A DNA stretch of 64,000 nt from contig NZ_CP007595.1 in the NCBI RefSeq assembly GCF_000785535.1, forward strand, positions 3,742,439 through 3,806,438, read 5' to 3'. The stretch's first letter is position 1. Each line of letters starts with the position of its first letter. This DNA is from Arthrobacter sp. PAMC 25486. Its GTDB lineage: Bacteria; Actinomycetota; Actinomycetes; Actinomycetales; Micrococcaceae. This document shows, in pieces, positions 1 through 64,000 of this stretch. The translations under genes were made by a program, and so were the position numbers. The notes under the pieces are model-generated. The model was not told the origin of the DNA, made no database searches, and saw nothing but the letters and a program-made list of their open reading frames with translations.

Positions 1-2
1 GC

Positions 3-236
3 GCGAACCAGGAAGCCCACGCCCTCATGCGCCAGATGTTCCATCAGAGTGGCGACATCAACACCACCGAGCCCGGATACCTGACCATCACCTTGGACCC
101 GCTACCGACCACAGCGAAAACTGCGGCCGCCGCCGAACTCTGCAACCACCTGACCGCCGCCGAAACCCGCTACCCCGGCAGCAACCTGATCCTCAAATAC
201 GCCATCAAAACCAAGACCCCGGCTCTTATCAATTAA
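3..236 (+). pseudogene. C-terminal tail of a transposase-like protein (5' end outside window)
   Basis: The frame is open from base 3 and ends at TAA 234-236, giving at least 77 residues with no obvious start in the window. The sequence (…HALMRQMFHQSGDI… to …LILKYAIKTKTP) resembles, from memory, the C-terminal ends of transposase-like proteins annotated in Arthrobacter genomes; this family assignment is weak. It sits directly upstream of an ABC operon that lacks its expected first permease gene. Alternatively it may be the end of an unrelated, intact protein that starts outside the window. Confidence 0.4.
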
Positions 237-481
237 ATCGTGATGTCAGGAGTCCTGGACTCGTTGACGGTGGGATTCGAACAAGTTCTTCTGCAGCGCG
301 ACGGTGTAGGCCCGGCCGCAGCAGAAGTGCTGGATACGTTCGTCTATTTTCATGGAGTCGTTGACGGTGACTGGGGTGTTGGCGCAGCAGCTGGCCTGGT
401 AAAGGGCGTCGTGGGTTTGGTCCTCATATTGATGGCTAATAAAGCGGCCCATCTACTAGGAGAACAAGGAATCTATTCGAA
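237..481. other. Gap between transposase tail and permease; no supported gene
   Basis: About 245 bases. Two overlapping ORFs on opposite strands exist, but neither has a convincing ribosome binding site or recognisable domain. The only functional element seen is a Shine-Dalgarno-like AGGAGAACAAGGA at about 459-471, just upstream of the permease start. A short stretch around 268-282 looks like the reverse complement of a tRNA T-loop, but no tRNA can be built around it. Confidence 0.4.
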
Positions 482-1399
482 ATGATGCAGCAAACACTTT
501 CAAAAAAACTTCGGATTGCATCCGAGGCGCGTCCTGCGTGGGCGGGCCGGCCTACGATTTGGGGATCGACGCTTCGCGGAGTTGCCTTCTTAATACTGTG
601 CGTATTGGTTCTATTTCCCTTCCTCGTTGTCGTTTCGACCTCAATTGCAACGCAGGAAGCGCTTGACGCTAACGGTGGATTTGTAATATTTCCAACAGAC
701 GTATCATTCCAGGCATATGACCAGATATTCAACGGTGGAGTAGTCACTAGGGCGCTACTTGTTAGCGCAGGCGTGACACTAACCGGAACAGCGATCAGTT
801 TGCTGACGACCGTATTGGCTGCATACGGACTGAGCAGGACGGGATCACTCTTTCAGAAACCTCTCCTAACCATCGTTTTGCTCACCTTTCTGTTTGCGCC
901 CGGAATTATCCCCTTGTACCTAATGGTCAAGCAACTTGGTCTGCTGAACAATTACTGGGCCTTGATTTTGCCCGTTGCGGTTAATGCTTTCAACTTGGTC
1001 ATAGTTCGTGGATTCTTCATGAATATTCCAAAAGAGCTTTTGGAGGCAGCCCGAATCGACGGTGCAAGTGAGTGGCGTACCCTATTTCAGATCGTTATGC
1101 CACTGTCAAAGGGTGTGATAGCAGTAATTGGATTGTTTTATGCAGTAAGTTATTGGAACGCATTTTTCTCCTCAATGCTCTATCTGAACGACTCCACCAT
1201 GTGGCCGTTACAACTAGTTCTCCGAACGTACGTTTTGCAAGCAACACCGCTAGTGTCCGACACCATGATGGCGCTGCCACCAATGCAGTCAGTGCAAATG
1301 GCGGTTGTTGTTATCGCAGTTGTCCCAATTGTTGCCGTGTATCCGTTCCTTCAGCGTCACCTAAGTAAGGGTGTTTTGACGGGTGCGGTAAAGGGTTAA
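482..1399 (+). CDS. Carbohydrate ABC transporter permease (MalG/LplC-type)
   Basis: A 305-residue inner-membrane subunit of a CUT1-type sugar importer. About six hydrophobic segments are visible, starting with the stretch LRGVAFLILCVLVLFPFLVV. The cytoplasmic EAA loop that docks on the ATPase is present (EAARIDGASEWRTLFQIVMP). The C terminus ending in HLSKGVLTGAVKG is typical of LplC/YtcP permeases that work with LplA-type binding proteins. The start is one of two adjacent ATGs (482 or 485) behind a purine-rich site. It is followed after 28 nt by the binding protein gene. The usual partner permease (LplB type) and any ATPase are not in the window. Codon use is clearly more AT-rich than in the genes from 4.5 kb on, suggesting acquisition or a different history. 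Confidence 0.9.
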   Translation: MMQQTLSKKLRIASEARPAWAGRPTIWGSTLRGVAFLILCVLVLFPFLVVVSTSIATQEALDANGGFVIFPTDVSFQAYDQIFNGGVVTRALLVSAGVTLTGTAISLLTTVLAAYGLSRTGSLFQKPLLTIVLLTFLFAPGIIPLYLMVKQLGLLNNYWALILPVAVNAFNLVIVRGFFMNIPKELLEAARIDGASEWRTLFQIVMPLSKGVIAVIGLFYAVSYWNAFFSSMLYLNDSTMWPLQLVLRTYVLQATPLVSDTMMALPPMQSVQMAVVVIAVVPIVAVYPFLQRHLSKGVLTGAVKG

Positions 1400-1427
1400 G
1401 TAAGTATTTCTCGAAAGGAATAATAGA

Positions 1428-3083
1428 ATGACTAAGAACATCAATGAAGTTCCGCTCGGTCGGCGTTCATTCATCAAGGGAGCCGCCTTTGGTCTCGGGG
1501 CCGTAGCCCTGGGCGGCCCACTTCTATCAGCGTGCGGCGCGCCGTCACCGTCGACCCTGGCCGGACCGTCCTCTATGGTGGCGTTGCCCACCTACGTGGC
1601 TCAAGCAATTCCGAAGCCGGACTTGGAAGCGCCAAATCCGCAAGTGCAGAATACCTATCTCCGCTACCCCGCAGAGAAAATTACCACCGTCAAGGGCGCT
1701 GTCGGAACTGGCAAGTCGGTGACGGCACTGGTCATGACCTACTCGCAGCCGCCAGCGGCTCTGGCTCAGAACTCCTATTGGCAGTTCATCAACAAAGAGC
1801 TCAATATTGATTTTCAGCCCGTACTCGCGGCAGCAAACGACTTCTCGGCAAAGTTTGCAGCGACAATGGCTGGCAGCGATATTCCAGACATGGTGTCCAT
1901 ACCAGTGTTTCTTGGTCTCCCGCGTGTCCAAGAGATGTACAAGTCGATCTTCCAAGACCTGAGCGAATTCCTGTCAGGTGATGCGATCAAGGACTACCCG
2001 AATCTTGCAAACATCGACACAGACACGTGGAAGTACTGTCGAGTCGATGGGAAGATCATCGGAATTCCGGCCCAGCGACCCACCATCGGCCGGCCGTTTC
2101 TGGTGCGTAAGGACATATTCGACAAACTCGGTGTCAACTACAACCCGGCAAATGCAGCAGAATTTGAAGAAATGTGCAAGGCAGTCACCGATCCAAAAGC
2201 GAATAGGTACGCTCTGTCGGGTGCCGCTGGCGGATGGTGCGACGACAACTTTGCTGGGATGTTCGGAGTGCCCAACGGCTGGCGACATGAATCCAATGGG
2301 TCTCTCATTCGAGACATTGAAACCGAGGAGTTCAAAGAATCGGTCGCGTTCAGGAGGAAGCTCTGGGAAGGTGGCTACTGGCATCCCGACAGCGCCAATC
2401 AGCAGACGGCAAATGCCCAGGCCCTGTTCGTCTCCGGAAATATCATGACGTTTAGTGAGGGTTTCCCACGCTGGTCCACTATTGCCAGCGGGCACCCGGA
2501 TATTGACATTGACGCGATGAAGAACTTCGGTGCAAATGGTGGCGACGGAACTCAGCTGACCAGCCGACCTCTGTTCTCTGTGACTTCACTGAAGAAGACC
2601 GAAGACAAGGAACGTGTAAAAGAGCTGCTGCGCATTTTGGATTATCTGTGTGCGCCCTTCGGTAGCCAGGAGAACTTTAATATTGCCTTCGGCGTTGAAG
2701 GCAGCACGTTTGAGGTCGAAAACGGCGTTCCAACGCTAACGAAGAAGGGCAGTGCGGAGAAGGGTGTAAGCATTGACCGCCTGGCCAATGGTCCTCAGTC
2801 GCTCTTCTCTCCCGTCCCCATCGACGATAGCCTCAAGCGCCAGTTCGAATTCCAGGTCGCCATTGCTCCTATTGGCGTGAGCGACCCCGCGGGGCAATAC
2901 TGGCCGATCACTGTGCCGCGAATGGCCTCATTGGATGACCAGATCACGTCCGGCATCACCGCCGTGATTACGGGTCGCAAGCCCGTCGATCATGTGGATG
3001 AACTGGCAAATACTTGGCGGAACGGTGGCGGTGACGAGCTTCGCAAGAAACTAGAAGCTGCCATCGCTGCTGACGCAAAGTAA
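1428..3083 (+). CDS. Extracellular solute-binding lipoprotein, LplA-like, TAT-exported
   Basis: A 551-residue sugar-binding protein of an ABC importer. The N terminus carries a twin-arginine motif (RRSFIKG, residues 12-18), then a hydrophobic stretch and a lipobox ending at Cys36 (LLSAC), so it should be exported folded and lipid-anchored. Length and the large, Trp/Tyr-rich binding-protein body match the LplA/YtcQ group that binds oligosaccharides such as rhamnogalacturonan or other plant-wall fragments; the exact ligand cannot be told. ATG 1428 follows a GAAAGGAATAATAG ribosome binding site. The neighbouring permease and dehydrogenase suggest an operon. A 12-bp hairpin directly behind the stop probably sets a higher transcript level for this gene than for the next one. 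Confidence 0.9.
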   Translation: MTKNINEVPLGRRSFIKGAAFGLGAVALGGPLLSACGAPSPSTLAGPSSMVALPTYVAQAIPKPDLEAPNPQVQNTYLRYPAEKITTVKGAVGTGKSVTALVMTYSQPPAALAQNSYWQFINKELNIDFQPVLAAANDFSAKFAATMAGSDIPDMVSIPVFLGLPRVQEMYKSIFQDLSEFLSGDAIKDYPNLANIDTDTWKYCRVDGKIIGIPAQRPTIGRPFLVRKDIFDKLGVNYNPANAAEFEEMCKAVTDPKANRYALSGAAGGWCDDNFAGMFGVPNGWRHESNGSLIRDIETEEFKESVAFRRKLWEGGYWHPDSANQQTANAQALFVSGNIMTFSEGFPRWSTIASGHPDIDIDAMKNFGANGGDGTQLTSRPLFSVTSLKKTEDKERVKELLRILDYLCAPFGSQENFNIAFGVEGSTFEVENGVPTLTKKGSAEKGVSIDRLANGPQSLFSPVPIDDSLKRQFEFQVAIAPIGVSDPAGQYWPITVPRMASLDDQITSGITAVITGRKPVDHVDELANTWRNGGGDELRKKLEAAIAADAK

Positions 3084-3091
3084 CCGAATGT

Positions 3092-3121
3092 TGGTGGGCC
3101 CAATAGTTGTTGGGTCCACCA
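3092..3121 (+). terminator. Intercistronic hairpin (attenuator) after the binding-protein gene
   Basis: Arms 3092-3103 and 3110-3121 pair over 12 bp with one G-U, loop of 6 nt, no U-tract. It lies between the binding protein and the dehydrogenase and is a likely mRNA stabiliser or partial terminator. It also argues against a translation start at 3088 for the next gene. Confidence 0.65.
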
Positions 3122-3147
3122 GGTTCCGTACCGAAAGGAAAAAATCA

Positions 3148-4140
3148 TTGGGACCGTCCCGGCTCATTGGTGCTTATGCGATTGGTGAGCAGCATTTTGA
3201 TGCTGTTTTTCCACAGAATGTTCGAGATCGAATCTCAGCCCGTCTTGAGATGACACATGAGCGAACTGATCCACGACTTCAGGCCGACAATTCGCTTGTA
3301 GAGGTTCTGATTACCGGATGGGGAGCACCATATCTCGATGAAGAAGCACTCAAGAGTTTGCCAAAATTACGCTTTGTAATGCATGCGGCAGGCTCGCCTC
3401 GGCCGATTATGAGCCAAGCAGCATGGGACCGAGGTATCAGAGTCGTCACAGCTGCAGCGGCGAACGCTATCCCCGTCGCCGATTTCACTGCGGGGCAGGT
3501 TCAGTATGCACTCAAGGGTGGTTGGCGAAAGGTGCTGCAGTCTCGTGCACTTCAGAAACCGACATTTTCGACGGGGACACGCGGCGTTACGGGTGCCACG
3601 GTTGGAATTGCAAGTCTTGGGCTCATTGGGCGAGAAGTGGTCAGGAAGCTTAAGCCACTAGAAGTTGAGGTAATTGCGTATGACCCCTATATTTCACCGG
3701 ACGATGCTGCGGAACTCGGTGTGCAACTTGTGGGGATAGAGGAATTGTTCTCACGGTCAGACGTTGTAAGTATTCATACACCTCTGCTTGAAAGCACTCG
3801 GAACATGTATGGTGCGTCGCTTCTGGAATTGATGCCGATTGGTGCAACGTTGATCAACACTGCGCGGGGTGCGCTTGTCCCGACTGATGAACTAGTCAGC
3901 ACGCTTGTCAAACGTCCCGACGTCTTTGCTGTTCTTGATGTCACGAACCCCGAGCCACTCCCGAGCGGCCACCCGTTCTTTGTATTACCGAATGTAGTAG
4001 TTACGCCCCATATTGCTGGCAGCCTGGGGTCCGAAGTAGGCCTGATGGGCGCTCTGGTTGCTGCTGAAATTGAGCGACTAACCAATGGTGAACCGTTGCA
4101 TCATGAACTGACGCCAGACGGCCTGCTGCTCAGCGCCTAG
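3148..4140 (+). CDS. D-isomer-specific 2-hydroxyacid dehydrogenase family protein
   Basis: A 330-residue cytoplasmic NAD(P)-dependent oxidoreductase. The nucleotide-binding motif is GATVGIASLGLIG with the Rossmann acidic residue in AYDP. The substrate/catalytic regions are visible as LINTARGALV (the conserved Arg) and VVVTPHIAGS (the conserved His); the Glu is in NPEPLP. The TTG at 3148 is chosen because GAAAGGA lies 8 nt upstream at about 3133-3139; the earlier ATG at 3088 falls inside an intercistronic hairpin. The context (sugar importer upstream, beta-galactosidase downstream) suggests a role in sugar acid or hydroxyacid metabolism, but the substrate is unknown. Base composition resembles the two genes upstream rather than the genes downstream. 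Confidence 0.88.
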   Translation: MGPSRLIGAYAIGEQHFDAVFPQNVRDRISARLEMTHERTDPRLQADNSLVEVLITGWGAPYLDEEALKSLPKLRFVMHAAGSPRPIMSQAAWDRGIRVVTAAAANAIPVADFTAGQVQYALKGGWRKVLQSRALQKPTFSTGTRGVTGATVGIASLGLIGREVVRKLKPLEVEVIAYDPYISPDDAAELGVQLVGIEELFSRSDVVSIHTPLLESTRNMYGASLLELMPIGATLINTARGALVPTDELVSTLVKRPDVFAVLDVTNPEPLPSGHPFFVLPNVVVTPHIAGSLGSEVGLMGALVAAEIERLTNGEPLHHELTPDGLLLSA

Positions 4141-7507
<3,367 letters not shown>

Positions 7508-7777
7508 CCGCCAACGGCGACGGCGCCGCCGGACTCATTAAAACTCGCTAAATTGATCCTGACCCGTATCGGGTTTGGCCTGTTAGCGACTTGCACGCGA
7601 TGGAATTGGAGCCCACACCACTGGGGGCCATCTTGGAATTGCTGTTGGCCGACGCTTAGAAGGGTGCCCCAAGCACGGCCAAGCAGCGCAGAACAGCGTC
7701 CGGAAACACGATTTCCGGGCGCTGTTCTGTATTCAAGTGTTGCATTCAAGTACTGCGGGCCCAAGGAAATGGGAGGA
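7508..7777. other. Convergent gap between lacZ and tetR
   Basis: The gap contains a strong hairpin at 7689-7729. A short open frame on the plus strand (about 7557-7659, ending …MELEPTPLGAILELLLADA) has no start with a ribosome binding site and could be the tail of a lost gene; I could not identify it. Confidence 0.35.
7689..7729. terminator. Strong bidirectional hairpin between lacZ and tetR
   Basis: An 18-bp stem (arms 7689-7706 and 7712-7729, one G-U) with a 5-nt loop. It lies between two convergent genes and is well placed to terminate both. Confidence 0.8.
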
Positions 7778-8410
7778 TTACGATGCGCGGTTGGCTGTAC
7801 CTGGGACGAGTACTTTTTGGATTGCCGGGCCAACGAGGCGAATGAGCGTCTCGGAGTCGGCTTCGGCCAAGAGGGGGACGCCGATGATGCGGCGGCTGGT
7901 AACGAGACCTACGAGCATCGCTGAGGCGAGGCCGGCCCGTAACGCGCTTTCGGAATCATCCCCGATACGGTCTTTTGACCCGCCGACCAGTCTGGACTGG
8001 ATGAAGTCCGCGAGCTGTGTGCTTGCGTTGTTGTTGACGATGGCTCCGCGCAGCATGGCCATCAAGGGCTCCGACTCTTCTGGGGATCCCTCCCAAGCCT
8101 GAAGGTAGGCGCGGACTACACGTTCTCCGAGGTGTTCGTCGGGGCCCTCGAAGGCTGTGTCAAATAGGGCAATGACCGTCGGGGGAATGGACATGACGGC
8201 GGCGAAAAGCGCTTCCTTTGAACCGAAAAATTGCATGACTTGGGATGGGTCGACGGCGGCATCTGTGGCGATGCTTCGAATAGTCGTCTCTGTGAAACCT
8301 TCGGTGGCAAATCGTCTTCGGGCCACTTCAAGGACGGCGTTCCGGGTGCTCCCGCTGCCCGGGGGGCGTCCCCTCCGTCGTCCGGGGGAAGTCAGTTCCT
8401 GCTTAGTCAT
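7778..8410 (-). CDS. TetR/AcrR family transcriptional regulator
   Basis: A 210-residue repressor-type protein. The N-terminal helix-turn-helix is typical (ARRRFATEGFTETTIRSIATDAAVDPSQVMQFFGSKEALFAAVM, residues about 30-72), preceded by a basic arm RRRGRPPG. The C-terminal ligand domain resembles the actinobacterial TetR_C_17-type proteins. It is divergent from the CocE-like hydrolase gene, with about 120 nt between the starts, so it most likely represses that gene and itself. The intergenic stretch 8425-8462 is AT-rich, and is the likely promoter/operator area. The inducer is unknown. Confidence 0.92.
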   Translation of the reverse strand: MTKQELTSPGRRRGRPPGSGSTRNAVLEVARRRFATEGFTETTIRSIATDAAVDPSQVMQFFGSKEALFAAVMSIPPTVIALFDTAFEGPDEHLGERVVRAYLQAWEGSPEESEPLMAMLRGAIVNNNASTQLADFIQSRLVGGSKDRIGDDSESALRAGLASAMLVGLVTSRRIIGVPLLAEADSETLIRLVGPAIQKVLVPGTANRAS

Positions 8411-8531
8411 GACACCAATCTACCTCAGAAAAAGATTTATATAAACATGCGTTGATTTAATCGTGTGTCCGACTTACGCTGGGATCGGCACAACGATTCG
8501 TGTCCCGAACCAGTGATTTGAGGAGCTCACC
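8411..8531. promoter_or_regulatory. Divergent promoter region tetR / CocE-like hydrolase
   Basis: The AT-rich core at about 8426-8462 stands out from the GC-rich surroundings. GAGGAG at about 8520-8525 is the ribosome binding site for the hydrolase gene. No perfect palindrome was found by eye. Confidence 0.45.
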
Positions 8532-10271
8532 ATGAGCACTGACCAGAAAATGTTCGTCCCGTCCCACCCCCTTCCTCCCGAGCGCACAGGTTTGCTGACT
8601 GCCTACGACCCAGGTACCCGCACCTTGGCTGCGGGCTATCAGGCTGCTCCGCATTTCCGCCCGTTGCCAGTGGATATTGTGTTTGAGAAGGATATGCCGG
8701 TGACCTTGCGGGACGGTGTGACGATTCACGTTGACGTGTTCCGGCCCGTTGGCTCGGAAGAGGTTCCAGTCATTGTTGCCTGGAGCCCTTACGGCAAGGG
8801 ACAGGGCACCTCGGCTAGCGTCATGGGCGTCTTTGGGCTTGTTGGGCTCGACAATGATGTCGTGTCCGGTTTGGAAAAGTTTGAAGGCCCGGATCCGGCC
8901 TACTGGTGCGCTCAGGGTTACGCCATCGCCAATCCGGACATTAGGGGAGTGGTGGATTCCGAGGGTGACAGCGTGCTGTGGGACCGGCAGGAAGGGCGTG
9001 ACTGCTATGACTTGATTGAGTGGCTGGCAGAGCAGGACTGGTGCTCCGGCAAGGTCGGCATGAGCGGGACCTCGTATCTGGCGGTGTCGCAGTGGTTCAC
9101 TGCGGCAGAGCAGCCTCCCCACCTCGCGGCGATCAATCCATGGGAGGGTGTCAGCGATGTCTACCGCGACTTGGTGTTGCGGGGCGGCATGCCGGACACG
9201 GGATTTGCTGCGGTCTTGAAGAATGGGAGTTTCTGGGGAAAGAACCAAAAGGAGGACATCCTTGCGGAGGCAGAAGCCTTCCCGCTGATGACCGAGCTCT
9301 GGGAAAATAAAATTCCGGACTTCGACCGGATCACCGTTCCCGCCTATGTCGTGGCCAGCTACTCAAACACCCTCCACACCGCTGGCACGTTCCGGGCCTG
9401 GCGCCGGATGGCATCGGAGCAGAAATGGCTTCGCATCCACAACAGCCAGGAATGGCCCGACTACTACGACCCGGAAAACGTTGAGGATCTGCGCCGCTTC
9501 TTTGACCACTTCCTCAAGGGTGCAGACAATGGGTGGGAGCAGACACCACCGGTCCGCTACTCCTTGCTCGACCTTGCCGGCGGCGACCAGGTCGCCGTTG
9601 CCGCCGAAGCATTCCCTCCCTCGAATGTCGCCTCAACCAAGTACTTCCTCGACGGCCGCACCCGCGCATTGATCCCGACCCACCCCGAACAGGGGGCAAC
9701 AGCAACCTACGCTGTGGAAGCCAATACGGATCTGGTCTCCTTCATCACCCGTTTCGATCAAGAGACGGTGATGGTGGGCTACCCGAAAGCACATCTGTGG
9801 GTCGAAGCTCGGGGCGCTGATGACATGGACCTGTTCGTCCTGGTGCAAAAGCTGGATAAGTTTGGCACGCCGTTGCAGCAGTTCACCGCTCCCAATCAAA
9901 GCGCGATGATTCACGACGTCACCGAGCGCGGCGGCTCGATCCTGCGCTACAAAGGTTCGGACGGCCGGCTTCGAGTCTCCCTGCGGAACCTGGATGAGGA
10001 ACTGTCGACTCCAGATATCCCTGCGCATAGTTTCGATCGCGTCGAGAAGCTCGCACCGGAGCAGATCGTGGAGGTCGAGATTGACTTGCTTCCGATCGGG
10101 CTTGTCTTCCATCCGGGTGAGCAGCTCCGCTTTGTTATCAGCAGTCGCAGCCTTCTGGGGCCGATGATGCCAGGGGCGCAGGAGTATGTACCCGCGAATA
10201 GCGGAACGCACGTCATTCACACCGGTGGAGACCACGCGTCCTATCTGCAGCTTCCCATCAAGGACAGCTAA
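8532..10271 (+). CDS. CocE/NonD family alpha/beta hydrolase (peptidase S15-like)
   Basis: A 579-residue hydrolase of the X-Pro dipeptidyl-peptidase/cocaine esterase superfamily, acting on esters or amides. The layout fits: a hydrolase domain with Ser181 in the nucleophile elbow GTSYLA, a helical cap, and a C-terminal jelly-roll domain (from about residue 370). The predicted catalytic His is H303 (RIHNSQEW). At the position where family members carry the catalytic Asp (W-Y-D or W-S-D type motif), this protein reads SYSN, with Asn279. No signal peptide, so cytoplasmic. It starts at ATG 8532 behind GAGGAG and is divergent from a TetR gene, which suggests induction by a small-molecule substrate. 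The substrate is unknown. Confidence 0.88.
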   Translation: MSTDQKMFVPSHPLPPERTGLLTAYDPGTRTLAAGYQAAPHFRPLPVDIVFEKDMPVTLRDGVTIHVDVFRPVGSEEVPVIVAWSPYGKGQGTSASVMGVFGLVGLDNDVVSGLEKFEGPDPAYWCAQGYAIANPDIRGVVDSEGDSVLWDRQEGRDCYDLIEWLAEQDWCSGKVGMSGTSYLAVSQWFTAAEQPPHLAAINPWEGVSDVYRDLVLRGGMPDTGFAAVLKNGSFWGKNQKEDILAEAEAFPLMTELWENKIPDFDRITVPAYVVASYSNTLHTAGTFRAWRRMASEQKWLRIHNSQEWPDYYDPENVEDLRRFFDHFLKGADNGWEQTPPVRYSLLDLAGGDQVAVAAEAFPPSNVASTKYFLDGRTRALIPTHPEQGATATYAVEANTDLVSFITRFDQETVMVGYPKAHLWVEARGADDMDLFVLVQKLDKFGTPLQQFTAPNQSAMIHDVTERGGSILRYKGSDGRLRVSLRNLDEELSTPDIPAHSFDRVEKLAPEQIVEVEIDLLPIGLVFHPGEQLRFVISSRSLLGPMMPGAQEYVPANSGTHVIHTGGDHASYLQLPIKDS

Positions 10272-10310
10272 AGCACCGGACTAAGCTGGTTGAATGACAC
10301 GAGAAACCGA

Positions 10311-10339
10311 TGCGCGCTCCACACCGTTTGGAGCGCGCA
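10311..10339 (+). terminator. Terminator hairpin after the CocE-like gene
   Basis: An 11-bp perfect stem (10311-10321 with 10329-10339), 7-nt loop, followed by a weak pyrimidine run. Confidence 0.7.
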
Positions 10340-10398
10340 CCGTCTTCTCAAGACCGGGGCGATTCGCCCACACCTGATACCTCGAGCAAGGGAAACAT

Positions 10399-11514
10399 AT
10401 GCCTCAGCGTTATAGCGATGAGTCCACACGGCGCCGGGGCGCACGATTCCAGCGACGGTCTGCCACTGAACTGCCCCGAGCCGAGGTCTCCTCGTGCAGA
10501 ACCCGGTACATTGTTGACGGTCACCTTCGTCCCACCCCCGAGCGCGTTTCCGTGGCTGAAGCCCTGCATTTTGCGGAAGCGGCCCCACACCGGATGGCAC
10601 TGAGTCTATTCCCCGCGCCAACTCCGCAGGACATTGCTGAGCTCGCCGACGCTTGGGCCTTGCACCCTCTGCTTGTCGAAGACCTGCTGCACGCGGGCCA
10701 GCGTCCGAAGCTGGAACGCTACGGAGATGTCCTTTTCATGGTTGTGCGGTCCGCGCGATACGACGACGCTGCCGAGGATGTCGATTTTTCGGAGTTTCAC
10801 GTTCTGGTTCGTCCCCACGCCATTGTCGTCCTTTGCCAGGACAAGCGGTGGATCGACGGGACCAGTGAGGCGACCATGTCCGGCGATGCGTCCGATCTTG
10901 CTGACCGTAACGGCCACACGCTCCTTGATGACGAATATCTTCTGAATTTGGGCCCTGAGGCGGTCGCTTATCGGCTTCTGGACGCGATCGTTGACGGGTA
11001 CACCCCGGTGCTGCGAGGGTTGGCCATTGACCAGGAACAAATTGAACGCCAGGTATTCAGCGGGGATGCCGCCGTCGCCGAACGCATCTACCGGCTGAGT
11101 CAGGAAGTCATTGACCTGCAACATACAACCACCTCGATGGCAGATGTTTTGGTTGGACTTCGGCAGGGCTTTGACCGCTACGAAGTTCCGGAGCCCCTGC
11201 AGGCGTATCTGCAGGACGTTGCAGATCACCTCACCCACGCCAGCACGCGCGTTTCCGAACTCCGTGACGCACTCTCGCAGATCCTCAGCGTGAACTCAAC
11301 CCTCGTTGCCCAGCGGCAGAACGAGGACATGAAAAAGATCTCCGGCTGGGCAGCTATCCTCTTCGCACCCACCCTGATAGGTGCAATCTATGGCATGAAC
11401 TCCGATGTCATGCCCGAGCTGCACTGGGCCCTCGGCTACCCTCTGGCTGTGGGTGCGATGATTGCCCTGGCCGTGGCGCTATATATTGTCTTCAAAACCA
11501 AAAAGTGGATGTAG
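10399..11514 (+). CDS. corA: CorA family divalent cation (Mg2+/Co2+) transporter
   Basis: A 371-residue membrane transporter for Mg2+ or related cations. A long cytoplasmic N-terminal domain (alpha/beta plus the long stalk helix, about 60-310) precedes two C-terminal membrane segments. The selectivity motif GMN is present (IYGMNSDVMPELHW), which is diagnostic of CorA. The C terminus is basic (FKTKKWM), as in CorA. ATG 10399 has AAGGGAA about 7 nt upstream; the first 35 residues are Arg-rich and not conserved, so a later start cannot be excluded. It stands alone between two unrelated units. Confidence 0.93.
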   Translation: MPQRYSDESTRRRGARFQRRSATELPRAEVSSCRTRYIVDGHLRPTPERVSVAEALHFAEAAPHRMALSLFPAPTPQDIAELADAWALHPLLVEDLLHAGQRPKLERYGDVLFMVVRSARYDDAAEDVDFSEFHVLVRPHAIVVLCQDKRWIDGTSEATMSGDASDLADRNGHTLLDDEYLLNLGPEAVAYRLLDAIVDGYTPVLRGLAIDQEQIERQVFSGDAAVAERIYRLSQEVIDLQHTTTSMADVLVGLRQGFDRYEVPEPLQAYLQDVADHLTHASTRVSELRDALSQILSVNSTLVAQRQNEDMKKISGWAAILFAPTLIGAIYGMNSDVMPELHWALGYPLAVGAMIALAVALYIVFKTKKWM

Positions 11515-12089
11515 GTTGTCCGTTTAATCATTTGAAATTAGTTGTCAATCATTCTTTCGACAGGCCGAGTGAGAATGTAGATGGATGTCACCAAGTCATC
11601 AGAAACTCATTGAATTGGATGACAACTGCCACCCCTTCGGTGCCATCCATTGTTGCGCGCCTTGCGCACCAACAAAGGCCAGGTACAGCCATCGGCACGG
11701 CAAAAGAGTCGATCGAGGCGACAGCGGGATTCGTCGGTTCGCATCCGACGGGGCCCAGTCGACAGGACCCAGTGCAACCATCCGGTTGTGAACTGTGAAT
11801 TTCTCAGATATGTGAGCGGGTTCCTTTTCTCCGAGACTAGGGCGTGCCGGATTCTGCGGGTCTTTTGTGCCCATCCGAAATCTGTACCGGCGGGCGGCCC
11901 TAGATAGACCATGGTGGCGGGGTGTTGGGTGCCCGCCGATAGTTTGGCACTGGTCTCCTAAGATGCCGAGGGGCGTGTCCTGGGTCCAGTTGGCCATCAA
12001 CTTTCTGGCGGCAACGCAGAACCGTTGCACGATCTCGACGGCAGGGGCGATTGACGAAGGAAGCGCTCCCGATAGGGTTCATGGAACGC
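11515..12089. other. Roughly 575-base gap after corA; no recognised gene
   Basis: ORFs are found on both strands, but none shows a known domain or a good ribosome binding site. The composition is mixed and the region may be degraded coding DNA. I could not identify any element in it. Confidence 0.4.
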
Positions 12090-12135
12090 AACGCAGCAGG
12101 TGTCGCAGCCAGAAGGAGGCGGCACCTGCTGCGTT
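12090..12135. terminator. Hairpin terminator of the aztB operon, shared motif with 61614-61655
   Basis: A 17-bp stem (12090-12106 with 12119-12135, one G-U). It lies just downstream of the minus-strand aztD-like gene. Its core GCAGCAGGTG(T/C)CGC recurs in a second hairpin at 61614-61655. Confidence 0.8.
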
Positions 12136-12151
12136 GAGAGTCGTGCTGTGG

Positions 12152-13369
12152 CTAGTGGGCTCCGACGGTGACGGCGATTTCGTTGGGGACTACGTCCATT
12201 TTCTTGGAGACGGTGATCTTGCCCGTGGTGAGGTCTACTGAGTGAACGGTGTGGGCCGCAGGCTCAGTGATGTAGGCGGTGTCGCCGTTGACCATGATGG
12301 CCGGGTGGGCGTCCTGCCAATCGGTGGGACCTTCCCAAGCCTTTATCACAGGGAATTCATCGACGATCTTTCCGTCTTTCGGGTCCAGCACGTGAATGGA
12401 GCCGTTCGTGGACAGAATGTAGGCCAGGTCCCCGGGACCCCGGGCAACGTCACGGAAGGTGTAGTTGACGGTGTCGGGAAGCTCGACCACGTTGTAACTG
12501 TGCTTCTCGGTATCAATCAGGGCGACGGAGTTGAGCAGGTAGCCTTCTGCATCGGGGTCATTCTTGTAGTCGCCAACCACGATCGGGCTAGTTTCTGAGA
12601 CAAATGCGTTGCCCATCCGGCCGTACGTGTCCGGTGCAGTGAACTTCTCGAACTTACCGTGGTGGTACAGCAGCGCACCATCCTCGCAACCAAAGACCAC
12701 TGCTTCATCGGCGGCAGCACCCTCACCGTGAATCCCTGGGCATTCCTTGCTCTGTGCTACTGAGTGCCAGTGGTCCTCGTGAGCTTCAAGGGCAACAGCT
12801 CCGGGGCGTGAGGATTTGTCACCCAAAGTGGTGAGGAGCGTCCCATCCTCCAGCACAATTGATACGCCGTGGTGGGCCGCATCGGCTGTGTACGTCCGTG
12901 TCTGGGGCAGTGAGCCGTTGACGGTAGCGAGATCCTCGGACTTCACGATGGTGGCGGTACCCGTTCCATCGTCGAAGAGGACCGTGTTACCGGCGTGCCG
13001 AACCACGTGGCCCGGCGCAGTCGCATCGAACACCAGATCGGTGAGCTTGGGTTCGGCCATATCAAGCAGCTGGAAACCAGCCGTTGTGGTGACGAAGACA
13101 TGCCTCCCGTCGCCTGCGGCATTGAGCCTGGTGAACTCTTCGGAATCAAAGGACTTGACGACCTCGAGCGTCGCACCATCAAGGACGCTGATGCCGCCCT
13201 CGTAGGAAACGGCGACGCGACCGTGCGCATCAGCTGAACTGCTGGAGGTACTGGAAGCCTCGGCAGTTGAGTCGGCCGTGCCAGATGCGTTGCCGCAGGC
13301 AGATGCCATAAGTGCGATTCCGGCGAGAAAGGCGGTGACTGCCAGGCGGGTTCTTCTGTGGTGGAGCAT
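12152..13369 (-). CDS. aztD: AztD-like zinc metallochaperone lipoprotein (copy D1)
   Basis: A beta-propeller-like secreted protein of about 405 residues, related to AztD, which hands zinc to the binding protein AztC. Start chosen at ATG 13369, since AGGA lies about 9 nt upstream and it gives a clean lipoprotein signal (…LMASAC, Cys25); upstream in-frame ATGs at 13384-13402 lack a site. A Ser/Thr-rich linker follows. The likely zinc-binding region is rich in His (H197, H200, H202, H214) and holds a conserved Cys pair (C210, C228; CPGIHGEG…GCEDG). It is the last gene of the operon aztB-D2-aztC-D1, 54 nt behind aztC. Zinc-starvation control is expected from the Zur box at 16470-16490. Confidence 0.82.
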   Translation of the reverse strand: MLHHRRTRLAVTAFLAGIALMASACGNASGTADSTAEASSTSSSSADAHGRVAVSYEGGISVLDGATLEVVKSFDSEEFTRLNAAGDGRHVFVTTTAGFQLLDMAEPKLTDLVFDATAPGHVVRHAGNTVLFDDGTGTATIVKSEDLATVNGSLPQTRTYTADAAHHGVSIVLEDGTLLTTLGDKSSRPGAVALEAHEDHWHSVAQSKECPGIHGEGAAADEAVVFGCEDGALLYHHGKFEKFTAPDTYGRMGNAFVSETSPIVVGDYKNDPDAEGYLLNSVALIDTEKHSYNVVELPDTVNYTFRDVARGPGDLAYILSTNGSIHVLDPKDGKIVDEFPVIKAWEGPTDWQDAHPAIMVNGDTAYITEPAAHTVHSVDLTTGKITVSKKMDVVPNEIAVTVGAH

Positions 13370-13422
13370 GTGGTGATTCCTCATTTTCATTGTTAACTGC
13401 AACTGCAGGTGGGTGAGCGTGA

Positions 13423-14337
13423 TCAGGGCGAAAGTCCCTGGACGATTCGTTGGATATTGGTGCGCATCATGTCCAGGTAGGTTGGTGCATCACCTGCGGG
13501 GCGGGTCAGTGATTCCGTGAACAGTTCACGGACTTCTACATCGATGCCGGCCTCACTGGCGAGCACTTGGACCAGACGGTCAGGTTGGGACGATTCGGCA
13601 AAGATGGTGGGGACCCCGGCACTGCGGATCGCTTCGCTGAGTTGGCGCAGGTCTGCTGCGCTGGGCGCAGCCAGCGTGGTTCCGCCGGGAATGACTGCCC
13701 CAATAACGCGAAAGTCGAACCGTTTCGCGAGGTAGCCAAAGACGTGGTGGTTGGTGACCAAAGCCCGGCGCTCGGCCGGGAGTGCAGCGAAAGCCGTTGC
13801 CATCTCGGTATCGAGTTCCACCAGCTGGGCCCGGTAGGCGGCCGCGCTGGTGGCCAGCTTCCCGGCGTCGATCCCGTCGATCGTGGCTGCGGCGGCCTCA
13901 ATCGCGTTGACGACGCTGAGCATGGCGGCCGGATCGGTCCAGAAATGGGGGTCCGGCGCACCTTCTGCGTCCCCGGAACTGTAGGGGACGACGTCGATCA
14001 CCTCACCGGCGACCAGCATGGGGGCGCCGGCTGCGGCAGCCCTGTCGAGATGCTGCACCAGCCCCTCCTCCAGGCCAAGACCATTGGAAATCAACAGGTC
14101 CGTGTCGCCCATCAGGGCCGCCAGCTGGGCGGAAATCTCAAAGGAATGCGGATCAGCTTCGGGCTGCATGAGTGTGGTCACCACGGCCTGGTCGCCAAGG
14201 ACCTGACGAGTCACATCCCCCAGGATGTTTGTGGTGACCACGATCTGCGGTCCCTGTGGCGGTGCCGGCTGCGAGCACCCCGACACGACGATCATCGCCA
14301 GCACAGTGGCGATGGTCAGCAGCACGGGGCGCCTCAT
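13423..14337 (-). CDS. aztC: Zinc ABC transporter substrate-binding lipoprotein (AztC/ZnuA type)
   Basis: A 304-residue cluster A-I metal-binding protein. Signal peptide with lipobox at Cys21 (VVSGC). The three metal-ligand histidines fit: His64 in DPHSFE, His131 in PDPHFW, and His197/198 in TNHHVFGYLAKRF; an acidic residue near the C terminus should complete the site. The long His-rich loop of ZnuA is absent, as in AztC. Its ATG overlaps the stop of the upstream chaperone-like gene (ATGA at 14337-14334), so translation is coupled. It works with the permease AztB and ATPase AztA encoded in the same locus. Confidence 0.92.
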   Translation of the reverse strand: MRRPVLLTIATVLAMIVVSGCSQPAPPQGPQIVVTTNILGDVTRQVLGDQAVVTTLMQPEADPHSFEISAQLAALMGDTDLLISNGLGLEEGLVQHLDRAAAAGAPMLVAGEVIDVVPYSSGDAEGAPDPHFWTDPAAMLSVVNAIEAAAATIDGIDAGKLATSAAAYRAQLVELDTEMATAFAALPAERRALVTNHHVFGYLAKRFDFRVIGAVIPGGTTLAAPSAADLRQLSEAIRSAGVPTIFAESSQPDRLVQVLASEAGIDVEVRELFTESLTRPAGDAPTYLDMMRTNIQRIVQGLSP

Positions 14338-15566
14338 CGGCCGGTCTCCACGAGATGCACAGGCTGGGTTGGCAACTTAAGGGTTCGGGCAATGCGGGCG
14401 CCGTCGGCGTAGGCAATCTCAAACACCACGCCCTCCGCCGGTGCGCTGACGTAGGCGCGCTCGCCGTCAACGGTCAGCTTAACCTTTCCCGTCAGCTCCG
14501 GGCTGGCCAGTGTTTTGGGCATCAGCGGCTTCGTCGTTGCCATGCGCTCCTTGGTGCTTTCGCCATACACCTGGACTGTGCCGTCGGTACCGACGACGAC
14601 GACGTGCCCGGCGTTGTCGTCCACCGCGGCGGCGGCGAGCACTGGGATGGCGGTGGGAACCCAGTCCCACTCCCGCTCACGGGTGTTGAGCAGCCACACC
14701 CCGGTGTCCGTCCCGATGCCGGCAACGGTGGGGCGGCCCTTGCGTGCGTCGAATGCCGTTGCCGGTGCGGCCGCCCCCTCGGGATATGGAACATGTACCA
14801 GAACGGGCGTCGCCCCATCGCTGGTGGCGATCACCGCGCCGTCGGCACATCCGATGACGAGACCGACCCGGGTGGTGATGGTGCCCGCGGCAGCCGGGCA
14901 CTGCGCCGTCGTGCTTTCCGTGCCATTGGCGCCAATGGCACGCAGGCGAGCAGCCGTGCCACTTTCATCCGCTTCGGTGACGACTGCGCCGTCGCCCAGG
15001 GGAGCGATGAGGCCGGCATGCGGTGCAACTTCCAGGCGGAGAGTCTCAGAAATTGTTCCGTCCGAGAGTGCCGCATTATCAATAAGGACGGCGGAACCGG
15101 AGGACGGGAAGAACATGCCCGTGGTGCCGGCCGTGGAGAGCAACCCCGTGGCGACGGTTGCCGTGCCCTCGCCGGCGACTGTGCCGAGCGCCGCGGGTTC
15201 GGCCCGGTAGTAGTGGAAGTGGTCCACGTGATCCCACGTCCACACGCCGCTGTCGATGATCTCCACACCGTTGGTGTTGGCCGCGAAAATATAGCGCCCA
15301 TCGCTCGTGACATGGACCGGCGGCTGGACAGATTCAAGCTGGGCCTCCGTGCCGTTCAAGAGATCCAACATGGAGGCTTCGCCAGTGGCGTCGACGGCCA
15401 CCAGGTGAAGCTGTGGTTCGGCAACCTCGGCAACCCCGGGGATACCGCCATGCTCCGGCTGGGTAGATTCACTCACGCCCGGTTGCGGGGCGGGTGCACT
15501 GCTGCATCCGGCGAGAGCAAACAAAATGAAGGCGGCCAGTAAGGCCTGTGGAGTTCGGCTATTCAT
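14334..15566 (-). CDS. AztD-like lipoprotein (copy D2), divergent metal site
   Basis: A 410-residue lipoprotein (Cys21 in ALAGCSS) with the same beta-propeller-like repeat texture as D1, a Cys pair at C223/C240 (AQCPAAAG…IGCADG), and a His cluster DHVDHFHYY (H113, H116, H118). The His-containing CPGIHGE motif of D1 is replaced by CPAAAG, so its metal site must differ. ATG 15566 is chosen because it sits 2 nt behind the permease stop with GGAAAG upstream; the longer open frame reads through the permease gene in another frame. It overlaps aztC by 4 nt. Function as a second zinc chaperone or a regulator of transfer is inferred from position. Confidence 0.78.
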   Translation of the reverse strand: MNSRTPQALLAAFILFALAGCSSAPAPQPGVSESTQPEHGGIPGVAEVAEPQLHLVAVDATGEASMLDLLNGTEAQLESVQPPVHVTSDGRYIFAANTNGVEIIDSGVWTWDHVDHFHYYRAEPAALGTVAGEGTATVATGLLSTAGTTGMFFPSSGSAVLIDNAALSDGTISETLRLEVAPHAGLIAPLGDGAVVTEADESGTAARLRAIGANGTESTTAQCPAAAGTITTRVGLVIGCADGAVIATSDGATPVLVHVPYPEGAAAPATAFDARKGRPTVAGIGTDTGVWLLNTREREWDWVPTAIPVLAAAAVDDNAGHVVVVGTDGTVQVYGESTKERMATTKPLMPKTLASPELTGKVKLTVDGERAYVSAPAEGVVFEIAYADGARIARTLKLPTQPVHLVETGR

Positions 15567-15568
15567 TG

Positions 15569-16456
15569 TTACTTTCCAGAGAGAGACACGGAAACGGGCA
15601 AGGGGATGCACTCTTGGGCCTTGGCTGTCGCTGAGCGGCGGCGCGCTGCGATGAGCCCTGCTGCCGCATTTGAAAGGGCGGCAAGGGCGATGGCGGCCGC
15701 AGCAATGGAGGCCCCTGCCGCAGTGCCCCCATACCAGGAGCAGAGCAGGCCCAGCCCGGCGGCGAGTATGCCGAAGGTGGAGGCGACGACCATGCGGGCA
15801 GGGATGCTGGCTGTCCAAGGCGTGGCTGCGACAGCCGGGGCGAGGAGCAAGCCAACTACCAGCAGCGAGCCGACAGCCTGAAATGAGGAAACAACGGCAA
15901 GCGTCACCAATCCCACCAGGGCCAGCTGTGCGGCACGGGGACGAAGCCCCAATGTCACGGCGATGCGGGTGTCGAAAGCCGCAGCAACGAAACTGCGGTG
16001 CAGGGCTGCAGCGACACTTATTGTCACCACCGCGGCGCAGAGCAGGCCGATCAGGTCACCGCTGTTCATGGCGAGGATGTCCCCGAAAAGCATGGCTGTT
16101 GCGTCGGTGGCAAAGGACCGCGAATGCGAGACGATGATGACGCCAAGGGACAACATGGCGACAAAAAGCAGGCCGATGCTCGTGTCGTAGGACAGTCGAC
16201 CACGCCGCTGCAATGCGCTGATCAGCGCACTCATGACAATGGCGCTTACCGCACCGCCCACGACGGCGGGTGCCCCGGCAAGTGTGGCCAGGGCAACGCC
16301 GGGGAGCATGCCATGGCCAATCGCTTCGCCTAGGAATGCCATGCCACGGACAACAACCCAGGTCCCCACGACTCCGCAGATGATCGCAACGAGGGCGCCG
16401 CCAAGCAGTGCGCGCAGAAAGAAGTCTGCGGTAAAGGGTTCAGTGAGCCAATGCAT
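15569..16456 (-). CDS. aztB: Zinc ABC transporter permease (AztB/ZnuB type)
   Basis: A 295-residue membrane protein of the ABC-3 metal permease family with about eight to nine hydrophobic segments. The N terminus MHWLTEPFTADFFLRALLGG and the motif AFLGEAIGHGMLPG are characteristic of ZnuB/AztB/MntB permeases, as is the VGSLLVVGLLLAPAV segment near the C terminus. It is the first gene of a four-gene minus-strand operon. The start lies only 13 nt from the Zur box, so repressor binding should block its transcription directly. Confidence 0.93.
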   Translation of the reverse strand: MHWLTEPFTADFFLRALLGGALVAIICGVVGTWVVVRGMAFLGEAIGHGMLPGVALATLAGAPAVVGGAVSAIVMSALISALQRRGRLSYDTSIGLLFVAMLSLGVIIVSHSRSFATDATAMLFGDILAMNSGDLIGLLCAAVVTISVAAALHRSFVAAAFDTRIAVTLGLRPRAAQLALVGLVTLAVVSSFQAVGSLLVVGLLLAPAVAATPWTASIPARMVVASTFGILAAGLGLLCSWYGGTAAGASIAAAAIALAALSNAAAGLIAARRRSATAKAQECIPLPVSVSLSGK

Positions 16457-16469
16457 GTCACCACACTAA

Positions 16470-16490
16470 TGATAATGAGAACGATTATCA
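16470..16490. promoter_or_regulatory. Zur box between aztA and aztB
   Basis: Inverted repeat TGATAAT-7-ATTATCA at 16470-16490, containing the 15-bp core TGAGAACGATTATCA (16476-16490). The core fits the actinobacterial Zur consensus TGAnAAcgaTTnTCA. Its position between two divergent zinc-uptake units, 13 and 20 nt from the starts, makes coordinated repression by zinc-loaded Zur very likely. Confidence 0.85.
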
Positions 16491-16510
16491 AATAAGGGTT
16501 AGGGTGAGGT

Positions 16511-17152
16511 GTGATTACTTCTGACTACGCCCTGCGTGGGCGAAACCTGTCCTTTAGGTTCGATGGCATTCCCGTTCTTGAGAATGTCGATATTGACTTG
16601 CAAGGGGGGAGTGTAACCGCCATTGCCGGGCCCAACGGAGCTGGCAAATCAACCCTCATCGAGATTCTTGCCGGCGTTCGACGGGCCGTCACGGGCACGG
16701 TGGAGCGGGCCGACGAGGTGGCGCTGGTGGTCCAGCGGGTGACCACCCCGGATGCGCTGCCCCTCACCGTTCGGGAAGTGGTCGCGATGGGGACCTGGGG
16801 TGCGTCATCTGGGCCATCCAATAAAATCGATGCCAAGGAGCGAAAATTTCGGATCGCAGATGCTCTGGACCGGGTCCAACTCGGCGATCTTGCAGCAGTG
16901 CCCTTTAATAGCCTTTCCGGTGGCCAGCGCCAACGCGTGCTGCTTGCGCAGGGAATTGCCCGCCGGGCACGCATCTTCCTCCTTGACGAACCTGCAGCAG
17001 GACTCGACGCGCAGAGCAGGGCGCGAACCCGCTCCATGCTCGCCGAAGAAGCAGAGCGTGGCGCGGCGGTCGCCTGCGTCAGCCACGACGATGATTCCAT
17101 TGCTGCCGCCACTTCCGTGATCAGGTTGGAGGGTGGTCGCAGAGTCAGTTAG
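16511..17152 (+). CDS. aztA: Zinc ABC transporter ATP-binding protein (AztA type)
   Basis: A 213-residue ATPase. Walker A is GPNGAGKST, the signature is LSGGQRQRVLLAQG, Walker B is RIFLLDEPAAGLD, and the switch His is in CVSHDDDS. It starts at GTG 16511 with AGGGTGAGG directly upstream. It is divergent from the permease operon across the Zur box and powers zinc import together with AztB and AztC. The ATPase is split from the rest of its transporter, so both promoters must be balanced. Confidence 0.92.
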   Translation: MITSDYALRGRNLSFRFDGIPVLENVDIDLQGGSVTAIAGPNGAGKSTLIEILAGVRRAVTGTVERADEVALVVQRVTTPDALPLTVREVVAMGTWGASSGPSNKIDAKERKFRIADALDRVQLGDLAAVPFNSLSGGQRQRVLLAQGIARRARIFLLDEPAAGLDAQSRARTRSMLAEEAERGAAVACVSHDDDSIAAATSVIRLEGGRRVS

Positions 17153-18350
17153 CAGCAGTTGCCAGTGGGTTGGGCTGCGTTTGGAACGGTGCTGTTGCGC
17201 CTCGGATAAAGGCGCCATGACCTGGTCTGTGGAGGGGATCGAGGATATGCGGCGCGGTGTGCTGGGCTGGAGCCGTCTGGTTCCTTTGTTTTGCGGGCTG
17301 GGGGTATTGCCAACAAGCCGGAGGCTGTGTGAATTGCCTACGGCTTGTCGTTGCGAAGCTGTTGTCCGCTCCAGCTTGTGGTGATTCCATGGCTGATGAT
17401 CGTGAATTCGGAAGTGCCACCGTTCGTTTTCGGTGAGTGACTTTTCTGCGCTCCGGGCAGCAGCGGACTTCGCGCGGTCAAATAGGGCGCCTGCTGACCC
17501 GTCGTGGGCCTGACTGGCATGCTGTGGTCGCCCAGCACAGATTGTGCTTGGTGGTTGCTGAATCGGAACTGTTTCGGCTTGGGAAAGACCTGCCGACTCG
17601 GCTGTTCTCATGACCTCTGCCCTCTCCAAGGTGCTGCGGCCGTTCATGCGGCCGAGGAAAGCCGCCGTCGGGACGATACTGGCCGATCTGTCATACACTC
17701 CGCCGTCCGCAGACGGCTGGATGGTGCAGTAGCTTCCTTTTGGAAGAGGAGAACCCCGGGGCCTTGAGTCCGTCGAAGAAATGCTCGGCCTTGGTGAAGG
17801 TTGCGGATAGGGCGGCCATGATCATGCGCGCGCCGAGATTCAGAGAGCCAAGAATACCGGCGGGCAGCCCCGTTTAGTACCTATTGTTGGTTGAATCAGT
17901 ACCTAATTGTTGGTTGCAATAATCGTCTGGAATTCAGGGGAGACGGGCTAAGGGCCTGTTCGATCGAGCTCCCAAACTTCGGGTGGGCGCGGCCGTTTGA
18001 AGTCGAGGGGCGGCCAGAGACCCGGAATCTAGCGCTTCTTGGGTATGTGAATGGACCATGGTGGGGGCATCCCCGGTTGCTTCATTTCAAACCCACCACC
18101 ATGTTGCTTCGCGGGTATGCTCCCACCGGTGCATCAGGGGTTGCGCCCGTGGACTTGTAGCATCGAAATATCGGTTGAGGGTTTGCTGAGAACATGCAGA
18201 AGGCATGGGGTGAGCCGGGTCCTGACAATCAGACCTCTCGATTGCCTCCCAGTGATCCATGGAATTTTCTGCATCGAAAATGACGATGGGGTGGGACGCA
18301 TATTCCTCAACTCGATGCCAAGTACTGATTCGAGTTGAAAGAAGGCGAAC
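17153..18350. other. 1.2-kb gap without a supported gene
   Basis: The region between aztA and the TmpA-like gene holds several short ORFs on both strands; none has a recognisable domain. A minus-strand open frame crossing 16805-17698 mostly mirrors aztA. Parts around 17380-17760 read like degraded coding DNA on the minus strand, which I could not assign. An 18-bp direct repeat is listed separately. Confidence 0.4.
17876..17916. repeat. Short direct repeat, two copies with a 22-bp period
   Basis: AGTACCTATTGTTGGTTG at 17876-17893 is repeated as AGTACCTAATTGTTGGTTG at 17898-17916. The period of 22 bp is two helical turns, as in some operator pairs. No adjacent gene start explains it. Confidence 0.6.
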
Positions 18351-19706
18351 ATGAATGTCGTTCGTTCCACGAACACCACTGACCCAGCGGAATCCACGGC
18401 TTCGGCTTCCGATGTGGCCCCGCCCGTCCTGGGGCGAAGGAGGACTGCACTCTATGCAGCGCTCTTGGTCGGCGTGCTCATTCTCAATGCCGTCTTCTTT
18501 CTTCTGGGTGTTTTCGCAGGGTGGTGGCGCCCCCAGGCCTCAAGCCTGCAGTTGATCGCCGCGATCTCGCAGTTGAACCTCCTTCTTGCGACTTTGCCTC
18601 GCCAGAACTGGATGGTCAACCTGATTTCGGCCGTCGCCACTCGCGCCCCTGTGTCTTGGCCCTTGTCACTGCGCTGGCGTCTGGCCCAGTACTACCACGT
18701 GGGCGGTTTACACGTTGGAGGTGCGCTGGCCGGAACTGCGTGGTACGTGATTTTTGTGATTCTGCTGGCGCCGTCATGGGCCGATGGAATCGATGAGTAC
18801 GATGATTTGTCGGTCGCGATTGCGATGGTCGTTGTGGTGGTTCTGCTGGCCATCTGCTTCCTGGCTCGGCCGAATTTCCGCAGAAAACACCACGACATTT
18901 TCGAGGCCTCGCATCGCTTTGGAACCTGGCTGGTGCTTCTGCTGGCATGGACCAACACGATGGTCCTGGCCAAGTTGCAAACCCCGCAGCGAAGCTTCGG
19001 CGAGGCGCTGCTGAGCTCACCCATCTTTTGGATGGTCTTGGTTTCGACCTCGCTGGCCATCTGGCCCTGGTTGTTGCTGCGCCGCGTCCGTGTCAGCGTC
19101 ACAAGCCCGTCCAGTCACGCCGCCATTGTCAAACTTGACCACGGCTATGTCCCCAACGTCGGCACGACCCGTTCTATCAGCCGTAACGCTCTCTTTGGAT
19201 GGCACCCCTTCGCCTGCATTCCGGCGGTAGCCGGGGAGCCCGGATACCGAATGGTCATCTCGCGCGCTGGCGGCTGGACCTCAAACTTCATTGACAACCC
19301 GCCAACTCACGTGTGGGTCAAGGGCATTCCCACTGTAGGGGTGGCCAATGCCAAGCGCTTGTTCAACAGGGTTCTTTACGTGGTCACGGGTAGTGGGATC
19401 GGACCCGTTCTGGGACATCTCCTCACCGACACGCAGGGAGCGAGACTCGTTTGGGTCACCAAGACGCCGCGAGCCACCTATGGTGACGACCTTGTCAACG
19501 AGGTGGAGTCCGCTCAGCCTGAAGCCGTCATTTGGAATACCTCCGAGCAAGGCAAGCCCGACGTTTTTGAAATCACCTACCAAGCTTTCGTGGCCTCAGG
19601 AGCCGACGCCGTCATTTGCGTCTCCAACAAGAAGGTCACCGATCGCATCGTCGCAGAATTTGAACAGCGTGGGACTCCTGCCTTTGGACCAATCTGGGAT
19701 TCCTAA
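18351..19706 (+). CDS. TmpA-like integral membrane protein with ferric-reductase/FNR-like features
   Basis: A 451-residue membrane protein with about six hydrophobic segments in the first half. Conserved His residues lie in or next to membrane helices (AQYYHVGGLHVGGALAG and EASHRFGTWL), reminiscent of haem ligation in ferric-reductase-like domains. The second half is soluble and looks like a flavin/pyridine-nucleotide domain, with VVTGSGIGPVLGHL followed by RLVWVTKTP. From memory it resembles fungal TmpA-type and NRPS-associated integral membrane proteins. The classical FAD motif RxYS is not obvious. A role in membrane redox chemistry is inferred. ATG 18351 follows GAAAGAAGGCGAAC. A truncated, frameshifted relative lies at 39369-40321. 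Confidence 0.7.
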   Translation: MNVVRSTNTTDPAESTASASDVAPPVLGRRRTALYAALLVGVLILNAVFFLLGVFAGWWRPQASSLQLIAAISQLNLLLATLPRQNWMVNLISAVATRAPVSWPLSLRWRLAQYYHVGGLHVGGALAGTAWYVIFVILLAPSWADGIDEYDDLSVAIAMVVVVVLLAICFLARPNFRRKHHDIFEASHRFGTWLVLLLAWTNTMVLAKLQTPQRSFGEALLSSPIFWMVLVSTSLAIWPWLLLRRVRVSVTSPSSHAAIVKLDHGYVPNVGTTRSISRNALFGWHPFACIPAVAGEPGYRMVISRAGGWTSNFIDNPPTHVWVKGIPTVGVANAKRLFNRVLYVVTGSGIGPVLGHLLTDTQGARLVWVTKTPRATYGDDLVNEVESAQPEAVIWNTSEQGKPDVFEITYQAFVASGADAVICVSNKKVTDRIVAEFEQRGTPAFGPIWDS

Positions 19707-20726
19707 ACCCACCTCCAGCACACGTCCCGCCCGAGCAATTCTGATGCGAGAGGACAGTTTTCGGACGGTTTCCGTTTCACAAGTCCACAGCGTCTTTCAT
19801 TCACATTCTGCACCAACAGAGCCTCCCTGGAGCACCATGTCTCGCCTGCAACGGCCTTTGCCGCGGCTGTTGCCTACACCGAGACTCTGGCCACCTCTAC
19901 CGGAGTTCAGTAGTGGAATCAGTTGCTTGCCGCGGCGCACTGGAACCAATGCTTTTGGTGCTGTGTTGATCGTTGTTAGCAGACAGTGCCAGTTCCATGG
20001 AAACGCAGCATCGATAAGGCCGCGCCGCTGGGGCCACCTTTGAGCCCACGAGCTCGCTTCCCACACACGGGCCAACAAAGTTGGTTTGGCACCAAGATTC
20101 TTAAAACGCAGCAAGTCCTATCTTGACCAGGCTGCAAGACAATCCGATCGGACCATCTGTAACGCATTCTTTTGAGTGCAAAGTGGCGAGTGCCCAGTGC
20201 CTTGCATCGTTGCAACACCACTATGCCAACAGGCCCAAATGGTCTGTTGGCAGCTCAAAATCGACCCGGAGGGGCAGCGGGAATAGTTTCCACTCGAGCC
20301 AGGCAGGATGGTGCGAGCAAGCGTTGCATATAGCAATTTCAGTTCGAGGTTCAAGGCCCCTCTTTGCTCATGGTGGCTTGGGTCTTAGTGCATATTGCCA
20401 AGCTGGTGTCGACATCAACTGCCGCATGTTTCTGCTCTGCCCCCATCGCTCGCTGTGTCGGAGTGAACCGGTCAAGCGCACAGTTCAGCGTTGCACCCCA
20501 AGCGCCTAATACCACGACAACTATGTGCAAAGTATTATAGGACGTAATGGTTTGACACCATGTCACCAACCGGGCAGTCTGGTCAATGGTAGAGCGCGAT
20601 GTCCGGGCAAACTACACGCTTCACAGGGCAGTTAGCGTGAAATGTGTGGACATTATGCGGCACTGCCCAGGTCCCCGTCGGGTGCTTGATCAACTCTCTT
20701 CCCCTTAAAAATGGTGGTGATGGCGA
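19707..20726. other. 1.0-kb gap upstream of the beta-helix gene
   Basis: No gene supported. Several ORFs of 60-230 codons exist on both strands without recognisable domains or good ribosome binding sites. The last 230 bases are more AT-rich and contain a TTGACA-like hexamer (about 20553-20558), and probably hold the promoter for the large secreted protein. Confidence 0.4.
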
Positions 20727-23700
20727 ATGAATCGCAGACTTCTCGCATCAGTTGCAATGTCTGGTCTATTGGCAATGTGTCTTAGTGTGTTTCCGCCCGG
20801 CAGTGTTGCCACTGCGTCCGTGGCAGAGACAGTCACAGGCGCTGCAGTTCACACGGAGAACAAGGCGGACGCAGCGCAGCGTGTCCTCTTCAGTGACGAC
20901 TTCTCGGCTAACGACGGCGCGAAGTGGATCGAGGCGAAGTCAAACGCCGCGACAGATATCCGGTTCGCCGATGACATGGCGAGCATCAAGGGCGGAGGGG
21001 CAGAAAACCGTATCCTTTCGAACAGTGAGATCCTCGCGGACAACTTCACGCTCGACCTGGACCTGTTCATCCACGAGGGCAACACCAACAGCGCAAGCAA
21101 GGTCGGCTTCCTCGCTTCGGAGTCGGCAGGATCGCGCTATCAGGTGACGTTCGATGGGCCCAAAAAACAGCTCAGGCTCGAACGTGTCGAAGGTGGTGCA
21201 GTCACCGTCGTCGGCGGACCTGTCAGTACCGACCTGACAGTCAATTCCGGCGGCGAGCCGCACAGGATCAGCATCGAGGTCGATGAGGACCAGGTGCGGG
21301 CAACAGTCAACGGTGAGCTGTTGCTGACCGTGGCCGAAGCCGGTACCGCCTCCGCTGCACAAGGTCGGATACTCGTGGCCGGGCAGTTCCCGAACCAGGA
21401 TTTCAGCGTCGATAACGTGCGTGTGACGACCATGGACCCGGAAGTCGTCGGCGAGTACAAAGTCAAACTCTCGACCGAGACCAACAAGGCCCTGGATGTA
21501 GACCCCGGAACGGCCGGGGGAACACTCACAGCCAATCGCAACTCGGGCAACGACGGCGACGTCGTCACTCTTTCGTATACGGTGAAGCCCGGCTACGTCT
21601 TCGATGGCTACGAGTCAAAACGCCTGGACACCAATACAAGTACGGACGGTCTGCTCACGATCGCGGACAATCGGTTCACATTCAACGACAAGACCGGCAG
21701 CGTCATCATCATCGCTAAGTTCGTGACAGAACCGGACGACCCGAACGTCATCTTCAAGGACCACTTCGACGGGGAGCTCAACGAGCACGGCAACTACGCG
21801 ATCTCCGCGCCAGGGGACGTGAGTATCGCTGATGGCGAGCTCCGTCTCACGCCAACGCAGGGACCAGCCTATGTGCTGGTCGACGGTACGGAGTGGGCGG
21901 AGCCCGTCAACTACCGCATCGAGTTCGACGCCCGAAAGGCTGACGGTTCCCCGGGAACGACGCAGGTGGCATTCCGCACGGCAGGGTTTGACGAGCGCTA
22001 TGTCCTCGCCTTGAACGGTTCCAAGGCAATGCTGCGACGACTCGACAATGCCGGAAACAACGTCGAACTCGCGAGCACACTCTACAACTTCGACCAGACA
22101 GCGCGCCGGTTCCTGATTGATGTATCCGGGGATACTGTCTCGGTGTCAGCCAACGCCACTCCGATCCTCTCCTACACCAATCGCGACGACCCAGCCCATG
22201 ACAGCGCAAACTGGTCGGGAGTCTCCCCCGGATTCGCACTCATCAATATGACCCCGGGCGCATCGATGGCATTCGACAACGTGAAAGTGGCACGGACCCC
22301 GGTATACGTCAAGGCGAATGTTCAGGTGACAAACGCGGGAGAACCGGACCCAGAGCAGGTAAGCGGCGCCGTCGTGCTCTCGGAGTACACGACTGCAGGC
22401 GGGAAAGCCCTGACCTGGAAGACCTATCCAAAAGGCGGCTACAGGTTCACGGGGATCTCGTTCGAAGGCCAGACACTGCCGGGCGATCAGTTCGTGGTGC
22501 CCGAGGGCGCCACAACGGATATCACTCTCGTTGCAAACTTCGAACAGCACGCCACAGCCGGGACCACGTATTACATCGACTCCGAGGAAGGTGACGACGC
22601 GCAATCCGGCACCTCGCCCGGGCAGCCATGGGCCGGCCTGGCGAAAGCCAACCGCACTCTTCACCCCGGCGACAAAATCGTCCTGAAGCGGGGCAGCGTG
22701 TTCGAGGGCGCGTCGGCGGCATTGGCGTTCACGGGCTCCGGAACCGCCCAGAATCCGATCATCGTCGGTGCCTACGGTGAGGGGGAACGGCCACAATTGA
22801 ACGGTGCCGGCGTGGTGGAGAATGTGGTGTCCCTTCACAACCAAGAGTACATACACGTCTCAGGCCTCGAGATCACGAACAGGGATCCGCTGTTCGACTC
22901 CACCTTCGGCCTCAACACCAGCACCAATACGCAGAAGAACCTGCGCGCGGTCAACATCTCCGCCAGAGACTTCGGTGTGGTGCACGGCATCACCGTCACT
23001 GACCTTTTCATTCACGACATCAATGGAAACCTCAACTCAAAATGGAACGGGGGAATCTTCTTCAATGTCGCCGGCAGCGTTGTCAACGGTGAAATTCTGG
23101 GTGTCCCCACCAAGTTCGATGACGTGCTCATCGAGGGCAATAAGTTTGAGCGGGTGGACCGCTCCGGCATCAAACTCGTGGACTCTGTCTGGTCCAACCA
23201 GTCACTGGCCAACTCGCCCAACACCCCGTTGAACTGGTACCCCTCCACCAATGTGGTGGTGCGTGACAACCAGTTCCGACATGTGGGTGGCGATGCCATC
23301 ACGGTTCGCGACACCGACGGAACACTTGTCGAGTACAACCTGGTGCGCCACGCCCGGTTCCAGAACACGGGCTACAACGCCGGAATTTGGCCGTTCCAGA
23401 CCACCAACTCGGTCATCCAGTACAACGAGGTCTCCAACACCCACGGTGTGCAGGACGGCCAGGGCCTGGACCTTGACCACGTCTCCGCGTACTCCGTGAT
23501 GCAGTACAACTACTCACACAACAATGAAGGCGGATTCATGTTGATCATGAACGGCTTCCCGCACACGGCTCCGACGATCCGCTACAACATCAGCCAGAAC
23601 GATGCCGACAAGACCTTCGAGTTCGCTCGTGGGACGGCCGCCGGAACCATGATCCACAACAACACCATCTACTCCGCAACGACCCTCCAGGGACCGCGCG

Positions 23701-24773
23701 GCGGTGTGCTGGATCTGGCCAACTCCGGCGCCGGAACGGGCAACCGCGAGGTGTTTATTTTCAACAACGTCTTCCACTACCCGGCAGGGCAGACCTTCTA
23801 CGTGGGTGAAGCCGCCACGATGAAGACCAAGGCGAAGCTGTTCAACAACGCCTACGCCGGCGGCATTTCCGTCCCGGACGAGGAAGAGCGCGCCATCACC
23901 GGCGAGCTGGGCCTGCCCGATGTGGGTGCGGCACCGGAGGACAATTCAAGGTCGACGGCGCCACTCACCGGAGTCAATGCGGCCCAGCACTTCGCAGGGT
24001 ACGCCCCCACGGAAAGCTCTGTGCTGCGCAACGCCGGCCTGAGTCTGGAGGAGGTAGTGGCCCACTTCGGCGGCACCGTGACCGACCGCAGCGACATGAG
24101 CCCCACACAAGTTCATGCCCTCGCCCTGCAGGCTCCCAGCATTGACTTCGTCGCGGGCCACAATATGCCCAAGATGAATGGCGTGCGCTACGACGTGGAC
24201 TTTCTGGGCAACGTGACCCCTGGTGCCGCCACGGGTGACGTAGCGGAGGGGCTGACCGTGGGTGCCATCCAGTACCTGGCCGCAACGCCGGACGCCGAGC
24301 CGACCACGACGCCTGAGCCGACGGTTTCGCCCGAGCCGACGACGACGCCTGAGCCGACGGTTTCGCCCGAGCCGACCACGACGCCTGAGCCGACGGTTTC
24401 GCCCGAGCCGACCACGACGCCTGAGCCGACGGTTTCGCCCGAGCCGACCACGACGCCTGAGCCGACGGTTTCGCCCCAGCCGACGACGGACCCTGAGCCC
24501 ACCACGGATCCAAGCTCGAGCCCCGACAGCACGAACCTGCCTGAGCCGAGTGCAACGGATGAGTCCACCGGCCGTACCGCCGCCACAACCGGCGCAGGCT
24601 CCGCCGCAGCAACTGATGGCGCTGCGACGCCAGGTTCAGGCAGCGGCGCTGCAGACAGGGACGAACTGGCCTCGACTGGCATGAACAGCACACTGGGCCT
24701 GTCGATCGCAGGGCTTGCACTGCTTCTACTGATTGCCGGTGGCGTGTTGCGTCGTACCGGGAAGCGGGCCTGA
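20727..24773 (+). CDS. Secreted, sortase-anchored right-handed beta-helix protein
   Basis: A 1348-residue surface protein. Signal peptide at residues 1-30 (MNRRLLASVAMSGLLAMCLS). Two laminin-G/concanavalin-like modules (about 55-240 and 345-525) alternate with two InlB-type bacterial repeat modules (VTLSYTVKPGYVFDGYESKR; LTWKTYPKGGYRFTGISFEG). A beta-helix domain follows (about 610-1110, Asn-rich turns such as VIQYNEVSNTHG), typical of polysaccharide lyases or glycosidases. A Pro/Glu/Thr/Ser wall-spanning stretch made of five 12-residue repeats leads to a sorting signal LASTG, a hydrophobic helix and the tail RRTGKRA; LAxTG suits class E sortases. Substrate and enzymatic activity are unknown. 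It is translationally coupled (TGATG) to the next lipoprotein gene. Confidence 0.85.
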   Translation: MNRRLLASVAMSGLLAMCLSVFPPGSVATASVAETVTGAAVHTENKADAAQRVLFSDDFSANDGAKWIEAKSNAATDIRFADDMASIKGGGAENRILSNSEILADNFTLDLDLFIHEGNTNSASKVGFLASESAGSRYQVTFDGPKKQLRLERVEGGAVTVVGGPVSTDLTVNSGGEPHRISIEVDEDQVRATVNGELLLTVAEAGTASAAQGRILVAGQFPNQDFSVDNVRVTTMDPEVVGEYKVKLSTETNKALDVDPGTAGGTLTANRNSGNDGDVVTLSYTVKPGYVFDGYESKRLDTNTSTDGLLTIADNRFTFNDKTGSVIIIAKFVTEPDDPNVIFKDHFDGELNEHGNYAISAPGDVSIADGELRLTPTQGPAYVLVDGTEWAEPVNYRIEFDARKADGSPGTTQVAFRTAGFDERYVLALNGSKAMLRRLDNAGNNVELASTLYNFDQTARRFLIDVSGDTVSVSANATPILSYTNRDDPAHDSANWSGVSPGFALINMTPGASMAFDNVKVARTPVYVKANVQVTNAGEPDPEQVSGAVVLSEYTTAGGKALTWKTYPKGGYRFTGISFEGQTLPGDQFVVPEGATTDITLVANFEQHATAGTTYYIDSEEGDDAQSGTSPGQPWAGLAKANRTLHPGDKIVLKRGSVFEGASAALAFTGSGTAQNPIIVGAYGEGERPQLNGAGVVENVVSLHNQEYIHVSGLEITNRDPLFDSTFGLNTSTNTQKNLRAVNISARDFGVVHGITVTDLFIHDINGNLNSKWNGGIFFNVAGSVVNGEILGVPTKFDDVLIEGNKFERVDRSGIKLVDSVWSNQSLANSPNTPLNWYPSTNVVVRDNQFRHVGGDAITVRDTDGTLVEYNLVRHARFQNTGYNAGIWPFQTTNSVIQYNEVSNTHGVQDGQGLDLDHVSAYSVMQYNYSHNNEGGFMLIMNGFPHTAPTIRYNISQNDADKTFEFARGTAAGTMIHNNTIYSATTLQGPRGGVLDLANSGAGTGNREVFIFNNVFHYPAGQTFYVGEAATMKTKAKLFNNAYAGGISVPDEEERAITGELGLPDVGAAPEDNSRSTAPLTGVNAAQHFAGYAPTESSVLRNAGLSLEEVVAHFGGTVTDRSDMSPTQVHALALQAPSIDFVAGHNMPKMNGVRYDVDFLGNVTPGAATGDVAEGLTVGAIQYLAATPDAEPTTTPEPTVSPEPTTTPEPTVSPEPTTTPEPTVSPEPTTTPEPTVSPEPTTTPEPTVSPQPTTDPEPTTDPSSSPDSTNLPEPSATDESTGRTAATTGAGSAAATDGAATPGSGSGAADRDELASTGMNSTLGLSIAGLALLLLIAGGVLRRTGKRA
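24297..24476 (+). repeat. Five tandem 36-bp coding repeats (PEPT-type)
   Basis: Five copies of a 36-base unit (starts 24297, 24333, 24369, 24405, 24441), nearly identical, each coding EPTTTPEPTVSP. A sixth degenerate unit follows. The repeats form the cell-wall-spanning region of the surface protein and are likely to vary in number between strains. Confidence 0.95.
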
Positions 24774-25609
24774 TGCGCGCCGGCCAGCCAACGACAATGG
24801 GATGGGTGCTGCGCACGGTCATCGCCGTCATGGGCCTTGTCCTCGCGGCGTTGCTGGCCGGTTGCTCCTCCGCCCCCGGCAGTGCCCCGGCGCCCGGAGT
24901 TGCCGGAGCCGTCCAGTGGATCTACGCGCATGCCGAGGGTGTTCGCGACGATGACCTGGTCAAGCGCCAGGCCCGCGACGTCACGGTGTTCAATTGGTCC
25001 GCCGAGCTTGGGCTCGGCGAGCCGTTCTCGGCCCGTGCGCTGGAGGCCGGCTATGCCAATTCCATGACGCCCGCGGGGCCGACGATGACGCCACAGGGGC
25101 CGAGTGCCGCTGCAGGTGTCGTCGATGCGGGCAGCGATGGCGCCTACGGTGCGCGCATCATGTCGCTGTGGGATTTCTATCTTGAGGAGGTGGAACGCCG
25201 CGAGCAGCAGCTCCGGGACCACCTCCTCGAGGGCCTGTCCTTGGACGAGGTTCGCACCTTCTACGACAGCCATGCGGACGCCTTCAGCCGTCAGGACGAG
25301 ATTGCGCTCAAGATCACCGAATGGGAGAACGGGCGCGCCCTGGCCTCTTCCGAGGTGACGATTGATGCGGGCAACGTTCGCATGCTTCAAGAAGGCGACG
25401 ACACTGTCATCTCCGCAGCCCTCGGCCTGACTGCGGGGCAGCAGGCTACGGCCCAACGGCCCGATGGCCGTTTCGCTCAACTCGAGTGCCTCTCGCGCAA
25501 GGACGGCGGCGTGGAAGATTTCGACGCCGTCGTCCAGGCGGCGGCCAGCCAGCTCGCCACCGAGCGCTTCGAGGCCGAACTGCTTCGCCGCCTCGGCGGC
25601 GCCTCCTAG
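24773..25609 (+). CDS. Lipoprotein of unknown function coupled to the surface protein
   Basis: A 278-residue protein with a long N-terminal region, hydrophobic stretch and lipobox (LLAGCSS, Cys32). The mature part is acidic and helical, with ELEEVERREQQ-like helices, and its layout (helical segments followed by a small alpha/beta region near KITEWENGRALASS) vaguely resembles SurA/PrsA-type chaperones with a parvulin-like module, but the similarity is too faint to assign. The ATG shares a base with the stop of the beta-helix gene (TGATG), so the two proteins are made together; a folding or retention factor for the secreted enzyme is a reasonable guess. Confidence 0.7.
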   Translation: MRAGQPTTMGWVLRTVIAVMGLVLAALLAGCSSAPGSAPAPGVAGAVQWIYAHAEGVRDDDLVKRQARDVTVFNWSAELGLGEPFSARALEAGYANSMTPAGPTMTPQGPSAAAGVVDAGSDGAYGARIMSLWDFYLEEVERREQQLRDHLLEGLSLDEVRTFYDSHADAFSRQDEIALKITEWENGRALASSEVTIDAGNVRMLQEGDDTVISAALGLTAGQQATAQRPDGRFAQLECLSRKDGGVEDFDAVVQAAASQLATERFEAELLRRLGGAS

Positions 25610-25666
25610 CTGGGCAAGTTCCCATTGCCTGGAAGGGCGTGGGCGCCTGCGGAGCAGGTCTGAGAG

Positions 25667-25704
25667 TGTCTGCCGGTTCCGGCGAGTCCCGGAACCGGCA
25701 GACA
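25667..25704. terminator. Terminator hairpin after the lipoprotein gene
   Basis: A 14-bp perfect stem (25667-25680 with 25691-25704) and a 10-nt loop, placed 58 nt behind the stop codon. Confidence 0.8.
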
Positions 25705-25849
25705 AGTCCGGAAACCCGTGCTGAACGATGCGGAACTGCCCTGTCAGGCCGTGGCCCGGCAGCTGTGGGGCTCCCCGTCCAATACCGGGTGGATCAGGTA
25801 CGCTAGCACCCCCGCCGCCTTCGACCGCTAAACCAGCAATGCGCCAAAA

Positions 25850-25918
25850 CACGAAAGGGCCCCTGGCCGGGAACAGTGACTGTGGAAAGTCTTTGTTCCT
25901 GGCCAGGGCCCTTTTGTG
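25850..25918. terminator. Long hairpin terminator of the sulfatase gene
   Basis: A stem of about 25 bp with one bulged C and a few G-U pairs. On the minus strand it follows the sulfatase stop by about 20 nt and is followed by the T-rich TTTCGTGTTTTGG. Together with 25667-25704 it insulates two convergent units. Confidence 0.8.
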
Positions 25919-25936
25919 CGCTGTGGGCGGGAGAGC

Positions 25937-27562
25937 CTAGCTGCTCAGCGCGGCCTCATCACGGTCCGCTGCGCCATTCACGGCGGCGTCACCAAACAGG
26001 TGTGTTCCCGTGTCCGGGAATGTTCTGGCCCAGTGCGGGCCATTGACGCGTCCGGAATTGTCCGGGTCAACGGGCGCCTGCCACGAGACGGGCACCGCGC
26101 CTGTGCCGGGGTTCAGCCTTTGGCCGAGGTCGTCGGCCAGGTGTCCGCGGCCGGTACGGCGCAGGTGCTCCATGTAAAGGACCGGATCGTTGTACAGGGC
26201 CGGCCCGTTCTGCAGCGTGGTCTGCATGGGGTCCGGCAGGGAACCGGGCATGCCCGCATAGGTGTTCCACCACACGGCCAGCTTCGAACGCATCTGGTCA
26301 ACGAGCATCGGCTCCTCCTCCAGCAGGTTCCGGGTCAGGTACGGATCCTCCGTGACATGAAACAGCGATTCCCATTCAGCCCGGAACGCGCCCGGGTGAT
26401 AGGTGCGGATGTACAGGTGATCGCGGGTTCGCACGGCTCGTTGATAGGTGTGGGCGCCATGGCCCAGCACCAGGTAGTCGCGCGATTCGATGGGAAGGCC
26501 ACGAACGGCGTCGGCAAAGGACTCGCCCTGCCACTTCGCCGGGATCGGCAGGCCCAGCAGCTCGCAGATGGTCGGCGCGTAGTCGATGTTGTACAACAAC
26601 GCGTCGCAGCCCAGCCGGGAGCCGGCGCCTTCGGTCAGGCCCGGCCACTTCACCAGCATGGGCAGGTGGTGCGTGGGCTCGCTGGCGAGGCCGTGCTCGG
26701 CATAGGAGCCCTGTTCGCCGAAGGCTTCGCCATGGTCGGCGCTGACGACAATGGCGACGTCGTCGGCAATGCCCATGGCCTTGAGCCCGTCGAGCAGCCG
26801 GCCGAATTCGCTGTCCCAGAAGTGGATGGCGCCGTCGTAGCCGTTGATGAGTTTTTCGTAGTCGGCGCGGGTGCGGATCTGCTGCGGAAAGTTATACGGC
26901 ACGCGGCGTTCAAACAGGCCGTCGGAGTACATGAAGTCCAGGGCCGAGCGGGGGCCGTAAATTTCCGCATGCCCGTCAATGGCCGCCTGGTCGGGCCATG
27001 CCGGCGGCGGTCCGGACGCGGCGGCCTTGTCGGTCCATTCCTGTTCCTGCAGGTAGTCCATGTGCGGGTCCCAGTACGTCAGGTGCAGGTACCAGTCGTC
27101 CGTGTCGAGGTGGCGTCCGATCCATTCCAGGGCCGTGTCGGTGACGATGTCCGCCGGCTCGTCGCCGACGTCGGGGGTGGCCCGGATGCTTTCGCGGAAG
27201 TTGCCCAGAAAGTACCAGGCCCGGTGCCGCTCCGCAAAGGATGACACTGCGGCGGTCAGGTAGCCGTGCGCGCCCAGGTGCTGGCCCAGCAGCGGCCGGC
27301 CCTCGACGAGGCCGTGCCCGGAGTCGGCCCGGAAGCGGGCTGCCTCGCCGTGGTGGCCGACAACGCCGTTGGTGATGCCGAACTGGCCGCTGGTCAGGGC
27401 CGTGCGGGAGGGCATGCAGGGGGAGTCCGAGGCGTAGTACCGATCGAACCGTGCGGCGTCCTCGGCGAAGACGTCCAGGTTCGGGGTGATGGGGCGTTGG
27501 TAGCCGTACGGGCCCGTATGGTCCGGGCGCAGGGTGTCAACATCCACGTAGATGATTTTCAT
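25937..27562 (-). CDS. Sulfatase, type I (formylglycine-dependent)
   Basis: A 541-residue enzyme that hydrolyses sulfate esters or N-sulfates. The metal-binding N terminus is VDVDTLRPDHTGPYGY, and the site converted to formylglycine is Cys49 in CMPSR, a CxPSR motif. Further motifs typical of family S1 are VVSADHGEAFGEQG and the C-terminal histidines. No signal peptide is seen, so the substrate must enter the cell, or the protein is exported by another route. ATG 27562 overlaps the padR stop by 4 nt (ATGA); the longer open frame at the 5' side lies inside padR. Neighbouring hexosaminidase and beta-galactosidase genes suggest sulfated glycan use. No formylglycine-generating enzyme gene is in the window. 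Confidence 0.92.
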   Translation of the reverse strand: MKIIYVDVDTLRPDHTGPYGYQRPITPNLDVFAEDAARFDRYYASDSPCMPSRTALTSGQFGITNGVVGHHGEAARFRADSGHGLVEGRPLLGQHLGAHGYLTAAVSSFAERHRAWYFLGNFRESIRATPDVGDEPADIVTDTALEWIGRHLDTDDWYLHLTYWDPHMDYLQEQEWTDKAAASGPPPAWPDQAAIDGHAEIYGPRSALDFMYSDGLFERRVPYNFPQQIRTRADYEKLINGYDGAIHFWDSEFGRLLDGLKAMGIADDVAIVVSADHGEAFGEQGSYAEHGLASEPTHHLPMLVKWPGLTEGAGSRLGCDALLYNIDYAPTICELLGLPIPAKWQGESFADAVRGLPIESRDYLVLGHGAHTYQRAVRTRDHLYIRTYHPGAFRAEWESLFHVTEDPYLTRNLLEEEPMLVDQMRSKLAVWWNTYAGMPGSLPDPMQTTLQNGPALYNDPVLYMEHLRRTGRGHLADDLGQRLNPGTGAVPVSWQAPVDPDNSGRVNGPHWARTFPDTGTHLFGDAAVNGAADRDEAALSS

Positions 27563-28197
27563 GCGGTCTCTGTGTCCTGTTCCTGCGAAGCTGTGGCGCC
27601 AGCGCCGCCGCGGGGGGTGGGGGTGGTGAAGTCGGGCAGCTGTTCGGTGAGCCTGGCATACGTCATCTCCAGCCAGGTCAGGTAGGTGGTCCCGAGCAGG
27701 TACGACCTCTCCCGGCCCAGCCGCACCAGTTCGCGGTGCCACGCCGGGTCGATCGGGAAGGCCGCCTGCTCCGGGTCGAAGTCGTCGCTGTAGGCCTTTT
27801 CGCGCTGCTGCCTGCGGCGGTAGTCCAGCTCGGTGGTCAGCAGTGCCAAGGCAACTTCGGGCCCCAGAACGCCGGTGAGCACGAAGCGCATTTGGAAGTC
27901 CGAGTCCAGCGGCCGGACCGTGGGCTCGTAGGGGGCGTGCGCCCAGTCCTTGAACGCCTGGATCCCGGCCGGTGTCAGGCGGTACACCTTGGCGTCCGGG
28001 CCGGAGCGGTGCTGGTCAATGACCTGGTCCACCCAGCCCTTCTCCAGGCACTTGGTCAGCTGCCGGTAGATCTGGGACGGCTGCGGGGTGTAGCCAAAGA
28101 ACGGGCCCTCCTGGGCCAGCCACTTGTGCAGGTCGTACCCGGCCATGGGCGTGCGCACCAAATGGCCCAAGATGATGCATTCAAGTTTGTTGAGCAT
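27559..28197 (-). CDS. PadR family transcriptional regulator
   Basis: A 212-residue regulator. The winged-helix PadR domain spans about residues 1-85 (LECIILGHLVRTPMAGYDLHKWL … QIYRQLTKCLEKGWVDQVI … YRLTPAGIQAF), and the C-terminal Vir-type helical domain mediates dimerisation. It is the first gene of a two-gene operon with the sulfatase and is divergent from the ABC transporter operon. A 16-bp palindrome at 28219-28234, next to its start, is the probable operator. It probably senses a sugar or an aromatic ligand. Confidence 0.9.
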   Translation of the reverse strand: MLNKLECIILGHLVRTPMAGYDLHKWLAQEGPFFGYTPQPSQIYRQLTKCLEKGWVDQVIDQHRSGPDAKVYRLTPAGIQAFKDWAHAPYEPTVRPLDSDFQMRFVLTGVLGPEVALALLTTELDYRRRQQREKAYSDDFDPEQAAFPIDPAWHRELVRLGRERSYLLGTTYLTWLEMTYARLTEQLPDFTTPTPRGGAGATASQEQDTETA

Positions 28198-28218
28198 TGG
28201 TTGCCCTTCCTTCGACTA

Positions 28219-28234
28219 TATGATTAGAATCATA
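28219..28234. promoter_or_regulatory. Palindrome, probable PadR operator
   Basis: TATGATTAGAATCATA is a perfect inverted repeat of 7-bp arms around AG. It sits 22 nt upstream of padR and about 125 nt upstream of the divergent binding-protein gene. PadR proteins commonly bind such ATG-n-CAT palindromes. Confidence 0.7.
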
Positions 28235-28359
28235 CTCATCTTGCATTGCTCCCGCAAAGCATTAGTTTTTGGTAAGAAAAGTATTTGAGTAAGTCTATAG
28301 TTTGACATCGTGAAGCCATCAGCTGCCGCCCAGTGCGGCGGCGAGACAAAGGAGTTTTT

Positions 28360-29904
28360 GTGAAGGCACCAAACCGGGCAGTCCGTGCCCTGGCACTGGC
28401 CGCCACCGCCGCCATCTTCCTGACGGGCTGCGGAAGCAGCGCCGAGCCGGGAAGTGACGGGGCAGCAGCCAAGGCCGTAACCACCTTAACCCTGGCCTCC
28501 GGCGTCGAGCCGCAATCCCTGGACCCGGCCATGTCCCGCGAAGCACAGTTCGTACAGTACTTCCAGCCCGTGTTCGACACCCTGATTCGACGCAACAGCG
28601 ACGGTGAGCCGGTTCCCATGCTGGCCGCCAAGTGGGAGACGGCCAAGGACGGCAAGAGCCTCACTCTGACCCTGCGCGACGACGTCACGTTCACCGACGG
28701 TGCCAAGCTCGACGCCGAGGCGGTCAAGGGCAACCTGGAACGATTCAAAGAAGCTGGTGGCCCACTGACCGCAGCCCTGGCCGCCGTCGAAAGTGTTGAC
28801 GCCGTTGACGCCACCACGGTGAAACTGAATCTCTCCACGCCGGATCCGGCACTGGTCTACGCGCTGGGCGGCCCCAGCGGCTACATGCAGTCCCCGGCCA
28901 ACTTTGACAGCCCCACGGTGGACACCCAGCCCATCGGATCCGGCCCCTACGAGCTGGACCGTGCCGCCACGACCCCTGGCTCGCAGTACACCTTCGTGAA
29001 GAACGATGACTACTGGGATACCGATCTGCAGAAGTTTGAAAAGCTCGTCATCAAGCCCATCAAGGATGAAAACGCCCGCTTCAACGCGGTCCGCTCGGGC
29101 CAGGCTGATGGCATGATCGCCACGGCCAAGACCGTCAAGGCTGCTGAAGCCGCCGACGTCACCGTGAAGATGGTGCCCGGCGACTGGCAGGGCCTGACCC
29201 TGCTGGACCGCGCCGGCGAGCTGACCCCGGAATTGGGCAAGGTTGAGGTCCGCCAGGCCATCAACTACGCCATTGACAAGGACGCCATCCTGAAGAACGT
29301 GGCGCAGGGCTTGGGCACCGTCACCAGCCAGGTCTTCGGCCCCTCCTCGGTAGCTTTTGTGGCTGACCTCGACAGCGCCTACGGCTACGACGTGGACAAA
29401 GCCAAGGCACTGCTGAAGACTGCCGGCCTGGAGTCCGGCTTCACCCTGAAGATGCCGACCTCCTCCGACATGGACCCGGCCCTGGCTCCCGCCATCAAGG
29501 ACCAGCTGGCCAAGGTGGGCATCACCGTGGACTGGGTGGACGTCCCCTCGGCCCAGTACCAGCCCGAACAGCAGTCCGGAAGCTACTCCGCCTTGTTCAC
29601 CGCGTTCGGCCAGCCCGTGGTGGCATGGACCGCCATCAACACCATGGTGACCGAATCCGCCCCCTGGAACGTGTTCAAGTCCAGTACCCCTGAGACCAAG
29701 GTCCTGTTGGCGGACATCCTGGCCGGCAGCGACGAGGAAGCCGCCGCGAAGCAGCAGGAACTGAACGAGTACCTGGTGGACAACGCCTGGTTCGCCCCGT
29801 GGTACCGGATTGACCAGCCGTACTTCATCTCCAAGAACGTATCGGTGACAGTCCAGAACGGCCAGCCAGTTCCCTCGATCTACAACTTCGAACCGGCCAA
29901 GTAA
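28360..29904 (+). CDS. Family 5 ABC substrate-binding lipoprotein (oligopeptide/oligosaccharide)
   Basis: A 514-residue binding protein of the DppA/OppA family. GTG 28360 is chosen because GGAG lies 5-9 nt upstream and it gives a lipoprotein signal ending at LTGCGSS; the ATG at 28333 has no site. The family fingerprint LEPQSLDPA-like segment (SGVEPQSLDPAMS) and the long two-lobe body are clear. In Actinobacteria and Thermotogales many family 5 proteins bind oligosaccharides rather than peptides. With a GH20 hexosaminidase and beta-galactosidase downstream, sugar uptake is plausible here. The GC hairpin behind the gene should raise its transcript level over the permease genes. Confidence 0.92.
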   Translation: MKAPNRAVRALALAATAAIFLTGCGSSAEPGSDGAAAKAVTTLTLASGVEPQSLDPAMSREAQFVQYFQPVFDTLIRRNSDGEPVPMLAAKWETAKDGKSLTLTLRDDVTFTDGAKLDAEAVKGNLERFKEAGGPLTAALAAVESVDAVDATTVKLNLSTPDPALVYALGGPSGYMQSPANFDSPTVDTQPIGSGPYELDRAATTPGSQYTFVKNDDYWDTDLQKFEKLVIKPIKDENARFNAVRSGQADGMIATAKTVKAAEAADVTVKMVPGDWQGLTLLDRAGELTPELGKVEVRQAINYAIDKDAILKNVAQGLGTVTSQVFGPSSVAFVADLDSAYGYDVDKAKALLKTAGLESGFTLKMPTSSDMDPALAPAIKDQLAKVGITVDWVDVPSAQYQPEQQSGSYSALFTAFGQPVVAWTAINTMVTESAPWNVFKSSTPETKVLLADILAGSDEEAAAKQQELNEYLVDNAWFAPWYRIDQPYFISKNVSVTVQNGQPVPSIYNFEPAK

Positions 29905-29947
29905 CGGCTCAGTAGCCCGCCAAATAAACGCCAAAAGCCACCATATA

Positions 29948-29974
29948 GCGTGGGGGGGATCTTCCCCCCCACGC
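29948..29974 (+). terminator. GC-rich intercistronic hairpin in the transporter operon
   Basis: A 12-bp stem (29948-29959 with 29963-29974), mostly G-C, 3-nt loop. It lies between the binding-protein gene and the first permease gene, a classic position for attenuation or mRNA protection. Confidence 0.75.
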
Positions 29975-29997
29975 CCCCACCCTTCAAGGATTCACCT

Positions 29998-30939
29998 GTG
30001 ATTTCCTACATCAGCCGCAGGATCGGCTCGGGACTTGTGCTCATCGCCTGCGCCTCCTTCATCGTCTTTGGGCTCATGCTCGCCAACAGTGAGCATGTGG
30101 CCCGCAACATCCTCGGCGACCAGGCATCCCTGGAGCAGCTCGCCGAGAAACGGGCCGAACTGGGCCTGGACGGCTCCCTGTTCGTCCAGTACTTCCAATG
30201 GCTGGGCAACGCTGTCCAAGGCAACCTGGGCCAGTCCTGGTTCAACGCCGAATCCGTCGGCTATCTGCTGATGAGCCGGGTGCCCGTCACCTTGTCCATT
30301 GCCGTGGGGACCGTGATCGTCTCCACCGTCATCTCCCTGGCGATGGGCGTGGCTGCAGCTGTTTACCGCGGCTGGCTCGATAGGGTCCTGCAGATTGTCT
30401 CGGTCGCCGGCCTGGTCTTCCCCGGCTTTTGGCTGGCGCTGGTCCTGGTGGTGAAGGTCTCCATCGAATGGGGTCTGGTGCCTGCCACCGGCTACATCAC
30501 CTTTGGCGAGTCACCCTTCGGCTGGATGCAAAGCCTGCTGCTGCCCGTGTTCTCGCTGGCCATCGGCGCCGTCGCCGGGCTCTCCCAGCAGGTCCGCAGC
30601 GCCACCATCGCCGTCCTGGAGATGGACTATGTGCGCACCCTGCGCAGCCGCGGCCTGTCCGAATCCAGCGTCCTGTTCCGCCATGTGATCCGCAACGCAG
30701 CCCCGCCCACCCTGACGGTGCTGTCGCTGAACTTCATTGCGCTCATGTCCGGAGCCGTCATGATTGAACGCGTCTTCGCCCTTCCCGGCCTGGGCAGCAT
30801 CGCCGTCGACGCCACCGGCGTGGGGGACATTCCCATTGTGGTGGGCGCCGTGGTGATCTCCGTCGTCATCGTTGTCATCGTCAACCTTGCCATTGACCTG
30901 GTCAATGGCTGGCTCAACCCGAAAGTGCGGTTGTCATGA
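29998..30939 (+). CDS. ABC transporter permease, DppB/OppB type
   Basis: A 313-residue inner-membrane subunit. Six membrane segments; the N terminus ISYISRRIGSGLVLIACASF and the EAA-type loop LEMDYVRTLRSRGLSESSVL are characteristic of DppB. GTG 29998 with AAGGA about 8 nt upstream is preferred to the ATG at 29950, which lies inside the intercistronic hairpin. Its stop overlaps the next start (ATGA). Confidence 0.93.
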   Translation: MISYISRRIGSGLVLIACASFIVFGLMLANSEHVARNILGDQASLEQLAEKRAELGLDGSLFVQYFQWLGNAVQGNLGQSWFNAESVGYLLMSRVPVTLSIAVGTVIVSTVISLAMGVAAAVYRGWLDRVLQIVSVAGLVFPGFWLALVLVVKVSIEWGLVPATGYITFGESPFGWMQSLLLPVFSLAIGAVAGLSQQVRSATIAVLEMDYVRTLRSRGLSESSVLFRHVIRNAAPPTLTVLSLNFIALMSGAVMIERVFALPGLGSIAVDATGVGDIPIVVGAVVISVVIVVIVNLAIDLVNGWLNPKVRLS

Positions 30940-32780
30940 GCCCCCGTTCCGAACAAGTAACAGCAACGCCACCGGCCACCGGCAAGAGCGACGCCGCCCG
31001 CCGCCAAAGCCTCTGGCTCCGCATCGCCGGCTCACCCATGGCCGCGATCTCCCTGGCCGTCCTGGTCCTGGTGGTGCTGGCCGTCATTGCGGCACCGCTG
31101 CTGACATCCTTTGATCCCAACAGCGGCGACATCAGCAAGGCCCTGCTCCCGCCCGGGTCCGAGCATTGGCTCGGCACCGACAGTGCCGGCCGCGACGTCT
31201 TTGCCCGCATCGTCTACGGCGGGCGCACCACGCTGGGCGGTGCCGCGCTGGCGCTGGCCATCGCCGCCGCCATCGGCGTCACCACCGGCCTGTTCGCCGG
31301 CTACTTCGGCGGCAAGCTGGACGCCACCGTCGACTGGGTCAGCAACCTGCTCATCGCACTGCCGAACATCATGATCCTGCTGGCCGTGCGCGCAGCATGG
31401 GGCAGCAACATCTGGCTGAGCATGACCGTGTTCGGCGTGCTCATGGCGCCGGGCTTCCACCGCCTGGTCCGCGCCATTGTCAGCGGCATCCGCAACGAGC
31501 TCTACGTTGACGCGGCCCGCGTGTCCGGGCTGACCCTGGACCGCATCCTGGGCAAGCACATCCTCGTCGCCATCCGCGCACCCATCATCATTTACGCCGC
31601 ACTGGCCGGCGTCGTCGTCATCGGCGTGCAGGCCGGCCTGGACTTCCTGGGCCTGGGCGACGTCACGGTGCCCAGCTGGGGCACCATGCTCAACGAAGCC
31701 CTCGTCAACCTCTACATCGCCCCGGGCCTCATGCTCTGGCCCGGCATCGCCCTGGGCGTGGTCAACGCAGCCCTGATCCTGTTCGGCAACAGCCTGCGCG
31801 ACGCCCTTGAGGACCGTCCCGGAGTCAAGGCCCGCAAGCGCCGCCGTTCCGCACCCAAGGCAACGGACGACGTCGTGCCTTCCCCGGGCGCGGACGGCGA
31901 CCCTGAGCTGGTCCCCGGCAGCGGGACGATTCCCGCCGACAGCGTGCTGCTGGTCCGCAACCTGCAGGTGGGGTACCCGTCGGAAGACGGCTACAAGGCC
32001 GTCGTGAAGGGGATCTCCTTCGGCGTCCGCCGCGGCGAGGTGCTGGGCCTGGTGGGTGAATCCGGCTCGGGCAAGACGCAGACCGCCTGGTCGATCCTGG
32101 GGCTGCTGCCCACGGGCGGGCGCATCCTGGCCGGCGACGTGGAAATTGCCGGCGAGTCCGTGGTGGGCCTGCCCAAGAAGGCGCGGCGCGCCCTGCTGGG
32201 CCAGTCCGTCGCTTACATTCCGCAGGAGCCCATGTCCAACCTGGACCCGACGTTCCGGATCGGCTTCCAGCTGGTGGAGCCCATCCGCAAGCAACTGGGC
32301 CTGGGCAAGGCCGAAGCCACGGCGAAGGCCCTGGCCATGCTGGCCCGGGTGGGGATCGCCGACCCGCAGCGCACATTTGATTCGTACCCGCACCAGATTT
32401 CCGGCGGCATGGCGCAGCGCGTGCTGATCGCCGGGGCCGTGGCGTGCGACCCCGACGTGTTGATCGCCGACGAACCCACCACGGCGCTGGATGTCACCGT
32501 CCAGGCTGAGGTGCTGGACCTGCTGCGCGAACTACAGCAGGAGAAGGGCATGGCCGTGGTCCTGGTGACCCACAACTTCGGCGTGGTGGCGGACATCTGC
32601 GACCGGGTGGCCGTGATGAAGCTGGGCCGGATCGTGGAACAAAACGACGTGGGGGAGCTCTTTGCCGCCCCGCAACACCCGTACACGCGCATGCTGTTGG
32701 ACTCGGGGCTGGAAAACAAGACTCCCCGCACCCGGCTGCTCCCATCGGAAACGGCGCCCCTTGAGGAGGCAGCACTGTGA
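30936..32780 (+). CDS. Fused ABC permease (DppC) and ATPase (DppD)
   Basis: A 614-residue fusion. Residues 1 to about 290 form a DppC-type permease (NSGDISKALLPPGSEHWLGTD, then six segments and the EAA loop YVDAARVSGLTLDRILGKHI). A charged linker (KARKRRRSAPKA) follows, then an oligopeptide-type ATPase with Walker A GESGSGKTQ, signature ISGGMAQRV, Walker B VLIADEPTTALDV, switch His in VTHNFG and the C-terminal QHPYTRMLL zone. Both halves appear full length and in frame, so this is a true gene fusion rather than a sequencing error. It overlaps both neighbours by 4 nt. Confidence 0.92.
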   Translation: MSPRSEQVTATPPATGKSDAARRQSLWLRIAGSPMAAISLAVLVLVVLAVIAAPLLTSFDPNSGDISKALLPPGSEHWLGTDSAGRDVFARIVYGGRTTLGGAALALAIAAAIGVTTGLFAGYFGGKLDATVDWVSNLLIALPNIMILLAVRAAWGSNIWLSMTVFGVLMAPGFHRLVRAIVSGIRNELYVDAARVSGLTLDRILGKHILVAIRAPIIIYAALAGVVVIGVQAGLDFLGLGDVTVPSWGTMLNEALVNLYIAPGLMLWPGIALGVVNAALILFGNSLRDALEDRPGVKARKRRRSAPKATDDVVPSPGADGDPELVPGSGTIPADSVLLVRNLQVGYPSEDGYKAVVKGISFGVRRGEVLGLVGESGSGKTQTAWSILGLLPTGGRILAGDVEIAGESVVGLPKKARRALLGQSVAYIPQEPMSNLDPTFRIGFQLVEPIRKQLGLGKAEATAKALAMLARVGIADPQRTFDSYPHQISGGMAQRVLIAGAVACDPDVLIADEPTTALDVTVQAEVLDLLRELQQEKGMAVVLVTHNFGVVADICDRVAVMKLGRIVEQNDVGELFAAPQHPYTRMLLDSGLENKTPRTRLLPSETAPLEEAAL

Positions 32781-33613
32781 GCCCTGCACTTTTGCAGATC
32801 CAAGATCTGGTCACCGAATTCCCCACCCGCGGCTGGCGCAATCCGCCGGTCCGGGTACTGAAAGGGATTTCCCTGGACGTCAAGCCGGGGGAGACAGTCG
32901 GCCTGGTGGGCGAGTCCGGCTCGGGCAAGACCACCATCGGCCGGGCCGTGCTGGGCCTGGCCCCGGTCACCGGCGGGAAAGTCTTGTTTGACGGCCGGGA
33001 CATCTCGGACCTGAAGCCGGCCGCCCGCCGGGCGGTCAGCAAGGACATCCAAGTGGTTTTTCAGGACCCCTACACGTCCCTGAACCCGGCCATGACCATC
33101 ACCGATATCCTCTCCGAACCCCTCGTGGTGCAGGGCATGAGCGGCGCCAAGGCCCGCGCCCGGGTGGCCGGCCTGCTTGAACGCGTCCAACTGCCTGCGG
33201 ATGCGGCGGCCCGGCTGCCGCGCGAATTCTCCGGAGGCCAGCGCCAGCGCGTGGCCATTGCCCGGGCCCTGGCCATGGAACCCAAGCTCATTGTGTGCGA
33301 CGAGCCCGTCTCGGCGCTGGACTTGAGCACCCAGGCCCGCGTGCTGGACCTGTTCCTGGAAATTCAGGAACAAACCGGAGTGGCATACCTGTTCATCTCC
33401 CACGATTTGGCCGTGGTGCGGCACCTGAGCCACCGGGTGTGCGTGCTCTACCGCGGGGAAGTCGTGGAGTTCGGCGAGGCCGACCAGGTCACGAGTGAAC
33501 CGCGCCACGACTACACGAGGCGGCTGCTCATGGCATCGCCGATTGCCGACCCCGTGCGCCAGCGCCACCGCCGCGAGGAGCGCCGGGCCCTGGCCGCGGC
33601 CGCAGGGTCTTAG
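32777..33613 (+). CDS. ABC transporter ATP-binding protein, DppF/OppF type
   Basis: A 278-residue ATPase with Walker A GESGSGKTT, signature FSGGQRQRVAIARAL, Walker B LIVCDEPVSALDLS and switch His in ISHDLAVV. The RDYTRRLLMASP-like tail is shortened, and the Cys-containing OppF tail is not seen. GTG 32777 overlaps the fusion stop (GTGA). It forms the heterodimeric motor with the ATPase half of the fusion. Confidence 0.93.
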   Translation: MSPALLQIQDLVTEFPTRGWRNPPVRVLKGISLDVKPGETVGLVGESGSGKTTIGRAVLGLAPVTGGKVLFDGRDISDLKPAARRAVSKDIQVVFQDPYTSLNPAMTITDILSEPLVVQGMSGAKARARVAGLLERVQLPADAAARLPREFSGGQRQRVAIARALAMEPKLIVCDEPVSALDLSTQARVLDLFLEIQEQTGVAYLFISHDLAVVRHLSHRVCVLYRGEVVEFGEADQVTSEPRHDYTRRLLMASPIADPVRQRHRREERRALAAAAGS

Positions 33614-33637
33614 AACTGACCGGCCATACCGCCGGCC

Positions 33638-33672
33638 CTCGTACGCCCCGGGCAGTGCCCCGGGCGTACGAG
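33638..33672 (+). terminator. Hairpin after the transporter operon
   Basis: Eleven outer pairs (33638-33648 with 33662-33672), a one-base bulge and three more pairs. No U-tract. It separates the transporter genes from the GH20 gene but may allow read-through. Confidence 0.65.
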
Positions 33673-33774
33673 TACTAGGCGCCGCCGCCACCGTCACACC
33701 CCAGATCCGGGCAGCCCAGCGCGCCGCCTGCTGATATCCAAACCCAACCCGAACCCACGAAAAGGGACTGACAC

Positions 33775-35307
33775 TTGCCTGCCACAGCATTTCCCCAGCA
33801 CGACGCCGACGCCGCCCCCGTTGTGGTTCCCGCCCTTCAGCATTGGGAGCCGGCCCCCGGCACCCTGGCCCTGCGCGACGGTTTCACCGTGGTGTGGAAT
33901 GACGTTGCGCTCGCCGACACGGCCCGCACCCTGATGGCCGAGATCGCCGAACTGGCCGGCCTGAGCGGTTCCGCCGGTGGGGCGGTCCGTTCCGCTGCGG
34001 CCCCCGCATTCGGTGCGATCCGCCCCGTCGACACCGCTGGCACAGCAGCCGGTGCGATCGAGCTGGTGCTGGACCCGGCACTCGACCTCGGCGCAGCCCC
34101 GGCCACGGCGGCAGGGGAGGGGTATGTGCTCGAGGTGGGGGACGGCGTCGTGCTTAAGGCGCGGACGGCAACCGGGGTGTATTGGGCCACCCGTTCGCTG
34201 CTGCAAATGCTGCTGGCACCGGAGGGCCTGGCGCGCGGCACGGCCGTGGACTGGCCCAACTATCCGGTGCGCGGCTTCATGCTCGATGTGGGGCGCCGCT
34301 TCTCCCGGCCGGAATACCTGGCGGACCTGGTCAGGTTCATGAGCTGGCACAAGCTGAACACGTTCATGGTGCACCTGAACGACAACGAGATTGCCAAGGA
34401 CACCGGGCGCAACTGGTCCGAGGCGCAGAGTGCCTTCCGGCTGGAATCGGAAAACCCGGCCCTGGCCGGCCTGGTCGCCACCGATGGCAGCTACAGCCGT
34501 GCCGAATGGGACACGCTGGAGGACCTGGCAGCCCGGCACCACGTGACCTTGGTGCCGGAGATCGACGTGCCTGCGCACTCCCGCTCGCTCATCGCCTGGC
34601 GTCCGGAGCTGGGTTTGAACGGCGGAGACTCGGACATGCTGGATCTGTCCAAGCAGGAGACGGTTGAGCTGGTCAAAGAACTTTTCACAGAGTTTGTGCC
34701 GTGGTTCCGCAGCCCCATGGTGAACTTTGGGGCTGACGAATACAGCAAGGATCACCACTCGGAATACCGCGACTTCTTCAATGTCATCAGCGCCCACCTG
34801 CAGGACCTGGGCAAGGCGCCCGTGGCGTGGGGCAGCCTGACGGCCATGGCCAACGGGGCACCCAACCCAGGCGAAGGCTTTGACCGCACCCCCATCATTT
34901 GCTCGTGGAACAACGACTGGTACAGCGGACGGGCCGCCACCGCCGACGGCTACAAGGTGATCAACACCAACGACGTGCTCCTCTACATCGTGCCCTTCGC
35001 CGACTACTACCATGGCGGCCCGCTTGACGCCGAGGCTCTCTTCACCTCATGGGAGCCGCATGTCTTCGGCGAGGACCAGGACCTGGAACCGGGGCACCCG
35101 CAGTTGCTGGGCGCCGCCAGCGCATTGTGGAACGACCTGGTGCTGCGCGACTACGACGAGCACACCATGCACGCCATGATTGAACCCGCCTTTGGTGTCC
35201 TGGCACAGAAAATGTGGCGTGGCCCCGTGCCGGGCATGGATTTTGAGGTGTTTACCCAAGGCGCGCAGACCGTGTCGGCCTGGCCGGGCCGCACGTTCGT
35301 GAAGTGA
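33775..35307 (+). CDS. Beta-N-acetylhexosaminidase, GH20
   Basis: A 510-residue exo-glycosidase releasing terminal GlcNAc or GalNAc. An N-terminal GH20b alpha/beta domain (about 20-155) precedes the TIM barrel, which starts GFMLDVGRRFSRPEYL. The catalytic Asp-Glu pair is D321-E322 (NFGADEYS); the Trp residues of the -1 pocket are in ICSWNNDWY and SALWNDL. No signal peptide, so it is cytoplasmic and acts on imported oligosaccharides. The start is TTG 33775 with AAAGGGA about 9 nt upstream. A decayed copy of the C-terminal 70 residues of a related gene lies at 38820-39039. Confidence 0.92.
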   Translation: MPATAFPQHDADAAPVVVPALQHWEPAPGTLALRDGFTVVWNDVALADTARTLMAEIAELAGLSGSAGGAVRSAAAPAFGAIRPVDTAGTAAGAIELVLDPALDLGAAPATAAGEGYVLEVGDGVVLKARTATGVYWATRSLLQMLLAPEGLARGTAVDWPNYPVRGFMLDVGRRFSRPEYLADLVRFMSWHKLNTFMVHLNDNEIAKDTGRNWSEAQSAFRLESENPALAGLVATDGSYSRAEWDTLEDLAARHHVTLVPEIDVPAHSRSLIAWRPELGLNGGDSDMLDLSKQETVELVKELFTEFVPWFRSPMVNFGADEYSKDHHSEYRDFFNVISAHLQDLGKAPVAWGSLTAMANGAPNPGEGFDRTPIICSWNNDWYSGRAATADGYKVINTNDVLLYIVPFADYYHGGPLDAEALFTSWEPHVFGEDQDLEPGHPQLLGAASALWNDLVLRDYDEHTMHAMIEPAFGVLAQKMWRGPVPGMDFEVFTQGAQTVSAWPGRTFVK

Positions 35308-35360
35308 GCACCACCGCCACTGTGGACTAGATAGCATGGCCCTACAGAGCAGCGTCGCAG

Positions 35361-38424
<3,064 letters not shown>

Positions 38425-38754
38425 CGGTTCGTTGCGTGTCATTGAAACGGCATGGGAAAGGCCCTCGCCGGCCTCGCCCATGTCGTTTTGCTCTCAGCCA
38501 GTGCACCAACATTGCTGTGTGCAGACCCAATTCGTGACTGGATCCCTTTTTCAGCTCACCGTGGGCGTTGCCGATCGGCGGAAGGGAAGAATTTAAGCTG
38601 AAGTTACGCAGGTTAAGACAGGAAGATCTCCAGGTTTCCGGGGATCTTCCTGTCTTGTACGCCCAGCATGGGCATTTGCTTGGAGGTGAAAGTCCTCTGA
38701 AGGAGAAGATGGTTTAGCTTCTCGCCAATGGCAACAGCGTCACCGTGAGGTGGG
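38425..38754. other. 330-base gap after beta-galactosidase 2
   Basis: It contains a strong terminator (38615-38656), and no gene is supported. The DNA downstream of about 38755 belongs to a set of decayed genes. Confidence 0.5.
38615..38656 (+). terminator. Terminator hairpin after beta-galactosidase 2
   Basis: A 17-bp stem (38615-38631 with 38640-38656, one U-G), 8-nt loop. It is the strongest terminator candidate for this gene although it lies about 190 nt behind the stop. Confidence 0.8.
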
Positions 38755-38819
38755 GTGGGAAGGAAGCCGGAGGCAAAACCCTGCACCGAGCGACACAAAC
38801 CGCATAGCAGGCATGCTGG

Positions 38820-39039
38820 TTGGGGCCACCCGCAGCTGTTGGGGGCGGCCAGCGCACTGTGGAACGACCTGGTGCTGCTCGACTACGACGAACACACCAT
38901 GCCTTCGATGATGGAGCCGGCCTTCGGGGTGCTGGCACAGAAAATGTGGCGCGGTGCCGTGCCCGGGATGAACTACGCGACCTTCATGGCCGGTGCGGAG
39001 GCCGTCGCCGCATGGCCGGGACGGGAGTTTCTGCAGTGA
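38820..39039 (+). pseudogene. C-terminal remnant of a GH20 beta-hexosaminidase
   Basis: The frame ending at TGA 39037-39039 codes about 70 residues from GHPQLLGAASALWNDLVLLD to AWPGREFLQ. This matches the end of the intact GH20 protein at 33775-35307 nearly residue for residue (GHPQLLGAASALWNDLVLRD … AWPGRTFVK). The whole catalytic domain is missing. The differences show it is a diverged paralogue and not a recent duplication. Confidence 0.9.
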
Positions 39040-39335
39040 CGGCGGCAGGGGCGGAAAACTCAAAAGGCGGTGCAGCAAGGGACGGAGCGGCTCTGGAGAT
39101 CGTCCTCCAGGATGCCGCGGGGGCACGTGCTGCACTGGCCGGAGGCGCGGACCGCCTGGAACTGTGCACAGGCCTGCACGTGGGCGGGCTGACGCCGTCG
39201 GCCGGCACGGTGGAAGCAATGCTGGAAACTGGCGCCGGACATCAGGGCCTTGCAGGCCGCCGGCGTGGGGCGGGTTCTGACGTCTGGTGGAGCTGCGCAG
39301 ACCGTTGACGGGCTGGCAGTTTTAGACGCCATGCA
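39036..39335 (+). pseudogene. cutC: Remnant of cutC (copper homeostasis protein CutC family)
   Basis: Starting at a GTG that overlaps the GH20-remnant stop (GTGA), the frame reads ALEIVLQDAAGARAALAGGA, DRLELCTGLHVGGLTPSAGT and VEAMLE, the N terminus of CutC. Near 39230 the match jumps to another frame, reading RALQAAGVGRVLTSGGAAQT, the C-terminal strand region of CutC. So the middle is deleted and a frameshift is present. The original gene was coupled to the lost GH20 gene. Confidence 0.8.
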
Positions 39336-39368
39336 CCTCTCTGCCCGGGTATCGCACGTGGATGAACA

Positions 39369-40321
39369 TCCGGCTGGTCCAGTACTATCACGTGGGTGGT
39401 TTGCATGTGGGAGGTGCGCTGGCCGGAACGGTAGGGCACGTGTTCTTTGTGATCCTCTTGGCACCGTCATGGGCTGATGGAATCGCTGGGTACGATGACC
39501 TGTCAGCGGCACTTGCACTGGTGGTTGTTCTGGTCCTGCTGGCTATCTATGTTCTGGCACGGCCGAATTGCCGCAGACAACACCACGACATCGTCGAAGC
39601 CTCCCACCGCTTTGGCACCTGGCTGGTGCTGCTGCTGGCCTCACCGATTTTTTGGATGCTGTGGTTTCGACCTCGCCGGCCATCTGGCCCTGCTTGTTGC
39701 TGCGCCAGGTCCGTATGGTCGTCACGAATCCGTCCAACCACGCCGCCATTGTCAAACTTGACCACAGCTACCTCTCCAAGGTTGGCACCACCAGATCCAG
39801 TAGTCGAAACCCCTCCTGGGGTGGCACCCCTTCGCCTGCTGCCGGCCGTGGCAGGGGAGCCCGGGTACCGCATGCTGATCTCGCGCGCTGGGGGCTGGAC
39901 CGCGGACTTCATGGACAACCCGCCTAGCCATGTCTGGGCCAAAGGCATACCCGCGGCCGGCGTGGCCAACGCCAAACGCCTATTCAACAGGGTGCTCTAC
40001 GTGGTCACCGGCAGTGGGATTGGCCCCGGCCTGGGACACTTGCCTACCGACACACAGGGAGCCAGGCTCGTCTGGGTCACCAAGACGCCGCGGTCCACCT
40101 ACGGCGATGACCTTGTTGACGAGGTGGCGTCGGCGCAGCCGGAAGCTGTCATTTGGAACACTTCGGAGCAGGGGAAGCCGGACGTCATTTGTGTCTCCAA
40201 CAAAAACGTCACCGATCGTATCGTTTTAGAATTTGAACACCGTGGCATCCCCGCCTTTGGGCCTATCTGGGACCCCTGGCACCGAAGCAAAAAACTGCCC
40301 GTCAGTGCGCGTGTGGCCTGA
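39369..40321 (+). pseudogene. Truncated, frameshifted copy of the TmpA-like membrane protein gene
   Basis: The 39362-40321 frame matches the intact protein at 18351-19706 from QYYHVGGLHVGGALAG to the end (GTPAFGPIWD-like). The N-terminal 110 residues are absent. A block corresponding to WTNTMVLAKLQTPQ and its flank is deleted after TWLVLLLA, and the following stretch is out of frame (the VSTSLAIWPWLLLR segment appears in a different frame at about 39665-39770). A second deletion removes the FEITYQAFVASGADA block. It cannot make a working protein. Confidence 0.88.
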
Positions 40322-40338
40322 CTTCACGGGCTTTCGCA

Positions 40339-41814
40339 TCAATGGTTCTTCTGCTTGCGTTCCAAATCTTCAGCCGCTGTGGTGATGCGTTTGGACATGG
40401 AAGAGAAAATCCGGCCGTGAAACGGCAAGATGGCCAGCCAGTAGAGGCGCCCGGCGACCCCATGGGGGAAAAAGACCGCGCGCTGCGTGTAACGGCTTCC
40501 CGATCCAGTGGGGGCAACGGAAAACTCGAGCCATGCCCGGCCTGGGGCGCGCATCTCTGCCTGCAGTCGCAGAAGTTGGCCGGGCACTATTTCCTCAACC
40601 CTCCACCAGTCGACGGCGTCCCCGAGAGCCAAGCTTTCGCGGCTGCGCCGGCCACGGCGCAGCCCGACCCCGCCCACCAGCTTGTCCATGATGCCCCGCA
40701 GTGCCCAAGCGCCTGGCAGTGAGTAGTATCCGGTCTCCCCGCCTATTCCTTGAATGACCTTAAAAACACTATCGGGGCGGGCTCGGGTGTCGCGTTCCCG
40801 CACATCGGTGAAGACGGTGTGTCCAGCCCATTGCGGGTCCGAGGGCAGTGGGTCTGCCGGTGATTCCAGCGCGTGTGCGCTCACCCAGGTGGTTTCCACC
40901 GTGTCATCACGCATCTTGGCCAATGCCAGTTCCACCGCACGCAGGTATCCTGTCAGTCCATTGGCAGGGCGGGCTATCACAGCGTCTATGTCATGGTTGC
41001 GCATCACGCAATCGTGTTGGAGGGATTCGACCAGGGGGACCGCCAAGGACCGCGGAATAGGGGTGACCAGGTTGACCCATTGAGCGGCCAACCAAGGGGT
41101 CAGTACCGGAAGGGGCAGGATCTTTGGCCGACGAATTCCTGCAGCATCGGCGTAGAGCCGCATCAGCTCCGCATAGCTGTGAGCCTCCGGGCCGCCAATG
41201 TCGAAGCGGCCCGAGAGATCTGGTGGCAGCGCGGCGGCTTCATTGAGGTAGTGCAGGGCATCGCGCACGGCGATGGGCTGCACCTGGTTCAAGACCCAAC
41301 GGGGGGCCGGCATCACTGGCAGGACGTCTGTGAGGTGGCGGATCATTTCGAAGCTGGCTGAACCGGAGCCGATGATCAGTCCAGCCTGCAAGGTCAGGGT
41401 GGGGACGGTACTGGATTCGAGAATTTCGCCGACCTTGACCCTGGAAGTAAGGTGCGTGCTCAGCTCGCCGTCGGGATGCAGCCCGGATAAATAGATCAGG
41501 CGCTGCAGCCCCGCGGCCTTGGCAGCAGCTGCCAGCACCCGCGCACACCGTTCCTCGACCGGCCCGAAGTCTTTGGTGCCACCCATCGAATGCGCCAAAT
41601 AGTAAAGGACTTCTGTACCTGAGCACAGGTCCTGGACCGCTTGTGGATCTGCCAGATCGCCGACGACAATGGTGACCTTCTTGCTCCACGGCACATCACG
41701 CAAGGCATTTCGTCGCCGGGTCAGGACCCGCACGTCGTGGCCTTGTTCCAGGAGGACGGGGACAAGGCGTCCTCCGATATAACCGGTTGCTCCGGTGACG
41801 GCAATGACACTCAT
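40339..41814 (-). CDS. NAD(P)-binding epimerase-like protein with C-terminal DUF2867-type domain
   Basis: A 491-residue two-domain protein. The N terminus is an atypical SDR/NmrA Rossmann fold (VIAVTGATGYIGGRLVPVLL; VVGDLADPQAV; YLAHSMGG), residues 1 to about 280. The C-terminal part (from about 320; GGETGYYSLPGAWALRGIMD … WWRVEEIVPGQLLRLQAEMR … RLYWLAILPFHGRIFSSM) is the DUF2867 type often fused to such proteins. ATG 41814 overlaps the upstream TspO-like stop by 4 nt. This pair is often next to photolyase and carotenoid genes in Actinobacteria; the substrate is unknown. Confidence 0.88.
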   Translation of the reverse strand: MSVIAVTGATGYIGGRLVPVLLEQGHDVRVLTRRRNALRDVPWSKKVTIVVGDLADPQAVQDLCSGTEVLYYLAHSMGGTKDFGPVEERCARVLAAAAKAAGLQRLIYLSGLHPDGELSTHLTSRVKVGEILESSTVPTLTLQAGLIIGSGSASFEMIRHLTDVLPVMPAPRWVLNQVQPIAVRDALHYLNEAAALPPDLSGRFDIGGPEAHSYAELMRLYADAAGIRRPKILPLPVLTPWLAAQWVNLVTPIPRSLAVPLVESLQHDCVMRNHDIDAVIARPANGLTGYLRAVELALAKMRDDTVETTWVSAHALESPADPLPSDPQWAGHTVFTDVRERDTRARPDSVFKVIQGIGGETGYYSLPGAWALRGIMDKLVGGVGLRRGRRSRESLALGDAVDWWRVEEIVPGQLLRLQAEMRAPGRAWLEFSVAPTGSGSRYTQRAVFFPHGVAGRLYWLAILPFHGRIFSSMSKRITTAAEDLERKQKNH

Positions 41815-42623
41815 GCGGCATTCTCCAATGTGCGGTTGAACTTCATTCGGCGCGTGGCAGCTGCCACGAGCGCGTACAGAATCACCAGGGCGGCGGCGCA
41901 GAAGGCCGTGATCGACACTGGCACCGATTCCAGCCCGCCATCGCTGCGACCCACACCAATCCATGCGATGCCCCACGCCATGGCCAGCGCGGCCGCTATG
42001 CGCCCTCCGGAGAAGTGCACTGTACCGGCGGCAATAAGTGCTGCAACAACCACCAGGACTGCTGCCAGCGGGGTAACCCATGTTGCGCCCTCTCCCACAC
42101 CGAGTGAGGACAGCCACGCTGCAATGTTCGCCACTGCAGCAACACTGACCCAGCCGAGGTAGGGGCCGAAAGCAAGTGCTGTGATCCAGCGCTCCGGCGC
42201 AGATTCCGCGCCGGGGATCATGAGCAGGAAGATCCTGACCAGGACCGCCAACAAAAGTAAAATCACCACAACACTGAGCCCAAGCCAGCCGAGCTGGACC
42301 ACGCCGATCCACAGCGCGTTGATGACCGCCGAGGCTGCAGCCCAGGGGCGCATCGTTCGCTGGGACTGGCTTTCGCCGGGTGTGGCGGTTAACTGCCAGA
42401 GCGCGTAAACCAGCAACGCGGTGTAGATGAAGCTCCAGATGGAAAAGGCCCCGGTTCCCGGTGCCAGCAGTGTTGAGTCAGCGCCGAGACGACCGCCTGC
42501 GGCGTCGGCAATCGGGGTGCCGCCCAGCGCTCCGCTGCCGTAGAAGGCTCCCAGGGTTGCCAGCAAGACCGCGACAGCACACGATATCCGGGCGGTCACT
42601 GAAGCTGAATATGTAGTTCGCAT
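41811..42623 (-). CDS. TspO/MBR-related membrane protein
   Basis: A 270-residue protein with seven or eight hydrophobic segments. The FSIWSFIYTALLVYALWQL segment and the many Trp residues in loops resemble TspO-related tryptophan-rich sensory proteins, but the protein is longer than the usual five-helix TspO. ATG 42623 is chosen because GAAGGG lies 9 nt upstream; an earlier ATG (42653) has no site. It is the first gene of a two-gene minus operon, divergent from the marR-crt operon, and probably shares its light, redox or terpenoid control. Confidence 0.78.
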   Translation of the reverse strand: MRTTYSASVTARISCAVAVLLATLGAFYGSGALGGTPIADAAGGRLGADSTLLAPGTGAFSIWSFIYTALLVYALWQLTATPGESQSQRTMRPWAAASAVINALWIGVVQLGWLGLSVVVILLLLAVLVRIFLLMIPGAESAPERWITALAFGPYLGWVSVAAVANIAAWLSSLGVGEGATWVTPLAAVLVVVAALIAAGTVHFSGGRIAAALAMAWGIAWIGVGRSDGGLESVPVSITAFCAAALVILYALVAAATRRMKFNRTLENAA

Positions 42624-42662
42624 CGCCAATACCCTTCTCAATTGAGGCCCCACATTACAGAA

Positions 42663-42719
42663 CTTGCCCTATTCGACAAGAGTGAGTCATATAACCCATA
42701 ATGTATCTAGATAGGCAAG
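42663..42719. promoter_or_regulatory. Divergent promoter/operator of the carotenoid locus
   Basis: The AT-rich gap contains a perfect palindrome TATCTAGATA (42704-42713) and a wide inverted repeat CTTGCCCTAT (42663-42672) with ATAGGCAAG (42711-42719). The site lies between the TspO-like gene and marR-crtE, where a MarR-type repressor would be expected to bind. Confidence 0.6.
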
Positions 42720-42741
42720 CAATCAACCCTTCGAGGTAAAG

Positions 42742-43239
42742 ATGACAGGACGTACTTTCGAACAAGCCAGCGACGGTTGTTCAGCAGCCCGGTTGTTGCA
42801 GGAGGTCTTGCTCTTCAATGACGCACTCAAGCATTCAATCTGCAGGCAACTGCAGATCAACGAAACCGATTTCAATGCCCTGCAGCATCTGACCTTTGGA
42901 AAAGCGTTGACTCCGAGTGAATTAGCGTCAAGGCTGTGCATCACCTCGGCTGCGTCCACGGCACTTATTGACAGGTTAAGCGCACGAGGGCAGGTCATGC
43001 GCACGCCGAACCCCTCGGACCGGCGCAGCGTGCTGGTTCACGCCAGCCCAGAGACTGTGGAACTGGTGGTGACGGCGCTGCGTCCACATTTCAAAGATTC
43101 CAACGAACGACTGAACAACACAGCGCCGGAGGAACAACAAGCGGTTACGGCCTTTCTGGAAGACGTACTTCACTCGATCCATGCCGGGATCGATTCCCTC
43201 CCTGCGACCGCTGCCGCGAAACGGAGAGCACGATCATGA
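42742..43239 (+). CDS. MarR family regulator at the head of the crt operon
   Basis: A 165-residue winged-helix protein (LKHSICRQLQINETDFNALQHL, then the HTH LTPSELASRLCITSAASTALIDRLSARGQVMR and the wing PNPSDRRSVLVH). GAGGTA is 5-10 nt before ATG 42742. It overlaps crtE by 4 nt, so regulator and pathway are made together. In Corynebacterium a MarR-type protein (CrtR) represses the crt operon and responds to GGPP-type molecules; a similar job is likely here by analogy. Confidence 0.9.
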   Translation: MTGRTFEQASDGCSAARLLQEVLLFNDALKHSICRQLQINETDFNALQHLTFGKALTPSELASRLCITSAASTALIDRLSARGQVMRTPNPSDRRSVLVHASPETVELVVTALRPHFKDSNERLNNTAPEEQQAVTAFLEDVLHSIHAGIDSLPATAAAKRRARS

Positions 43240-44357
43240 CCTTGTCGACCTGGACAACCGCCCAGCCAGCAGCAGGACTCGGCGCTGCAGATGGCTCGAG
43301 ATTTGACGCATCAGTACGCCATGAAATCTCTCAGCTAGTGGATGGCTACAAAAAGGACGCCGCGGCTTATTCACCGGCCACGGCGGTCTTGTGGGAACGC
43401 ATCTTTACCTCGCTGGAGGGTGGAAAGCTTACCCGCCCGCGGCTGGTCAGGCTGGGATACGACGCCTTCAAACCCCAACCCAGGCAGGAACAGCCACAGC
43501 ACCACGGTGCCGGTCACCGGGTAGTCCTTCTGGGCTGCGCCTTTGAACTGCTGCATACCTCGTTGCTGATGCATGATGATGTCATCGACCGGGACTTTAC
43601 CCGCAGGGGACGGCGCACCCTGTCAGCACAATACCGCGACGATGCCCTGGCCGCGGGGCAAAGAGTGCCCGACGCAGAACATGCCGGGCATTCTGCAGCA
43701 ATTATTGCTGGTGACCTGCTCCTTGCCGCAGCCATCTCACTGGCCCTGCGTGCCGGCAGTTCGTTGGCGCAGGCCGGCGCCATTGAACGGTCTTTTCAGT
43801 TGGCCATCCAGAATGCCGGTGCCGGAGAACTCGAAGACCTGCTGTATTCGTTGGATCATTCCCCCGCCAAAGTTCAGGACGTCCTGCGCATGGAGGAACT
43901 GAAGACCGCGTCGTACTCCTTCAGGTTCCCCCTGCAGACAGGGGCCCTGCTGGCCGGTGCAAGCCCAGCGGAAGCAGCCGCGCTGGCGGACATTGGCGGA
44001 CAACTCGGGGTCGCCTATCAACTGATTGATGATGTGCTGGGCACCTTTGGTGATCCCAGCACGACAGGAAAGTCGGTTGACTCCGACCTGCGTGAAGGAA
44101 AAAGCACCATTTTGACGGCGCTGGCCGCTGAACAGCCCGAATTTGGCGAAAGCTTGAAACTGCTGCGCACCCACACCGCCACGCTCACGTCGCTGCGTTC
44201 GGCCTTGGCCGCTGCTGACGCGGAACCGCTGGCTCGGCAGCTGGCCAAGGAACTCTGTGACAGTGCGCTGTATTCGGCCCGGCGGCTGGATTTGCCTGAG
44301 GCTGTTTCGGCCCAGTTGAAAAACTTTGCAACATTGATTTTGACTAGGGGGGCGTAG
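43236..44357 (+). CDS. crtE: Geranylgeranyl diphosphate synthase (polyprenyl synthetase)
   Basis: A 373-residue enzyme that condenses IPP with allylic diphosphates to GGPP. First Asp-rich motif DDVID (residues 114-118; LLMHDDVIDRDFTRRG) and second motif around DD265-266 (LIDDVLGTFGD) with the GKSVDSDLREGK segment. It is the first committed enzyme of the pigment operon, coupled to marR by ATGA and followed by crtB after 3 nt. Confidence 0.95.
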   Translation: MTLSTWTTAQPAAGLGAADGSRFDASVRHEISQLVDGYKKDAAAYSPATAVLWERIFTSLEGGKLTRPRLVRLGYDAFKPQPRQEQPQHHGAGHRVVLLGCAFELLHTSLLMHDDVIDRDFTRRGRRTLSAQYRDDALAAGQRVPDAEHAGHSAAIIAGDLLLAAAISLALRAGSSLAQAGAIERSFQLAIQNAGAGELEDLLYSLDHSPAKVQDVLRMEELKTASYSFRFPLQTGALLAGASPAEAAALADIGGQLGVAYQLIDDVLGTFGDPSTTGKSVDSDLREGKSTILTALAAEQPEFGESLKLLRTHTATLTSLRSALAAADAEPLARQLAKELCDSALYSARRLDLPEAVSAQLKNFATLILTRGA

Positions 44358-44360
44358 TTA

Positions 44361-45326
44361 ATGAGCCATGACACCTCAGCGAAGTCGACGGCGGCGAGGC
44401 GTGCATCTGGAGCTTCTCCTACACCCTTGGAACGTTACTCTGCAACGGCCAGCAGCAGTGCCCGGGTAGTGATCACCAAGTATTCAACTTCATTTTCGCT
44501 GGCCTGCCGGATGCTTGATAAACAATCACAGATGCACATTGCAAACGTCTATGCCCTAGTCCGCCTGGTCGATGAAGTCGTAGACGGGGTGGCCCGCGAG
44601 GCCGGGCTCAGCGATCAGGCTACGGCCCAAGCCCTGGACCGGCTGGAAGCGGAAACGGAAGCGGCTTTGCAGAGCGGCTACAGCACCAACATGATCGTGC
44701 ATGCCTTCGCCTGCACGGCAAGGCGCAGCCACATTGACACCGATCTGACCCGACCCTTCTTCACATCCATGCGCAATGATCTAAGCATTTCAAGCCATGA
44801 TGAGGCCTCCCTCGATCAGTACATCTTCGGCTCCGCCGAGGTGGTGGGACTGATGTGCCTGCGTATTTTTCGTTCCGCGCCGGACGCCCCCACAGGCCAC
44901 GACGCCGAGGTGGAATCCGCGGCCAGACATCTCGGTGCAGCCTTCCAAAAGGTCAACTTCCTGCGCGATTTGGCCGTGGACACCAGCGTGCTGGGCCGCT
45001 GCTACTTCCCGGGGTTGGATCCTTCGGGGTTTTCAGATGAACACAAAAATAAGCTGGTCCAGGAGATTCATGATGACCTAGACGCCGCTGCCCGTGGCAT
45101 CGCCTACCTGCCACCCCGCGCGGCTTTGGCGGTGAGTCTGGCCCACGGGCTGTTTGCCGAACTCAACACGCAGCTGGAACGCACCAGTGCTGCGGATCTT
45201 CGCCTCCATCGGGTGTCGGTGTCCTCTGGGCGCAAGGCGACGATCGCACTGCAAGCCCTGCTGTCATATTCCTTCAAGTGGCCGCGCCCGATGAACAAGC
45301 CACAGCACCAAGAGAGCCAAAAGTGA
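44361..45326 (+). CDS. crtB: Phytoene synthase
   Basis: A 321-residue head-to-head prenyl condensing enzyme, joining two GGPP to phytoene. Asp-rich motifs DEVVD (71-75) and NFLRDLAVD (199-207), with the substrate helix YSTSFSLACRML near residue 41. It begins at ATG 44361, 3 nt after crtE, and its stop overlaps the crtI start (GTGA at 45323). Confidence 0.95.
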   Translation: MSHDTSAKSTAARRASGASPTPLERYSATASSSARVVITKYSTSFSLACRMLDKQSQMHIANVYALVRLVDEVVDGVAREAGLSDQATAQALDRLEAETEAALQSGYSTNMIVHAFACTARRSHIDTDLTRPFFTSMRNDLSISSHDEASLDQYIFGSAEVVGLMCLRIFRSAPDAPTGHDAEVESAARHLGAAFQKVNFLRDLAVDTSVLGRCYFPGLDPSGFSDEHKNKLVQEIHDDLDAAARGIAYLPPRAALAVSLAHGLFAELNTQLERTSAADLRLHRVSVSSGRKATIALQALLSYSFKWPRPMNKPQHQESQK

Positions 45327-46960
45327 AAAAGAACAATAAGAACGCCCGGCAGGCAGTCGATGCCCAGCACGTGGTGGTCATCGGGGGAGGCTTCTCCGGA
45401 ATGGCGACGGCCGGGCTCTTGGCGGCATCAGGGCACAAGGTCACCGTGCTGGAACAGCAGCAGCACCTTGGCGGCCGTGCAGGGCGCCTGCAACGGGAAG
45501 GATTCACCTTTGATACCGGTCCGTCCTGGTATCTCATGCCGGAAGTCATTGAACACTGGTTCGAGCTGATGGGAACCTCAACCAGCCAAGCGTTGGAGCT
45601 GGTGGCCCTTGACCCCGGGTATCGGATCTGGTTTGGACAGAACGGCGGTTCGCTGGATCTGTCAACGGGTGAAGACGCGGACGCTGCCTTTGAGTCGTTG
45701 CAGCCCGGGGCCGGTGCCGCGCTCGCGGACTACCGGCGGGAAGCCCGGGAAAGTTACAGTCTTGCCCTGCGGCATTTCCTTTACGATGATTTCTCGTCGG
45801 TTAAAACCTTCCTCAACCCCCAACTCCTGAAGCTGCTGCCAAGACTTGCGCCACTTCTGCTCGGCTCGCTGGAAAATCATGTTGCCAAACGCTTTAGCGA
45901 CCCGAAGCTTCGGCAAATCCTGGGCTATCCGGCAGTGTTCTTGGGTGCCAGCCCGCAACGAACCCCGGCCCTCTATCACTTGATGAGCCATCTGGATCTC
46001 ACCCAGGGGGTGCAGTACCCCCGGGGTGGATTCGCACAACTCGTCGATGCGATGGCGCACATCTGCCGGGAGGCGGGTGTGGAGATCATTACGGATGCGC
46101 GGGTGGAGGGCATCGATGTCGATGCGGCCACCGGCACGCCGCGGGTTGCAGCGGTGAGGTGGGTGAACACCGCGACAACGGGGACAAAGCGCCATGAGGT
46201 GCAGGCCGACGTCGTCGTAGGTGCCGCCGATCTGCACCACATCGAGACGGACCTGCTGCCGGAGAAGTTCCGCTCCCATTCACCAGCGTCATGGAAACGT
46301 CGCGACCCTGGCCCCAGCGCCGTGCTGGTGTGTTTAGGTGTCAAGGGAAAACTCCCGCAACTGAACCACCATAACTTATTCTTCACCCGTGACTGGGAGG
46401 AAAATTTCGCCCGCATCCATGAGGGTCGGGATCTTGCACCAGAAACCAGCATCTACGTTTGCATGCCCAGCCATACTGACTCTTCCGTGGCTCCACAGGG
46501 AGATGAGAACCTGTTCATCCTCGTCCCGGCGCCCGCTCTGCCATCCTGGGGAAGCGGGGGACCCGACGGCACGGGAAGCCGCCATGTGGAGGACGTGGCG
46601 AATGCCGCCATTGACCAGCTGGCTGCGTGGGCCGGAATTGCGGACCTCCATGAGCGCATCGTGGTGCGGCAAAGCTATGGTCCCGAAGATTTTGTCAACA
46701 ATGTCAATGCCTGGCGCGGCAGCGCCCTGGGCCTGGCCCACACGCTGGGACAAAGTGCCTTCTTCCGACCCGCAAACCACAACCCCAAGGTCCGTGGGCT
46801 GCACTATGTTGGCAGTTCGGTAAGGCCGGGGATTGGGATCCCCATGTGCCTGATCAGCGCCGAGCTCGTTACAAAACGCATCAACGGGATCAGGACGCCG
46901 GGACCGTTGACCTTCGATACTGCTGAACCCGCACCGTTGCGGGAACAGGAGGGACAATGA
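45323..46960 (+). CDS. crtI: Phytoene desaturase (lycopene-forming)
   Basis: A 545-residue FAD-dependent desaturase. The FAD-binding start VVVIGGGFSGMATAGLLA is followed by the LGGRAG and FDTGPSWYLMPEVIEHWFEL segments, and the C-terminal signature region is YVGSSVRPGIGIPMCLIS. GTG 45323 is chosen because it overlaps the crtB stop; the earlier ATG lies well inside crtB. It introduces the four double bonds giving lycopene and is coupled to crtYe by ATGA. Confidence 0.95.
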   Translation: MKKNNKNARQAVDAQHVVVIGGGFSGMATAGLLAASGHKVTVLEQQQHLGGRAGRLQREGFTFDTGPSWYLMPEVIEHWFELMGTSTSQALELVALDPGYRIWFGQNGGSLDLSTGEDADAAFESLQPGAGAALADYRREARESYSLALRHFLYDDFSSVKTFLNPQLLKLLPRLAPLLLGSLENHVAKRFSDPKLRQILGYPAVFLGASPQRTPALYHLMSHLDLTQGVQYPRGGFAQLVDAMAHICREAGVEIITDARVEGIDVDAATGTPRVAAVRWVNTATTGTKRHEVQADVVVGAADLHHIETDLLPEKFRSHSPASWKRRDPGPSAVLVCLGVKGKLPQLNHHNLFFTRDWEENFARIHEGRDLAPETSIYVCMPSHTDSSVAPQGDENLFILVPAPALPSWGSGGPDGTGSRHVEDVANAAIDQLAAWAGIADLHERIVVRQSYGPEDFVNNVNAWRGSALGLAHTLGQSAFFRPANHNPKVRGLHYVGSSVRPGIGIPMCLISAELVTKRINGIRTPGPLTFDTAEPAPLREQEGQ

Positions 46961-47313
46961 CGTACTTGTTGATTCTGATTGTCTTGATCATCTGCATCGC
47001 CACGCTGGACGCCAGATACCGCTTGTTTGTCTTCTCCCAACCGCTGCCGGCACTGCTGACCCTGCTGGCAGGCACCGGCATTTTCCTGCTGTGGGATGTC
47101 ATCGCCATCGCCGGGGGCATCTTTTTACATCGCGAATCTCCCCTCATGACCGGGCTCATGCTGGGAGAACAACTGCCGCTGGAAGAAGCATTCTTCCTCT
47201 TCTTCCTCTGCTACCAAACCATGCTCCTCGTGACGGGTTTCCTGCGCTGGCGTTCATCCAGACAGCCGAAACAGCCCGCTCCGACCACCGCCGATGCCAA
47301 GGAGACGATGTGA
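46957..47313 (+). CDS. crtYe: C50 carotenoid cyclase subunit (CrtYe type)
   Basis: A 118-residue membrane protein with three hydrophobic segments. The motif GEQLPLEEAFFLFFLCYQ is diagnostic of heterodimeric lycopene/C50 cyclases. It works with the next gene product to close the epsilon-ionone rings of the elongated carotenoid. Overlaps on both sides (ATGA, then GTG in the stop) show tight coupling. Confidence 0.93.
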   Translation: MTYLLILIVLIICIATLDARYRLFVFSQPLPALLTLLAGTGIFLLWDVIAIAGGIFLHRESPLMTGLMLGEQLPLEEAFFLFFLCYQTMLLVTGFLRWRSSRQPKQPAPTTADAKETM

Positions 47314-47669
47314 GTTTCGGGTTGCTTTCCCTCTATTTCATGGCTGGATCTGCCCTGCTGCTGTGCCTTGCGCTGCGTGTCAGGCGCATAAACTTGGGCA
47401 GTGTTTTTCCGGCGCTTGGACTCTCCCTAGCCGTGCTCTTGGTCCTGACAGCAGTCTTTGACAATGTGATGATCAGTTCAGGACTTTTTGACTATGGCCA
47501 GCAGACACTGCTGGGGCTGCGGGTGGGTCTGGCCCCGATTGAGGACTTCAGCTACCCGGTCAGCGTGGTGTTTTTTGCCCCGGCTCTGTGGTGGCTTGCC
47601 GGCGGGCGCCCTCCGGCAGGCTCCGTGCGGGAACCGGCAGCGACCGGCACGAACAGGTTAGGACCATAG
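47310..47669 (+). CDS. crtYf: C50 carotenoid cyclase subunit (CrtYf type)
   Basis: A 119-residue membrane protein with the partner motif APIEDFSYPVSVVFFAP. GTG 47310 overlaps the crtYe stop codon; an ATG upstream lies inside crtYe. Three hydrophobic segments. With CrtYe it forms the cyclase; neither is expected to work alone. Confidence 0.92.
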   Translation: MSFGLLSLYFMAGSALLLCLALRVRRINLGSVFPALGLSLAVLLVLTAVFDNVMISSGLFDYGQQTLLGLRVGLAPIEDFSYPVSVVFFAPALWWLAGGRPPAGSVREPAATGTNRLGP

Positions 47670-47672
47670 GCC

Positions 47673-48530
47673 ATGCTGCGTGAACTCTTTCTGACCTCCC
47701 GCCCTGTTTCCTGGGTCAATACCGCCTATCCTTTTGCTGCCGCCTATTTTCTGAGCACAGGAACCGTGGACTGGATTCTGGTCCTGGGAACGGTTTTCTT
47801 TCTGATTCCGTATAACTTGGCCATGTACGGCATCAATGACGTTTTTGACTACGAGTCCGATCTGCTCAACCCCCGAAAAGGTGGTGCAGAGGGGGCCTTG
47901 GTGGACCGCAGCAAACACCAAAAAATGCTGCTGCTGTGCGTGCTGGCCGTGCTGCCCTTCCTCGTTCTGCTGGTGATTGTTGGCTCGCTGCAGGCGAATC
48001 TGGTGCTGTTGCTGTCCATGGCGGCGCTGGGGGCCTACAGTGCCCCGCGTCTGCGTTTCAAGGAGCGTCCTTTCCTTGACTCGTTGACCTCCAGCACCCA
48101 TTTTGTTTCCCCCATGGTCTATGGGCTGGTGTTGGCAGGAGCGCATTTCAACGCCGAGTTGGTGGCGATCACGGCCGCCTTCTTCCTGTGGGGCATGGCC
48201 TCACACGCCTTCGGGGCCGTGCAGGACATTGTCCCGGACCGTGCCGCATCCTTGGGCTCCATCGGCACCGTGCTGGGAACCCGTCGGACGGTGGCCTTAG
48301 CCGCACTGTCCTACCTGTTGGCCGCAATACTGTTGTTGTTCACCGACTGGCCTGGACCGTTGGCGGGGCTGTTGGCAGTGCCGTATCTGCTTAATGTGCT
48401 GCCTTTTCTGGCGCTGCACGATGCTGACTCGGGCCGGGCACACACAGGATGGGTGCGTTTCCTCTGGCTGAACTACGTGACCGGCTTCTTTGTCACAATG
48501 CTTTTGATTTGGTATTCCCTCACACGGTGA
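47673..48530 (+). CDS. crtEb: Lycopene elongase/hydratase-type prenyltransferase (UbiA family)
   Basis: A 285-residue membrane prenyltransferase that adds DMAPP-derived C5 units to lycopene to give C45/C50 carotenoids. The first Asp-rich motif is NDVFDYESD (residues 55-63), and the second region is near GAVQDIVPDRAASLGSIGT. About eight hydrophobic segments. It starts 3 nt after crtYf, and the order IYeYfEb is that of the decaprenoxanthin cluster of Corynebacterium and Arthrobacter. Confidence 0.95.
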   Translation: MLRELFLTSRPVSWVNTAYPFAAAYFLSTGTVDWILVLGTVFFLIPYNLAMYGINDVFDYESDLLNPRKGGAEGALVDRSKHQKMLLLCVLAVLPFLVLLVIVGSLQANLVLLLSMAALGAYSAPRLRFKERPFLDSLTSSTHFVSPMVYGLVLAGAHFNAELVAITAAFFLWGMASHAFGAVQDIVPDRAASLGSIGTVLGTRRTVALAALSYLLAAILLLFTDWPGPLAGLLAVPYLLNVLPFLALHDADSGRAHTGWVRFLWLNYVTGFFVTMLLIWYSLTR

Positions 48531-48567
48531 GCCCTCACAGGGCATGATTTTAAGGACCTCAGCTGCC

Positions 48568-50082
48568 ATGACCACTTCTGCTGTGCACAACGTGCATATT
48601 GTCTGGTTCCGAGATGATCTGCGCATTGCTGATCACCCCGCACTTTTTTCTGCACTGGAAAAGAACGACGCCGGTACGCTCACCATCGCCGTCTATGTGC
48701 ACGACGAAGTGTCCGAGCATATCCGGCCTCTGGGGTCCGCAGCACGATGGTGGCTCCACCATGGCCTGCGGGAACTGCGCACCCAACTTTGGGAACTGGG
48801 CGTACCCCTGCTCCTGCACCAAGGAACGGCACTGGAAAAAATCCCTCAGGCAACACAGAATATCCTTGAACACTATGCCCTGACCCCTGAAAACCTCTCG
48901 GTCTATTGGAACCGTCGTTATGGTGGCGGGGAACGAGCCGTCGATGCTTCCCTCATGACGCTCCTGCGTGAACGCGGCGCCACCGTCACCAGCTTTTCCG
49001 GGACCCTGCTGCACGAGCCGTGGACCGTGCAAACCCAAGAGCAACGCCCTTACAAAGTATTCACGCCTTTCTACAACGCCGAGCAGTTGATTCCGCTGCG
49101 CCCGGCTTTGCCGGCACCGTCAACTATTCAACCGGCAAGGGCGCTGGAGATGCCCGCTGGCGAGGACCTGGACAGTTGGGGGCTGTTGCCCCGCCGCCCG
49201 GATTGGTCCGCCGGGCTGGCTGCGACATGGACTCCCGGCGAAGCGGCGGCGCACGAGCGCCTCGCAGTGGTGCTTCAAGACGTGGCCGCCGGCTACCAGC
49301 TCGGACGGGACCGCCCCGGCACCGACGGCACCTCACGGCTATCGCCGGCACTGCGGTGGGGGCATGTGAGCCCGGTGCAAGTATGGGAAGCCCTGGGGAC
49401 ATTGGCGGCAGGGAATCAGGGCGCCGCCGAAGGCGCCCGGGCCATCATGCGCCAACTGGTGTGGCGGGACTTTTGCTGGAACCAGCTCTACCACCGCCCG
49501 GACCTGGGTACAGCCAACCTGCGCCCGGAATTCAACAATTTCGGCTGGGCATGGCCCACCGAGTTACTCCCCCCACCTAACAGCAGCCCCGGCGCATCAA
49601 AGCCCCAACCCTGCTCAGCTGGTCCTGAGCAGGGGCAGATCAATGACTTTTATGGTGCCTGGTGCCGAGGAGAGACAGGCTTCCCGCTGGTCGATGCAGG
49701 CATGCGGGAACTGTGGGAAACCGGCTGGATGCACAACCGGGTACGCATGGTCACCGCCAGCTTGCTGGTCAAGAATCTCGGCATTCATTGGCGGGCCGGC
49801 GAAGCATGGTTCTGGGACACCCTGGTGGACGCGGATGCTGCCTCCAACCCCGCGAACTGGCAGTGGGTCGCGGGGTGCGGCGCAGACGCTGCACCCTATT
49901 TCAGGGTTTTCAATCCCGTCCTGCAAGCCAAAAAATTTGACGCCCACGGCAGCTACCAAGCCCGGTTCGGGCCAACACTGAGCCAGCAGCCTGTGGTGGA
50001 TTTGAAACAATCACGCACCGGCGCACTGGCCGCCTATGCGCACATGAGGGCAGTTGAGCGAACCGGCGAGGCCGAGCACTGA
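48568..50082 (+). CDS. phr: Deoxyribodipyrimidine photolyase
   Basis: A 504-residue flavoprotein repairing UV-induced pyrimidine dimers. The N-terminal alpha/beta antenna domain starts VHIVWFRDDLRIADHPAL. The FAD domain has the signatures GTSRLSPALRWGHVSP, WRDFCWNQL and WMHNRVRMVTASLLVKNL, plus the LVDADAASNPANWQWVAG loop of class I photolyases. ATG 48568 is preferred as AAGGA lies 11 nt upstream. It is the last gene of the pigment operon, linking screening pigments with light repair. Confidence 0.94.
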   Translation: MTTSAVHNVHIVWFRDDLRIADHPALFSALEKNDAGTLTIAVYVHDEVSEHIRPLGSAARWWLHHGLRELRTQLWELGVPLLLHQGTALEKIPQATQNILEHYALTPENLSVYWNRRYGGGERAVDASLMTLLRERGATVTSFSGTLLHEPWTVQTQEQRPYKVFTPFYNAEQLIPLRPALPAPSTIQPARALEMPAGEDLDSWGLLPRRPDWSAGLAATWTPGEAAAHERLAVVLQDVAAGYQLGRDRPGTDGTSRLSPALRWGHVSPVQVWEALGTLAAGNQGAAEGARAIMRQLVWRDFCWNQLYHRPDLGTANLRPEFNNFGWAWPTELLPPPNSSPGASKPQPCSAGPEQGQINDFYGAWCRGETGFPLVDAGMRELWETGWMHNRVRMVTASLLVKNLGIHWRAGEAWFWDTLVDADAASNPANWQWVAGCGADAAPYFRVFNPVLQAKKFDAHGSYQARFGPTLSQQPVVDLKQSRTGALAAYAHMRAVERTGEAEH

Positions 50083-50111
50083 AAGGCTCCGCCGGTCCGA
50101 TCAAGGAAACG

Positions 50112-52346
50112 CTAACTGCGGTGGCGCCCTGATGGTGCCACATCGTCACTTTCCGACACCCTGGACAATTTCGATGGCCACCAAATAGTTTTTCCGACGT
50201 CGTAACTCAGTGCAGGAACCAGCAACGAGCGCACGATGAAGGTGTCCAGCAAGACTCCGAAGGCCACGATGAATGCGATCTGCGCCAGGAACAGGATCGG
50301 AATCACCCCCAGGGCGGAGAAGGTGGCGGCCAAGACCAGCCCGGCCGAGGTGATCACGCCACCGGTGATCACCAAGCCCCGAATGATCCCCTCACGCGTG
50401 CCATGTTTGACAGATTCCTCCCGCACACGGGTCATCAGGAAGATGTTGTAGTCAATTCCCAAGGCCACCAGGAAGATGAAACCGAATAGTGGAACGGCCG
50501 GGTCGGCGCCGGGGAAATCGAAGACATGGTTGAAGAAGAAGGCCGCAACACCCAGCGCCGTGCCAAAGGAGAGCACCGTGGTCAAGATCAGTAGTACCGG
50601 AGCCAGGACCGAACGCAACAGCATCATCAAGATCAGCAGAATCACCACAAGCACTACGGGGATGATGAGATTGCGGTCATGGATCGAGGCATCGTTAGTG
50701 TCAATCGCCGTTGCCGTGACTCCACCGACCAAGGCCTCGGGGACAGTGCTGGACAGGCTCGCCCTGATCTCACGCACGACGCCGGCCGCCACATCCGAGT
50801 CAGCGGCGGCTGCCAGCGTGCCTTGGAGCATGACGTCTCCGCCGACCACCGTCGGCTTGGGAACGGCAGCGCCGGGGGCTCCCATCGCCTGGAGTCCCTG
50901 AGTTGTCACGGTGGCGGCCCCGCTGGGCGCCCCGGCAGAGAGCACGGAAACGGATTCAATGCCGTCCTGTGCCAGCATCACATCGGCAGCCTCCTGAAGT
51001 TCAGAGTTGGGGACCACCACCAGCACGGGGCTGCCGGTGCCGCCGGGGAAGTGTTCGCCAAGAATGGCCTGGCCATCACGTGCCTCGGAGGCGCCCAACA
51101 CCAAATCCGATTGCGGCACACCGCTGGCATTGAGCGTGGTGGCACCGAAGGCTCCCACCAGCAGGACAGCAGTGGTAACCATCCAAATCACCCTCGGGCG
51201 GCGTTTTATGATGCGGGCGAGTTTGGCCCAGATGCCTGTCGCATGTACGCCGTGCTCTGCGGCCACCACCTCCGGCTCAAACTTTGGCCGTCGCGGCCAG
51301 AAAGCATTCCGGCCAAAGGCGTACAACAGCGCAGGCAAAAGGCTCAGTGCCGAGAGCATGGCAAAAAAGATGCCGATCGCGGCAACAGGTCCCAGCGAAC
51401 TGTTGGATTTCAAATCGCTTAACAACAAACACAACAGGCCGGCGATCACGGTTCCGCCGGACGCTGCAATGGGTTCGGCGGATTTGCGGATGGCCGCCAT
51501 GCTGGCAGCCCATTTGTCCGTGCTGACTCGCAGCTCCTCCCGGTACCGGGCCACATAGAGCAGCGAATAGTCGGTAGCCGCGCCGATCACCAGAATGAAC
51601 AGGATGCCTTGGGTTTGCCCGCTCAAGATCAGGATTCCGGCTTTTGCCAGCCACCACACACTCAGCAGCGCTACGCACAGGGCAAAGAGGCTGGTGGCGA
51701 GCACGGCCACGGGAAGCAGCAGGGAGCGGTAGACAAGGATCAAGATGACGAAGACGGCCAAGAGGGCCACACCCAGAAGTATCCCGTCAATACCGGAAAA
51801 TCCCGCGATGAGATCTGCCGTGAAACCGGCGGGGCCGGTGACATGAACCACCACCCCGTCAGGGACGGCAGCCCGCAGTGACGTGCCAATGGCGGTGACC
51901 GCCGCACCGATGTCCGCATCGGCTTGGATCGGCACAAATGCCTGCACCGCCCGGCCGTCTTCTGAAGGAATGCCCGGGGAAACCTCCGTACCAACCCCGG
52001 GGATGGAGGTCAGGGCTGCGATCGCCTTGGAAATTGAGGCAATACGGGTCTCGTTCAGCGTGCTATTGCTGGAGAAGACCACGACAGCGGGGATTTCATC
52101 GGAGTCACGGAACTCGCCTTGCAACTTTTGCACCTGAGTGGCGTCGGCAGAAGAGGGAAGGTACGCGGTGGGGTCATTGGATGAAACCTCACTGACCTTG
52201 CCAAAATATGGTCCACCGATTGAACCGCCGGCGAACCAGACGATGATGATCAACGCGGGCAGGAGGATCCTCAGCCACTTTTTGGCGCTTCTCGGTGGCT
52301 TATCGTGGCGGGTTCCACCGCTGCTCGACTGCAGTGTCTTAGTCAT
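50112..52346 (-). CDS. MMPL family RND-type membrane transporter
   Basis: A 744-residue protein with twelve membrane segments in two halves, each with a large extracytoplasmic loop. The first loop follows LRILLPALIIIVWFAGGSIG, and the helices YRSLLLPVAVLATSLFALC and the GAATDYSLLYVARYREELR motif (with VALGIDYNIFLMTRVREES as its second-half counterpart) are typical of MmpL/YdfJ proteins. A similar gene (cg0722) sits inside the Corynebacterium crt cluster. Export of a lipid or a carotenoid-related compound is a guess. It is divergent from the second marR gene. Confidence 0.93.
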   Translation of the reverse strand: MTKTLQSSSGGTRHDKPPRSAKKWLRILLPALIIIVWFAGGSIGGPYFGKVSEVSSNDPTAYLPSSADATQVQKLQGEFRDSDEIPAVVVFSSNSTLNETRIASISKAIAALTSIPGVGTEVSPGIPSEDGRAVQAFVPIQADADIGAAVTAIGTSLRAAVPDGVVVHVTGPAGFTADLIAGFSGIDGILLGVALLAVFVILILVYRSLLLPVAVLATSLFALCVALLSVWWLAKAGILILSGQTQGILFILVIGAATDYSLLYVARYREELRVSTDKWAASMAAIRKSAEPIAASGGTVIAGLLCLLLSDLKSNSSLGPVAAIGIFFAMLSALSLLPALLYAFGRNAFWPRRPKFEPEVVAAEHGVHATGIWAKLARIIKRRPRVIWMVTTAVLLVGAFGATTLNASGVPQSDLVLGASEARDGQAILGEHFPGGTGSPVLVVVPNSELQEAADVMLAQDGIESVSVLSAGAPSGAATVTTQGLQAMGAPGAAVPKPTVVGGDVMLQGTLAAAADSDVAAGVVREIRASLSSTVPEALVGGVTATAIDTNDASIHDRNLIIPVVLVVILLILMMLLRSVLAPVLLILTTVLSFGTALGVAAFFFNHVFDFPGADPAVPLFGFIFLVALGIDYNIFLMTRVREESVKHGTREGIIRGLVITGGVITSAGLVLAATFSALGVIPILFLAQIAFIVAFGVLLDTFIVRSLLVPALSYDVGKTIWWPSKLSRVSESDDVAPSGRHRS

Positions 52347-52390
52347 GGGTTCATCTCCGGTAGCTGCACAATTTTAATCTAGTTTAGCTA

Positions 52391-52408
52391 GCAAGTAACC
52401 CAGCTTGC
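52391..52408. promoter_or_regulatory. Inverted repeat between MMPL gene and second marR
   Basis: GCAAG (52391-52395) and CTTGC (52404-52408) flank an 8-nt spacer, beside a CTAG-TTT-AGCTAG element at about 52379-52391. The CAAG/CTTG half-sites also occur in the crt operator (42663-42719), hinting that related MarR proteins read both. Confidence 0.5.
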
Positions 52409-52453
52409 AACATGTGTGGATCTTTATATTGGGGGAAGGATAGAATTATCACC

Positions 52454-53038
52454 ATGGCAAGTATCGAGGCAACCCCCGCACCATTGCCGCCCAACATCTA
52501 CGACGTCAATGCCGCCGACCCGAAGAGTCAACTAATCGACCGATCGGCGATGGCCACCGAAGACGTGGCGCACATCGGTGAGCTCATGGCCGCGCTGGGC
52601 AGGCTGCGCACCGCGGAGCAGCAGCTCTCGGATGCATCGCTGAAATACATGAAGTTGAACCAGTCGGACATGCGGGCCCTGCACTACTTGATCGTCACGG
52701 CCAACACCGAGACAATTGCCACCCCCGGAGCCATTGCCAGCCACCTGAAGATTTCGACGGCGTCAACCACCAAGCTGCTGGACCGGCTGGAGAATGCGGG
52801 TCACATCACCCGGGCGCCCCATCCCAGTGATCGCCGTGCCTTGGCCATTTCCATCACGGCCAAAACCCGCCAAGCAGCCATGGACACCGTGGGGCGCCAG
52901 CAAGCCAAGCGATTCCATGCGGCAGCACGGCTCAGCTCGGCGGAACGCGATGTGGTCATCCGGTTCCTTGACGACATGACCAAGGAAATCGCTCTTACGG
53001 ATGAGGCCTGGGCCCAACCTGGCGCCAATTCCGGCTGA
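52454..53038 (+). CDS. MarR family transcriptional regulator (second)
   Basis: A 194-residue winged-helix regulator (SDMRALHYLIVTANTETIAT … AIASHLKISTASTTKLLDRLENAGHITR … HPSDRRALAISIT). ATG 52454 has GGAAGGA about 13 nt upstream; an in-frame ATG at 52412 would add 14 residues. It is divergent from the MMPL gene, the normal arrangement for a repressor of an exporter. It is clearly different from the crt-operon MarR (about 30 residues longer at the N terminus). Confidence 0.88.
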   Translation: MASIEATPAPLPPNIYDVNAADPKSQLIDRSAMATEDVAHIGELMAALGRLRTAEQQLSDASLKYMKLNQSDMRALHYLIVTANTETIATPGAIASHLKISTASTTKLLDRLENAGHITRAPHPSDRRALAISITAKTRQAAMDTVGRQQAKRFHAAARLSSAERDVVIRFLDDMTKEIALTDEAWAQPGANSG

Positions 53039-53089
53039 TCACTGCGCCGGCACGAAGCCGCCAGCTCGCGACCAGGTGGTGGAGCCGGC

Positions 53090-53640
53090 ACGCCGGGCGG
53101 GGATCCCGCCAGGCCGTCCGGCACCGCACGAAATGGTCCCAAGCCCACGAGATGATTGATGAACTCACCTCCGGAGGACACCGGGCGCGGGCCCGGACTT
53201 CCCCGCTACCCCGACACGGTCCTTGCAGGCCCTGGCCTTGGGGGCCGGGCGGAAAGACCTGCATCAGGTGGCTTGGCACCACGGCACCCCAACCGGTCCC
53301 CGCAACGCCAAAGCGGCCACGAAATCACGTTTCCTGGCCATCCGGATCCGCCCGGCCCATCGCGATATCCCGCTGGATGAGGATCATTCCCTGCCCGAGG
53401 GTGGATGCTGGTGGCATGGCCCGTGCACGAGCCGGCACCAACCGATTACTGGATCAGCGCCCTGCCCGCCGACACGCCCCTGAAAACTCTCGTCAGGCTC
53501 GCCAAGAGCGACAAGCGCATCGAGCATGACTACCGGGAACTAGAGAACGGGCTCGGCCTGGACCGCTTCGAAGGCCGATCCTGCAGCGACCACCACCGCC
53601 ACCTCACCCCGGTCACCGCGGCCCAACTCTTTTCACCAGA
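53090..53640 (+). pseudogene. IS701-family transposase remnant
   Basis: Pieces of an IS701-like transposase are spread over several frames: AVRHRTKWSQAHEMIDEL (about 53108-53163), SLQALALGAGRKDLHQVAWH (about 53220-53280), SRFLAIRIRPAHRDIPLDED, and TDYWISALPADTPLKTLVRL … EHDYRELENGLGLDRFEGRS (53440-53580). The last block is strongly diagnostic. Frameshifts and a missing N-terminal half show it is dead. The frame runs on into the TPP riboswitch, which is an artefact. Confidence 0.8.
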
Positions 53641-53770
53641 AAGCGGCTCCCCACCCCAAAAGACCGCCAGTTTCCACGGGGCAGCCACAGCAACACTTCG
53701 CAACGCTGAGTCGAAGCGGGAGGGCGCAGCGTTGCCTGCCGCCGTCCGAACCGTGGTAGCTTGGGCCGTG

Positions 53771-53855
53771 GACACGACACGGGGTGCCGCCTGGCGGCTG
53801 AGAGTTAGACCCGTTGAACCTGATCTCGATAATCCGAGCGAAGGGATGCCGGTCC
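53771..53855 (+). ncRNA. TPP (thi-box) riboswitch aptamer
   Basis: The conserved thi-box elements occur in the right order: GGGGTGCC (53781-53788), GGCTGAGAG (53796-53804), ACCCGTTGAACCTGATC (53809-53825) and AATCCGAGCGAAGGGA (53831-53846). The closing P1 helix is weak by eye (GGAC 53770-53773 with GTCC 53852-53855). The 3' end of the aptamer is complementary to a segment that can mask the ribosome binding site of the next gene; see the expression platform entry. Confidence 0.92.
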
Positions 53856-53927
53856 TGCAGCAATGACGAAGTGTGCCCTGTGCCTGTCCTTCGCGCATTC
53901 CTGGCATCCTTTCGCCCCGCTGAAAGG
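53838..53927 (+). promoter_or_regulatory. Riboswitch expression platform (SD sequester/anti-sequester)
   Basis: The SD AAAGG of the SDR gene (53923-53927) can pair within CCTTTC (53908-53913) / GAAAGG (53922-53927), a 6-bp stem with 8-nt loop. The alternative is GCGAAGGGATGCC (53838-53850, the aptamer 3' end) with GGCATCCTTTCGC (53903-53915): 13 pairs with one G-U, extended by GG/CT. Ligand binding would hold the aptamer end, free the CCTTTC strand and close the SD. So TPP should turn translation off. Confidence 0.8.
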
Positions 53928-53935
53928 TGTACGAC

Positions 53936-54700
53936 ATGCAAATTAAAGACCAGATTGTACTGATTACCGGAGCCGGCCGCGGACTAGGTGCCGATGTGGC
54001 CCGTTCCTTCGCCCGGGAAGGTGCCAGAGTGGTGCTGAACTACCGCAACAGTGAGGCGGCGGCACGGGAACTTGCCGCTGACATCGGATCGGAACACGCC
54101 ATCGCCTTGCACGCCGATGTCACCCGCGCCGACGCGGTCCAGGCCTTGGTGACTGCCGCAGCCGATCATTTTGGTGCGCCCATCACCACCGTCATTAACA
54201 ACGCTTTGCCCGATTTTTCCTTTAACGGCGACGGGCGGTCGAAGGCTGACGGCATTGGCTACGGCGAATTTACGGCACAGTTTTCCGGCGTTGTGGGGGG
54301 TGCGCTGAACACGATTCAGGCGGTCTTGCCGGGCATGAAGGATGCCGGGTTCGGCGCCATCGTGAATATTGGCACCAACCTGTTTCAAAACCCCGTGGTG
54401 CCCTATCACGACTACACCGCGGCCAAAGCTGCTTTGCTGGCACTGACGCGCACCTTCGCTGCCGACCTGGGTCCGTCCAAAATCCGTGTGAACATGGTCT
54501 CCGGGGGGTTGCTGCGCACCACCGACGCCTCTGCCGCCACACCCGAGCAGGTCTTCGACTTGATCGCTGGCGGAACACCTCTGCGCAAGGTCACCACGCC
54601 GTCCGAATTTGCTGATGCAGTGCTGTTCTTCGCCTCACCTTGGTCCCGGGCCGTGACGGGACAAAACCTCGTGGTCGACGGCGGACTGGTGATGAACTAG
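53936..54700 (+). CDS. SDR family oxidoreductase under TPP riboswitch
   Basis: A 254-residue classical short-chain dehydrogenase/reductase with the NAD(P)-binding motif TGAGRGLG and the active-site YHDYTAAK (Tyr-x3-Lys). The usual catalytic Ser falls in the segment NIGTNLFQNPVVP. Closest in texture to FabG-like 3-oxoacyl reductases, but acting on an unknown substrate. ATG 53936 is chosen because AAAGG is 8 nt upstream; the GTG at 53927 overlaps that site. It is followed after 2 nt by a flavin monooxygenase gene, so both are in one riboswitch-controlled transcript. Confidence 0.9.
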   Translation: MQIKDQIVLITGAGRGLGADVARSFAREGARVVLNYRNSEAAARELAADIGSEHAIALHADVTRADAVQALVTAAADHFGAPITTVINNALPDFSFNGDGRSKADGIGYGEFTAQFSGVVGGALNTIQAVLPGMKDAGFGAIVNIGTNLFQNPVVPYHDYTAAKAALLALTRTFAADLGPSKIRVNMVSGGLLRTTDASAATPEQVFDLIAGGTPLRKVTTPSEFADAVLFFASPWSRAVTGQNLVVDGGLVMN

Positions 54701-54702
54701 TG

Positions 54703-56040
54703 ATGGGAATTGTGGGCGCCACCAGCACGCGGCAAATGCACATCAACGCTTTCCTCTTCGGTGCGGGGCACCACACCATGGGCTGGCGGCATCCGGATTC
54801 CAGCGCCGACCGTGTCGGGGAAATATCCTATTTCGAGGAGCTGGCCCAGCTGGCTGAAAGCGGCTGCCTTGACGCGGTCTTCTTCGCCGACGGGCACAGC
54901 GTCAACCGCCAGTATTCAGCAGGCGTGCCCTCGCTTTTGGAACCGATCACGGCACTGAGTGCCATCGCCCGGGCCACGAAACACATCGGCCTGGTCACCA
55001 CGGTGTCCTCCAGCTTCTACACGCCCTTCCATGCCGCCCGCATGCTGGCCTCCCTGGACCACATCAGCGGCGGCCGGGTGGGCGCAAACATAGTCACCTC
55101 CATGTTCGACGCCGAGGCGCAAAACCATGGATTCGCCGCTCTGCCTAAGCACGCTGAGCGCTATGAGCGGGCGGATGAATTCGTCCGGGTGATCCAACGG
55201 CTCTGGGATTCCTGGTCAGACCAGGCGTTGCTCAAAGACCGGGAGTTGGGAACATTTATTGATCCGGAACAGATCCAGCCGATCAACCACACCGGGAAGT
55301 ATTTCTCCGTGGCGGGGCCGCTGAATGTCCCCCGTTCCCCGCAGGGCCAGCCGGTGCTGTTCCAGGCCGGTTCCTCGGAGGCAGGACGGGATTTTGCTGG
55401 ACAATTTGCCGAAGCCATTTATTCGGTGTCGTGGGACAAGGACTCCGCCATCGAATTCGCCACGGACATGCGTGCGCGACTGGCTGCTGCCGGACGAGGA
55501 GGGGCCACGGTGCCGATTCTTCCCGGCCTAGTCACCTACGTCGCCGCCACACGCGAGCAGGCCATGGAGAAAAAGCGCGCATTGGACGCCTACCTGGACA
55601 TTGACACAGCCATCGTCCAGCTCAATATTTTCACGGGGATGGACTATAGCGGGCACGGACTCGATGACCTTGTGGCCCCGCTGCCCCCGGTAGTAACCTT
55701 CACGGGGCCCCAGGGCCGGTACCTCACGGTGCAGCGCATCATTGCGACGATGGCGCCCACCTTGCGCGAATTGCTGGGTTTTTTGGCCGCCGGCGGTGGC
55801 CACGCCACCATGATAGGCACCGCCAACGAGGTGGCGGATGAAATTCAGGAATGGTTTGAGTCTGGGGCCTGCGATGGATTCAACCTTATGTGTCCCGCCT
55901 ACCCTGAATCGCTCCGAGATTTTGTGGGATTGGTGGTGCCCATCCTGCAGGAACGGGGGATCTTCCGTTCCTGCTATCAGGGGAGCACCCTGCGGGATAA
56001 TTTGGGCCTGGCGCGTCCCCAGCCCAGTAGTGCCCCGTAG
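54703..56040 (+). CDS. LLM-class FMN-dependent monooxygenase (NtaA/SnaA/DszA family)
   Basis: A 445-residue luciferase-like oxygenase. The N terminus MHINAFLFGAGHHTMGWRHP, the VFFADGHSVNRQYS segment and SVSWDKD-region are typical of the NtaA/SnaA/DmoA group, which use reduced FMN from a separate reductase to oxidise amines, sulfur heterocycles or sulfides. ATG 54703 is 2 nt behind the SDR stop; the in-frame ATG at 54640 lies inside the SDR gene. A thiazole/sulfur substrate would fit the thiamine riboswitch, but this is inference. No dedicated reductase is adjacent. Confidence 0.9.
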   Translation: MGIVGATSTRQMHINAFLFGAGHHTMGWRHPDSSADRVGEISYFEELAQLAESGCLDAVFFADGHSVNRQYSAGVPSLLEPITALSAIARATKHIGLVTTVSSSFYTPFHAARMLASLDHISGGRVGANIVTSMFDAEAQNHGFAALPKHAERYERADEFVRVIQRLWDSWSDQALLKDRELGTFIDPEQIQPINHTGKYFSVAGPLNVPRSPQGQPVLFQAGSSEAGRDFAGQFAEAIYSVSWDKDSAIEFATDMRARLAAAGRGGATVPILPGLVTYVAATREQAMEKKRALDAYLDIDTAIVQLNIFTGMDYSGHGLDDLVAPLPPVVTFTGPQGRYLTVQRIIATMAPTLRELLGFLAAGGGHATMIGTANEVADEIQEWFESGACDGFNLMCPAYPESLRDFVGLVVPILQERGIFRSCYQGSTLRDNLGLARPQPSSAP

Positions 56041-56142
56041 CGAGGTGTAACACCTTCCGGTGAGGCATGGCCTTGAACGTGGCGCGGCCACCGTGGGTCC
56101 TTCCAAGAAACTCTCACATCCCCCTCGAAAGGACACCTCACG

Positions 56143-56700
56143 ATGGCCGCGCCTGTCATGCCCGACCCTGCCGGCGTACTTTCGCTCATCTTTGGGAGAC
56201 GTATCTGCTGATTTGATCAGCCACCTGCCGCAACCCCTGGGCAACGCGCTGCTGTCCACCGACGCGGATGCCGTGGTCGGTGCGTAGTGGGGCAAGCACT
56301 CACTCGGGCGTTTGATACAGCGCAATGGCCAACTGTCGCCGCAAGCCTAACGCCCGTGCCGAGGCATCCGTGATCACCGTCGTCACGGACTGCAACCTCG
56401 CGGGGGTCTCCCCCCGCCGCAGGGACAAGCTCGTGGAGACCCAGGGCATCGACTCCCTGTTGAAATCACAGGTCTCCGGCATGGCGGCAGACCTTGATGA
56501 GCGTGTCGTCGCCTGCCGGGCCCGCCCCCTGACCGGCCCGCCCCTGACCCGCGCGGGCCCGTTCGCGTTCGTAGCCGCCGAGGCACTGAGGCTGAGGGTC
56601 CGTGAAGACCTGCGGATAAGCAACACGGTTGCCGTGGGTGCCCCAGTGTGAACGCGGTCGGGCGCCGCGACGTGCCCTGCTCCTTCCTCGCCTGGGAAGT
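56143..56700 (+). pseudogene. IS256-family transposase remnant
   Basis: The start resembles an IS256 transposase (MAAPVMPDPAGVLS, then in another frame DLISHLPQPLGNALLSTDAD and AVVGA, stop). After an internal deletion, a frame at 56325-56651 reads VITVVTDCNLAGVSPRRRDK, then LVETQGIDSLLKSQVSGMAA and AGPFAFVAAEALRLRVRED, the catalytic core region; the match then shifts frame at about 56640 (VNAVGRRDV). The C-terminal third is missing. Confidence 0.82.
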
Positions 56701-56727
56701 ACTCTGCCAGTACCTGGGCGCCGTGGA

Positions 56728-57012
56728 TTATCTGCTGGCTAAATGCTTCCACGAGCGCCCCTTGTCAAATCCTTGTTTGACGGAACTGAGGACGTGATCC
56801 CTGGGGGATGCGGCGGCGAACCGATCGAGTTTTTCGGGGTCTGTGCCGCGGCGGTAGACGCCGAGCAGGCTCGATATCCAGGCCCACCAATTTCGGATCT
56901 GAGGTGTGTAGCGCAGCCGCCTGGCAGCCTGCGGCTCGCCCTCGCGCACCGGCCGGAACGGTGCGATGGACTCAACTCTTTCGCCGCCACGGTCTTGCTT
57001 CCGCTGCTGCAT
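56728..57012 (-). CDS. Small hypothetical protein, possibly truncated
   Basis: A 94-residue ORF with an excellent ribosome binding site (GGGAGGA ending 5 nt before ATG 57012). The sequence is basic at the N terminus, then has a conserved-looking segment (RYTPQIRNWWAWISSLLGVY, RRGTDPEKLDRFAAASPRDH, VLSSVKQGFDKG), not recognised. The last residues (RSWKHLASR) run into IS256 debris, so the true C terminus may be lost. A 14-bp palindrome lies about 35 nt upstream. Confidence 0.55.
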   Translation of the reverse strand: MQQRKQDRGGERVESIAPFRPVREGEPQAARRLRYTPQIRNWWAWISSLLGVYRRGTDPEKLDRFAAASPRDHVLSSVKQGFDKGRSWKHLASR

Positions 57013-57047
57013 GGCATTCCTCCCTCAGTCATGTCAGACCGCCCCCA

Positions 57048-57061
57048 GCCTAATATTAGGC
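57048..57061. promoter_or_regulatory. Perfect 14-bp palindrome upstream of the small gene and nrdI
   Basis: GCCTAATATTAGGC, followed 20 nt later by TTTAGGCTAACC (57078-57089). The TTAGGC/GCCTAA half-sites recall DtxR/IdeR boxes (TTAGGTTAGGCTAACCTAA), but neither site is a full match. It lies between a minus-strand small gene and the nrd operon. Confidence 0.5.
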
Positions 57062-57117
57062 AAGGCGAAATTCAACATTTAGGCTAACCGTAAATTTGTG
57101 GTGTAGCGTGTCTCAGG

Positions 57118-57162
57118 TACTAGATGTGGTGTCACTTCTTGCGGTGAACCACTAGATATGCC
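57118..57162 (+). promoter_or_regulatory. Two NrdR boxes upstream of nrdI
   Basis: ACTAGATGTGGTGT begins at 57119 and ACTAGATATG at 57151, two similar CTAGAT sites 32 bp apart (about three helical turns), as in tandem NrdR boxes of class I reductase operons. Expected to mediate (d)ATP-dependent repression by NrdR. Confidence 0.75.
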
Positions 57163-57194
57163 TTAGAGGGTTTGATTGAAGGAGGCACAGCCTG

Positions 57195-57694
57195 ATGGAC
57201 GCGAATGAAAGAACCGGTGCAAACGGGGAGTTGCTGCCGGTTACTCGAGTGCTCAATGAGTCCTCTTCACCTGATCTGGTGTTCTTCTCCAGTGTTTCGG
57301 AGAATACCCGCAGGTTCGTGGATCGGTTGGGCGTTCCTAGGGTTCGCATCCCGCTGCGGCCACGGGTTGAGGGGCACCTGCAAGTAGCCCGGCCATTCGT
57401 TCTGGTGCTGCCCACCTACGGAGGGGGAGAACGTGTGGGGGCGGTGCCAAAGCAGGTTGTTGGATTCCTCAATGATTCAGTCAACCGTGGGCTGCTTCGC
57501 GGCGTTATCACTGCGGGCAACACGAATTTTGGTGAGCACTACTGCCTGGCAGGACCGGTGATCTCGAGAAAATGCCGGGTTCCCGAGCTGTACCGTTTTG
57601 AACTTCTTGGCACCGATCGCGACGTTGCTAGAGTCCGCGACGGACTGGCCGAATTCTGGAAAAGAACCACTACTACGTCTCTAAAGGATTTCTC

Positions 57695-57698
<4 letters not shown>
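57195..57698 (+). CDS. nrdI: Ribonucleotide reductase-associated flavodoxin NrdI
   Basis: A 167-residue flavodoxin-like protein that supplies the oxidant for the Mn cofactor of NrdF. The FMN loops are [14 protein letters not shown] (phosphate loop), LPTYGGG and [23 protein letters not shown] 57195 with GGAGG about 10 nt upstream (57180-57184). It is the first gene of the nrd operon, overlapping nrdE by ATGA. The glutaredoxin gene nrdH, usually first in actinobacterial nrdHIEF, is missing. Confidence 0.93.
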
Positions 57699-60930
<3,232 letters not shown>

Positions 60931-60965
60931 CCCCTTCACGTCCCTCACCATACGAACGGATCAGC

Positions 60966-61544
60966 GTGAGCCTTCATAAAAAGATCTCCATCCTCGTCGG
61001 GAGCCTGCGCGCGGGCTCCTATGCCCGCCAAATCGCCATCAACACAATCGAACTCTTCCCATCCAACTACCATGCCGAGATTCTGGAAATCCGTGACCTG
61101 CCGCTTTATGATTTCGACTACGACGATCCCGAAGTCAGCAACAAGCTCACGCCCGTCGAATACACTCAATTCCGGGAAAATGTTAAGGATTCCGACGGCG
61201 TTCTTTTTATCACCCCAGAAAATAACCGAACCATCCCGGCCTGCCTCAAAAATGCGGTGGACATTGGTTCCAAACCCAACGGTGACGTGGCATGGAAGAA
61301 CAAACCAGTTGGCATCATCAGCCACTCTGTCGGACGCATGGGCGGATATAGCTCACAAAAGAACCTTCGCCTCGCACTGTCCTACTTTGATATGCCCACC
61401 CCGGGACAGCCGGAAGCGTTCCTCTCGCAATCGCCGAGTCTCATCAACGCTGACGGCACCATGCGCCTAGTTTCCACCATCAATTTCCTACAGGACTACA
61501 TCACCCGCTTCGCCCAAGTAGTAGAAGACCACCCACGAAAATAG
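60966..61544 (+). CDS. NADPH-dependent FMN reductase family protein
   Basis: A 192-residue flavodoxin-fold reductase. FMN phosphate loop GSLRAGSYARQIA at residues 10-22 and the segment ITPENNRTIPACLKNAVDIG, typical of the NADPH:FMN/quinone reductases. GTG 60966. It lies 35 nt after nrdF and shares the transcript, ending at a strong hairpin. It may reduce NrdI, replacing the missing NrdH/reductase functions, or serve elsewhere, for example in FMN supply to the monooxygenase at 54703; both are inference. Confidence 0.9.
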   Translation: MSLHKKISILVGSLRAGSYARQIAINTIELFPSNYHAEILEIRDLPLYDFDYDDPEVSNKLTPVEYTQFRENVKDSDGVLFITPENNRTIPACLKNAVDIGSKPNGDVAWKNKPVGIISHSVGRMGGYSSQKNLRLALSYFDMPTPGQPEAFLSQSPSLINADGTMRLVSTINFLQDYITRFAQVVEDHPRK

Positions 61545-61613
61545 CACCACCGCATCCGGGAGTGCCCTAGCCGTTGCCCACTGGGAACACCATCCGGGCA
61601 GGAAAGACCACAG

Positions 61614-61655
61614 AGCAGCAGGTGCCGCAGCCCGCAGGGTGCGGCACCTGCTGCT
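61614..61655 (+). terminator. Terminator hairpin of the nrd operon
   Basis: A 16-bp perfect stem (61614-61629 with 61640-61655). The core GCAGCAGGTGCCGC is shared with the hairpin at 12090-12135. Confidence 0.85.
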
Positions 61656-61783
61656 TGGGGCGCAGCCGGTTGGTCAGTCCTGACACTGCGTCCCTGACCT
61701 GTCATGTCAGCCAGGCTCGCGATGGCCGGTGTTAGGTTGAACCGTAACTATGTTCAAGTTCAGGGTGGCGGCGCTATCCCTGC

Positions 61784-63607
61784 ATGCGTGTGAAACGGGC
61801 GGATATGACGCAGTCAGTGGATGGTAATTTTGGGTTCGACGACGTCCCGGCGGAGGACGACTTATTATCGATTTCGTCCTATGTGGACGGGTTGGTGGAA
61901 TTCATCGATGCGTGTCCCACACCAATGACTGTCGCAGTGCAAGCGAACTGGGGAACGGGAAAAACCAGCGCAATGCTGCAGATTCGTAAGCAACTGCAGG
62001 CCCAAAAACCTGACGTCAAGACAATATTCTTCAACACCTGGCAGTACTCGCAGTTTGACCTCGGCGAGAATCTCGCGATCAACATGCTAAAAGCGATCGC
62101 CAACGGGCTGGAACCAAGTCAGGCGGTTCAGAAGACAGCAAAGGTCGAGAACTTGAAGCGACTGATCTTCAAGGCAGGAAGGCTCTACGCCAGTAAGACG
62201 GTGCCCGCTTTTATGGACCTGGCTGGGCTGGGCCTGGTCGGTAAAGCTGTTGGTGCAGCTGTAGAGACCGCCGCGGACATGACTGACCGCACAACTCAAG
62301 AGCTGGACAGCGTCGAGATCCTGTCATCTCTGCGGCACGCTTTCGCGGAAGCGGTCGAGGATTCTGGGCGAAAGCTTATTGTTTTCGTCGACGATCTGGA
62401 TCGGCTGGCGCCCGGCCGTGCCATCGAGGTCATGGAGGCAATTAAAGTCTTCCTTGACGTGCCAAAATGTGTCTTCGTGCTGGCCATCGACTTTGAAGTC
62501 GTGAAGCTGGGCGTACAGGAAAAATATGGGGAAACTGTATCCGATCGCAAAGCGCGGTCCTTCTTCGACAAGATCATTCAGGTGCCATTTCACATGCCAG
62601 TGGCACGCTACGACATGACCAAGTTGTTTACAGTTGGTCTTGCACGAGCCAAGGTGGAAACCACACAGGCCACTTTTATGCAGTACATGGCGCTTTCGTC
62701 AGCTTCTGTGGGAGCCAATCCACGGTCAACGAAACGCCTTCTGAACACTTTCCTGTTGTTGAAATCCATTCTAGAATCCGAAAAAAAGATTCCAGCTAAG
62801 GGCACATCGAAGGGTCCGGCGGAGAATTACCTCCAGCTCTTTAGCGTGCTCTGCCTGCAGACAGCATTTCCGGAAGCATATTCCGCCCTTGCTGAAAATG
62901 GTGGAAACGGCGATCCGGCTGATGAGCTCAGTGTGCACGGTGACTCGGACGGAAATGAACAGTTCCAGCGCTGGGGTATTCCGGAGAATGAATTGGCCTT
63001 GGTGGGCCGATTCTTCGAAGAGCTGACCAGCGTATTCACGGTCGACTCCACGTTCTCAAACGAGGCTTTCAACAGGGCGTTCAGCCAGTCATCGATCACG
63101 AGCGTGACATCAAACGATGCCTCTCCTGGCCGTTACATGCAAACCTTTGACCCAGCCGAACGCCGTCTGCGTGCCATCGAGAAGCGACCCCAAGAGCTGG
63201 TAGATCTGGCCCTGCAATTTGAAAGGGAATTCACCGCCAAGGATGACGTTTTTGCGGCGCAGACCAACCCTGTTGACTGGACCATGCGGATGGCGAAAGG
63301 CGAGCCACGTATAGGGCTGCTGACCATTCGCGCCAAGGACTTGAAGGTTGTCTTGGAATTCAAAACGCACAAGATCGATGGCGAGCAGTTAGTGCTAACA
63401 GTCAACGCCATCAAGGGCGCATTCAACAACGCTGTGGGAACGCCTGCAGAATTGCAGCTGCACCGAGACGTCCCGCAGGTTGACCTCAGACCGGCGTATA
63501 GGGGCGGCATTGTTATGGAAATTTCCAAAATTAGTACTGCGGCCCATGTGAGCCAGGTCGTCAGGGCGTTGGAAGATCACCACGATCTGGCTGCTGCCCG
63601 GATGTAA
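61784..63607 (+). CDS. KAP family P-loop NTPase
   Basis: A 607-residue STAND-like NTPase. Walker A WGTGKTSA (56-63), followed by IFFNTWQYSQFD, then Walker B LIVFVDDLDRL (198-208) with the RAIEVMEAIKVFLDVPKCVF extension, all typical of KAP proteins (PifA of F plasmid, Kidins220). The usual pair of inserted membrane helices is reduced to one weak hydrophobic stretch (about 140-165). The C-terminal 200 residues show no known domain. The start may instead be ATG 61805 (MTQSVDGNF), as no good ribosome binding site precedes either. Some KAP proteins block phage growth; function here is unknown. Confidence 0.85.
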   Translation: MRVKRADMTQSVDGNFGFDDVPAEDDLLSISSYVDGLVEFIDACPTPMTVAVQANWGTGKTSAMLQIRKQLQAQKPDVKTIFFNTWQYSQFDLGENLAINMLKAIANGLEPSQAVQKTAKVENLKRLIFKAGRLYASKTVPAFMDLAGLGLVGKAVGAAVETAADMTDRTTQELDSVEILSSLRHAFAEAVEDSGRKLIVFVDDLDRLAPGRAIEVMEAIKVFLDVPKCVFVLAIDFEVVKLGVQEKYGETVSDRKARSFFDKIIQVPFHMPVARYDMTKLFTVGLARAKVETTQATFMQYMALSSASVGANPRSTKRLLNTFLLLKSILESEKKIPAKGTSKGPAENYLQLFSVLCLQTAFPEAYSALAENGGNGDPADELSVHGDSDGNEQFQRWGIPENELALVGRFFEELTSVFTVDSTFSNEAFNRAFSQSSITSVTSNDASPGRYMQTFDPAERRLRAIEKRPQELVDLALQFEREFTAKDDVFAAQTNPVDWTMRMAKGEPRIGLLTIRAKDLKVVLEFKTHKIDGEQLVLTVNAIKGAFNNAVGTPAELQLHRDVPQVDLRPAYRGGIVMEISKISTAAHVSQVVRALEDHHDLAAARM

Positions 63608-63768
63608 GCGCAGACAGGTCCGCCACGTTCATCACGCGCGTCGATTCCTGCGTGGTCCCGCCGGGCTGAGGAACACGCGATGGTCTGGCACACCGTGAGC
63701 TTGCTTTTTTGTCTGAGCCGCTGATTATGATCAAGTAGAACTTCCAGCCGTGAAAGGATGCCCCACGC
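63608..63768. other. Gap between KAP gene and the cut-off gene
   Basis: No gene is seen. The ribosome binding site GAAAGGA (about 63752-63758) of the next gene lies at its end. Confidence 0.5.
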
Positions 63769-64000
63769 ATGACCAACGACCCAACAGGCCGCCGAGCGGG
63801 GGCGCCGCCGCAGTTGTCGAACACTGACATTGCGATCCTGCAGGCCCTCAGGTTCCAGAAGAAACTGGACTCGGGGAACCCCATCGCGCCGGGAGAGTTC
63901 CTGTTGATTCCGCGGTACGCCATGCGCCCGGTCCGGCCCTCCATCAACCCGCAGAGTGAAAACATGATGGCGTCGGGCACCTGCCGTTTCATGACGTGGG
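63769..64000 (+). CDS. Hypothetical protein, 3' end outside window
   Basis: ATG 63769 follows GAAAGGA at 10-16 nt and the frame stays open to the window end (77 complete codons). The start reads MTNDPTGRRAGAPPQLSNTD, then IAILQALRFQKKLDSGNPIA; I do not recognise it. It is placed directly behind the KAP NTPase gene and could be functionally linked to it. Confidence 0.65.
   Translation, partial: MTNDPTGRRAGAPPQLSNTDIAILQALRFQKKLDSGNPIAPGEFLLIPRYAMRPVRPSINPQSENMMASGTCRFMTW

Follow-up and report, generated by a model that had tools for sequence, protein, structure and literature searches.

What would a cell gain by placing an SDR oxidoreductase and an FMN-dependent luciferase-like monooxygenase (LLM) behind a TPP riboswitch? 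This is the arrangement found in the window, by which we mean the whole 64,000-nucleotide stretch of Arthrobacter DNA that was analysed. An earlier note on this DNA had described a clear thi-box followed by an SDR and an NtaA/SnaA/DszA-type monooxygenase 2 nt apart, and both descriptions held: the aptamer is a full-length match scoring above the RF00059 gathering score of 54.3 bits, both proteins score above the cut-offs of their families (Table 1), and the SDR stop is separated from the LLM ATG by a gap of 2 nt. Rfam finds one TPP riboswitch in the window, and the genome as a whole (4.59 Mb, one contig) has four RF00059 matches, three of them over the cut-off.

Table 1. Coordinates of the features of the riboswitch-SDR-LLM locus, in window positions; the helices of the leader are predicted.
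Feature	Position	Strand	Evidence and remarks
TPP riboswitch aptamer (THI element)	53770..53863	+	Rfam RF00059, full length, 68.0 bits, E 3.1e-11
Anti-sequestor helix, 5' strand (3' part of aptamer)	53838..53852	+	pairs with 53901-53915
Anti-sequestor helix, 3' strand	53901..53915	+	15 pairs, two G-U
Sequestor hairpin covering Shine-Dalgarno	53908..53927	+	53908-53914 with 53921-53927, 7 bp
Shine-Dalgarno GAAAGG	53922..53927	+	read from sequence; 8 nt 5' of SDR ATG
SDR oxidoreductase, 254 aa	53936..54700	+	NF006393, 422.8 bits against cut-off 292; ATG 53936
FMN-dependent luciferase-like monooxygenase (LLM), 445 aa	54703..56040	+	TIGR03860 NtaA/DmoA, 510.9 bits against 279.7; ATG 54703

The proposal that the 3' end of the thi-box pairs over 13 bp with a downstream strand, and that the genes are therefore under translational control, is supported as far as the nucleotide sequence can support it. 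Positions 53838-53850 can pair with 53903-53915 in 13 bp that include one G-U pair, and a second G-U pair extends the helix to 15 pairs. In 11 distinct close leaders 93.9% of the cells of this anti-sequestor helix are paired, as against 40-54% when the strands are slid by 1-3 columns; no pair of this helix varies on both strands, and 8 of 15 are invariant, the aptamer strand being identical throughout and covariation thin. For the sequestor hairpin the corresponding figures are 96.1% and 31-70%, with two pairs changed on both sides, and its score was equalled by 58 of 500 shuffles. Folding of the leader alone gave z -1.0, no better than shuffled sequences, 35 of 200 of which folded equally well or better. 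No terminator-like site was found 3' of the aptamer, the sole one in 53000-57300 lying at 56624-56636 on the other strand. This model of the leader agrees with a translational switch of the classic type. At low TPP the aptamer, by its 3' part, would pair with the downstream strand over 13-15 bp, leaving the Shine-Dalgarno sequence free for translation of SDR and LLM; once TPP is bound, the downstream strand would be released and would hide the Shine-Dalgarno sequence.

The families of the two proteins narrow down what they might do. NF006393 is '3-oxoacyl-ACP reductase' in NCBI naming, and a FabG-type fatty acid role was considered for the SDR; it was rejected on the TIGR01830 equivalog score (124.1 against 297.75 bits) and on context, even though NF006393, with the same product name, is matched. 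All of the 13 orthologs that were aligned keep the motif Thr-x12-Tyr-x3-Lys. Strand 2 closes with Asn-Tyr in 12, the exception being L025 with Asp-Tyr; by the usual rules for SDRs we take the Asn-Tyr ending to lean towards NADP(H) and towards reduction. For the LLM, RutA-like ring opening was rejected at 61.6 bits against the TIGR03612 cut-off of 498.3. Its best sequence match of solved structure is YtnJ/CmoJ (MoxC, 6ask; 326 bits), and relatives with solved structures also include DszA, EDTA monooxygenase and riboflavin lyase, several of these enzymes attacking C-S or C-N bonds. A flavin reductase gene, the usual if not strict neighbour for TIGR03860, does not adjoin the LLM in the window, where the FMN reductase lies at 60966-61541, past nrdI and two more ORFs; in a Lactobacillus locus (L017) a flavodoxin-type oxidoreductase adjoins the LLM.

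The order riboswitch-SDR-LLM recurs in the window's family, Corynebacterium, Brevibacterium, Rhodococcus, Bacilli and a Pseudochrobactrum plasmid, and its repetition in many genomes rules out chance or an insertion in one genome. The earlier note had thought it worth looking for SDR-LLM pairs behind RF00059 elsewhere, and many relatives do carry the riboswitch ahead of both genes; the sets in which riboswitches were counted overlap, and their counts are to be read per set and not as independent genomes. Scanning of named genomes brought up 34 loci that contain an LLM relative. RF00059 was found in 10 of the 11 loci of a first set, the exception (L013) lying on a contig that begins inside the SDR, and in 9 of 11 of a second set, counting the SDR-less Lactobacillus L017 and the doubtful L026; L020 and L022 show a riboswitch text pattern with no Rfam match. 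The third set had it in 1 of 10 (L033), the other nine loci having LLMs of 42-47% identity and no SDR found beside them. By text-pattern check only, L029 and L030 have no riboswitch.

Within the window's family, 34 of 139 genomes have an LLM of at least 52% identity with an adjoining SDR (hereafter the pair; the 52% line was drawn after the results of the family LLM scan), and an LLM of some kind is present in 120 of 139 with E no higher than 1e-60. In 5 of the 34 a stop was counted within the LLM match. Both genes are adjacent in all 30 loci of one ortholog set, and the riboswitch lies upstream in 20 of the 20 loci of a set submitted to Rfam; a further Rfam set had it in 17 of 20 sources, the absences being L020, L022 and L080, a second copy. 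Riboswitch, SDR and LLM also occur together on plasmids of Pseudochrobactrum, Rhodococcus DMU1 and Mesobacillus (RF00059 in 3 of 3 SDR-LLM plasmid loci). A phylum-wide search at 1e-110, which found, besides our own, seven genomes at 43-45% identity, had suggested that the LLM clade is confined to the window's family, and wider searches overturned this. Among 348 genomes of Bacilli, 26, the Lactobacillus centre not counted, have an LLM 66-92% identical to that of Mesobacillus; the SDR adjoins it in 20 of 20 loci (L148-L167), with the riboswitch at cut-off in 17 and absent at cut-off from three. The Bacillota support consists of Mesobacillus, these 17 Bacilli loci and Lactobacillus L017. Sporosarcina L026 was dropped as a Bacillota case because its contig has a GC content of 66% and its LLM is placed with that of G024, of the window's genus, so that it looks like contamination. 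In one Actinomycetota order 23 loci, in 22 of 298 genomes, were above the threshold: L168 (67% identity) has the SDR and a riboswitch text pattern, and the SDR is missing from the remaining 22 loci (about 50%). In the Lactobacillus family 1 of 121 genomes matches, the centre itself. Oceanimonas and Burkholderiaceae are among the top LLM homologs. The loose riboswitch text pattern also matches at the LLM start in L185 and L189, as a text pattern only.

The LLMs behind TPP riboswitches form a group of their own. In a maximum-likelihood tree of 84 LLMs the 50 TPP-labelled rows lie on one side of a branch (support 100/99), L017 forming a long branch, and in a 150-row tree all 73 TPP-labelled rows group with 17 homologs that have no context label, to the exclusion of all 60 others (0.999). 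Rows were left out if the match was short or contained an in-frame stop (L052, L084, L001, L110, L111, L080 and L081 from the 84-LLM tree, L149 from the loop alignment), and the TPP label was set by locus rather than by score, so that it includes L013 (no upstream DNA), L020, L022 and L168 (text pattern) and L153 and L154 (no match at cut-off). At positions 363-367 of the LLM the loop reads AGGGH in 73 of 73 TPP-labelled rows; among the 60 others, at least 37 have G(G/A)RGH.

This loop bears on one version of the chemistry. (Bi)sulfite cleaves thiamine to give pyrimidine-methanesulfonate, which the LLM could desulfonate to an aldehyde and sulfite, leaving the SDR to make HMP. Several non-TPP relatives of 42-47% identity adjoin sulfonate-type-looking ABC transporters, TauD or an MsuE-type FMN reductase, as such a role would suggest, but L141 adjoins another kind of ABC transporter and L035 and L036 adjoin amino-acid-type ones. 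The aldehyde-forming SsuD/MsuD enzymes share the LLM superfamily with the window protein and turn alkanesulfonates into aldehyde and sulfite (PMC8234197, in part). The window LLM is nevertheless unlike them, scoring 78.5 bits on the TIGR03565 alkanesulfonate monooxygenase model against a cut-off of 518.2 and having a different loop motif: with the loops matched by eye and not by structure, AGGGH of the TPP clade appears to lack the Arg of the RGGA loop of MsuD. MsuD needs this Arg, the R296A mutant being inactive (PMC8234197, in part). We consider a sulfonate substrate quite unlikely.

The neighbours of the pair in relatives connect it with thiamine more directly. In G035 the order is TPP-thiM-thiE-thiD-SDR-LLM, on two similar contigs and with the LLM match in two pieces, and in G021 it is TPP-SDR-LLM-TPP-ThiD-MFS-ThiM-ThiE; in Enteractinococcus (G110, L023) the LLM is likewise followed by a second riboswitch and then by thiD, an MFS transporter, thiM and thiE. 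In G046 and G070 SDR-LLM and a YkoEDC-like transporter, itself preceded by a TPP riboswitch, run in divergent directions. In Neorhizobium and Gemmobacter an SDR ortholog closes the operon TPP-thiM-thiE-thiD-SDR with no LLM beside it, and on Rhizobium plasmids (L140, L145, L147) the SDR follows thiD, only the SDR being recognised by rough gene calls in L146; the riboswitch is present in L140, L145 and L146 and as a text pattern only in L147. Since the pair shares operons with thiM-thiE-thiD in relatives, it belongs, we conclude with high confidence, to thiamine salvage. The earlier note had proposed a salvage step and left open whether it served the thiazole or the pyrimidine; its first part is borne out by these shared operons, and, for the second, the genotypes described below favour the pyrimidine.

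The two enzymes might share TPP control and nothing else, the SDR acting on a pyrimidine or thiazole aldehyde and the LLM on intact or damaged thiamine. Each gene does occur without the other beside it: the SDR in Neorhizobium and Gemmobacter and also twice in Caballeronia, where the stretches covered contain neither a riboswitch at cut-off nor a thi gene, and the LLM without a preceding SDR in G001 and Lactobacillus. Separate substrates seem improbable to us, however, given that the genes are adjacent in 30 of 30 ortholog loci of one set and in 20 of 20 Bacilli loci (L148-L167).

Which half of thiamine is salvaged can be judged from the genes that accompany the pair. The window genome has thiG and shows no match to thiC or thiM; it should therefore make its own thiazole, and should have no HMP by the known route and no usual thiazole kinase. 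An ECF-type transporter, ThiD-TenA and ThiO follow its other TPP sites, one of which scores below the cut-off. In the window's family the thiC-minus/thiG-plus genotype is found in 22 of 34 pair genomes as against 21 of 101 others (Fisher p 4.7e-6; 135 genomes, after omission from the 139 of G001, which has the LLM only, and of G034, G035 and G119, with partial LLM matches). Within genera the association has an odds ratio of 7.5 (chi2 5.8), a comparison that removes phylogenetic dependence only in part. Absence of thiC alone is not significantly associated with the pair, either in the family (26 of 34 versus 58 of 101, p 0.065; within-genus chi2 2.4) or in Bacilli (thiC missing from 16 of 26 genomes with the pair versus 27 of 54 others, p 0.35). 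The pair was present in none of the 15 genomes that lack thiC, thiG and thiM together, and thiM is absent from 18 of the 34 pair genomes. We conclude that the pair probably serves the pyrimidine side of thiamine.

On the thiazole side, the enzymes would recover hydroxyethylthiazole from oxidised or conjugated thiazole for use by ThiM. This agrees with the operons of G035, Neorhizobium and Gemmobacter, which include thiM, and with a gene after the LLM in Bacilli locus L151 that resembles thiM by eye. It is an unlikely reading all the same, for all seven sampled genomes of the window's genus, our own included, have thiG and no thiM match, and thiG is present in 30 of the 34 pair genomes. The lack of a thiC match in 26 of 34 pair genomes could also mean that the pair is an oxygen-dependent bypass of ThiC, building HMP from a precursor not derived from thiamine. 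Against this, thiC is present in 8 of the 34 (once as a partial match), and in the window genome TPP riboswitches precede a retained TenA and ECF-type transporter, a sign of uptake and salvage; we regard such a bypass as very improbable.

Taken as a whole, the explanation that we favour on balance is a TPP-repressed operon that salvages the pyrimidine of thiamine by the action of the LLM and then of the SDR. The LLM, using FMNH2 and O2, would hydroxylate the methylene of pyrimidine-CH2-X, a breakdown or base-exchange product of thiamine, whereupon X would leave to give 4-amino-5-formyl-2-methylpyrimidine. The SDR, a putative pyrimidine-aldehyde reductase, would turn the 5-formyl-pyrimidine into HMP, which ThiD would phosphorylate and ThiE couple to thiazole phosphate, expected to be made by the organism itself. 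The models for the first step are the removal of the ribityl chain of riboflavin by RcaE (PMC12746152, in part) and the oxidation of alkanesulfonates to aldehyde and sulfite (PMC8234197, in part); a like reaction on pyrimidine-CH2-X would give the 5-formyl-pyrimidine. Oxidative cleavage to the aldehyde followed by reduction to HMP is a tentative assignment, which we hold at somewhat less than even confidence. More speculative again is that this is a widespread and undescribed oxidative salvage, in which a TPP-repressed FMN monooxygenase would release the pyrimidine from conjugates that arise through base exchange of the thiaminase type, through sulfite cleavage or through oxidative damage, and a dedicated SDR would turn the resulting aldehyde into HMP. 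Were it correct, at least three phyla (Actinomycetota, Bacillota and Pseudomonadota) could recycle thiamine destroyed by others, and a new step would be added to B1 salvage across several phyla. It would also help to explain the pyrimidine supply of thiC-minus strains and give functions to two families whose present names say no more than '3-oxoacyl-ACP reductase' and 'LLM class oxidoreductase'.

We provisionally regard an SDR-LLM step in thiamine salvage as new. TPP regulons have been surveyed in 255 genomes (PMC3766115, in part). The window riboswitch shares with RF00059 a sequence and structure above the gathering score and a translational-type platform, but its genes are not named in the available text on TPP regulons of that survey, the main text of which contains neither 'monooxygenase' nor 'dehydrogenase'. 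A search of the open-access literature, a scope that takes in few subscription papers, found no paper linking a TPP riboswitch or thiamin with such a monooxygenase or SDR.

Several known systems resemble parts of the proposed route. The rhizobial thiMED salvage operon likewise combines a TPP riboswitch with salvage genes, and on the plasmids described above the SDR ortholog follows thiD; the available text on that operon nevertheless names thiMED only (PMC3898782 and PMC2434198, in part), and the window SDR is paired with the LLM, apart from thiM, thiE and thiD. YtnJ/CmoJ belongs to cysteine salvage (PMC8234197, in part), and a link to TPP was not seen there in our material. RcaE, the 'riboflavin lyase' (5w48), is of the same wider family as the window LLM (E 4.7e-61) and offers a precedent for oxidative cleavage of a vitamin, in that this FMN-dependent monooxygenase removes the ribityl chain from riboflavin (PMC12746152, in part); RcaE is catabolic, however, whereas the window genes are expected to be expressed only at low TPP. 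In the TenA/YlmB salvage of base-degraded thiamine the steps are hydrolytic and HMP is returned to ThiD, and tenA is TPP-controlled in two genomes (PMC5627462, in part). Both routes would end in HMP for ThiD, that of the window being oxidative and then reductive, and the window genome also has a ThiD-TenA gene.

The gene for the luciferase-like monooxygenase (LLM) also occurs without the short-chain-type oxidoreductase (SDR) gene. At the Lactobacillus sp. Sy-1 locus, in a genome with seven TPP riboswitch matches, a flavodoxin-type NAD(P)H oxidoreductase follows the LLM in place of the SDR, and in genome G001 one of two riboswitches lies immediately 5' of an LLM without an SDR, the other lying farther downstream, ahead of thiM. 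The pair locus of genome G034 continues beyond its split LLM with thiE pieces and a second riboswitch with thiO. In Enteractinococcus a SAM riboswitch precedes methionine-type ABC transporter genes.

Features at SDR-LLM and LLM loci and elsewhere in the window
Feature	Position	Remark
Lactobacillus sp. Sy-1 locus	L017 5807-7860	TPP riboswitch, LLM, flavodoxin-type NAD(P)H oxidoreductase
G001 locus	L085 236-4165	2 TPP riboswitches, both on one strand
G034 locus	L081 3392-8804	TPP riboswitch, SDR, LLM as 2 pieces
SAM riboswitch	L023 4531-4631	Enteractinococcus, opposite SDR-LLM operon
Second SDR-LLM copy	G000:C1:526907-528969 = L080 4908-6970	same genome also has first copy
Transposase fragment, Mutator family (PF00872)	window 56325-56648	downstream of LLM
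Group II intron D1D4-3 match	window 38739-38840	40.7 bits vs 32

The second copy in genome G000 looks like a decaying paralog; its identities are 59% and 51-52%, its LLM match is restricted to residues 9-325, and no riboswitch was found there at the Rfam cut-off. In the window, mobile remnants may surround the operon; on the upstream side, a search of Pfam families with the ORF at 53405-53866 gave no matches.

All four SDRs scanned (window, L134, L135 and L137) exceeded the equivalog score of NF006393, an NCBIfam family whose name, '3-oxoacyl-ACP reductase', is probably wrong for these members. Finally, the 66% GC of the Sporosarcina beigongshangi contig NZ_JADHDY010000010.1, together with the clustering of its LLM with a genome from the window's own genus, points to probable contamination in that public assembly.
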